From positions 1 through 35,000 of the forward strand of contig NZ_SPDV01000037.1 of the NCBI RefSeq assembly GCF_004564275.1: 35,000 nucleotides of DNA. Direction: 5' to 3'. Position numbers and translations under genes: made by a program. Shown here piece by piece: positions 1-35,000 of the stretch. The notes under the pieces were generated by a model that was given only the letters and a program-made list of their open reading frames with translations, was not told the origin of the DNA and ran no database searches. Source of the DNA: Sphingomonas parva (ex Maeng et al. 2020) (lineage in GTDB: Bacteria; Pseudomonadota; Alphaproteobacteria; Sphingomonadales; Sphingomonadaceae). How positions within the stretch are numbered: the first letter of the stretch is position 1; each line of letters opens with the position of its first letter.

Positions 1-260
1 CAGGCGGCAAGCAGCGGCTGGGCAGCATCTCGAAGATGGGAGAGCGCACCATCCGCCGATTGCTCATTATCGGCGGCAGCTCAATGGTCCGGAGAGCATG
101 TCGCCACGGTGCGCCAGCAGGCTCGTGGCTGGAGCGAATGCTTGCGCGCAAACCACGCATGCTCGTCACGGTCGCGCTCGCCAACAAGATGGCGCGCATG
201 GCCTGGGCGCTGCTGACGAAAAAGGAGGACTACAGAGCTCCGGCGGCAGTCGCGGCGTAA
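1..260 (+). CDS. IS110/IS1111-family transposase, C-terminal fragment entering from the left edge
   Basis: The reading frame is already open at base 3 and ends with TAA at 258-260, so only about 85 C-terminal residues are visible. The sequence has the Transposase_20 signature of IS110-type enzymes: a GGKQRLGSISKMG stretch, then TIRRLL, then the VALANKMARMAWALL helix near the end. This domain carries the serine proposed to be nucleophilic in the family; the N-terminal RuvC-like DEDD domain would lie left of the window. Whether the copy is intact cannot be judged from here. It is not the same element as the remnant at 19451-19906, which has the same motifs but differs at many residues. Confidence 0.85.
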   Translation, partial: GGKQRLGSISKMGERTIRRLLIIGGSSMVRRACRHGAPAGSWLERMLARKPRMLVTVALANKMARMAWALLTKKEDYRAPAAVAA

Positions 261-530
261 AGTCGCGGCGGCAGCCAGAGGCGTCGGGGACGTAGGCGGA
301 TCGAAGGAGGGTATGGCACAACGGTCGATGAGACGGGGCTGGAAGAACCAGTGAAAGTCAGAGCGCCACCCAAGCGCGCAAAGCTGAAATGGATCCGGTC
401 CGCGAACTCCCATACTGGCCCGCAGCTATGGCGCTGCTCATCGAGGCCGGACAGATGACAGCAACCGACTACGTGCCAACGTTACCCCGATTTACCGCTT
501 GCATCCGAAGGGGCGTCCACAGATGACCTC
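261..530 (+). mobile_element. Right-end flank of the IS110-type element
   Basis: This non-coding stretch follows the transposase stop. Bases 391-460 align by eye with 20042-20115, the stretch behind the second IS110 remnant, sharing among others GGCCGGACA followed by ATG. A conserved segment behind two different transposases suggests it belongs to the element rather than to host DNA. A 45-codon ORF at 389-526 lies inside it but is probably not a gene. In the IS1111 subgroup the right end encodes the bridge RNA, so this may be that region. The outer boundary is not determined. Confidence 0.4.
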
Positions 531-961
531 AGGAGAACTCGAGTGGCTTGATCGGGCGGTGCTGGGAGAAGAGGCTAGGCGAGCCGTCTAGGATCTCTAG
601 TCAGTCGATCTGGCGAGAAACCTAAGTCTGGTTGCGTCACCGCCTTGGGTGCCGATCGAGCTTTTACTCCCGCCCCGGGCCCGTGGAGCGATCAAAGTCG
701 ACCGCCGCGCTGACCAGGCTAGAGCGGCCGTCAGCTGCGATCCGATGAGGGCTTGGTGCCCGCGCTTTGCAAGCGATGGGTCGCAGTCACCGCCACTGGG
801 TACGGCATGTACCTCATAATATGGTATTGAGAATTCTCCTATACGGTGCGATACGCCCCGCCACGCGGCCACTTCGAATTAGGCTCGAAGGCATTGGCGC
901 GCCCCCCCCTTCCCGGACTCCTCACATACAGAGGCCCCGGAACTGAAGAAGGCACACTGCC
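531..961. other. Gene-free stretch before the MipA gene
   Basis: No ORF here resembles a real protein. A perfect 10-bp palindrome GAGAATTCTC sits at 829-838, about 125 bp before the MipA start, in a locally AT-richer segment that could hold its promoter. No clear -35/-10 pair was identified. Confidence 0.3.
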
Positions 962-1819
962 GTGGTTTGGAACTTCAAATTGCTTGGTACCGCCGCCGCA
1001 ACGTTGGCAATGAGCGCTACCGCGACGGCTGGCGCGCCCGGCGCCGATGAACGGCAGAACGAGCGCCGCCGGAGCAGCGTCACTATCGGCGCGGGCGCTG
1101 CGTACGTGCCCACTTATGAAGGCTCTGATGATCATCGTATAGTCCCGGCCGCAGCGGCTCGCGGGAACGTAGGGGGAGTGGAATTTTTCACTCGTGGCCT
1201 GCAGCTGTACGTTGATGTGATCCCGGACAGATCTGAAGATGGGATCGAGCTCTCGCTCGGGCCGGTTGTAGGCGTCCGCCGCAACCGAACCGGCGGCAGT
1301 CTCAAGGACGATCAAGTTGAAGCCCTTGGCAAGCTGAAAACTGCGATCGAGGTCGGCGGCTTCGTCGGAGTGTCGAAGACCGGCGTCGTCACTAGCAACT
1401 ATGATACACTGTCGGCGAGGATTGCTTACGTGAAGGATGTGGGCAATGCACACGAAAGCCACGTAATCACTCCGTCTATTAACTATGCGACGCCGCTTAG
1501 TCCCGCCACGCTGGTCGGAATTGGGGCATCTCTCGATCTGGTTGGCGATGGATACGCGGACTACTATTTTTCGGTGCCACACTCTGGCGCCGTTGCGAGC
1601 GGTCTTTCCCCGTTCTCGGCGGAGGGCGGCGCTAAGAACTGGAGCCTAAGCATCTACGCAGCCCAGTCCCTGACTGGTGATCTGCGACGTGGGGCAGCGC
1701 TGTTCGTCGGAGGGAGCTATTCCCGCCTCAGGGGCGACTTTCGACGCAGCCCCGTCGTGTCTGAAGCCGGCGACGCCAAGCAGTTTCTTTTAGCGGCCGG
1801 ACTGGGGTACACCTTCTAG
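962..1819 (+). CDS. MipA/OmpV family outer-membrane protein
   Basis: The 285-residue product starts with a Sec signal peptide (residues 1 to about 23, hydrophobic core LLGTAAATLAMSA) and continues as amphipathic beta strands ending in an aromatic C-terminus (LGYTF), the usual BAM-recognised end of outer-membrane barrels. The segment TIGAGAAYVPTYEGSDDH is the typical MipA/OmpV opening (ggg....P.YeGsd), and family length is about 250-280 residues. MipA scaffolds murein-synthesis enzymes in E. coli; many homologues have no known role beyond the outer membrane. The start is GTG at 962, supported by AGAAGG about 9 bases upstream. It stands alone, with non-coding DNA on both sides. Confidence 0.85.
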   Translation: MVWNFKLLGTAAATLAMSATATAGAPGADERQNERRRSSVTIGAGAAYVPTYEGSDDHRIVPAAAARGNVGGVEFFTRGLQLYVDVIPDRSEDGIELSLGPVVGVRRNRTGGSLKDDQVEALGKLKTAIEVGGFVGVSKTGVVTSNYDTLSARIAYVKDVGNAHESHVITPSINYATPLSPATLVGIGASLDLVGDGYADYYFSVPHSGAVASGLSPFSAEGGAKNWSLSIYAAQSLTGDLRRGAALFVGGSYSRLRGDFRRSPVVSEAGDAKQFLLAAGLGYTF

Positions 1820-2333
1820 GAGTTGCAAACCGGAGCTTGAGGCGCATCCAGTGCGCGAACGGCACGAGATGGACTTCGACGAGAGGGACCAAACGCGCCG
1901 GCCCCGTCCCGACCTAGAGTATATCGGCTCACAGGCCCATGCTACGCCAAGGGTCAGCTGCAAACTCTAGGAAAACCTAGCCAAGACGACCAATCCTCGA
2001 TAATCAGGCCGTGGAGTGGATCAAGAACGTTATACATCGGGCATCAGAGCTTTCAGTCACGATGGACCATGACGTCACGGGATCTCGAGCTGGCACTTCG
2101 CACACGAACTGGCCCAGATCTTCCTGCCAGCGAAGTGGAACGTGCCTGACCGATCAGCTGAGCCTACATCGTGGAGTCGGCGCCCGGCCCGAAGCCAAGG
2201 GTGCCGAGGTACTGCCTGAGACCCCGAGCGTGAGGTGGACCGGACGGGCCTGGAATTGCGCTGCCGGATGACGGGCGCCGTTATGAACTGAGAGAAAAGG
2301 AGATCCCCCGCAGCCCCTTGGGAACTTGAGGGT
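1820..2333. other. Gene-free stretch
   Basis: No recognisable gene. The open frame at 2011-2271 has no ribosome binding site and a composition unlike a folded protein. The segment may be decayed accessory DNA. Confidence 0.3.
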
Positions 2334-2786
2334 TCAGCTCCGGTTCCTCTTCATCAGGACGTAGCCCAGTCCCGCCAGCGCGAGTCCCGCGAGCGCGACC
2401 GGTAGCTCGTTGATCCACACCCCCGCGAATTTGGGCACCATTTCAGGTGCCTCCACCTCCAGACCTTCTGCGCCCGGAAACAAAAAAGCGGCCGCCTGCG
2501 AGCCAAAGATGATTGCGGGCAGGAGTGCCGCGACGGCTGTGTCGGCAGAATGACCGAACGGGCGGCGCACGAGAAAGTACAGGCCGGCTGCTCCCCCCAA
2601 TGTAGCCACGCTGATGGTGATGCCATCATGAAATTTCGCGTGCGGCGTCCATCGTGGATTATACATGTGGGTTTTATTCATGTCAGCGAGCCAACCACCC
2701 GTGAGCGCCCCGATGTTGGCTGCATAGAGAGCTGCCCGCCCGAGGATAGGTCCGGCCTCCCGCGGAAGAGACAATGTTGACGCCAA
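2334..2786 (-). CDS. Small integral membrane protein, DUF6640-like
   Basis: The product is 150 residues with about four hydrophobic segments: around residues 17-35, 57-75, 82-103 and 126-144. Between the first two lies a polar motif, DMNKTHMYNPRWTPHAKFHDG, rich in His, Asn and Trp, which resembles the conserved loop I associate with DUF6640 proteins; that name is from memory and unverified. The start is TTG at 2784-2786, well supported by GAGGAGAGAAGC directly upstream. No ATG fits better. The gene is alone, convergent with nothing obvious. The function is unknown; it may bind a cofactor or metal through the conserved loop. Confidence 0.65.
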   Translation of the reverse strand: MASTLSLPREAGPILGRAALYAANIGALTGGWLADMNKTHMYNPRWTPHAKFHDGITISVATLGGAAGLYFLVRRPFGHSADTAVAALLPAIIFGSQAAAFLFPGAEGLEVEAPEMVPKFAGVWINELPVALAGLALAGLGYVLMKRNRS

Positions 2787-3234
2787 GCTTCTCTCCTCAA
2801 TCCGGATGAGGTCTGCGCTGCGCCGGTTCGTGAATCACACATCCATCTGCGAGCCTTGCGCTGCGCTTCGCCCATGCAGGTGTTTCGTCGAGGAGGAACT
2901 CGTGGCTAGAGTTATAGATCCCTCCCGGCATGATCGAGTTCGGTAGCTCGGCCTAGGGTTCGTCTGCCTGCTGCCGACGACTTTTTGGATCAGGCGTTCC
3001 CCGCCGACCCCGCTCCTGTCCATCCCCCCCGAGGCGCGCAGAACATCTCGCCTGGCGGAGGTCAAGCCGAGAAGATGCGGAGACGGCGTCCCGGCTTAAC
3101 TGATCCAGTCTAGGGATTTGGCTTTGCCTTGGGCAGCCTGCTTCCCGAGCTCTGAAATGGCGTCATCTGCGGGAGCCTGCCAGGTGTGGGCGTTCCCGAG
3201 CAGGTGCTGTTGAACGTGTCATGGACGCTTGATC
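2787..3234. other. Gene-free stretch between two membrane-protein genes
   Basis: It holds the ribosome binding site of the minus-strand gene on its left edge. The short frames in it (for example 2835-3065, minus) have no start signal or recognisable sequence. Nothing else is evident. Confidence 0.3.
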
Positions 3235-3780
3235 ATGCTGGCTCGGACCGGCGGAAGCCTTTCTGCGCCTGGCGCGGGACGAAAGCTCTTCGCCGGTGTG
3301 CTGATGGGGTTCGGGGTCTGGCACATCCTAGATAGCGTACTGTCGCATTGGGTGCTGGGAATTCACCGGATCAATCTCACCAGCGAGGATCGATTGTTCT
3401 GGGATCTCCTGTGGTTCATCGCTTTCGGCATCGTGCCGTTTGTCGCCGGCTGGCGTATGCGTCGCGGTCCCGGCCCTGGGCAGCCGGGCGGGCGGGTTGC
3501 AATAGGCCTTGTACTCGCGCTGCTCGTTGCGGGGCCTTGGGCAGCGTTCCCACCGCGCGGTGCGAAAAGCGCCATCGTGATGTTCGCCCCTCACATTAGC
3601 CAAGGCCAAGCCTTCAACGCGATCATCGCGGCCGAGGGGCAGCCGCTTTGGTATTCACGGGGTGTGTGGGCCGTTAGGTGGACACAGGGGATTCGCTCTC
3701 GCCCACTTTATGATGCCGGCGCGATGATCGTCAGCACTTCGCTGGTCGGCGCCGGCTGCCTCGCATGGTCCGAAATCTGA
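3235..3780 (+). CDS. DUF2243-like membrane protein
   Basis: This 181-residue protein has about four membrane segments, near residues 20-38, 58-78, 88-108 and 160-178. The first block, GFGVWHILDSVLSHWVLGIHRI, followed by FWDLLWF, is characteristic of DUF2243: two histidines spaced around a buried Asp in helix 1, then an FWD at helix 2. Members often sit near terminal-oxidase assembly genes, but none is next to it here. Start choice is weak: ATG at 3235 is used, TTG at 3229 would add two residues, and neither has a strong Shine-Dalgarno. The C-terminal part is longer than the common DUF2243 core. Function unknown. Confidence 0.7.
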   Translation: MLARTGGSLSAPGAGRKLFAGVLMGFGVWHILDSVLSHWVLGIHRINLTSEDRLFWDLLWFIAFGIVPFVAGWRMRRGPGPGQPGGRVAIGLVLALLVAGPWAAFPPRGAKSAIVMFAPHISQGQAFNAIIAAEGQPLWYSRGVWAVRWTQGIRSRPLYDAGAMIVSTSLVGAGCLAWSEI

Positions 3781-4097
3781 TCTCGCACTGGTGCGCACTG
3801 ACGATTTCGCACTCACCCGGCGAGAGGCAAGAACGTGCTCTAGCTAGGTCGATCTTCTGTCGGTGTCCAAGAATTATCCACCGCTTGCGGCGCCACGTGA
3901 GTTTCGCAGCTTCATCATTCTCACCAGCCGCTCGCTTGCGCCTCAGAACCGAACAGCAGCCCGGAAGCGTCTGATCTCCATCAAGCCTTCTTCGCGTCGA
4001 TATAGACGCGCTCAAACTCTGATTGATCTCGAACTCGGCGCCCGCCGAACGTGACGGCGGCGTGACCAGCCTCCCGCGGCTCAAGATTGCAGCGCCG
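3781..4097. other. Gene-free stretch downstream of two convergent genes
   Basis: It lies between the end of the DUF2243-like gene and the end of the UbiB-type gene. Only short unconvincing frames are present, and no clear terminator hairpin with a T-run was found. Confidence 0.3.
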
Positions 4098-5711
4098 TCA
4101 TCGCCGCCTAAGCCAGTCTGCAACGGCCAACAAACCGGAAAGCAGCGCCAGCAGCGCCGAGAGCAGAGGTTCGGAGGCGAAGACGATCGCCGAACATATC
4201 GCGAGGACGGCGGGATACAGCTGCGGGTTGGCTCGGCTGGCGTCGAGGCCGGCGCGCAGCCGCTCAAGGTCCCGGGGCGCCATGCTAAACGTGATTGCCC
4301 CGGTCCGAGCAACCTTCTCGATCTGCCCGACGAGGCTGGGAGTCGACAGCGCCGCTCTTCCAAGTGCTGTGAGCAGCTTGCTCGCTTCGCCCCGCAGCCG
4401 TGCCGGGCTGGTCCGCTCGCGCATCAACTCCCGGGCAAGCGGAGCCAGCTCACGCGTGATGTCGAAGGACGGATCGATGCGCCGGACAAAACCCTCGGCG
4501 GTAAGCAGCGTCCGCAGCACCAGCGCCAGATCGGGAGGGAGGGCGAGATGGAACTCCCGAAGCAGCGCAAAGACCCGCTGAAATATGTCGCCCAGGTCGA
4601 TCTTTTCGAGGAGGACGTTGCTGAAGCGGTCGATCAGCTCGGCCAAAGCCTCTTCCAGCCTGATCCTATCGACGTCCGGATCGCCGGCCCAGAGCATGAG
4701 AATGTCGACAACGCCGCCCGCGTCCCCCGACGCGATCGCCAGGCCCAGCCGAACGAGTTCCTGCCGGCGTCTCGGCAGGAGCGTGCCGACCGCCCCGAAG
4801 TCGATGAAGCCAAGGGTGCCGTCCTCAAGGAAGAAGACGTTGCCAGGATGCGGGTCGGCGTGGAAGTAGCCATTGATGACGATCATCCGCAGCACGGCTT
4901 GGGCATAAGTGCCGGCAAGCGCGGTGAGGTCGAGACCTCTGTGGCGTGCAGCCTCCAGGTCAGTCGCCGGAACGCCGTGAAAGCGCTCCTGGATGTTGAC
5001 CCGCCTGCCGGAAAGCTCCCAGTCGAAGCGGGCGGTTCGAACGCCCAGATCCTTGAGAAACGCCCCGATCGCGTCGCTTGCGCGCGCTTCGGCGCCGAGG
5101 TCCATCTCACGGGCAAGGCTTTCGGCGAAGTGGCGCAGCAGCTCGTCAGGCTTCAGCCGCGCAATTTCTGGGATGCGGCGCTCTGCAATCCGGGCGAGGC
5201 GCCGCAGGATCCGCAGGTCCGCGTCGACGATCCGCTCGATCCCCGGGCGGCGGACCTTGACGATGACCTCCCGCCCGTCGAGCAGTGTCGCGGCGTGGAC
5301 CTGACCTATGGAGGCGGCGGCGAACGCCTCCTCGTCGAAGCGGCTGAAGCAGTTCTCGATGGGTCCGCCGATGGCCTCCTCGATCAGCGGCCGCACAACC
5401 TCGAAGTCATTGGGTGGAACCCGGTCCTGCAATTTGGACAGAGCGTCGACCCATTCCGGCTCCAGCAGGTCGCTGCGCATCGCGAGGATCTGACCGAACT
5501 TGACCGCCACGGGACCGATGTCGCGCAACAGCGCGACGACAGCTTCTGGCCGGGGGTTATCGAGTGATTCGTCTCTGGCGGCTCCAAGGCCAAGCCTGGC
5601 GGCCAGCCCTTTCAAGCCGTGACGCCCGAATAACACCAGAATCTGCGCGAAGCGCTCGCGCTCCCTCAATACGGTCGCACCAGACCCCTCGCTCAATTCC
5701 GGATCAGCCAC
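4098..5711 (-). CDS. ABC1/AarF/UbiB-family atypical kinase
   Basis: The 537-residue product has the full UbiB-family set: the KxGQ motif in VAVKFGQILAMRSDLL (residues about 68-82), the Ala-rich loop AAASIGQVHAA that replaces the protein-kinase Gly-rich loop, the VK lysine in VIVKVRRPG, the catalytic-loop equivalent HADPHPGN, and the metal-binding DFG equivalent FIDFGAVG. The C-terminal 40 residues form one or two membrane helices. Family members support ubiquinone biosynthesis or lipid handling through ATPase activity. The start is GTG at 5709-5711, and it overlaps the MarR stop by 8 bases (GTGGCTGA), implying translational coupling. A MarR-UbiB pair next to an efflux operon suggests a membrane-stress unit rather than the core quinone gene. 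Confidence 0.88.
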   Translation of the reverse strand: MADPELSEGSGATVLRERERFAQILVLFGRHGLKGLAARLGLGAARDESLDNPRPEAVVALLRDIGPVAVKFGQILAMRSDLLEPEWVDALSKLQDRVPPNDFEVVRPLIEEAIGGPIENCFSRFDEEAFAAASIGQVHAATLLDGREVIVKVRRPGIERIVDADLRILRRLARIAERRIPEIARLKPDELLRHFAESLAREMDLGAEARASDAIGAFLKDLGVRTARFDWELSGRRVNIQERFHGVPATDLEAARHRGLDLTALAGTYAQAVLRMIVINGYFHADPHPGNVFFLEDGTLGFIDFGAVGTLLPRRRQELVRLGLAIASGDAGGVVDILMLWAGDPDVDRIRLEEALAELIDRFSNVLLEKIDLGDIFQRVFALLREFHLALPPDLALVLRTLLTAEGFVRRIDPSFDITRELAPLARELMRERTSPARLRGEASKLLTALGRAALSTPSLVGQIEKVARTGAITFSMAPRDLERLRAGLDASRANPQLYPAVLAICSAIVFASEPLLSALLALLSGLLAVADWLRRR

Positions 5712-6198
5712 CGTCCTCGTCCCCGGGAGCGGCCACGCGACCTTTCCGGAAGCCCCCTTCCTCTTCGAGTTGATCGACGATCCGGTCCAGGTGCAGGATC
5801 GCGGCCTTCAACCCTGCAAGTTCTACCTCCGTCAAGCTGCCGAAGGTCCGTGCCACGATGCCGTCGTATAGTGGCAGGCCCTGCTCCAGCATCTCCGTAC
5901 CGGCGTCGGTGATCTGCACGAGCTTCGCACGACGGTCGCCGGGAACGGGCGAGCGCGACACCAGCCCATTCTGCTCCAGCCAGTCGATCGCCTGGGTGAC
6001 GGTGCGGGGCGCATGGTCGAAGAAGCTGGCGATATCGGTCGAGCGACGCGGTTGCTCCGCAAGGAACGCGAGCAGCTTCAGCCGGGACATCGAGGCGCCG
6101 TTCGCGGAGAGGTGCGCGTCGATCAGCCGCCGCATCCTGTACCAGGTCCAGCCGAAGTCGGTGGCAATCCTGCGCAAGCGATCTTTCTGAGGTTCCAT
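5704..6198 (-). CDS. MarR-family transcriptional regulator
   Basis: The 164-residue protein has the winged-helix layout of MarR: an N-terminal dimerisation helix (residues 1-35), an HTH around residues 36-80 with the recognition segment TDIASFFDHAPRTVTQAIDWLEQNGLV, a wing at VPGDRRAKLVQITDAG (85-100) with the diagnostic D-R-R, and C-terminal dimer helices. The track-length frame extends far upstream, but ATG at 6196-6198 is the natural start because it stops short of the divergent promoter region. It is divergent from emrA, so it is the likely local repressor of the efflux operon, releasing DNA when a phenolic or hydrophobic compound binds. The downstream UbiB gene overlaps it by 8 bases. Confidence 0.9.
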   Translation of the reverse strand: MEPQKDRLRRIATDFGWTWYRMRRLIDAHLSANGASMSRLKLLAFLAEQPRRSTDIASFFDHAPRTVTQAIDWLEQNGLVSRSPVPGDRRAKLVQITDAGTEMLEQGLPLYDGIVARTFGSLTEVELAGLKAAILHLDRIVDQLEEEGGFRKGRVAAPGDEDGG

Positions 6199-6273
6199 AA
6201 AATATGATATTGCCGCTAATTTGCTGGTGTGGCAAGCGCCCGGGCCACACGCTTCAGTCAGGGTAGGCCCAAT
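6199..6273. promoter_or_regulatory. Divergent marR/emrA control region with inverted repeat
   Basis: The 75-bp region separates the two divergent start codons. It holds a perfect inverted repeat, GTGTGGC (6227-6233) and GCCACAC (6244-6250), with a 10-bp spacer. It also has an AT-rich segment AAAATATGATATT at 6198-6210 that could be a -10 region. Perfect arms inside the only shared promoter region fit a MarR operator; that assignment is inference. Confidence 0.5.
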
Positions 6274-7422
6274 ATGGCGAATCAACCAGCAGGCGCCGCA
6301 GAAGGCAGTGAAATCATCGAAGAGCGCCGGAGTTCCCCGCTCAAGTCTCCGCGTGTACGGCTTGCGCTGCTCATCGGCGCGATCGCGATGGTCGTCGTCG
6401 GCTTCCTCTGGTACTCGGACCGGGAGACTCGCGGCAAATATATGCAGAGCACCGACAACGCCTATGTGTCGGCTGACTCGGTCGTGGTTGCGCCCAAGAT
6501 CGCTGGATATGTCGAGCGCGTGTTCGTCGCGGAGAACCAGGCCATCCGGCGGGGGCAGCCGCTGGCTGAACTCGACCCGCGGGAATATCGCGCCCAGACC
6601 GAACAGATCACCAGCCAGATCGGAGCGGCCACCGCAACGGCCGAGACCACGCGTTCGCAGATTGCCGAGCAGCAGGCTGTGATCGCGCAGGCGCAAGCGC
6701 AGCTCGACGCCGCGCGCGCCGAAGCCGCCTTCGCCGCGCAGCAGGTCGCGCGCTACCAGCCGCTCGCCGCGTCCGGCGCCGAGCCGCGCGAGCGGCTCGC
6801 CCAGCTTCAGACCCAGGCACGACAGGCGCGCGAGCGGGTCGATGCCGCGCAGGCGGGGCTGCTCGCTGCGCAGCGCCGTGTCGGCACGCTGAACGCGCAG
6901 GTGCGGCAGGCTCAGTCGCAGGCCGAGGCCGCCCGCGCCCAGCTTGCGGCGGCGCGCGTCAATGTCGAATCGACGCTGCTCAGGGCGGCGATCACCGGCC
7001 GGATAGGCGATCTTGCGGTCCGCGTCGGGCAGTTCGTGCAGCCGGGGACGCGGCTGATGACCCTCGTGCCGGTCGACCGTCTCTTTATCGTGGCGAACTT
7101 CAAGGAGACTCAACTCGGGCTCATGCGTGTGGGCCAGCCGGTCAGCATCGAAGTCGATGCGCTTCCCGGGATCGAGCTGAGCGGGAGGCTCGCCAGCTTC
7201 GCTCCGGGAACGGGCGCGCAGTTCTCGGTGCTTCCGCCGCAGAACGCGACCGGCAACTTCACGAAGATCGTCCAGCGCGTGCCTGTCCGCATCGCGATCG
7301 ACGCGCCTCCCGAGGTGCGGCGCCTCCTAGTCCCGGGAATGTCCGTGGAGGTCACAGTCGATACACGCTCAGCGAAAGGGGAACTGGACCGGATCCGCCA
7401 GGCCACAAGCAGGGAGCGCTGA
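6274..7422 (+). CDS. emrA: EmrA/HlyD-type membrane fusion protein
   Basis: This 382-residue periplasmic adaptor has a short cytoplasmic N-terminus, one membrane anchor (residues about 28-47, ending FLWYSD), then STDNAYVSADSVVVAPKIAGYVERVFV, the classic first half of the split lipoyl domain. A long Ala/Gln-rich coiled-coil hairpin follows (about residues 100-225), then the second lipoyl half (AAITGRIGDLAVRVGQFV) and the beta-barrel domain (LFIVANFKETQLG). It would bridge the inner-membrane pump EmrB and the outer-membrane channel downstream. ATG 6274 is chosen over an in-frame upstream GTG at 6229 because the latter would run through the inverted repeat; a weak AGGG precedes 6274. Only 3 bases separate it from emrB. 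Confidence 0.9.
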   Translation: MANQPAGAAEGSEIIEERRSSPLKSPRVRLALLIGAIAMVVVGFLWYSDRETRGKYMQSTDNAYVSADSVVVAPKIAGYVERVFVAENQAIRRGQPLAELDPREYRAQTEQITSQIGAATATAETTRSQIAEQQAVIAQAQAQLDAARAEAAFAAQQVARYQPLAASGAEPRERLAQLQTQARQARERVDAAQAGLLAAQRRVGTLNAQVRQAQSQAEAARAQLAAARVNVESTLLRAAITGRIGDLAVRVGQFVQPGTRLMTLVPVDRLFIVANFKETQLGLMRVGQPVSIEVDALPGIELSGRLASFAPGTGAQFSVLPPQNATGNFTKIVQRVPVRIAIDAPPEVRRLLVPGMSVEVTVDTRSAKGELDRIRQATSRER

Positions 7423-7425
7423 ACG

Positions 7426-8982
7426 ATGGCGACAGCCGCAGCCGCCGCAGGTGCAGTTCGTCCCGAACGGGCGGACGCGACCGCGTGGATCGCCGTGGCG
7501 GCGGGCGCACTCGGCGCCCTCCTCGCGACGCTCGACATATCGATCGTCAACTCCGCGCTGCCCACAATCCAGGGGGAGATCGGGGCGACCGGGACGGAAG
7601 GCACCTGGATCGCCACCTCGTTTCTTGTCGCGGAGATCGTCGTTATTCCGTTGAGCGCGTGGCTCGAGCGGCTTCTGGGATTAAGGACGCTGCTTCTTAT
7701 CGCGGTGACCGCCTTTACCGGCTTCTCCGTCCTGTGCGGCATCGCAACGGATCTGATGACGATGATCATCGGCAGAACAGGTCAGGGCCTGATGGGAGGC
7801 TTGTTGATTCCGACGGCGATGACGATCGTCGCCAAACGCCTCCCGCCGCAGCAGCAGCCGATCGGAATGGCCCTGTTCGGGATGACGGTGATCCTGGGGC
7901 CGGTGGTTGGCCCGTTGCTCGGCGGCTGGCTGACGGAGAATCTGAGCTGGCACTATGCTTTCTTCGTCAATGTACCGGTCTGTGCGTTTCTGCTCCTGCT
8001 CCTGCTGCTCGGGCTGCCGCACGAAAGGACGAACTGGATCTACCTTCGCGAGGCGGACTGGTTCGGAATCATCGGCATGACCCTTGGCCTGGGAGGGCTG
8101 ACGGTTGTGCTCGAGGAGGGACACCGGGAGGAATGGTTCGAGTCCTCGTTCATCGTCCAGCTGACGATAGCGACGGTCATCGGCTTTATCATGTTGGGCA
8201 TCGGCCAGCTTCGGGCGGCAAAGCCCGTGTTGAAGCTGGGGCTCGTCCTGAACCGCCAGTTCGGCAGCGTTGTCGTCATGGCGCTGGCGCTCGGCATGGT
8301 CATGTACGGCTCGACCTTCGTGATCCCTCAATTCCTCGCCTTGATCGCCGACTACAACGCCCTCCAGACGGGGCAGGTGATCTTCCTCATGGGCGTTCCG
8401 GCCTTTTTCCTGATGCCGTTCATTCCGTTCATGATCCGCCTCGTGGATATCAGGATCGCGGTCGGCGCCGGCCTGGCGATCATGGCCGTCAGCTGTTTCG
8501 TAAGCACCAGCCTCACAGCCGAATCCGCCGGCGAAGCGTTCACCACAGGACAGCTGCTGCGCGGCGTGGGAATGATCCTGACCATGCTCTTTCTGAACCA
8601 AGCCACCGTCGCCTCGGTCAGCAAAGAGGACGCCGGTGACGCCTCGGGCATCTTCAATGCCGCGCGAAACCTTGGCGGCTCGTTCGCTCTGGCGGCCCTC
8701 GCGTCCTTCCAGGACCAGCGCATGTGGCTCCACAGCCGGCGCATGGAGGAGACGCTCTGGGCGAACGACTCGCGGCTGCAGGAATATCTTACGGGGTTGT
8801 CGCATTCCCTTGGAAGCAGGGAGGCGGCGTTCCAGTCGCTCGCGGGAACCATCCAGCAGCAGGCCTTCGTCATGACCTATAACGACATATTCTGGGCGAT
8901 GGCGCTCGCGACCTTTGCAACGCTTCCGCTCGTATTTTTCCTTCGGCCGCTGCCCAAGGGGCTGTCGCTGGCGATGCACTGA
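7426..8982 (+). CDS. emrB: DHA2-family MFS drug exporter (EmrB type)
   Basis: At 518 residues and about 14 membrane helices this is a standard DHA2 (EmrB/QacA) proton-drug antiporter. Visible motifs are LDISIVNSALPTI in helix 1 (family motif D1), the helix 2-3 loop with WLERLLGLRTLLL, GRTGQGLMGG in helix 4, and motif C in helix 5 (GPVVGPLLGGWL), diagnostic for exporters. The start ATG at 7426 lies 3 bases after the emrA stop, so the two are co-translated. With emrA and the outer-membrane factor it forms a tripartite efflux system; substrates in the family include uncouplers and hydrophobic antibiotics, but the specific substrate cannot be read from sequence. Confidence 0.93.
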   Translation: MATAAAAAGAVRPERADATAWIAVAAGALGALLATLDISIVNSALPTIQGEIGATGTEGTWIATSFLVAEIVVIPLSAWLERLLGLRTLLLIAVTAFTGFSVLCGIATDLMTMIIGRTGQGLMGGLLIPTAMTIVAKRLPPQQQPIGMALFGMTVILGPVVGPLLGGWLTENLSWHYAFFVNVPVCAFLLLLLLLGLPHERTNWIYLREADWFGIIGMTLGLGGLTVVLEEGHREEWFESSFIVQLTIATVIGFIMLGIGQLRAAKPVLKLGLVLNRQFGSVVVMALALGMVMYGSTFVIPQFLALIADYNALQTGQVIFLMGVPAFFLMPFIPFMIRLVDIRIAVGAGLAIMAVSCFVSTSLTAESAGEAFTTGQLLRGVGMILTMLFLNQATVASVSKEDAGDASGIFNAARNLGGSFALAALASFQDQRMWLHSRRMEETLWANDSRLQEYLTGLSHSLGSREAAFQSLAGTIQQQAFVMTYNDIFWAMALATFATLPLVFFLRPLPKGLSLAMH

Positions 8983-8989
8983 GGCTGCC

Positions 8990-10483
8990 ATGTCCAAGTT
9001 CAGATACTTCGTCCTTGCCCCCCTGCTCCTTGGCGGATGCGTTGTCGGCCCGGACTATTCGGGTCCGCCGGAGCTCGGCCGCTCGAGCCCAGAGTCCACG
9101 TTCGTTCGCAGAGCGCCGGGTGCGACTTCTACGGAGCCTGCAATCGCGGCATGGTGGACGACGCTGCAGGACCCCGTGCTCGACGAGCTTGAGCGGCGCG
9201 CGCTCGCCTCCAACCCGTCGCTCGAGGCGGCGCAGGCCCGAGTCCGCCAAGCCCGGGCGTCGGTTCGACAGGAGCGCGCGAACCGTCTCCCGGCCGCAGG
9301 CGCTCAGGCGACTTCGGTCTTCGCCGATCTCCCCGGCATCGACCTCCAATCGAACCAGGGAAGCGGCACGCCCACACCGTCGCCGCCCGCGTCCACCGAA
9401 GAGGACGCGGGCACCTCCCTCCAGTTTTACAATCTCGGGCTGAATGCTAACTGGGAAATCGACCTTGCCGGCGGCCAAGTTCGACGGGTCGAGGCCGCCA
9501 ACGCGCTCGCGGCCGCGGCTGCCTACAATGCTGCGGACGCCCAGGTTCAGCTCACGGCCGAGCTCGCCCAAGCCTATGTGAACGTCCGGGACCGGCAGCA
9601 GCGGGCGACCGCGCTGCGCCAGGGACTTGAGCTGCAGCGGCGGCAGCTCGAGCTTTCCGAGCAGCGTTTCCGGCGGGGCACCGTGCCGGCCTTCACCGTC
9701 GGGCAGGCGAACCGGGCCCTTCAGGCGACGACCAGCGACCTCGCCGCCGTCGAGGCCGAGATCGAGATCTACCTCAACGCGCTCGCCGTGCTCGCCGGCG
9801 AGGCGCCAGGATCGCTCGATCCGCTGCTGGCGCCCCCGCGCGACATCCCGCTGCCGCCCGAGAGTGTCGCCATCGGCGACCCCTCCTCGCTCCTCCGTCG
9901 CCGGCCGGACATCCGGGCAGCCGAGCGGAACCTTGCGGCCGCAACGGCTCGCATCGGCGTTGCGCAGGCGGCCCGTTTTCCAAAGATCAGCTTCATGGGA
10001 ATCCTAGGGATCGGCGGCACGTCGATCGGAGACCTTGTCGATCTCGGTAACATCTCGAAGATTGCCGTTCCCCAACTCCAATGGGGTCTCCTGGACTTTG
10101 GACGAACGTCCGCAGCGATCGCGCAGACCCGGGCAGGCCGCGACGAGGCGGAGGCGCAGTACCGGCAGGTGGTGCTCAGCGCCCTCCAAGACGCCGAGAC
10201 CTCGCTCTCGCGCTTCGCTCAACAAAGGCGGACCGTTGCCGCTCTTGCTGAGATCAGCCGCTCGGCCGAGCAGTCGGCGGCGCTCATGCGGCAACGCTAC
10301 CAGCGAGGCGTGATCTCGCTGGGCGACAGCCTCGAGGCCGAGCGCCAGCGGCTGCTCGCAGAGGCGAACCTGCGCAGCGCCACTGCGGCGCTGACAGCCA
10401 GCTATGTCGCGATCCAAAAGTCGCTCGGACTAGGATGGAGCGAAGCTCGCGAACCTCCAGCGGGTCCTGCCGAAGGAGATTAG
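8990..10483 (+). CDS. NodT-family outer-membrane efflux lipoprotein
   Basis: The 497-residue product starts with a lipoprotein signal peptide; the lipobox LLGGC places the modified Cys at about residue 17, followed by VVGPDY, the typical opening of NodT/OprM-type factors. It has the two repeated OEP domains: WWTTLQDPVLDELERRAL with NPSLEAAQARVRQARA in the first half, and LLRRRPDIRAAERNLAAATARIGVAQAARFPKIS in the second. These build the trimeric TolC-like channel. The start ATG 8990 is 7 bases after the emrB stop, making an emrA-emrB-OMF operon. Some 25 extra residues of open frame upstream overlap emrB and are not expected to be translated. Confidence 0.92.
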   Translation: MSKFRYFVLAPLLLGGCVVGPDYSGPPELGRSSPESTFVRRAPGATSTEPAIAAWWTTLQDPVLDELERRALASNPSLEAAQARVRQARASVRQERANRLPAAGAQATSVFADLPGIDLQSNQGSGTPTPSPPASTEEDAGTSLQFYNLGLNANWEIDLAGGQVRRVEAANALAAAAAYNAADAQVQLTAELAQAYVNVRDRQQRATALRQGLELQRRQLELSEQRFRRGTVPAFTVGQANRALQATTSDLAAVEAEIEIYLNALAVLAGEAPGSLDPLLAPPRDIPLPPESVAIGDPSSLLRRRPDIRAAERNLAAATARIGVAQAARFPKISFMGILGIGGTSIGDLVDLGNISKIAVPQLQWGLLDFGRTSAAIAQTRAGRDEAEAQYRQVVLSALQDAETSLSRFAQQRRTVAALAEISRSAEQSAALMRQRYQRGVISLGDSLEAERQRLLAEANLRSATAALTASYVAIQKSLGLGWSEAREPPAGPAEGD

Positions 10484-10831
10484 CGCGCCATTCGGCAATG
10501 ACATCAGGACTCCTGGAATTCGTGCCGCTCCTTGCGGGCTTTGCGCGGCAGTCGAGCCGGGAGCACGGCTTTTCCTCGAGGCCGCGTGCGGCGGCTAACA
10601 TCATTGCCTCAGGGGCCGCGGTCAGCTCCGCATTTTCACATACCTCAGTCAGTTGCGGCATCCCGGCTCGATAAGGCACCAGAGCGAAAGAGTTTACCTG
10701 AGAGACTGCGTGTCGTGGGCAAGTCCGCCAAAAACCACTTTGCGTGCCCTGGATGCGGTGAAAAACTAAACGCTCACGGCCGCGGCCGAGGAGCAAATAG
10801 CGCAGAACTAAGCGCCGACGGGAGTGGGTCG
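10484..10831. other. Gene-free stretch behind the efflux operon
   Basis: No convincing gene. Overlapping frames on both strands (for example 10284-10796, minus) lack start signals and recognisable domains. The last 10 bases hold the GGAG Shine-Dalgarno of the next gene. Confidence 0.3.
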
Positions 10832-11185
10832 ATGCGAAATTTTCATTGGAATTCTGTTTTATCTTGGCTGCTTTCTGCCTTCTTTATCGTGGGAGGGATC
10901 AGCAATATCATAGCTTCCGAAGCGATCCTGTCCGACTACGACCGCTGGGGTTATCCGGAATGGTTTCACTACGTAACTGGGATGCTCGAACTGACAGCCG
11001 CAATCCTGATCTTTCAGGTAAGAAGCCGGAAGGCTGGAATCGCCCTTGCTGCCGGGATCATGCTCAGTGCCGCAGTAACCGTGCTCGTTCACGGCGAACT
11101 CACGCGGGCGATCGCTCCGCTCCTGGTGCTGTTCGTTGCCATCGTGGCGTTCCTGACCACGGGAGCAAAAAGGAGAAGAACCTGA
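10832..11185 (+). CDS. DoxX-like small membrane protein
   Basis: The 117-residue protein has four predicted membrane helices, near residues 8-27, 47-63, 68-86 and 94-111. The block FFIVGGISNIIASEAILSDYDRWGYPEWFHYVTGMLELTAAILI is the DoxX_2 pattern: a Gly-rich first helix, then a 'WGYPxW...TGxLEL' segment leading into the second helix. Family members are small membrane proteins, some linked to quinone or thiosulfate metabolism, most of unknown function. ATG 10832 is preceded by GGAGTGGGTC, a good ribosome site, and the longer upstream open frame has none. It is monocistronic. Confidence 0.85.
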   Translation: MRNFHWNSVLSWLLSAFFIVGGISNIIASEAILSDYDRWGYPEWFHYVTGMLELTAAILIFQVRSRKAGIALAAGIMLSAAVTVLVHGELTRAIAPLLVLFVAIVAFLTTGAKRRRT

Positions 11186-11789
11186 GAGCAGACCGCTGCT
11201 CACGCCGGTGTCTTCCGCGAACCGTTCTTTGGGGAGAGTTCCGCCAATGGGATTGCCGCTAGGGGCGCTAAGCGGATGTTACCGGATAGGGCCGCCGAGA
11301 CGCGAGCACCCGATGACAGCGGCTCGAAAGACGCGGTGCTCAGCCAAGTTTGGGCGGTAACCCACATCCGGGTGGAGTCTGCTCCTGCCGCGTCGGACGA
11401 ACCCCGCCGCCCTTGGAAGGAGCACTGACTTGCATGTCCTTGCGCCGAAGGGGCCAGCTCCTCTTTCGTGCTTCCTTGATCCAAGTATCAGCAAATCCGG
11501 CCTGAACCTCACCAGGCGGGGCGGCAATCCGCATCGCACTGCCTAAGGAGCACGGCCTCTTGGCCGAGCACGTTGGCAATCTCGCGTAAGAAGCAGACCC
11601 AGGCCTTGGCCTCACGGCTTCGAGGATCAGCGTCGAAAAACCATGAAGAGGCAATCGGGATCGCCGTCCCATCGCCTCGAGAATACGACTGGTTTAGTAC
11701 GGAGCGCGGACCGCAAAATGAACTCGCGGGAACGCCTTCGCCGGGGGACAGTTGCGCCTAATGAGGGCGACACATTGAAGGAACCTGAG
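11186..11789. other. Long gene-free stretch, possibly decayed sequence
   Basis: About 600 bp with no acceptable gene. On the minus strand around 11520-11650 a short run in one frame (containing [30 protein letters not shown]) has protein-like composition, but it is cut by a stop and has no start signal. It may be a fragment of a lost gene. The last 20 bases carry the ribosome site of the aldo/keto reductase gene. Confidence 0.3.
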
Positions 11790-12772
<983 letters not shown>

Positions 12773-12776
<4 letters not shown>

Positions 12777-13585
12777 ACCCTGGAAGGCTTGAGGCCCACG
12801 TTGCAATCGTGACGGGCGGCGGGCGAGGTCTCGGCCGTGCGATGGTGCTAGGCCTTGAGGCGGCGGGGGCGCGCGTGATCGCGACCGCCGCCCGCGAAGC
12901 GGCAGAAGTCGAAGCGGTGGCAGCCGAGAGCGTGAACGGCCATATCACCCCGATGATCGCCGATGTCGCACGCGAGGAGGACTGCGACCGCGTCGTCGCA
13001 ATGGCGCGCGAGCGCTTCGGGCGGCTCGACATCCTCGTAAACAATGCCGCCCGTGGGATGAAGTACGTGAGTGAGCGGTTCCTGTCGGAGCCGACCCGGT
13101 TCTGGGAGGCCCACCCGGAGGTCTGGCGAATGGTGATCGACACCAACGTGACCGGACCCTTTCTGATGGCGCGCGCGGCCGTTCCGGGCATGATCGCGGC
13201 CGGTCACGGACCGATCATCAACATCACCATGAATCACTCCACCATGCGTCGGCGCGGCTTCTCGCCGTACGGTCCCTCCAAGGCGGCGCTGGAATCTGAA
13301 ACCATCATCTGGGCGCAGGATCTCGAAGGCACCGGGGTAACGGTCAACGCTCTGCTTCCGGGCGGGCCCACAGCAACGGGCATGATCCCGGAAGGCTTAG
13401 CGCAGGAGGCTCGCTCGAATCTCCTCGACCCTACAATCATCGTGCCGCCTCTTCTTTGGCTAGCTTCCGAAGCATCATCCGGGGTGACGGGGCGGCGCCT
13501 TGATGCCTCCCGCTGGCAGCGCGAGGTGTCTGCGTCAGAAGCCGCTGCGAAATCAATGGCGGATGCTGGCTGGACCGTTGGCTGA
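12773..13585 (+). CDS. Short-chain dehydrogenase/reductase
   Basis: This 270-residue Rossmann-fold oxidoreductase has the cofactor loop TGGGRGLG at residues 14-21, NNA at 90-92, structural Asn125, and YGPSK with Tyr166 and Lys170. The classical catalytic Ser thirteen residues before the Tyr is Met153 here; Thr152 and Ser156 are the nearest hydroxyls, in the run NITMNHSTM. The start GTG at 12773 overlaps the aldo/keto reductase stop by four bases. The pair may form a two-step carbonyl/alcohol pathway or detoxification unit. The substrate is not evident. Confidence 0.9.
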
Positions 13586-13987
13586 CGACTAGCCAGGCGA
13601 AAGGCTTGGCCTGCACGCTGAAGCCGGATCGAACGAATAGGAGGAGGTTGGCTAAGCGACCGAAGATCGTTCGAAGGCGATCGGGCACAGCGCCCCTTTG
13701 AAGCCCTTGCCGACTCTCCACCTGGTACCGGAAGCGCGAGTCGATCCAACTTAGACTGGAGGCTCGCGCGAGTGCGACGATCGCAACTCAGGATCTACAT
13801 CGTCCGCGCTCAAAGCGATCGCATGAAAAAAGCTGAAGTGGGCTGCGTCGATTTCGAAAGGAAGCCGGTCCCGCTGGCGGAACTCATTGGAAAAATCGAG
13901 AACAAGGTTGCGAGTCCGTACTGAACGCAACGCGGCCGTCTATAATGGCTAGAGGCCGTTCCGCCCGCCTGCTGGGGAGTTGGGGAA
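13586..13987 (+). promoter_or_regulatory. Upstream region of the oxoamine-synthase gene, with -10 and inverted repeat
   Basis: A perfect TATAAT lies at 13941-13946, about 42 bases before the ATG at 13988; no good -35 is seen (GTACTG at the 17-bp distance). A perfect inverted repeat GTTGCG (13907-13912) and CGCAAC (13926-13931) with a 13-bp spacer overlaps the -35 position and could be an operator. GGGGAGTTGGGGAA directly precedes the ATG at 13988 as a ribosome site. The rest of the stretch has no gene; a 33-codon frame at 13823-13924 and a minus frame across it are unsupported. Confidence 0.45.
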
Positions 13988-14031
13988 ATGAGTGTATCGA
14001 GTGACGCGCGCTTGAAGGCGCTCGGGGCAGC

Positions 14032-15435
14032 ATGCGCGATTTCCGGTACCTGCCGGGGTCGAATCTGCTGGACCGGGTGCATTCCTTCTACGATTGGCAG
14101 GAGCTGCGCCGTGGCACCGGCCTGTGGCCACTCGGCCGTTCGACCGAGACCGGGCCCCGCAGCAAGTGCGTTGCCCGCACCGACGAGGGCGAGCTGTTCG
14201 AAGGCATCAATTTCGCGTCGCAGGATTATCTGAGCCTCTCGGCCCATTCCGCGATCAGTGACGTCGCGATCGAGACGATCAAGGAATTCGGCGTGCACAG
14301 CGCCGGCTCGCCGGCTCTGGTCGGCAACACCTCGCTGTCGCTCGCTCTCGAGCGCAAGATCGCCGACTTCCTGCAGATGGAGCAGGTCACCCTCTTCCCG
14401 ACCGGCTGGGCCGCCGGCTTCGGCGTCGTCAAGGGCCTCGTTCGCCCCTCCGACCATATCGTGATGGACGCGCTGTCGCACGCCTGCCTTCAGGAAGGGG
14501 CCCAGGCTTCGACCAGGAACATCCACCTGTTCCGGCACAACAATCTGGACTCGGTCCGTGAGAAGCTGACCGCGATCCGCGCCAAGGACAAGGACAACGG
14601 CATCCTCGTCATCACCGAGAGCCTGTTCTCGATGGACTCGGACACGCCCGACATCGCCCGGCTGCAGGAGCTCGCCCACAAATTCGGCGCGATCCTGCTG
14701 GTCGACGTGGCCCACGATCTCGGCGCCCTCGGCCCCGACGGCCGCGGCCACATCGGCATGCAGAACATGATCGGCAAGGTTGACGTGGTCATGGGCAGCT
14801 TCTCCAAGACCTTCGCCTCGAACGGCGGCTTCGTCGCCTGCAACACCCGCAGCGTGAAGGAATATCTGAAATACTATTCCTCGCCCTGCACCTTCTCCAA
14901 CGCGCTGTCCCCGTCGCAGGCCGCGATCGTCCTCAAGGCGTTCGAGATCGTCGACTCCGAGGAAGGCGCGACGCTTCGCCAGAGCCTGATGAACAACATC
15001 CGCTTCCTGCGCGAGCTGCTCCACGGCACCAGCTTCGAGACCTATGGCGATCCCTCTCCCATAGTCTGCGTGCAGATGGGCAGCGAGGGTCTCGCCCGCC
15101 TCGTCGCGCGCCGCCTGCCCGACATCGGCCTGCTCGCCAACCTCGTCGAATTCCCGGCGGTGCCGAAGGGCCAGGCGCGGTTCCGCATGCAGGTGATGGC
15201 CGGCCACAGCAGCCGCAACATCATCGACTCGGTCCACCGGCTCAGCGTCGCCCGCGACCAAGCGCAAATCCAATTCGACGCCCTCCAGAACGGCACGGCG
15301 ACCTTCGACACGATCGATGCCGTGATCAATCAACCGACGTGCGGCCGCGGCGGCAAGACCGGGCCAACGGGTGGCCAGAAGGCTCGGCGGGCGAACTCCA
15401 GTGAAGGCCCGTTATCGCTGCGGGCAGCAAGCTGA
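14032..15435 (+). CDS. Alpha-oxoamine synthase-like PLP enzyme (fold type I)
   Basis: The 467-residue protein resembles serine palmitoyltransferase, KBL and BioF, which condense an amino acid with an acyl thioester. Visible residues are His150 in DALSHA (stacks on PLP), Asp225 and His228 in LLVDVAHDLGALG, and the Schiff-base Lys259 in GSFSKTF. The run FASQDYLSLSAH replaces the usual NNYLGL substrate segment. The residue after the His is Asp229, where Ser, Gly or Ala is normal. The best ribosome site and -10 point to ATG 13988, which is in another frame (44 bases upstream), so the gene may start there with a one-base deletion, or 13988 may be a leader ORF. About 30 C-terminal residues after residue 437 look non-homologous. 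Product could be a sphingoid base or another amino ketone. Confidence 0.8.
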   Translation: MRDFRYLPGSNLLDRVHSFYDWQELRRGTGLWPLGRSTETGPRSKCVARTDEGELFEGINFASQDYLSLSAHSAISDVAIETIKEFGVHSAGSPALVGNTSLSLALERKIADFLQMEQVTLFPTGWAAGFGVVKGLVRPSDHIVMDALSHACLQEGAQASTRNIHLFRHNNLDSVREKLTAIRAKDKDNGILVITESLFSMDSDTPDIARLQELAHKFGAILLVDVAHDLGALGPDGRGHIGMQNMIGKVDVVMGSFSKTFASNGGFVACNTRSVKEYLKYYSSPCTFSNALSPSQAAIVLKAFEIVDSEEGATLRQSLMNNIRFLRELLHGTSFETYGDPSPIVCVQMGSEGLARLVARRLPDIGLLANLVEFPAVPKGQARFRMQVMAGHSSRNIIDSVHRLSVARDQAQIQFDALQNGTATFDTIDAVINQPTCGRGGKTGPTGGQKARRANSSEGPLSLRAAS

Positions 15436-15496
15436 ACATCAATTCAAAGCTCCGGCGCTCGATCCGACACCGAGAGACGAACAGAAGGCTATACTC

Positions 15497-16147
15497 ATGA
15501 GTATCACGGCTTCCCTCCTCACCCTCGCGGCCGGTGCCGCTGTTGCTGCGCCCTCCCCCGCCGCTCAAATGGTCGAGCATGACGCCTTCGCGCGTGCGGG
15601 CGTTGCGCGGCTGAAGCTTGCCGACAAAGGTGGTTTCGAGATCGACGGCACCCTCGTTCCCGGCGCCGGATACTCCACCCCGGAGAAGTGGATGGGCAGC
15701 TTTGAGCTTGGGTATTTCGTCACCAGGAGCATCGCCCTGCAGGTCTCGGGGACGACCCCGGTGAAGACGCCGAACATGCCGAACGGCACTCTCGACGGGA
15801 CGCCAAACCTCGGCACGGACAAGTTCAGCCTGTTCACCGGCACCGCCAGCTGGCACCCGCTGCGCGGCGGCAAGATCTCGCCCTACGTCGGCGGCGGCAT
15901 CGAGTGGTTCCACGTTTGGTCGATACGCGACGAGTTCGCCGACAACCTCAACGTTCGCGACGAGGTTGGCCCCGCGATTCAGGTCGGCGCCGAGATCAAC
16001 GTGACCGAGCGTTTCGGTGTCTACGTCGACGCCAAAAAGGCTTTCGTGAAGACCTCCGCCTCCGCGGAAATCGGACCGAGCGTCGTCACCGCCAAGCCGG
16101 GGCTCGATCCCTTCATCATCCAGGCGGGTGTGGTAGTACGATTCTAG
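15497..16147 (+). CDS. ompW: OmpW-family outer-membrane protein
   Basis: The product has 216 residues. A signal peptide (residues 1 to about 18, ending AVAAP) precedes an eight-stranded barrel. Family marks are WMGSFELGYFVTRSIALQVSG, SWHPLRGGKISPYVGGGIEWFHVW, the VGPAIQVGAEINVTERFGVYVDAKKAF segment, and a C-terminal Phe (VVVRF). OmpW forms a small channel for hydrophobic molecules and often responds to stress or iron. ATG 15497 has AGAAGG 8 bases upstream. It begins 61 bases after the oxoamine-synthase stop, so joint transcription is possible but not shown. Confidence 0.9.
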   Translation: MSITASLLTLAAGAAVAAPSPAAQMVEHDAFARAGVARLKLADKGGFEIDGTLVPGAGYSTPEKWMGSFELGYFVTRSIALQVSGTTPVKTPNMPNGTLDGTPNLGTDKFSLFTGTASWHPLRGGKISPYVGGGIEWFHVWSIRDEFADNLNVRDEVGPAIQVGAEINVTERFGVYVDAKKAFVKTSASAEIGPSVVTAKPGLDPFIIQAGVVVRF

Positions 16148-16157
16148 CTTCGCCCGG

Positions 16158-16197
16158 CCGGGAGGTCCGCGCGCCCAACAAACGTGGCGCCTCCCGG
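16158..16197 (+). terminator. Hairpin behind ompW, probable terminator
   Basis: Arms CCGGGAG (16158-16164) and CTCCCGG (16191-16197) enclose an inner GCGCC/GGCGC stem with a CAACAAACGT loop. It starts 11 bases after the ompW stop. The trailing sequence is not T-rich, so it may rather protect the mRNA 3' end. Confidence 0.4.
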
Positions 16198-16675
16198 TTG
16201 AAGCGAGCTCCGGAACGCGCCGCATCTCTGATCCAGCGTCCGCCCCCGCGTTCACTGGGCCGTCACGCCTTTTCTGGAGATGACGATCTGAACAGTGGGG
16301 CTGCCGCCGCGGCCTGATATCGAAAAGCTGAGACGCACATCTTAACGCGCAGCAGCAGAGCTTGCATCACAGCTCAAGATCTTGCCTGGTCCGCTCGCAT
16401 TGCTCTTTCGGATGACCGTGGTAGAACCTGATCGTGCGTCACCACGCGATGCAAGCGAGGTAAGAACGGAGTCCGCATCCGCCTTAATGCGAAGCTCGCG
16501 CGTGAGCGATTTATTGGTAGCCGCATGTCGAGGGGCTTTCCGGGCGGCGGCCGTGCAACCATGGGCAAGCACAGCGATCTGTATCAGTGGCTCGCCATGA
16601 CTCCCCTTCGCATCGCTCCACCGAGTACCCGCTACGCTACCAAATTAGATGTGAATGCGTTCCCAGACTCCTAAG
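16198..16675. other. Gene-free stretch
   Basis: No convincing gene on either strand. Minus frames at 16342-16572 and 16374-16568 overlap each other and have no ribosome site. No repeat or promoter was recognised. Confidence 0.3.
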
Positions 16676-17071
16676 TTAAGGACGCACTTCATCTGCGGAT
16701 TGTGAGCGCCTGCGGGGCGGCTTTGCGGAACCAGAGGAACTCTCCCGAAGTGCACTGGCCTCGGCCAGCAAAGCCTCGCATGTACTTTGGCTGACGATCG
16801 GTCGCCGGCCGCGTCGATGGGCGAGCGCCTCAATCCGAGCAGAAGCTTGATCCCGCTCCTCCGCTGGAACCAGCTCCCGAAACAAGGACGCACGGGCTCG
16901 CAGAGAATCGCTTTCCAGGAACGAGATTCCGGGTTGCCGTGACATGTAAAGCCCTTCCGCGGCGCAGAGCACCGGTGGCTGATCAGGATTTGCGGGCACA
17001 TCTGCGCAGCTTGTCAGCCACAATGTTGTGGCAAGGAGCCAGCCAGACGCCGCCTTGATTCGCATGCTCAT
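16676..17071 (-). CDS. Hypothetical lipoprotein
   Basis: The 131-residue frame begins MSMRIKAASGWLLATTLWLTSCADVP, a lipoprotein signal with lipobox LTSC (modified Cys at about residue 22). The mature part has two more cysteines (in VLCAAEG and STCEALLAEA) that could form a disulfide, and is otherwise helical and charged. There is no clear Shine-Dalgarno; either ATG (17071 or 17065) may be used. I do not recognise the family. The lipobox makes chance less likely, but it remains a moderate call. Confidence 0.45.
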   Translation of the reverse strand: MSMRIKAASGWLLATTLWLTSCADVPANPDQPPVLCAAEGLYMSRQPGISFLESDSLRARASLFRELVPAEERDQASARIEALAHRRGRRPIVSQSTCEALLAEASALRESSSGSAKPPRRRSQSADEVRP

Positions 17072-17195
17072 ACCAGTGCCCGTACGGCAGAGACAGCGCT
17101 GCTGACCAAGCTAGCCGTGGCCGGGAAGGCCAGGCGTCGGTGACAGCGGGCTACACTTGCCTGCCGCGCCAGTTCGGAGGTGACCGCCAGCTGCC

Positions 17196-17525
17196 TCAGA
17201 TCTTCGTATCGAGTGCCGATTGCATCTCGTGAACGTCGCCGATGGGTCCCTCGCGTTGTCCCCGGTCATCGTGCGGGAAGATTGTGTCGAGTCGGTCCTT
17301 GAGCGTCCGCGAGAATTCCTCCCGGTCATGTCCGCGATGGTGCGAGGCCATGATCTCGCGATGGATCGCCCCTTTGATTCGTTCGATCGCCTGGAGATCT
17401 ATTGTGCCCGCTTGCACCAACTCAGTGCAGAGCTGGAGCAGGCCGACGGTCGTGGCGTGAGCCCGTAAGCCGATGAAATCGAGAGTGTCGTGGAGGCGGT
17501 GTGTCTCACCCGATCGGTTATCCAT
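17196..17525 (-). CDS. Hypothetical small helical protein
   Basis: The 109-residue protein starts at ATG 17523-17525, chosen because TAAGGAGGTTCAA directly precedes it, a near-perfect ribosome site. It has no signal peptide. The sequence is mostly helical and charged, with several His and Asp residues (ASHHRGHDREEFSRTL, FPHDDRGQ). It begins 10 bases after the stop of the lipoprotein gene upstream, so the two form an operon. Family unknown to me. Confidence 0.65.
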   Translation of the reverse strand: MDNRSGETHRLHDTLDFIGLRAHATTVGLLQLCTELVQAGTIDLQAIERIKGAIHREIMASHHRGHDREEFSRTLKDRLDTIFPHDDRGQREGPIGDVHEMQSALDTKI

Positions 17526-17535
17526 TTGAACCTCC

Positions 17536-17772
17536 TTACTTTCCAGATCCGGAGCTCGCCGGAGCCACGCGTGGTCCGACGGTATTGGTGCCCTGCGGTG
17601 CGTCCGCCAAGGCTTGTGCCTCGTTGACGGCTTCCTCAATTTGCGCGGCGGCGCGCGGCGGTGGACTCGGTTCATTGCCGCAGGACGCCGACGTGAGAGC
17701 GACTGAAAGGACCAATAAACGCGACCCGCGACGAACCGTTTGGATCCGCATGGTGCTGATTTCGAGGACCAT
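17536..17772 (-). CDS. Small hypothetical lipoprotein
   Basis: The 78-residue product contains a signal peptide with lipobox TSASC followed by GNEPSPPP, typical of a lipid-anchored, proline-rich tether, then a short helix (AAQIEEAVNEAQALAD). ATG 17772 is chosen because CAGGAGCA precedes it; ATG 17751 (MRIQTVRRGS) would give a more typical 71-residue precursor. The next gene follows after 10 bases and its ribosome site overlaps this gene's end, so they are co-transcribed. Confidence 0.6.
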   Translation of the reverse strand: MVLEISTMRIQTVRRGSRLLVLSVALTSASCGNEPSPPPRAAAQIEEAVNEAQALADAPQGTNTVGPRVAPASSGSGK

Positions 17773-17989
17773 TGCTCCTGCGTCGGCGCGGGTACGCTTC
17801 ACGGCGTCAGAAGGGGAGTTCGGCATTGCCCCCTCGTGCGGAGCGTGCCGATCCGGTTTGAGGCGATGCTCGGCTAAGTCCCAGGGATCTCATAAGTTTT
17901 CTCCCAAAGGGAACGCGGCTTCGAGTCAGATCGCGCGCCTCCAGCAGGTGATGTCAACGAAGGGGTCATAGAGGCACGGCAGGCGCCAT

Positions 17990-18005
17990 GTCAACAGGTG
18001 TTGAC
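17990..18005. repeat. Inverted repeat GTCAACA-GG-TGTTGAC upstream of hsp20
   Basis: Two perfect 7-bp arms around a GG centre lie about 80 bp upstream of the sigma-32-like promoter. A related half (ATGTCAAC at 17952-17959) sits nearby. The form fits a dimeric repressor operator; the binding protein is unknown. Confidence 0.45.
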
Positions 18006-18082
18006 CTGCCACCTGGTGTGTCCGGCCTGTTGATGCGATCCCAGCCCTTTTGGAGGATGTAGCTAGAACTGGCGATGCGCCT

Positions 18083-18111
18083 GTTGAAACGCAGCAACGA
18101 TTAACCATATA
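18083..18111 (+). promoter_or_regulatory. Sigma-32 (RpoH)-like heat-shock promoter
   Basis: GTTGAAA at 18083-18089 and AACCATATA at 18103-18111 match the RpoH consensus (CTTGAAA, then CCCCATnT after about 13-15 bp). It lies about 95 bases upstream of the hsp20 start, leaving a leader long enough for an RNA thermometer. Assignment is by consensus matching only. Confidence 0.65.
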
Positions 18112-18209
18112 GGTTCACGCCGGGTGCCGTTGGGCCCGGCAGGCCAGAGGGCGTCCGCTTTCTCGGACGCGCCTCGCATCATCGTTGCTCAATGGAGGAC
18201 TTTGATATG
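18112..18209 (+). ncRNA. ROSE-like RNA thermometer in the hsp20 leader
   Basis: The leader folds into consecutive hairpins: GCCGGG (18119-18124) with CCCGGC (18135-18140), GCGTCCG (18151-18157) with CGGACGC (18164-18170), and a third that traps the ribosome site. In the third, ATCA (18178-18181) pairs with TGAT (18203-18206) and CTC (18188-18190) with GAG (18195-18197). The hallmark TTGCT (18185-18189) faces AGGA (18196-18199), leaving the G-G mismatch characteristic of ROSE elements, which precede small heat-shock genes in rhizobia and other proteobacteria. Confidence 0.65.
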
Positions 18210-18701
18210 AGGAACAACTATGACCTGAGCCCGTTCCGGCGTGCCACTGTCGGCTTGGACCGGCTGTTCGACATGCTCGAGAACGGCATGACCGAACAAG
18301 CGGCGGACAATTATCCGCCCTTAGATCTCGAGCAGGAGGCCAACGACCGTTACCGCATTACGCTCGCGGTAGCTGGCTTCCGACCCGATGAGATCGACAT
18401 TACCTCGCAGCAGAACCTGCTGATCGTCAGCGGCAAGAAGCGCCAGCAGGACGAGCGCAGCTATGTCCATCGCGGCATTGCGGCGCGCTCGTTCGAGCGC
18501 CGATTTGCGCTTGACGATTATGTCCAGGTCCGTAGCGCCGATCTGCGCGAGGGTTTGCTCTCGATCGAGCTCGTGCGCGAGCTGCCCGAGAGGATGAAGC
18601 CGCGCCGGATCGAGATCCACGGGACCGAGGGCGCGGCGCGGCTGAGCGACCAGCGCGATCCGCCTGCCAATGAGAACCAGAAGGATCGTGTCGCCGCCTA
18701 A
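18207..18701 (+). CDS. hsp20: Small heat-shock protein, IbpA-like class A
   Basis: This 164-residue ATP-independent holdase has the opening YDLSPFRRATVGLDRLFDML typical of IbpA/HspA proteins, the alpha-crystallin domain (residues about 40-130: YRITLAVAGFRPDEIDIT to ADLREGLLSIELVRELPE) and an IEI motif (RRIEIHG) for oligomerisation, then a polar tail. ATG 18207 is chosen because GGAGGA at 18194-18199 lies 7 bases before it; the in-frame ATG at 18192 overlaps that site. It is preceded by the sigma-32-like promoter and ROSE-like leader. The second Hsp20 gene follows after 92 bases. Confidence 0.93.
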   Translation: MRNNYDLSPFRRATVGLDRLFDMLENGMTEQAADNYPPLDLEQEANDRYRITLAVAGFRPDEIDITSQQNLLIVSGKKRQQDERSYVHRGIAARSFERRFALDDYVQVRSADLREGLLSIELVRELPERMKPRRIEIHGTEGAARLSDQRDPPANENQKDRVAA

Positions 18702-18793
18702 AGCAGCGGCATGTACGTCCGACGCAGGGCCGACCGGCACTCTGTCGGCTGGACCGTCATGTTGCAAACCTGAACTAACCAAGGAGGATCAAG

Positions 18794-19294
18794 ATGAACA
18801 TGCGTGATCTCATCCCCTGGGGCCGGCAGAGCAGCACGGCTCCGGTGCAGTACCAGAACCAGGACAACCCGATCGTCGGCTTCCGCCGCGAAGTGGACCG
18901 GCTGTTCGACGATCTCTTTCGCGGCTCCCTGCCGAGCCTTGGCCTCGGCGGCTCCCTCGCCGCATGGCCGAACGTCGAGCTCAGCGAGACTGATCGAGAA
19001 ATTCGCATCACCGCTGAAGTGCCCGGCATGAGCGAAAAGGACGTCGAACTGCTGATGGAGGACGGGGTGCTCACCATCCGCGGCGAGAAAAAGAGCGAGA
19101 CCGAGGATAAGGATCGCGGCTATTCGGAGCGTTATTATGGCCGCTTCGAGCGCCGGATCGCCCTTCCCTCCAACGTCGATGAGCAGGGCGCCAACGCCAA
19201 CTTCAAGGACGGCGTGCTCACGGTGACCCTGCCCAAGTCCGCGGAGGCCGACGGCGGTCGGCGCATCCCCATCAACGGTGAGACAACACACTAA
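18794..19294 (+). CDS. Small heat-shock protein, second Hsp20
   Basis: The 166-residue Hsp20 has a distinct N-terminal arm (MNMRDLIPWGRQ, typical of 'class C' alphaproteobacterial members), then VDRLFDDLFRG, the alpha-crystallin domain with VPGMSEKDVELLMEDGVLTIRGEKK and ERRIALPSNVDEQGANANFKDGVLTVTLPK, and the C-terminal IPI motif (RRIPIN). A strong AAGGAGG at 18780-18786 precedes ATG 18794. It probably shares the heat-shock transcript of the gene before it but has its own open ribosome site. Two different Hsp20 classes can form mixed or separate oligomers; which applies is unknown. Confidence 0.92.
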   Translation: MNMRDLIPWGRQSSTAPVQYQNQDNPIVGFRREVDRLFDDLFRGSLPSLGLGGSLAAWPNVELSETDREIRITAEVPGMSEKDVELLMEDGVLTIRGEKKSETEDKDRGYSERYYGRFERRIALPSNVDEQGANANFKDGVLTVTLPKSAEADGGRRIPINGETTH

Positions 19295-19307
19295 GCGTGA
19301 AAACCGG

Positions 19308-19343
19308 CGCTCTGGGCCCTTTGCTGCCCCGGAGCGTCCTTTT
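19308..19343 (+). terminator. Rho-independent terminator of the hsp20 pair
   Basis: CGCTC (19308-19312) pairs with GAGCG (19332-19336), extended by GGG/CCC inside, and is followed by TCCTTTT at 19337-19343. It starts 13 bases after the second Hsp20 stop. Confidence 0.6.
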
Positions 19344-19450
19344 GGGGAGAACTGCCATGGCAGAGGCTGGTCGAATCCGGAGCGGTCGGCCCAGCGGGCC
19401 GAACCTTTCCGCCTTATCATTGAACGACAACCGCATCGGGACAATCTCGG

Positions 19451-19906
19451 GTGCGCCGAGCGCTGAGCGGCCTGCGCCGAGCGGCGTGCCACGCTCGGTC
19501 TCGGCCCTGCCCGAAGACGCCCCTGATGGAAGTCCCCGGCATCGGCCCACTTGTGGCATCAGCGTTGGTGGCCTGCGTTCCGGACCCTGCCATCTTCCGT
19601 TGCGGACGCAACATGGCAGCTTGGATGGGTCTTGTGCCACGGCAGAACTCATCAGGCGGCAAGGAGCGGTTGGGATCGATAACCAAAGCAGGCAACCACT
19701 ACCTGCGACAGATGCTTTTCACCGGCTCCATGGCCGTCATACGTCGCGCAATGCAGAGTACGCGGCGCACGTGGATAAGCCGCCTACTGGAGCGGCGCTC
19801 GCCCAAGGTCGCTGCAATTGCGCTGGCCAATAAAACTGCCAGAGTAGCCTGGGCACTGATGATGAGCGGCGAGCGCTATCGTGAGCCGATGGCAACCAAA
19901 GCATGA
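19451..19906 (+). pseudogene. IS110/IS1111-family transposase remnant (C-terminal part only)
   Basis: From about 19524 the frame encodes a recognisable Transposase_20 domain: MEVPGIGPLVASALVA (the helix-hairpin-helix-like motif), AAWMGLVPRQNSSGGKERLGSITKAGNHYLRQ, and IALANKTARVAWALMMSG at the end. The whole N-terminal DEDD (RuvC-like) catalytic domain is absent, and the ~25 residues before the motif are unlike the family. With the metal-binding domain gone it cannot be active. The truncation may have occurred when the neighbouring mobile element or the heat-shock region was rearranged. Confidence 0.85.
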
Positions 19907-20130
19907 GGAGATTGCACGCCTGAAAGGCGGCGCACCGAGGTTGGGAAGGGCAAAGGAGCTATTGCACGAAAGCGGGTCGATACCGCCGGATCAGAATGCC
20001 CCACTTGCGCCAAGCACCTTCAGAGTGCGAGGAACTGATCGGGGACCTGGTTCGCGGAAGGCATTATGGCCAGCGGCGATGACAGAGCCGCATTAAAGGC
20101 CGGACACATGGCCGCACCGACCAGCAGTGC
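19907..20130 (+). mobile_element. Right-end flank of the IS110 remnant
   Basis: Non-coding DNA following the transposase stop. Bases about 20042-20115 align by eye to 391-460 behind the other IS110 copy, so the segment probably belongs to the element. In IS1111-type elements the right end encodes the bridge RNA; whether a functional one remains is unknown. The true end of the element is not defined. Confidence 0.4.
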
Positions 20131-20190
20131 ACAAGCTAAGCTAGCACTTGCCAACGGAGAGCCGTCCACACATGGCGCTAAGCAGAAGCG

Positions 20191-20230
20191 GTGCCGGCGA
20201 TCCTCTCCGTCTTCAGATGATCGCCGGCAC
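20191..20230. repeat. Perfect 12-bp inverted repeat with 16-nt loop
   Basis: GTGCCGGCGATC (20191-20202) and GATCGCCGGCAC (20219-20230). It lies about 100 bases past the end of the minus-strand mobilisation operon. It may be that operon's terminator, although no T-run follows, or a structural end of the mobile element. Confidence 0.6.
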
Positions 20231-20326
20231 GAAAGTAGTGAATCGTCTTACCAGAACCGCTTCGAAAGCTTGATGTGGACGATCCGACAGTCTCCTTCTG
20301 CGGAGTGTGGAAGCGCCAAATGCGGA

Positions 20327-21007
20327 TCAAATCTGAGCATCGAGATATCTCCGGACCGACCGCAGGCCCTCGAGACCGGTGAGCATCAGCTCGAGCGCGG
20401 AGCCCCCGCCGAAGATTTGTGCGGTGTTCGCCTTGCGGATCCAGGCGTCTGCACGGTCGGGAACAGGCAATAGCGAGTTGATTGCTTTGAAGATACCGAG
20501 CGCCAGAGACAGCCGCTCGAGGGCCTCCGCAGGGAGGCGGGCGGGAGGAGAGGATCGCCAGTGGCGAAGCGTGTGACGATCGACGCCCAGCAGCTCGGCC
20601 TCCTCCGCTCTCGTTAGGCGCCACGCTTCTGCAATGCCATCGAGCACCCGCATTGCTGGGCCGACGACGTCCAGCCGCGCAAGGGCGATGACCTCCTCTG
20701 CATCCTGGTCCGATCGCAGAGCCTTGCGGAGCGGCGGCTCGCCGCCGAGCAGCGGGTGCGGAGCCCGCAGAAACTTCTCGGCCCGCTCCGCATCACCGGC
20801 GTAGCCGTCGGTGATCTCCCCCCGGACCCAGGCGACGCGGTCGCGCTCCTCAACGGCACGCGCCGTCGCCTCGCGGAAGCCCTTCAGGATGAAGGCGGCG
20901 AGCAAATGGCCGTTCCCCGTCTCCACGAGGTCGAGGAGAGTCGGCGGCAGTTTCTGAGTGGCGAGCCACTGCTCCAGCTCGTCCATGAGCTCCTTCTCAC
21001 TCGCCAT
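20327..21007 (-). CDS. Duplicated MbcA/ParS-type domain protein with central HTH
   Basis: The 226-residue product appears to hold two copies of the short MbcA/ParS C-terminal (DUF2384-like) antitoxin domain: residues 74-113 (AERAEKFLRAPHPLLGGEPPLRKAL) and 185-226 (DRADAWIRKANTAQIFGGGSALELML). An Xre-like HTH lies between them (about 124-165, LTRAEEAELLGVDRHTLRHW). Such antitoxins normally pair with RES-domain toxins; none is next to it. Instead it overlaps the MobA/MobL-like gene by 11 bases at the end of the mobilisation operon. It may regulate the operon or be an orphan antitoxin. Start ATG 21007. Confidence 0.65.
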   Translation of the reverse strand: MASEKELMDELEQWLATQKLPPTLLDLVETGNGHLLAAFILKGFREATARAVEERDRVAWVRGEITDGYAGDAERAEKFLRAPHPLLGGEPPLRKALRSDQDAEEVIALARLDVVGPAMRVLDGIAEAWRLTRAEEAELLGVDRHTLRHWRSSPPARLPAEALERLSLALGIFKAINSLLPVPDRADAWIRKANTAQIFGGGSALELMLTGLEGLRSVRRYLDAQI

Positions 21008-21623
21008 AACCGGCCTCCCGCCGCACCCGCTTCCACTCGCGATCGATGATCGCCCGCCCCTCCTCCGCGTTGATCAGCGGCATCACGAAAGTCGTGAAGC
21101 CGGTGGGTCGAACACGCCTGACTGGAAGAATAAGGTGGCTGTGCGGAATGCCGTGCCCCCAGCTTCGGCCAGGTACGTGGAAGACCACAACCACCGCGAT
21201 TTCGAGCTGGGCACCCAGCTCTACGCCAAGCTGACGCGCGCAGGACCACGCTTCGTGCATGCGCATCGTGGCCGGAACAGCGTCCGTTTCGACATGACGG
21301 AGAGTCGTGACCGCAGCCAGGTGCTGGATCGCTCCCCGCTCATTTCGATGGAACGCACGCGCCAATTGTTGCGGATCGGAGAACTCGTCGGGCGCTCCCC
21401 GCGGCAGCAGAATCTCCCATCGATCGGCAGTCGGAGGCGGCCACGGCAGCGCGCGATCCGGCTTGTCAGTAGGGAAGGCCCGCTTAAAAAGTACGTCCTC
21501 CAGCGTCCGCCGGGGCAATCCTGCCCCGGCGGACGCTTCAACGACGCCATAGCTGACGTCTGGATCTTCCCCGGTGACCGGATCGTAGTCGAGGCCAGGC
21601 GGGGCCTTATGCTTCTTGGCCAT
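20997..21623 (-). CDS. MobA/MobL-like HUH-fold protein
   Basis: The 208-residue protein contains, at residues about 130-175, VVFHVPGRSWGHGIPHSHLILPVRRVRPTGF, which resembles motif III of MOBQ/MobA-MobL relaxases (HxxxxxPHxHxxxxxR). The following INAEEGRAIIDREWKRVRRE resembles the family's 'IRxxWxxxxN' end. The N-terminal catalytic Tyr region of a relaxase is not recognisable, so it is probably an accessory or degenerate HUH protein. It starts 3 bases after the preceding gene and overlaps the next by 11, so it is part of the operon led by mobC and the relaxase. Confidence 0.55.
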   Translation of the reverse strand: MAKKHKAPPGLDYDPVTGEDPDVSYGVVEASAGAGLPRRTLEDVLFKRAFPTDKPDRALPWPPPTADRWEILLPRGAPDEFSDPQQLARAFHRNERGAIQHLAAVTTLRHVETDAVPATMRMHEAWSCARQLGVELGAQLEIAVVVVFHVPGRSWGHGIPHSHLILPVRRVRPTGFTTFVMPLINAEEGRAIIDREWKRVRREAGYGE

Positions 21624-21626
21624 CGC

Positions 21627-22277
21627 TCAGAGCGCCTCCGGCTCATGGACGAGGCGGCGGCCCCGGTCCGGCGCGTCAGCGAACCGAGCCATCGGCGGCC
21701 GGGCTTCGGAGAAATAGACCTCCTGATTGGCTTCCTCGCTGCCCCCGATCGGGTTCGTCCTCATCAAGGGCGGCAACGCACCCAGCTGCTTGCGGCCCAG
21801 CGCCCGCTCCGCAGCGCTGGCGAACGGCGGCGCCTCGCCAACTTCGAGGCCCCAGGGCGTCGCCCGGATGGCCGGGGTCGCACCGGCATCCGGGACCAGC
21901 CAAAGATCGCCGTCCATCTGCCAGGCCTCATAGCGGCACAGCCATCCCGAGAGGCACTGGAGACGGATGTCGTAGGTCGTACCCCGGTCAGCATCGTGGC
22001 GCACCAGGATCAACTCGAAGCCCGTGCGGGAATGCAGAGCCTCCCCCTCCGGAAAGAGCAGCGGGCGTCGACAGGGCGTTCCTGCGACGATGATCCCCGC
22101 ATAGGGCATCATCAGACAGCCCGCGAGCACCGGGTCGCGGGCTCCCGGCATCGGGTCAACCAGGCCGCCGATTGCACCAACCAAGGCGCACATGCGATTT
22201 CGCACGACCTGACCGGCAACGGGGATCAACGGCATCGGAGCAGTCGATCGCTCAAGCAACAACTTCGTCATAATCAT
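21627..22277 (-). CDS. Hypothetical mobilisation-operon protein A
   Basis: The product is 216 residues from ATG 22275-22277, which has CAGAGAGA directly before it; a longer frame to 22346 has no ribosome site. No domain is recognised. The stretch FELILVRHDADRG...IRLQ...DGDLWLVPDAG resembles the upstream neighbour's FYMTIVRHEGERI...LRLW...AELWLAPDPHG, suggesting the two are diverged paralogues. It has no signal peptide or clear membrane helix. It is packed between the relaxase-side genes and the MobA/MobL-like gene, so it probably travels with mobilisation. Confidence 0.65.
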   Translation of the reverse strand: MIMTKLLLERSTAPMPLIPVAGQVVRNRMCALVGAIGGLVDPMPGARDPVLAGCLMMPYAGIIVAGTPCRRPLLFPEGEALHSRTGFELILVRHDADRGTTYDIRLQCLSGWLCRYEAWQMDGDLWLVPDAGATPAIRATPWGLEVGEAPPFASAAERALGRKQLGALPPLMRTNPIGGSEEANQEVYFSEARPPMARFADAPDRGRRLVHEPEAL

Positions 22278-22388
22278 TCTCTCTGAGTTGCGGCGGCGAC
22301 CGCTGAGCAGGTCGCGGCCAACTTTTTCATTCTCGAGCTCAGCCACTCGGGCGAGCCGTCCCCCTTCAAGGGATTCGTGTGCTGCTGG

Positions 22389-22904
22389 TCAGCGCCTCTT
22401 CATTGCACTCGCCATCAGGGCATCCGCATTGCGGAAGCCGAGGCTGTGCGCAGCTACGGTCTGAGGATGCCAGGTCGCGAGCCGACCGTCGGCGATTCTG
22501 AAGAAGGGCCCTCCAGGATCCTCGCCATGAGGATCCGGAGCGAGCCACAGCTCGGCGGGCGCTTCGGCCCAGAGCCTGAGGCCGCTGTGGTGGCGGATCC
22601 GTTCTCCTTCGTGCCGAACGATGGTCATGTAGAAGGTGGCCTTCCCGCCATTGGTGCGGCCGGGGGAGATCAGCAGCGCCGCGCATCGCGTTTCGTGAAG
22701 CAGCGGCGACAGGCCGCGCACGCATCCGTCGGCGCTGGGAATGAGGATGAGGTCGGCCGAAGAAACGTAATGGAGATCGGCCTCAATAACCTGCAGCAGC
22801 GTAGCGTCACGCTTGAGCTCCCATCCGGCCAGACGGGCGAGCGTCACGGCTCCGTCGCGGGCGAGCGCCTCCAGCGCCAGGAACGGCGCATTCTTGTACT
22901 TCAT
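22389..22904 (-). CDS. Hypothetical mobilisation-operon protein B
   Basis: The 171-residue protein starts at ATG 22902-22904 with AAGGA 8 bases upstream. No family is recognised. Its centre (ATFYMTIVRHEGERIRHHSGLRLWAEAPAELWLAPDPHG) is similar to the next gene's product. The N-terminus (MKYKNAPFLALEALARDGAVTLARLAGWEL) is helical and may be a small DNA- or protein-binding module. It follows the relaxase by about 160 bases in the same direction. Confidence 0.65.
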   Translation of the reverse strand: MKYKNAPFLALEALARDGAVTLARLAGWELKRDATLLQVIEADLHYVSSADLILIPSADGCVRGLSPLLHETRCAALLISPGRTNGGKATFYMTIVRHEGERIRHHSGLRLWAEAPAELWLAPDPHGEDPGGPFFRIADGRLATWHPQTVAAHSLGFRNADALMASAMKRR

Positions 22905-23063
22905 CAACTTGTCCTTGGTCGGCTGCCGGGCGGCTGCGTCCCGGCGAGCGGATAGAGTTTCACCTTTCGGCGTCAGCCACCCTGACCAGCCATCTCCTTC
23001 GACGGCGGCGGCCGCCTCCGGGCGACTCCGTCGCCAAAAGGCCGTCCGTCACGCGGCGGCTTC

Positions 23064-24851
23064 TCACCGCGCCTTGCCTTTACGCTGCAGGTGAGAGGCT
23101 TGATCGACGACAGACGGGCCATCCTCCTCCGGTTCGTGGGACGGCGGCACGAGCGAATGGGGAGAAACCGCTGCGACGTTCTCCCAATTGGGGTCACGCT
23201 GCGGCAACGGGCCCGCATCCGCCACCGGTGCCAGTGGCTTCCGGTGGACACCCGCTCTGGCAACTGCCGCCGGCTTCGGCTCCGGCAGCAGGCGACGACC
23301 GGCATGATCGACAAGAACGATGCCCCGCTCAGCTGCGAGCTCGGTCGACAGTCGGACATACTCGGACGAGCCGGACACGCGCACCGTTTTCCAGCGGGCT
23401 GCGGCCATCTCGAGGGCTATCGCGATGTTCTTCGGATCACCATTCATGACCACGATCACGCAGCGATGATCCTCGATGACGACCCGGCCATCGACGTCCA
23501 GGTAGAGCGTCGTCCAGCCGTCGCGGGCATGGTGCAGGGATGTCGTACTGGACGGGACAGCGCCGGACACTCCGCGGACGTTGGCTCCCGGGAGCATGAT
23601 GCTCGGCAGCATGGTGGCAGCAGGCGCCGATGGCTGACCCGCTGTGAGCCATGCCTCAAGGCCCAGCCGGCTCTTGGCAAACCCATCCTTGGTCGTCGCG
23701 AACGCCGTCGTGATCGCACCTTTCGCCGAGGCAACTTCCGCCCGCATCGCGGCGCCCATCGCGGCAGCTACGAATCCGGGTAAGGCCGGATCGATGTCGG
23801 ACAGGATCGCGGCCAGATGATCATCCAGCCTGGCAAGCTCCGCCGCCTGCGCTGCTCGAATTCGGTCGAGTTCGTTGCGGCAGGCTTGCCTGTATGACTC
23901 GAACGCAGCGTTCGCGCGCTGCGGGTCCGGCCGGAAAGGGCCGAGACGCGCTTCGACTGCCGTACGTGAGCATTCACGCCCGAAACGGCTGGCCGGGTGC
24001 GTATCGTCACCGACGGTGATCGTGGCCCCAGAACCCTTGCGGTCGTATCGGACACCGAGAGGACGCAGGCGGGCATGGAGGTCGTGCCAGTCGGAAGCCT
24101 CAGTGATCGAGGAGACGATGCGTTCCCGAAGAGCGGGGTCGAAGCCTGGCAGTGAACCCAGGTTATCGCGGCGATTGCGTGGCGCCTGGGTGCCATCTGC
24201 CGTCCGGAGAAGCGCCCCGCTCTCGACGTCGTACACCGCTCCGCTGCGCGCTACGAACTTTGCGCCGGGCTCCGGCTCCCACCCCTGGCGCTCCTCGATA
24301 ATCGCCCGCGCTTGGGCCATGCGATCCTTGTCCCACCCGTCACCAGCCTGGACCATTTTACCGGTGATCGGGTGGACACGGTTGCCGAGGATATGGAGGT
24401 GCCAGTTCTCGGTGTTGGTGTGGAGGGACCACAGCATCTGACATTCCTGGATGCCCATCACTTCGGCGAAGATGCCGACGCTCTCCTCGGCCTGCTCGCG
24501 GGTCGGCTGCTCATGCGCCTTCCAGCTGAGGACCCAATGATCCAAGGGGAAGTGCGAGCGCGGGCAGCGGGCGGACACCGCCAGCATATCGATCTGCCAG
24601 TCCTCGAACCTGTCGCCCTCCAAGTTGAGGGCCCCGAAGGCCTCGACTTTCTCACCCGGCGAGATGCCGAGCTCGTCCATCAGCTTAGCGTCGACCACGT
24701 AGTTGGACATGGCGCGGACATGGGCGGACTCGATCAACCGCTCGGGCTCCGCATCGACCAGATAGCAGCTGAGGACGATGACCGACTCCGCGAGCCTCAG
24801 GATGGTTCCTCGCCGCCGCATCTGCCCTTTGCGAATGCGCTTAATGATCAT
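23064..24851 (-). CDS. MOBP (TraI/VirD2-type) relaxase with LPD7-like domain
   Basis: The 595-residue relaxase carries the three MOBP motifs: Tyr30 in LSCYLVDAEPERLIESAHVRAMSN (like RP4 TraI Tyr22 with its ER...HVR context), motif II with His105 in DHWVLSWKAHEQPTREQ, and the HUH motif at residues 149-153 (ENWHLHILGNRVHPITGK). It nicks one oriT strand and stays attached to its 5' end. The C-terminal part around 430-500 (WTTLYLDVDGRVVIEDHRCVIVVMNGDPKNIAIALEMA) resembles the LPD7 domain common in alphaproteobacterial mobilisation proteins. Its ATG overlaps mobC by 11 bases. The oriT lies upstream. Confidence 0.9.
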   Translation of the reverse strand: MIIKRIRKGQMRRRGTILRLAESVIVLSCYLVDAEPERLIESAHVRAMSNYVVDAKLMDELGISPGEKVEAFGALNLEGDRFEDWQIDMLAVSARCPRSHFPLDHWVLSWKAHEQPTREQAEESVGIFAEVMGIQECQMLWSLHTNTENWHLHILGNRVHPITGKMVQAGDGWDKDRMAQARAIIEERQGWEPEPGAKFVARSGAVYDVESGALLRTADGTQAPRNRRDNLGSLPGFDPALRERIVSSITEASDWHDLHARLRPLGVRYDRKGSGATITVGDDTHPASRFGRECSRTAVEARLGPFRPDPQRANAAFESYRQACRNELDRIRAAQAAELARLDDHLAAILSDIDPALPGFVAAAMGAAMRAEVASAKGAITTAFATTKDGFAKSRLGLEAWLTAGQPSAPAATMLPSIMLPGANVRGVSGAVPSSTTSLHHARDGWTTLYLDVDGRVVIEDHRCVIVVMNGDPKNIAIALEMAAARWKTVRVSGSSEYVRLSTELAAERGIVLVDHAGRRLLPEPKPAAVARAGVHRKPLAPVADAGPLPQRDPNWENVAAVSPHSLVPPSHEPEEDGPSVVDQASHLQRKGKAR

Positions 24852-25155
24852 TGGTGATCTCCGCCCATGCGGCAGCGCGCAGTTCGCGAACGAGGACCTT
24901 AAGCTCCGCCAGCACTGCCGGATCGATGTTTGGCTCGCGCCGCGCGGCTTCGGTGATGGCGATCAGGCGGCCGAGGGCCGCGAGCGCGAGGTAGGTCGGC
25001 CGCTGCCGGTCGAACAGCGCGTGCGAAATCACCGCGCTGATCGTCACGTGCTTCGTCGCCGCCTCGGCTCTCACCCGGTCGGCGTGCGCGTTCAGCAACC
25101 GCACCGACAGGGTGCGCGTCTTGGATGCGGTCGCCTTCTCCCCGGGGCAGCTCAT
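24841..25155 (-). CDS. MobC/TraJ-like ribbon-helix-helix relaxosome protein
   Basis: The 104-residue protein has a ribbon-helix-helix start (TRTLSVRLLNAHADRVRAEAATKHVTISAVISHAL, residues about 13-47) followed by a helical tail, the pattern of plasmid mobilisation accessory proteins such as MobC and RP4 TraJ. These bind oriT and load the relaxase. The position immediately before, and 11 bases overlapping, a MOBP relaxase supports this. GGGGAGGGCCGC precedes ATG 25155. The inverted repeat at 25202-25219, next to the nick site, is its most likely target. Confidence 0.8.
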   Translation of the reverse strand: MSCPGEKATASKTRTLSVRLLNAHADRVRAEAATKHVTISAVISHALFDRQRPTYLALAALGRLIAITEAARREPNIDPAVLAELKVLVRELRAAAWAEITNDH

Positions 25156-25201
25156 GCGGCCCTCCCCACCTGCGAGAAGCTCCCGCGCCGAGCAGGACCC
25201 C

Positions 25202-25219
25202 GGACATGTTTACATGTCC
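25202..25219. promoter_or_regulatory. Inverted repeat GGACATGT-TT-ACATGTCC, likely MobC operator/binding site
   Basis: Two perfect 8-bp arms around TT sit 47 bases before the mobC start and directly 5' of the predicted nick sequence. This is the position of the TraJ site in RP4, so it may both position the relaxase and repress the operon. Confidence 0.6.
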
Positions 25220-25320
25220 CATCCTGTTTCGACTGAATCTTCCCTTTTCGGGCGGACAGCGGACGCATGTCGGACAGTGAGCAGGCCGCTTGAGCAGCCA
25301 CCGGCGGGCTCCCGCTGGTG
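25202..25320 (+). other. Predicted origin of transfer (oriT), MOBP/IncP-like
   Basis: CATCCTG at 25220-25226 followed by T matches the IncP/MOBP nick consensus YATCCTG|Y exactly, so nicking is predicted between 25226 and 25227 on the + strand. It abuts an 8-bp inverted repeat, GGACATGT (25202-25209) and ACATGTCC (25212-25219). Another repeat, CACCGGCGGG (25299-25308) and CCCGCTGGTG (25311-25320), lies on the leading side. With this polarity the TraK/TraL-like genes enter the recipient first and the relaxase last, as in RP4. Confidence 0.75.
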
Positions 25321-25464
25321 ACGGCTACCCGCCGATCCACGTGAGCCGGGTATCGTACTTGGCGACCGCCTCTGCTGAGGTTGCGGTCGGTGTCGGTCCT
25401 GACAACGCTGCGCATGTGTAACCCTTCGTAGTCGCGCCATCATGACGCACTGATCACAGAAGAC

Positions 25465-25482
25465 ACATAGCACGCGCTATGT
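25465..25482. repeat. Inverted repeat ACATAGC-N4-GCTATGT in the oriT region
   Basis: Perfect 7-bp arms at 25465-25471 and 25476-25482 in the leading-side part of the intergenic region. It may be an operator for the operon beginning at 25615. Confidence 0.5.
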
Positions 25483-25503
25483 CATGCAGATTTTTTGGGA
25501 AGT

Positions 25504-25548
25504 TGTTGCAATTGTTGCTCATGTTGAAACTGTTGCATCTGTTTAATT
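25504..25548 (+). repeat. Five tandem 9-bp TGTTG repeats
   Basis: TGTTG occurs at 25504, 25513, 25522 and 25531, and TGTTT at 25540, each exactly 9 bp apart, in an AT-rich stretch unlike the GC-rich surroundings. Repeated sites on the leading side of oriT fit binding by the TraK-like protein, whose RP4 counterpart wraps a bent AT-rich region there. Operator iterons for the operon downstream are the alternative. Confidence 0.75.
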
Positions 25549-25614
25549 TGTAGTGTCGTATCGACCAGTTTGTCCGGCCATGTCTTACTTGTGTTCACCA
25601 CAAGGAGGACAACT

Positions 25615-25821
25615 GTGAGCTACAGAGACGACAACAATCCGGACAAACCTCGGCCGTGTGCCACTATTCGACACGAAATCGAGCGAGACATCCAGCAGAA
25701 GCTGCCCATCTACTTCCAGGAGATGGTGGCCGCTCGTCCCAACGGGAGGTCGGCGAACGATATCACACTCGCGCTATGGCCCAATGTCGCCGGCTCCCGC
25801 GGCAGGAGACTGCGGCCATGA
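25615..25821 (+). CDS. Small hypothetical protein leading the TraK/TraL-like operon
   Basis: The 68-residue product begins at GTG 25615 with AAGGAGG 7 bases upstream, one of the best ribosome sites in the window. The frame ends in ATGA, overlapping the next ATG by four bases. The sequence is hydrophilic with a charged helix (IRHEIERDIQQKLPIYFQEMVAARP) and a short segment rich in Asn and Pro; no domain is recognised. It sits where RP4 has nothing before traK, so it is an addition to that layout. It may be a small DNA-binding partner. Confidence 0.65.
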   Translation: MSYRDDNNPDKPRPCATIRHEIERDIQQKLPIYFQEMVAARPNGRSANDITLALWPNVAGSRGRRLRP

Positions 25822-26219
25822 TGAGCACCGCTGCCGAGGACCCGGTGAAGCTGCGGCTTCGTGCGCGCAAGACCAATGATCAGGGGGAAAGCGTCGCCAG
25901 CTTCGTGGCCCGCTACCTCGACGAGATCCAGGCCGCTCGCCACGAGGGAAAGTCATGGGACGCGATCGGACGCGACCTCCGGCCGGACAACCCGATCAAG
26001 GGCGACACGGTGCGAAAGAGCGTCGAGCGGGCCGAGAAAGCTGCGGCGTCAAAGGCGAAGCCGAAGCGACTCCGGATTTCGAGGGCCAGCAAGGCTCGCT
26101 TCCCAAATGCCGAACCCCAGCCGGTTCCGGCCCAGCTCGAGCTCGGCATGCCCGCGGAGACGGCAAAATCCTCAGGCTTGTTCAGCCGACGAGTCGACCC
26201 TTTGAGCGAGGAAGAATGA
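25818..26219 (+). CDS. TraK-like oriT-binding protein
   Basis: At 133 residues it matches the length of RP4 TraK (134) and its layout: an N-terminal helical HTH-like part (ESVASFVARYLDEIQAARHEGKSWDAIGRDL...TVRKSVERAEKAA, residues about 24-75), a basic KPKRLRISRASKARF linker, a Pro/Glu-rich stretch and a short C-terminal motif with Phe (SGLFSRRVDPL). In RP4, TraK wraps the leading side of oriT. Its start overlaps the previous stop (ATGA) and the TraL-like gene starts one base after its stop. The identification rests on size, pattern and gene order rather than clear sequence identity. Confidence 0.6.
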   Translation: MMSTAAEDPVKLRLRARKTNDQGESVASFVARYLDEIQAARHEGKSWDAIGRDLRPDNPIKGDTVRKSVERAEKAAASKAKPKRLRISRASKARFPNAEPQPVPAQLELGMPAETAKSSGLFSRRVDPLSEEE

Positions 26220-26220
26220 G

Positions 26221-27150
26221 ATGGCAGAGAGTAGTAGTGTTATGAGTAACCCGCCGACCGTTATCCTGTCCGCCAGTCCGAAGGGCGGCTGCGGGAAGAC
26301 GACAGTCACGGACGCAACGGCTTCGGTGAGCGTCGCGTCCGGGCACAGCACGCTGGTCGTGGACGTCGATGACGGGAACAGCGGCTACAGACGCAGAGCC
26401 GGAAAGGGAGCTGCGCTCTCGCTGTCGTGGACCACGACCGCCGACCGCACAAGGCCGTGGCTCGCCAAGAACGTGTACGGCAAGGACGTCGTGATCTTCG
26501 ATCTCGGCGCCAACCTGGTCGCAAGCGAGAGTCCTGTGACGGAATTCCTCGGCGAGGCCATCCTCCAGCTGAAGGCGACCGGCTCGCGAATTGTGTTCTT
26601 CGCCATCGCGTCGCCGAACGCGCCCGGCACGGGGCGCCTGATCAGGTCCATGCGGGACGACTACAGTTCCGTTGCCGAGGTGTACATCGTCGAGAACAAC
26701 GTGGATGGCTCGAATGCCTTCCCGGAGAACATGGGCACGTTCGGCATCACGACCATCCCCTTCCCGCACATGGACCCGGGCATCCAGGCGGTTCGCATGC
26801 TTCGTGAGGAACCGCTCCTCGAGGTCTTCCGCGCTCCGTCGCCGGGCTATGAGGTCGCCACCGCTCGTTACGCTCAGAAGGTTGCCAGCTTCGCGAAGCA
26901 AGAGGCTGTGCGCGGGCTCTTCGGAGACGACGGCCTCCCTGAGTTCCAACGGCTCGCTGCCGCGGCACCGGGCGGTCTGCGTTATGCCATCGGCGGCCTT
27001 CGTGGAGCCAGGAACGAGGCGATCCGGGCGAATGAGAGATTGCTCCTCGCGTCCCGTGAAGTTCGGAGCGCAGACAGAACGAACCGGGAGCTGGTCTATG
27101 CGAAGGCGATCGAGCTCATAGATGCGGAGGCCGCTTACAGGGCGATCTGA
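26221..27150 (+). CDS. TraL/ParA-like P-loop ATPase
   Basis: The 309-residue protein has the deviant Walker A KGGCGKTT (residues 21-28), a Walker A' segment LVVDVDDGNSG (45-55) and a Walker B-like VVIFDLGAN (90-98). It lacks a ParB partner gene, which argues against plasmid partition. Its position right after a TraK-like gene next to oriT matches RP4 traL, a ParA-type ATPase of the leader operon whose role in transfer is minor or unclear. The last ~70 residues form a helical tail. ATG 26221 follows the upstream stop by one base. Confidence 0.8.
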   Translation: MAESSSVMSNPPTVILSASPKGGCGKTTVTDATASVSVASGHSTLVVDVDDGNSGYRRRAGKGAALSLSWTTTADRTRPWLAKNVYGKDVVIFDLGANLVASESPVTEFLGEAILQLKATGSRIVFFAIASPNAPGTGRLIRSMRDDYSSVAEVYIVENNVDGSNAFPENMGTFGITTIPFPHMDPGIQAVRMLREEPLLEVFRAPSPGYEVATARYAQKVASFAKQEAVRGLFGDDGLPEFQRLAAAAPGGLRYAIGGLRGARNEAIRANERLLLASREVRSADRTNRELVYAKAIELIDAEAAYRAI

Positions 27151-27171
27151 TCAGGGTTGATCAATGGCGAA

Positions 27172-27208
27172 GCCGCCCGTCGCCCATGCGCCGGGCGGCT
27201 TAGCTTTT
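27172..27208 (+). terminator. Terminator of the TraK/TraL-like operon
   Basis: A GCCGCCC (27172-27178) and GGGCGGC (27193-27199) stem with a 14-nt loop is followed by TTAGCTTTT. It lies 21 bases after the ATPase stop. Confidence 0.7.
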
Positions 27209-27740
27209 GGCGAGCATACGCGGCCCCTGACAAGAAGCGGACGGGCGGTAGGGTGCCAATCACGGTCCTTCGCCCAACTAACAGCCGATACCAGAAGCGG
27301 TCGTTAGTTCAGGCGTCGACGGGCACGACTGGGGGTAAGCGGACCGTTCGCTTTGGGATGGCAAATCGGCCTAACCGAACGATCAGTCATGTGACGAGGA
27401 GCGGGGCCCTCGTAGTCCAGAAGATGAGGGCGGAGTGGCTAGATCTCGCCTTCGCGGACCTAGCCCGATCAACGCGATCGTCTCAGAGGCCCTTCAGCAG
27501 CAGCCTAACATCACTACGTCGCAATTCCCCCGGTCGTCGAGGAGCGCGCCGACGCGATCCAGCAGATCGCTCACTCCTAAAGGCCAAACTGGACTTCGAC
27601 CATCCAACGTCAGAGCAGCGGCGACAGGAGCTCGAGACGTATAGCCGGCGTCGTCCTTCGGCTGATCGCGCGGCGAGCCTCAGCGCTCCCGCTCGCGAGA
27701 CGATCCGTCGGCTCACCACCACTGTGCCATCTGAAGGTTC
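27209..27740. other. Gene-free stretch with a possible decayed ORF
   Basis: No intact gene. Between about 27450 and 27650 protein-like segments appear in successive + frames (INAIVSEALQQQPNITTSQF, then VVEERADAIQQIAHS, then KAKLDFDHPTSEQRRQELE), which could be one gene broken by two frameshifts. This is suggestive only. Confidence 0.3.
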
Positions 27741-29327
27741 TCAGAGTTCGCTGTTTCTGGGGGCGGAAAAGGTTAGCTCACGCTCCGCAAAGTCGCTGAT
27801 CGACGCCTTCCCGGTGACCCTTGCGCTGAGCACATCGGTCATGGCGGCCTCGAAGGCGTCGACGACCCTGTCCGGCGTTTCGGCGAGCGTGTGCTCGAAC
27901 AGCAGCGCGTCGTGCATGGGCAGGACCACCCTCACGTCGCTCATGGAGGCGGCCGCCAGCAGCGCGCGCTTGAATATCAAAGACGCCGTCCCTTGGACCA
28001 CCTGGCTAACGGCCGAGCGCTGTTCCTTCCCAGTGAGCTGACCGCCGCCACTCCGTCGGTAGTGGTTGCCGAAGACGGTGGTCACCCGGCCGGTACGCTG
28101 GAATTCGGCCCATACGGACTTCTTCCAGTCCTCGTACCGCTGGAAGAGCCGGAATGCCTCCTTCGCCTTCTGTCGGTCTACCCCGAGCGAGGAGGCTGCA
28201 TCTACCAGAGCTTTCCGGCTCATTCCGTATGCGTATGACAGAAACAGCTGCTTGGCGGCCTTTCGGTTGCCCACCAGGTCCAGGTGTGTGTTCGCGAAGA
28301 GATCGTACATGTCGCCCGCGGCGTAGAGACGCTTAAGCTCCTCGTCGTCGGAGAGGGCGGCCATTATGCCGACCTCGAACTGATCAAAGTCGACGTAGCT
28401 GAGTTGGGCGCCATCGTGCGCGCTGATGATGGATCGGTACCGTTTTGGGATATTCTGGAGGCTGGGACTGCGCAGTTGGACGCGGGACGTGCGCGAGCCG
28501 AACACGTCCACGACTGGTCGAGTGCTGTTGCTGGTCAATGTGAGAGAGCCGAGCACGCGACGTGCGGTGTCGAGGGCAAGCAATGCCATGGTATCGCCGC
28601 CGAAGTCGCGGTCGTGTGGCACGAACTCGAGAAGGTACTCGACGGAGACCTCGTCTAGTTCGAAGCCCTCCAGAAGCAGCTTGGCCTCTATGGTGCGCCT
28701 GCTCGGCGTCTCGAGCGGCATGTCGTGTTTGGCGGAATAATCCTTTAGCAACAGGAAGTAGTCGTGCTCCGCCTGGCACCGCTTTTCCGAGAGTCCCGCC
28801 GCGTCGATGGAGATTCCGGCTGACATGGAGAGCTGTAGCACGCGGTATGCCGGTACCTCGACAGTGAAAAAGCGCTCGAACTCACCGTTGGCAAATGCCT
28901 GCGTGCAGAGGTCGAGGTACATCGCCCCGAGCGCCGTCGCGGCCTGGGCGGCGATGACCCCATCGAACGGGACGCCCTTGTTGAACATTTTCTGATAGGC
29001 GTCGCAGACTTCCTGCTCCGCCCCATACTGCCCGAGATGTGTCGTCACATCGCGCTTCTCGCGGGCGAGCCGGTCCTCGGGGACACCGCTGATCGAGATG
29101 CGGAGCTCGTCCACGTCGACGATTGTGCGGGGCAGAGTCCCCGTCTTGTCGAACAGCGCGTCGCGGATCATCCAGAAGTCGTGGCATACGACGATTCCTG
29201 CGAACCCGACGACGCTTGCGGCATCGGTTTCCTGGAGCTGGCCATCGTGGAACCAGTAGAAGGAGTCAGCTCCCCTGCCGGTGAAGTCCCTCGTGAAGAG
29301 CATCAGCCTAGAAGGCAGGTCAATCAT
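27741..29327 (-). CDS. Family A (PolA-like) DNA polymerase coupled to a reverse transcriptase
   Basis: The 528-residue protein (from ATG 29327) keeps the family A polymerase core: GSRTSRVQLRSPSLQNIP before the palm, motif A YVDFDQFE with catalytic Asp313, motif B with Arg355, Lys359 and Tyr367 (RKAAKQLFLSYAYG), the QGTA segment, and motif C LPMHDALLFE with catalytic Asp473. Two usual residues differ: the motif-B Phe (E. coli F762) is Leu363, and the Glu of HDE (E883) is Ala474. There is no 5' nuclease domain; residues 1 to about 150 may be a degenerate 3'-5' exonuclease fold. A TTG 21 bases upstream would add 7 residues, but ATG overlaps the RT stop as ATGATTGA, so the two are co-translated. 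It is unlikely to be the housekeeping enzyme. Confidence 0.88.
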   Translation of the reverse strand: MIDLPSRLMLFTRDFTGRGADSFYWFHDGQLQETDAASVVGFAGIVVCHDFWMIRDALFDKTGTLPRTIVDVDELRISISGVPEDRLAREKRDVTTHLGQYGAEQEVCDAYQKMFNKGVPFDGVIAAQAATALGAMYLDLCTQAFANGEFERFFTVEVPAYRVLQLSMSAGISIDAAGLSEKRCQAEHDYFLLLKDYSAKHDMPLETPSRRTIEAKLLLEGFELDEVSVEYLLEFVPHDRDFGGDTMALLALDTARRVLGSLTLTSNSTRPVVDVFGSRTSRVQLRSPSLQNIPKRYRSIISAHDGAQLSYVDFDQFEVGIMAALSDDEELKRLYAAGDMYDLFANTHLDLVGNRKAAKQLFLSYAYGMSRKALVDAASSLGVDRQKAKEAFRLFQRYEDWKKSVWAEFQRTGRVTTVFGNHYRRSGGGQLTGKEQRSAVSQVVQGTASLIFKRALLAAASMSDVRVVLPMHDALLFEHTLAETPDRVVDAFEAAMTDVLSARVTGKASISDFAERELTFSAPRNSEL

Positions 29328-31020
29328 AGCCGCTGACTTCGTCGACAAGGTTCAGCAGATCCGTGTTCTCGCGGACGGCGAACGGCAGGCCGTCCTCATT
29401 GCAGTGCCGCTCAGCCCTGGGGCTGGTACCCTTCAGGCAAATCGGCACATGGCCATAGAGGGGACGCAACGCCTCTTCGTCGAGCACTGACGACGCGATC
29501 AGGAGGTACCGGGCGTTCTGGTAAGGCAGGGAGCCGAACTCCCCAATGCACTTTTCAAGGAGGGCCTTTTCGTCCACGCAACGCAGCCAGATGAGGATTG
29601 CCGCCGCCTCGCCCGACTTCATGTCCTCCCGCAGCTTACGGTCCGCCAGCGCCACGAGCTCGTCGGAACGGTGTCTCCGCACCGCGAGCAGCATCCAGAT
29701 GTTGTAGTTCTGCCAGTCGTGGATGGCCCCATCTTCGGCGAGCAGGAACGCCTCCAATGCCGGCAGGCAGCGACCGTCGCGGTCCAGCGTGGCTATCAAC
29801 CGGCAGTATTGGTCGGTCGTGACCGCATGCTCGGACAGCGAGCGCGACAGGGTGTCGAGAAGGTTGATCGACAGCGCGTCGCCCACGTCAAAGAGGCCGG
29901 ACTCGACGATCTTCGCCACCCGGTTCACCGCAAAACGAAAGGTCCGCGTCTGCGAGTCTCCGGCTCCGATGCATCGGCTCAGAATGTCGAAGATGTAGGT
30001 CACCGACCTGGTCACGATGCGGCGACTGCGGGACTGCCACATCTGATTGATCGCGATCGTGGAGCTGTCCTGCGAGGGGAAGTACTCCGCGAGCTTCGCG
30101 CTCGAGACATCCGGGGCGAGGATCTCGGTCTTGTTTGCGTTTATGTTGAGACCGACTGTCCGCAGCTGCCTGATCAGATCCTGCAGCGCACGCCGGGCGT
30201 GCAGCTCGGAGTCCGCGATGATGCGGATGTCGTCCACGTAGCGGTAGTAGTCGTAGCCCTTCCTCGTCATCTCCCTGTCCACGAACGACAGCAGGATGTT
30301 GGACAAGAAGGCGGAGGCGTCGCGGTTCTGTGGGAGACCGTGATCCCGGCTGAACGTCCATTGGGAGAGTAGCCGGTCAAGCGTGGCGATCGCATTGCGG
30401 ATCTGTAGCTTCTCCGGGCCGGTCGCCACGAGGTCGGGAACCGCCCTCTCGAGCGCGTCTACGATCTGCACGCGCGACACGTTCTCGAAGAAATTGCTCA
30501 GGTCGGTGACCAGCAGATGGCGTCCAGATCTACGGAAGGTCAGCGTGACGCCCTCGAACGTGAACCAGCGGTCGATCTTGTTCTTGAACAGGTACTTCGG
30601 GTTCAGCGGCGCTGGCTCGTAGCGGTAGCTTAGCACTCGGTGACCGAGAAGCGAGTCGTAGAATGGGATTAGGAAGCTGCAGATCGCCTGATAGACGAAG
30701 CGGTCGAAGAAGTCGGTTTCTAGTCCGTAGCGCTCGCCGTATCCCTTCTTCGGTATGTTCCGGACGATGCTCCGAGTGCCGCGATACACGCCGTTCCATT
30801 CCTGCAGGAGCGAGATAATGATCCGCTTCGCCTCGGCTGCGTCCTTGAAGAGATCGTCGTACTGCAGGCAGTCGAAATACCAGTCGTCGCGCATATCTTG
30901 GCGGAGGTGCTTCAGCACCAGATCGAACTGCACTGGAAATCCCAGTGCCTGACCGTTCAGCCAGAAGGCGGGATTGAGCACATAGTCGGCCTCGTCGTCA
31001 GCTTCGCTACTGCTTTCCAC
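29320..31020 (-). CDS. Abi/UG-like reverse transcriptase with helical C-terminal domain
   Basis: The 566-residue product (GTG 31020) has RT motifs in order: an N-terminal IVRNIPKKGYGERYGLETDFFDRFV region, fingers and palm segment TDLSNFFENVSR (motif A), LPQNRDASAFLSNILLSFVD (motif B), and YYRYVDDIRIIA with the YVDD catalytic pair at 261-264, then LNINANKTEIL. The following ~250 residues are helical with no recognised domain, as in Abi/UG (defence-associated) RTs; there is no maturase or Cas1 domain, so a group II intron or CRISPR origin is unlikely. GTG 31020 has GAGGGA upstream; TTG 31101 is an alternative (593 residues) without a ribosome site. It shares an operon with the polymerase gene. 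Confidence 0.88.
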   Translation of the reverse strand: MESSSEADDEADYVLNPAFWLNGQALGFPVQFDLVLKHLRQDMRDDWYFDCLQYDDLFKDAAEAKRIIISLLQEWNGVYRGTRSIVRNIPKKGYGERYGLETDFFDRFVYQAICSFLIPFYDSLLGHRVLSYRYEPAPLNPKYLFKNKIDRWFTFEGVTLTFRRSGRHLLVTDLSNFFENVSRVQIVDALERAVPDLVATGPEKLQIRNAIATLDRLLSQWTFSRDHGLPQNRDASAFLSNILLSFVDREMTRKGYDYYRYVDDIRIIADSELHARRALQDLIRQLRTVGLNINANKTEILAPDVSSAKLAEYFPSQDSSTIAINQMWQSRSRRIVTRSVTYIFDILSRCIGAGDSQTRTFRFAVNRVAKIVESGLFDVGDALSINLLDTLSRSLSEHAVTTDQYCRLIATLDRDGRCLPALEAFLLAEDGAIHDWQNYNIWMLLAVRRHRSDELVALADRKLREDMKSGEAAAILIWLRCVDEKALLEKCIGEFGSLPYQNARYLLIASSVLDEEALRPLYGHVPICLKGTSPRAERHCNEDGLPFAVRENTDLLNLVDEVSGYD

Positions 31021-31413
31021 TGCAGAGTGATCCCTCAGTTCCGCCAGGTTAAGCCCCAGACCGCGGCACGGTCTAGCGGGTTTCGACCGAATCGTCAGCA
31101 ACGGCCGCGCGGGCCGACGGCGTCATCCGTCCATACCGACGGCGCGACCATGCCGATCTTGCGGACTCGAATCGTGCCGATTTTCGGAAGATCTGACTGG
31201 TGACCTCCGAGGCGGTAATTCACTTCCCCCCTGGTTCTGGTGCGTCACGTCTGGCGGTGCGGACCGCGGCCCTCCCGAAACGCCCAAAAACGGGATTGGC
31301 GGCTTGCTGCTCTTGCCCCGCTAAGCTGCGAGTCAGCTAACGGCCAACTTTCGCCGATCCGGAGGGGCCGCCGCGGCGCACCGTAGGTTGCACCGCTGCA
31401 GGTGCTCCTCAAA
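31021..31413 (-). promoter_or_regulatory. Leader/intergenic region upstream of the RT gene
   Basis: Nearly 400 bp separate the RT start from the next, divergent gene. A perfect hairpin, AGACCG (31058-31063) and CGGTCT (31069-31074) with a 5-nt loop, lies in the leader 38 bases before GTG 31020. Another small hairpin, GCACC/GGTGC, is at 31390-31405. Some defence RTs use a non-coding RNA from just this position; none can be proven here. No protein gene is present. Confidence 0.4.
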
Positions 31414-31429
31414 TTCAGGTTACCCCCGG
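31414..31429 (+). repeat. 16-bp direct repeat, left copy
   Basis: TTCAGGTTACCCCCGG, identical to 33461-33476. It lies 51 bp before the AlpA-like gene. Together the copies bracket about 2 kb holding that gene and the 473-residue protein gene. Confidence 0.85.
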
Positions 31430-31435
31430 CCCCAG

Positions 31436-31455
31436 ACCAGAGTGCTTTATCTGGT
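31436..31455 (+). promoter_or_regulatory. Inverted repeat before the AlpA-like gene
   Basis: ACCAGA (31436-31441) and TCTGGT (31450-31455) form a 6-bp stem 25 bases before the start codon, possibly an operator. Confidence 0.4.
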
Positions 31456-31480
31456 TTGTCCTCACACTTTGGAGGACGAC

Positions 31481-31723
31481 ATGAAGAGCATAGATGACCT
31501 TAAGAAAGCCCTCAAGCCTGATCAATACGGACGCGTGACCCTCGCCAATGTTGCGGCGGTTGTCGAGCTCCACCGCATCACTATTCATCGGAGAGTCAAG
31601 AACGGCACGTTCCCGCCGCCGCTCGAAGGGCTCACTCGTGTGATGTGGATGTTGGAAGACATCGTTACTTACTGGGAGCTGTTCGGTCCCCGCCCTTGGA
31701 ACCCGTGGCAGCCCCGCATGTAG
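31481..31723 (+). CDS. AlpA-like HTH protein
   Basis: The 80-residue protein has an HTH of the AlpA/MerR-like group: VTLANVAAVVELHRITIHRRVKNGTFPPPLEGLTRVMWMLEDIVTYWELFG, where 'RV..GxFPxP......R..W...D...W' is the usual recognition pattern. AlpA-like proteins act as activators of integrase genes or as excisionases on islands and phages. Its own ribosome site GGAGGACGAC directly precedes ATG 31481. It lies between the two copies of the 16-bp direct repeat and upstream of the serine recombinase, which suits a recombination-directionality role. Confidence 0.8.
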   Translation: MKSIDDLKKALKPDQYGRVTLANVAAVVELHRITIHRRVKNGTFPPPLEGLTRVMWMLEDIVTYWELFGPRPWNPWQPRM

Positions 31724-32010
31724 ACTGCAAGCGGCCGCATCCTCAGGACGAGTCTCAAACATTGCTGTAGACAACCTGCCCGAGTGAACATACCTATAGG
31801 GTACTGCCCCGGGTATGAGGATGCGGCCCGCGGCATTAGGTATAGCCGGCTGCGTGCTCCAGACGCAGCCGCCGCAGATCACGAGGGGCGCGCTCATCCC
31901 CTCTTTTTTCGACCTGGCGCGGTACGACCAGATGAAGCCGCTCCCACGCACGCGGGGGTATTTGTTGTCGATCCTGGAGCGGTCGACGCAATGGCTGAAG
32001 GTTGTACTAC
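31724..32010. other. Intergenic stretch
   Basis: A 78-codon frame at 31815-32051 begins with a lipobox-like LGIAGC, but has no ribosome site, and a minus frame overlaps it. I make no gene call. GAAGG just before 32011 serves the next gene. Confidence 0.3.
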
Positions 32011-33432
32011 ATGCGTCAGGAGAATGGATTGGGGGCTGCAGCCTCCCGTAATGAGCAAGTTACCGTTTGGGGAAAGGCGCGGCGGCGAAAGGTCTCTGCG
32101 GAGCGTGCACACGCGCCTGCGCAGGCCGCCTGTTTGAACGTCACCAGGAGGGGCGTCGACCCCGAGGAATTCGCCGACGCCGCGCTGAACTTCATCCACG
32201 CGTCAGTTCGCGGCCAACCCGGACGTGCCAGAGGACAGATCGATCGTCTCGCCAACTCCGTCCGCACAGGCGGGCTGAGCGAGGATCAGGCCCGCGAGCG
32301 GTTGCATCCGCGAGCCGGACCGTTGCCGCCCGTGCCCTCTGCGCACCTCGAGTACGCTTACTCGATCCCCACAGCGAGCTACGCCGGCCCGGTCTCCACA
32401 AGCGGCTTCGCGGCGCTCATGATTTCGCGTCGACGAGACGAGGCCGTGATCGAGGTGCTGGAGAAGCATCTGGGCATCTCGCATGAGAGCCACGGAGACG
32501 ATCTGAACGCCTTTCGATCGCAGCACCCCGGCATTTACCCGCTTATCGTGGCGGCGAAGCTGGGCTCTGCGATGGAGGCCGCAAAGTGCGCGGGGTCGAG
32601 CACGCTGATCGGGAGAACGGCGGCCCTAGTCACCCAGCACGCGTTGCACCTCGCCGTAGCGACCGCCCATATCCGGATCGCACTGCTTCGCTCCTATGCA
32701 CGGGAGCCGCTGGGCGGGGGGTTCGCCGGGCGCAAGGAGTGGCTCAACATGGGCCACGTCTGCACGTCGACGCTGATCGAGCCCGCCAGGGCTGTCCACA
32801 ACCTGCTGGACCTCGAGATCCCCGCTGGCGCTACCGATGACGAGGCGATCAGCCTCGCCACCGCAGCGGGGGCCCTCCCGGCGGATGGATCGGCAGGTGC
32901 CGTCGTCTCCACGGCCAGGAGGGTCAGGGAACAGCTTCCGGCGCGCTTCAAGCATGACAATGCCTGGATCTACGTCCCGCATGTCGCAGCCCTCGTGCAG
33001 AAGCATGTCCGCCCGCTCGCCGGTCTCGGTGTCGCGGATCTCAAGGCTGCCAAATGGACGAAGCAAAGCTTCTGCGAGCAGCGGCTGGGCGTCAGCGCCT
33101 CGGAAGGCGCTGTGATCGTCGCGATGAACCTGCTGCTCGCAGGCGAGCGGATCGATGCGTGCGTGGTGGCCAAACGCGCCGAAAAGCCCCTCCCCACGTT
33201 CCCGGACGCACCCGCGGCAAACAGCCTGGCCACAAACGCGCTGGCGCGGATTACGGAGGCGCTCCGCGTCGAAGGGCAGCCGGACCGCCACTCTCTCCGC
33301 GAAGTTGGGGATCCGGACAATCACACCAGTCGGCAGCTCGTGCTGAAGGTTCGCGGGAAGGTCGCCGCCGGCGGCGTTGGGGACGCCTTGCAGCACCTGC
33401 GGATCGACCCGTCGGTATGGTTCAGGAGGTGA
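32011..33432 (+). CDS. Hypothetical protein in the repeat-bracketed cassette
   Basis: The 473-residue product is not recognised. The body from about residue 40 (RRGVDPEEFADAALNFIHASVRG) is mostly alpha-helical with Ala- and Leu-rich stretches, no signal peptide and no obvious membrane segment. Motif-like spots are HPGIYPLIVAAKLGSAMEAAKCAG and WLNMGHVCTSTLIEPARAVHNLL. The start is uncertain: ATG 32011 has GAAGG about 10 bases upstream; TTG 32134 would be a shorter option. It lies between an AlpA-like gene and the recombinase, inside the direct repeats, so it may be cargo or part of the mobility module. Confidence 0.7.
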   Translation: MRQENGLGAAASRNEQVTVWGKARRRKVSAERAHAPAQAACLNVTRRGVDPEEFADAALNFIHASVRGQPGRARGQIDRLANSVRTGGLSEDQARERLHPRAGPLPPVPSAHLEYAYSIPTASYAGPVSTSGFAALMISRRRDEAVIEVLEKHLGISHESHGDDLNAFRSQHPGIYPLIVAAKLGSAMEAAKCAGSSTLIGRTAALVTQHALHLAVATAHIRIALLRSYAREPLGGGFAGRKEWLNMGHVCTSTLIEPARAVHNLLDLEIPAGATDDEAISLATAAGALPADGSAGAVVSTARRVREQLPARFKHDNAWIYVPHVAALVQKHVRPLAGLGVADLKAAKWTKQSFCEQRLGVSASEGAVIVAMNLLLAGERIDACVVAKRAEKPLPTFPDAPAANSLATNALARITEALRVEGQPDRHSLREVGDPDNHTSRQLVLKVRGKVAAGGVGDALQHLRIDPSVWFRR

Positions 33433-33460
33433 GATCGGCAATGACAGTTTCGAGATCGAT

Positions 33461-33476
33461 TTCAGGTTACCCCCGG
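33461..33476 (+). repeat. 16-bp direct repeat, right copy
   Basis: TTCAGGTTACCCCCGG, identical to 31414-31429. It begins 29 bp after the 473-residue protein gene and 214 bp before the recombinase start. The GGTTACC core is palindromic apart from its centre. Confidence 0.85.
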
Positions 33477-33507
33477 GTCTGGAACAGGTCGTGGCATTCT
33501 CCGATGG

Positions 33508-33660
33508 ATGAAGCGCCCCGTACCGCACCATGGCTCCACGCCGCATCCCATTCCGACTGGGCACGAGCGCGCGCTCGCCGAGCTGGTCCGGTTGCTGGCG
33601 CGTCAGGCGGCGGCGGAGCATGTGAACGGAAGCGCGCACCCTTCGTCCACTCGTTCGTGA
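33508..33660 (+). CDS. Small protein before the serine recombinase
   Basis: The 50-residue ORF ends 14 bases before the recombinase start and its stop region supplies GTGAGGAGGG, the recombinase ribosome site. It contains the helix HERALAELVRLLARQAAAEH, a pattern I associate with tiny proteins that precede large serine recombinases in alphaproteobacterial islands (from memory). It may be a regulator or a coupling peptide; no function is established. Confidence 0.5.
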   Translation: MKRPVPHHGSTPHPIPTGHERALAELVRLLARQAAAEHVNGSAHPSSTRS

Positions 33661-33674
33661 GGAGGGCCGTGCGA

Positions 33675-35000
33675 TGAGGCTACAAAAGCCCCGGGTTGCC
33701 ATCTACGGCCGCCACTCGACGGACAAGCAGAACCCGATGTCGAGCGCCGACCAGGCCGCCTCCTGCATGCCGCTGGTCGATTACCTCGGCGGGGAGGTGG
33801 TCGGAACCTACCTCGATGGCGAGGTCTCCGGCTACAAGCGCGACCGACCGGGTCTCCGTGCCCTGCTGGCCGATGTTCGAGACGGCAAGATCGACGTCGT
33901 CGTCTCTGAGGCCCTCGATCGTCTCGCACGTGACGGCGAGGACATCGCCTGGCTCGGCAAGAAGCTGCGCTATGATCGGGTCCGGCTCTTCACAGTCACC
34001 GAGAATGAAATCGACGACGTGAAGCTCGCTGTCGCCGGCCTGCTCGGGTCGATGTTTCTCGCAAACCTGCAGTTCAAAACTCTCCGGGGCATGGAGGCCG
34101 CCGTGATCGCGGGTAGGTTCGCCGGCGGCCGCGCGTACGGCTATCGAAAGGTCGTGCGGGTCGATGCGCGGGGTGAGGCCGTCCGCGGCGGTCTCGAGGT
34201 CGAGAACGAGCAGGCGGAGATCGTGCGGCGCATCTTCGACGAATTTGCCTCCGGCCTCTCGTCGATCGCAATCGCCAAGCGGCTGAACGAGGAAAGAATC
34301 CCAGGCCCGCGCGGCGGCGCCTGGAATGCGTCGACGATTCGGGGCGATCCGAAGAAGCTGGTCGGCATCCTCAACAACCCGCTCTACCGCGGCGAGCTCG
34401 TATGGAAGCGGCGGGAGTGGCGCAAGAATCCCGACTCCGACAAGCGCGAACGGCGCTACCGTCTGCGAGACGAGACCGAGTGGCTGCGGGTCGACATGCC
34501 CGACATGCGTATCGTTGACGAAGGCCTCTGGAATGCCGTTCAGGCGCAGCTGGCGAGCCGCCGACGGGATCCGAGCGTCACGCCCTCCCCTGTCGTGCAG
34601 CGGCGGCGCAAGCACCTCCTCTCCGGCTCGATCCGGTGCGGGACGTGCGGCTCGAACTACACGATCTCCGGCAAGGACTATTATCGCTGCGCCGGCGTGA
34701 AGGAGAGAGGGACGTGCAACAATCGCCTCTCCGTCCGCAAGGGAGCTTTGGAGGGCGCCGTGCTCTCGGTCCTGGAGAGTTGTCTGCTTACGCCGGAGCT
34801 GGCTGAGCTGTTCGTCGGCGAGTTCAAGCGCGAAGTTCGTCGGCTCTCGGAAGGCGTCGACCGGGAGGCCGGCGATGCGGCCCTGCGGCTCGCGGAGCTG
34901 GAGCGGCAGATCGACACGCTTGCCCGCAACATGCTGGTAAGCGAAGCGAGTCCTACGCTGCACCGCATGCTCACCGAACTCGAGCGCGAGAAGGCGGACC
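33675..35000 (+). CDS. Large serine recombinase (truncated by the right edge)
   Basis: At least 442 residues are visible. The N-terminal resolvase domain shows the nucleophile Ser15 in AIYGRHSTDKQNP, SADQ, and the EALDRLARD helix; then comes the large-serine-recombinase domain (AGGRAYGYRKV, EIVRRIFDEFASGLSSIAIAKRLNEERIPGPRGGAWNASTIRG), ILNNPLYRGELVW, and a zinc ribbon with Cys pairs in LLSGSIRCGTCGSNY and YYRCAGVKERGTCNN. A coiled-coil-like segment begins at about residue 405. GTGAGGAGGGCC precedes ATG 33675. It is the probable integrase of the element; its attachment site is not identified, but the 16-bp repeats are candidates. Confidence 0.92.

Follow-up and report, generated by a model that had tools for sequence, protein, structure and literature searches.

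The two overlapping minus-strand genes at positions 27741–31020 of the window (the whole 35,000-nucleotide stretch of DNA analysed here) are a real two-gene unit, consisting of a reverse transcriptase (RT) and a family A DNA polymerase, and they are a new copy of a pair, UG9 + RTasPolA, that has already been catalogued as a candidate system of phage defence. What is new here is an invariant tyrosine at the penultimate position of the RT, together with the state of the exonuclease site in the polymerase; we met neither in the portions of the UG9 literature that were searched. We tentatively propose, with confidence somewhat short of even, that the pair is a candidate defence module of UG9 type carried in a mobilizable element, in which the RT would prime from Tyr565 with no cis-encoded RNA template, the polymerase would make the second strand, and the outcome would be abortive infection.

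The RT gene (29320–31020, minus strand) starts with a GTG at 31020 and ends with a TGA at 29320–29322. It encodes 566 amino acids, including D173 of motif A, motif B (GLPQNRDAS, residues 228–236) and a YVDD site (residues 261–264). Were translation to begin further upstream, at a TTG at 31101, the product would have 593 amino acids; among the 19 close relatives listed, 11 have a GTG at the position equivalent to 31020 and 8 have an ATG or GTG a few codons away. The polymerase gene (27741–29327, minus strand; 528 amino acids) begins with an ATG at 29327 and has a stop ending at 27741. Its start lies inside the end of the RT gene, within the overlap TATGATTGA (29320–29328, minus strand), just as the first-pass annotation of this DNA had described. 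Upstream of the RT, a weakly conserved leader of ~75 nt (31021–31097, minus strand), recognizable in the window's clade, is probably a 5' UTR or promoter. A scan for promoters and terminators gave no signal exceeding chance.

The same annotation had read the RT as a UG/Abi-type enzyme with a YVDD site and its partner as a PolA-like polymerase lacking a 5' nuclease, and both descriptions are borne out. For the long helical C-terminus that it also noted, and for the alpha-helical repeat (alphaRep) domain typical of class 1 UG RTs, a crude propensity scan gave no decisive signal. The RT matches RVT_1 in Pfam (E 2.4e-12) and is UG9 by profile: the PADLOC profile RT_UG9_small scores 786 bits over residues 43–586 of a 586-amino-acid reading, while the next-best profiles score 264 bits (UG9_large) and 163 bits (UG32), and the UG10 profiles ~49 bits. 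Its RT domain is homologous to solved chains of AbiK (E 4.9e-9) and UG15 (E 4.8e-10). For the partner, the matching profiles are DNA_pol_A (E 9.6e-28) and PADLOC's RTasPolA (581 bits); no 5' nuclease family matches it. The most distant member of the family, L095, scores 690 bits against UG9_small and 451 bits against RTasPolA. Membership of a group II intron or retron clade, which the annotation had named as an alternative, is not what the profile scores indicate, for they place the RT in UG9 instead; the NCBIfam group II maturase model gives 63.6 bits (cut-off 300) and the retron St85 model 38.9 bits (cut-off 235). We likewise reject DRT3, since the draft genome contains one RVT_1 match, the partner is a DNA_pol_A, and NCBIfam Drt3b scores 22.6 bits against a cut-off of 350. 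Nor is the partner a full PolA, with 5' nuclease, 3'-5' exonuclease and polymerase: the polymerase domain alone is matched, and the exonuclease acids are unmatched in what is a weak alignment.

Where the annotation went astray was in calling the module undescribed. It is already catalogued, with an RTasPolA model in the PADLOC-DB of 2023, labelled DRT, and an entry UG9-PRK14975 in the myRT table. According to the available text of one paper, the name UG9 was in use by 2014, when one of two tree methods placed UG9 in the Abi lineage (PMC4244168). The myRT survey, in its Table 4, gives a PRK14975 polymerase domain adjacent or fused in 94% of UG9 RTs (PMC8934634). Set beside the catalogued pair (a candidate DRT in PADLOC, class UG9 in myRT), the window copy matches the RT family along almost the full length of the protein, has the identical partner family and keeps the genes adjacent; it shows no essential difference. 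In the literature searched, we found no functional study or phage assay of UG9.

Of 29 distinct related loci, 27 have the polymerase gene after the RT gene, and the RTs of the remaining two (L016, L023) are truncated. Every full-length UG9 RT found here adjoins a polymerase gene, contrary to the possibility, also raised in advance, that homologues usually lack it. In eight comparisons dN/dS is 0.04–0.10 for the RT and 0.05–0.17 for the polymerase, values indicating purifying selection on both. Such retention across the related loci, together with the purifying selection, shows that the pair is not a chance association. The trees of the two proteins largely agree, and their distance matrices are correlated with r = 0.99 over 27 pairs including the window's, and with r = 0.95 in the 20-member main clade; in each case none of 5000 permutations reaches the observed value. 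The two truncated RTs were excluded from the alignments, and L012, whose gene is split, from the polymerase alignments and trees. L093 duplicates L006 (identical 1530-base flanks); it stands outside the tree and the locus count, and it is still among the rows used to compare residues, which number 29 for the RT (28 distinct) and 28 for the polymerase (27 distinct), with L022 represented by its larger RT piece only.

In a sample of 385 genomes from the class, 59 had profile matches, a full-length UG9 score occurred in the window's own genome only, and the next best score was 81 bits. A sample of 396 genomes from the order gave 4 matches at E 1e-30, including the window's own, and a sample of 398 genomes from the phylum, searched with L017 at E 1e-25, gave nothing beyond the window's own genome. 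No match was found in 50,697 phage records. Two loci were matched in viral contigs, where L095 as query found none, and five plasmid records were matched, the identical five being recovered with L095.

The active site of the RT is intact: D173, Y261, D263 and D264 do not vary across the 29 rows (28 distinct). The penultimate residue of the 566, Tyr565, is invariant in the same 29 of 29 rows (28 distinct), down to 36% identity; together with Asp566 it is encoded at 29323–29328 (minus strand). Two of the three bases of this codon are fixed by the gene overlap in L095 and the main clade, and Tyr565 could be regarded as a mere by-product of the ATG overlap. We reject the overlap as the whole reason for the tyrosine, because six divergent members (L017–L022), in which the polymerase starts downstream of the Tyr codon, keep the residue free of that constraint, three with TAT and three with TAC. 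Among other RTs, a tyrosine in the last three residues occurs in 1 of the 23, out of 29 loci, that have a readable C-terminus.

Such a residue recalls DRT3b, which according to the available text of a preprint reportedly starts DNA on the last residue but one, the tyrosine Y666 of 667, and works with a second polymerase to make dsDNA (PMC13174585). By analogy with Y666, Tyr565 is the predicted protein primer of UG9, and the invariant terminal tyrosine suggests that the RT builds DNA on itself. The penultimate tyrosine is common to DRT3b and the UG9 RT as a likeness of position only; a Drt3b homologue, L098 (732 bits), ends in Tyr. At the place of the DRT3b specificity residue R241, aligned by eye on motif B, UG9 has Ala/Ser237, and a full-length hhalign comparison with L098 gave a probability of 0.1 and no useful alignment. 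We therefore do not transfer the protein-template code of DRT3b to UG9, whose product is not predictable because an equivalent of R241 appears, from this comparison, to be absent. Priming sites vary among the UG RTs described in the sources at hand: the likely primers of DRT9 are the C-terminal residues Tyr496/Tyr498 (PMC12483538), and DRT1 primes from an internal serine, S402 (PMC13275509).

A terminal tyrosine alone does not imply template independence, because DRT9 and DRT10, in the accounts available, combine priming from C-terminal residues with an ncRNA. The template might accordingly be a small RNA, coming from the leader or another source, which the RT would copy into cDNA in the manner of DRT2, DRT9 and DRT10, the polymerase then making the second strand. 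One UG9 clade (L007, L008, L091, L092) does keep a leader of ~230 nt at 73–85% identity, but in a fold of these four leaders 0 of 52 pairs changed on both sides. Comparison of flanks across loci with both genes revealed no family-wide conserved flank or ncRNA; around the window copy's close relatives, blastn (E 1e-3) detects upstream similarity over ~115 nt at most, and on the downstream side it detects none to the window. The window's own 280-nt leader folds no better than shuffled sequences (z −0.02), and Rfam has no match at the pair. Flanks, leader alignments, Rfam, consensus fold and window leader fold yield no family-wide sign of the conserved cis-encoded ncRNA that marks class 2 UG RTs (DRT2, DRT9, DRT10), although a fast-changing or distant RNA would escape such comparisons. 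Because no RNA was seen, we propose template independence, and we consider an RNA-templated RT unlikely.

In the partner polymerase, D313, D473, E318, R282, R355, K359, Y367 and Q445 stand where E. coli Pol I has D705, D882, E710, R668, R754, K758, Y766 and Q849, and none of them varies across 28 rows (27 distinct), one of which is a member with 27% identity; both catalytic, metal-binding aspartates and the residues contacting dNTP and template are among them. With E. coli DNA polymerase I (Klenow fragment), RTasPolA has in common the polymerase domain with its two catalytic aspartates and its dNTP-binding residues, whereas it differs in lacking the 5' nuclease, in having exonuclease acids that are unmatched (in a weak alignment), in reading HDA, with Ala for Glu, at the HDE motif, and in having Leu for Phe762. 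In exo I there is no conserved acid pair, and nothing aligns with D501 of exo III, again in a weak alignment. Judging from these residues, the 3'-5' exonuclease site, and proofreading with it, has probably been lost, a point that is weakly shown.

The Ala in HDE and the Leu for Phe762 mean that polymerase activity could be weak or altered. The protein might then act as a sensor or regulatory subunit, all but inactive as a polymerase, which binds the DNA of the RT or phage replication intermediates and gates toxicity. These two replacements, the probable exonuclease loss, and a dN/dS somewhat above that of the RT in all eight comparisons are in keeping with such a role; the metal-binding Asp pair and the invariant equivalents of R668, E710, R754, K758, Y766 and Q849 argue against it, and we hold it to be improbable. 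The first-pass idea that the polymerase copies the product of the RT is, for its part, plausible.

The annotation had also placed the pair inside a mobilizable element as fitting cargo for defence. On one side lies a MobA/VirD2-type relaxase with TraI-middle and LPD7 domains (23064–24851, minus strand), a mobilization gene of the carrier element; on the other lies a large serine recombinase (Resolvase, Recombinase and zinc ribbon; plus strand, 33674–34999 and running past the window end), the probable integrase of that element, to which a ParA/CbiA-like ATPase (26221–27150, plus strand; below the Pfam cut-off) also belongs. The carriers vary: the pair is found on a plasmid bearing PRTRC genes, on plasmids that have genes for type IV secretion and on a 3.27-Mb genome contig; all five matched plasmid records are typed conjugative or mobilizable, three of them being Dinoroseobacter shibae plasmids of equal length. 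For the neighbour scans, ORFs were chosen mechanically by length, leaving out L090–L092 (18 of 147 ORFs), L016, L023, L094 and L095. Of eight neighbours tested singly, PD-Lambda-4_A, HamB-like, ZacB and ZacC were matched and three had no match, and further defence-model matches stand beside several copies among the matches listed (first 25 of 63, and first 25 of 88 PADLOC families), both counts being without a background control. The pair is thus carried as mobile cargo, and defence-model proteins adjoin some copies, which fits the earlier view. That the pair instead serves its carrier, for example in maintenance or replication of a plasmid or integrative element, would agree with the mobility of all five plasmids and with the place of the window copy between relaxase and recombinase, but it is quite improbable given the varied carriers, the defence-model neighbours, the phage-defence role of other UG/Abi RTs in the sources at hand, and the failure of any of 11 window ORFs around the pair to recur with it in the DNA available for 29 other loci (E 1e-5).

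The protein priming, the absence of a template, the second-strand role, the trigger and the defence itself are parts that we infer, and in the mechanism we favour they would act as follows. The RT would use the hydroxyl group of Tyr565 as the starting point of a DNA strand, needing no RNA template encoded in cis, and the single-stranded DNA so made would be bound to the RT protein. The coupled family A polymerase, with proofreading probably lost and catalysis kept, would copy this strand, making the DNA double-stranded. In an infected cell the product would accumulate, since the phage would block those host nucleases by which it is otherwise cleared, and the accumulated product would then stop growth, that is, cause abortive infection.

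AbiK and AbiP2 are single proteins. Together with DRT4, they are template-free, protein-primed UG/Abi RTs, and it is to the AbiK and UG15 chains that the UG9 RT domain is homologous. As far as the accessible descriptions go, DRT4 is a single-gene system, whereas all full-length UG9 RTs found here have the adjacent polymerase. DRT3 (UG3 + UG8; Drt3a, Drt3b and an ncRNA) resembles UG9 in having two polymerases in one module, and its product is described, in the text available, as dsDNA; its second enzyme is another RT and it works with an ncRNA, whereas the partner in UG9 is a family A polymerase. DRT7 (UG10), from a similarly partial account, also joins an RT with a second DNA-polymerizing domain from another family, but as one protein fused with a primase-polymerase, whereas the family A polymerase of UG9 is separate. 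It is possible, though on the whole doubtful, that UG9 is a third route to immune dsDNA, unlike DRT3 and DRT7, in which the DNA grown by a template-less, Tyr-primed RT is copied by a dedicated, proofreading-dead family A polymerase. If true, the product would be long, error-prone dsDNA still tied to the RT, and a captured Pol I would be a second-strand enzyme in phage defence, of which we found no case in the literature searched.

DRT systems have lately revealed several new routes by which DNA is made. To judge from DRT3 and DRT7, the combination of an RT and a second polymerase may be a recurring plan; UG9 would be a compact example of it in which the partner is of another kind, a family A polymerase. 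Given the invariant tyrosine and the probable proofreading loss, what was an association of genes becomes a set of hypotheses that point mutants can test, and the UG9 pair bears on whether dedicated enzymes make the products of template-free RTs double-stranded.

The reverse transcriptase (RT) gene runs on the minus strand from a GTG at 31020 to a stop at 29320 and encodes 566 residues; the family A DNA polymerase gene, on the same strand, runs from an ATG at 29327 to a stop at 27741 and encodes 528 residues, and the two genes overlap in TATGATTGA. The RT contains YVDD and matches Pfam RVT_1, its partner matches DNA_pol_A, and a domain search of the partner returned no 5' nuclease family. Thus the first-pass annotation, which had described two overlapping minus-strand genes encoding a YVDD RT and a polymerase without a 5' nuclease, was sound as an observation. 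The GTG start recurs at the matching place in 11 of 19 close relatives, the other eight having an ATG or GTG a few codons away, and the window RT is the single RVT_1 match in the draft genome (4.49 Mb, 111 contigs).

The RT belongs to the UG9 family. The PADLOC model RT_UG9_small gives it 786 bits, against 264 for the next best, UG9_large, and it lies far below all cut-offs of the NCBIfam group II, retron and DRT (phage-defence RT system) models, so that the group II intron or retron membership raised earlier was not found. The family received its name in a tree of 2014; one method placed it in the Abi lineage and another did not (PMC4244168). Since the partner matches a PADLOC model of its own, RTasPolA (581 bits), and the myRT neighbourhood-or-fusion table lists the PRK14975 polymerase domain with UG9 at 94% (PMC8934634), the pair is already catalogued, and its earlier description as an undescribed module cannot be kept. 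We found no functional work on UG9 in the literature searched, a limited collection.

We compared 29 distinct related loci: 22 from species genomes, two on viral-collection contigs, three on plasmids and two from further genomes (L093, from a third further genome, duplicates L006 with identical flanks and was left out of this count). The proposed search for a PolA-like gene beside homologues found the RT followed by the polymerase in 27 of them; the two loci without it, L016 and L023, both carry a truncated RT. Among the 27 pairs, the polymerase gene of L012 and the RT gene of L022 are split between frames, and these copies are apparently decaying or mis-sequenced. The polymerase of L013 (Vreelandella lutescens) bears an in-frame insertion of ~95 residues (L013:10948-11232) without a Pfam match. 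Even the most distant pair, L095, with 36% identity in the RT and 27% in the polymerase, scores 690 bits with the RT profile and 451 bits with the polymerase profile. The genes overlap in all 27 pairs, provided that the polymerase starts at TTG in L018 and GTG in L021, and the overlap uses at least two different registers.

Distances between RTs and between polymerases are correlated at r = 0.99 over 27 pairs, a set that counts the window but not L012, and at r = 0.95 among 20 main-clade pairs, values that none of 5000 permutations reached. Of 24 splits, 15 are common to both trees; when well-supported splits alone are counted, the polymerase tree contains 13 of 16 from the RT tree, and the RT tree contains 14 of 15 from the polymerase tree. 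This agreement fits long co-inheritance, and equally simple linkage. Across eight comparisons each, dN/dS is 0.04-0.10 for the RT and 0.05-0.17 for the polymerase, figures that are rough because dS is high in some comparisons.

We aligned the polymerase by profile to E. coli Pol I and 29 further bacterial PolA sequences, reading most residue equivalences directly and counting some along the alignment; the functional roles of the Pol I residues are taken as background. Pol I D705, D882, H881 and E710 correspond to D313, D473, H472 and E318, and R668, R754, K758, Y766 and Q849 to R282, R355, K359, Y367 and Q445; Ala474 stands in place of Glu883, and Leu363 in place of Phe762. At the exonuclease site, where the alignment is weak, Asp3 stands opposite D355 at a variable position (L004 has Ser, L011 and L089 have Asn), no acidic residue stands opposite E357, D501 falls on a gap, and D424 is the sole position with a possible acidic counterpart. 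With these acids mostly unmatched, proofreading has probably been lost.

All 29 RT rows of the alignment, 28 of them distinct, carry Tyr565 as the next-to-last residue, and a Tyr lies within the last three residues of one of 23 other RTs recovered by the same profile. In the main clade and L095, two bases of its codon belong to the polymerase ATG, so the overlap could partly account for the invariance. In L017-L022, six divergent members, the polymerase start lies downstream of the codon; the Tyr is kept, with three TAT and three TAC codons, and the last residue varies (Ser, Pro or Cys). In a DRT3b structure DNA is joined to Y666 of 667 residues, and the adduct is lost in Y666F (PMC13174585, preprint); priming is described as probable from Tyr496 and Tyr498 in the C-terminal tail of DRT9 (PMC12483538), and from a C-terminal Ser or Tyr in DRT10 (PMC12632851, preprint). 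C-terminal priming is not a general rule, because DRT1 uses an internal serine, S402 (PMC13275509). By analogy, UG9 may prime from Tyr565. One Drt3b homologue (L098) ends in Tyr. Its motif B Arg, the counterpart of R241, is apparently Ala or Ser in UG9 when motifs are compared by eye, and the DRT3b product code would therefore not be transferable.

A flanking RNA was also sought. In close relatives of the window copy, upstream similarity extends at most ~115 nt; downstream, no two distinct loci are alike over more than ~140 nt. In one other clade (L007, L008, L091, L092) ~230 nt upstream of the RT are kept at 73-85% identity and may represent a long 5' UTR, a promoter region or an RNA; none of the 52 pairs in this leader's fold shows double changes. 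The window leader folds no better than shuffles (z -0.02), and Rfam has no match at the pair. Flank, fold and Rfam searches thus reveal no cis RNA, and a divergent or distant one is possible.

The pair had been placed inside a mobilizable element, and it is indeed flanked by a relaxase on one side and a large serine recombinase on the other. None of 11 window ORFs around it (relaxase, ParA-like and HTH-like included) recurs near 29 other copies (up to ~10 kb each side, E 1e-5). Neither of two plus-strand ORFs between pair and recombinase (31388-31723 and 32002-33432) gives a Pfam match at E 0.1 or has a relative in the flanks compared around the other copies. A plasmid RT from Paraburkholderia sprentiae (L090) is 91% identical to the window RT, which points to transfer between classes, the window being alphaproteobacterial. 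That pair directly precedes a PRTRC gene cluster; the plasmid, from a root-nodule betaproteobacterium, is conjugative and measures 488 kb. The UG9 family is rare in sampled genomes: a full-length member occurs in 4 of 396 genomes of the order, the own genome among them; samples of 385 class genomes and 398 phylum genomes each yielded the own genome alone, and 50,697 phage records yielded none.

Elsewhere in the window, a ROSE RNA thermometer (18120-18213, plus strand; RF00435, 56.3 bits against a gathering score of 45) overlaps the start of an HSP20 ORF (18192-18701), and a second HSP20 ORF lies at 18794-19294. An Xre/MbcA/ParS-type antitoxin gene (20327-21007, minus strand) overlaps a minus-strand ORF with a sub-threshold MobA_MobL match (20997-21623); this may be a toxin-antitoxin pair or the remnant of a relaxase.

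We compared 129 mechanically picked ORFs around 22 loci with PADLOC. Among the matches listed, L002 has PD-Lambda-4_A as a neighbour (1135 bits), L005 a HamB-like helicase (224 bits), and L014 both ZacB (351 bits) and ZacC (839 bits); over the pooled loci, the matches also include a retron RT as well as restriction-modification proteins. When eight neighbours were tested singly, those of L010, L012 and L022 gave no PADLOC match and that of L015 a weak one. Because the scan had no background control, these neighbours are no more than supporting evidence for a defence role.

In DRT3, dsDNA is the joint product of a protein-primed RT and a second polymerase; RecBCD holds its level down, a restraint that is lifted when a phage blocks RecBCD (PMC13174585). 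In DRT7 an RT is combined with a primase-polymerase (PMC13213688). By analogy with these systems, the UG9 RT would make protein-bound DNA from Tyr565, on which the family A partner would make the second strand; we infer template independence, a trigger and a defence function on the same grounds. Family membership, the two-gene unit and the residues described are shown by the comparisons above. The pair is thus a catalogued and apparently untested candidate defence module, for which the present observations offer new, easily tested clues to mechanism.
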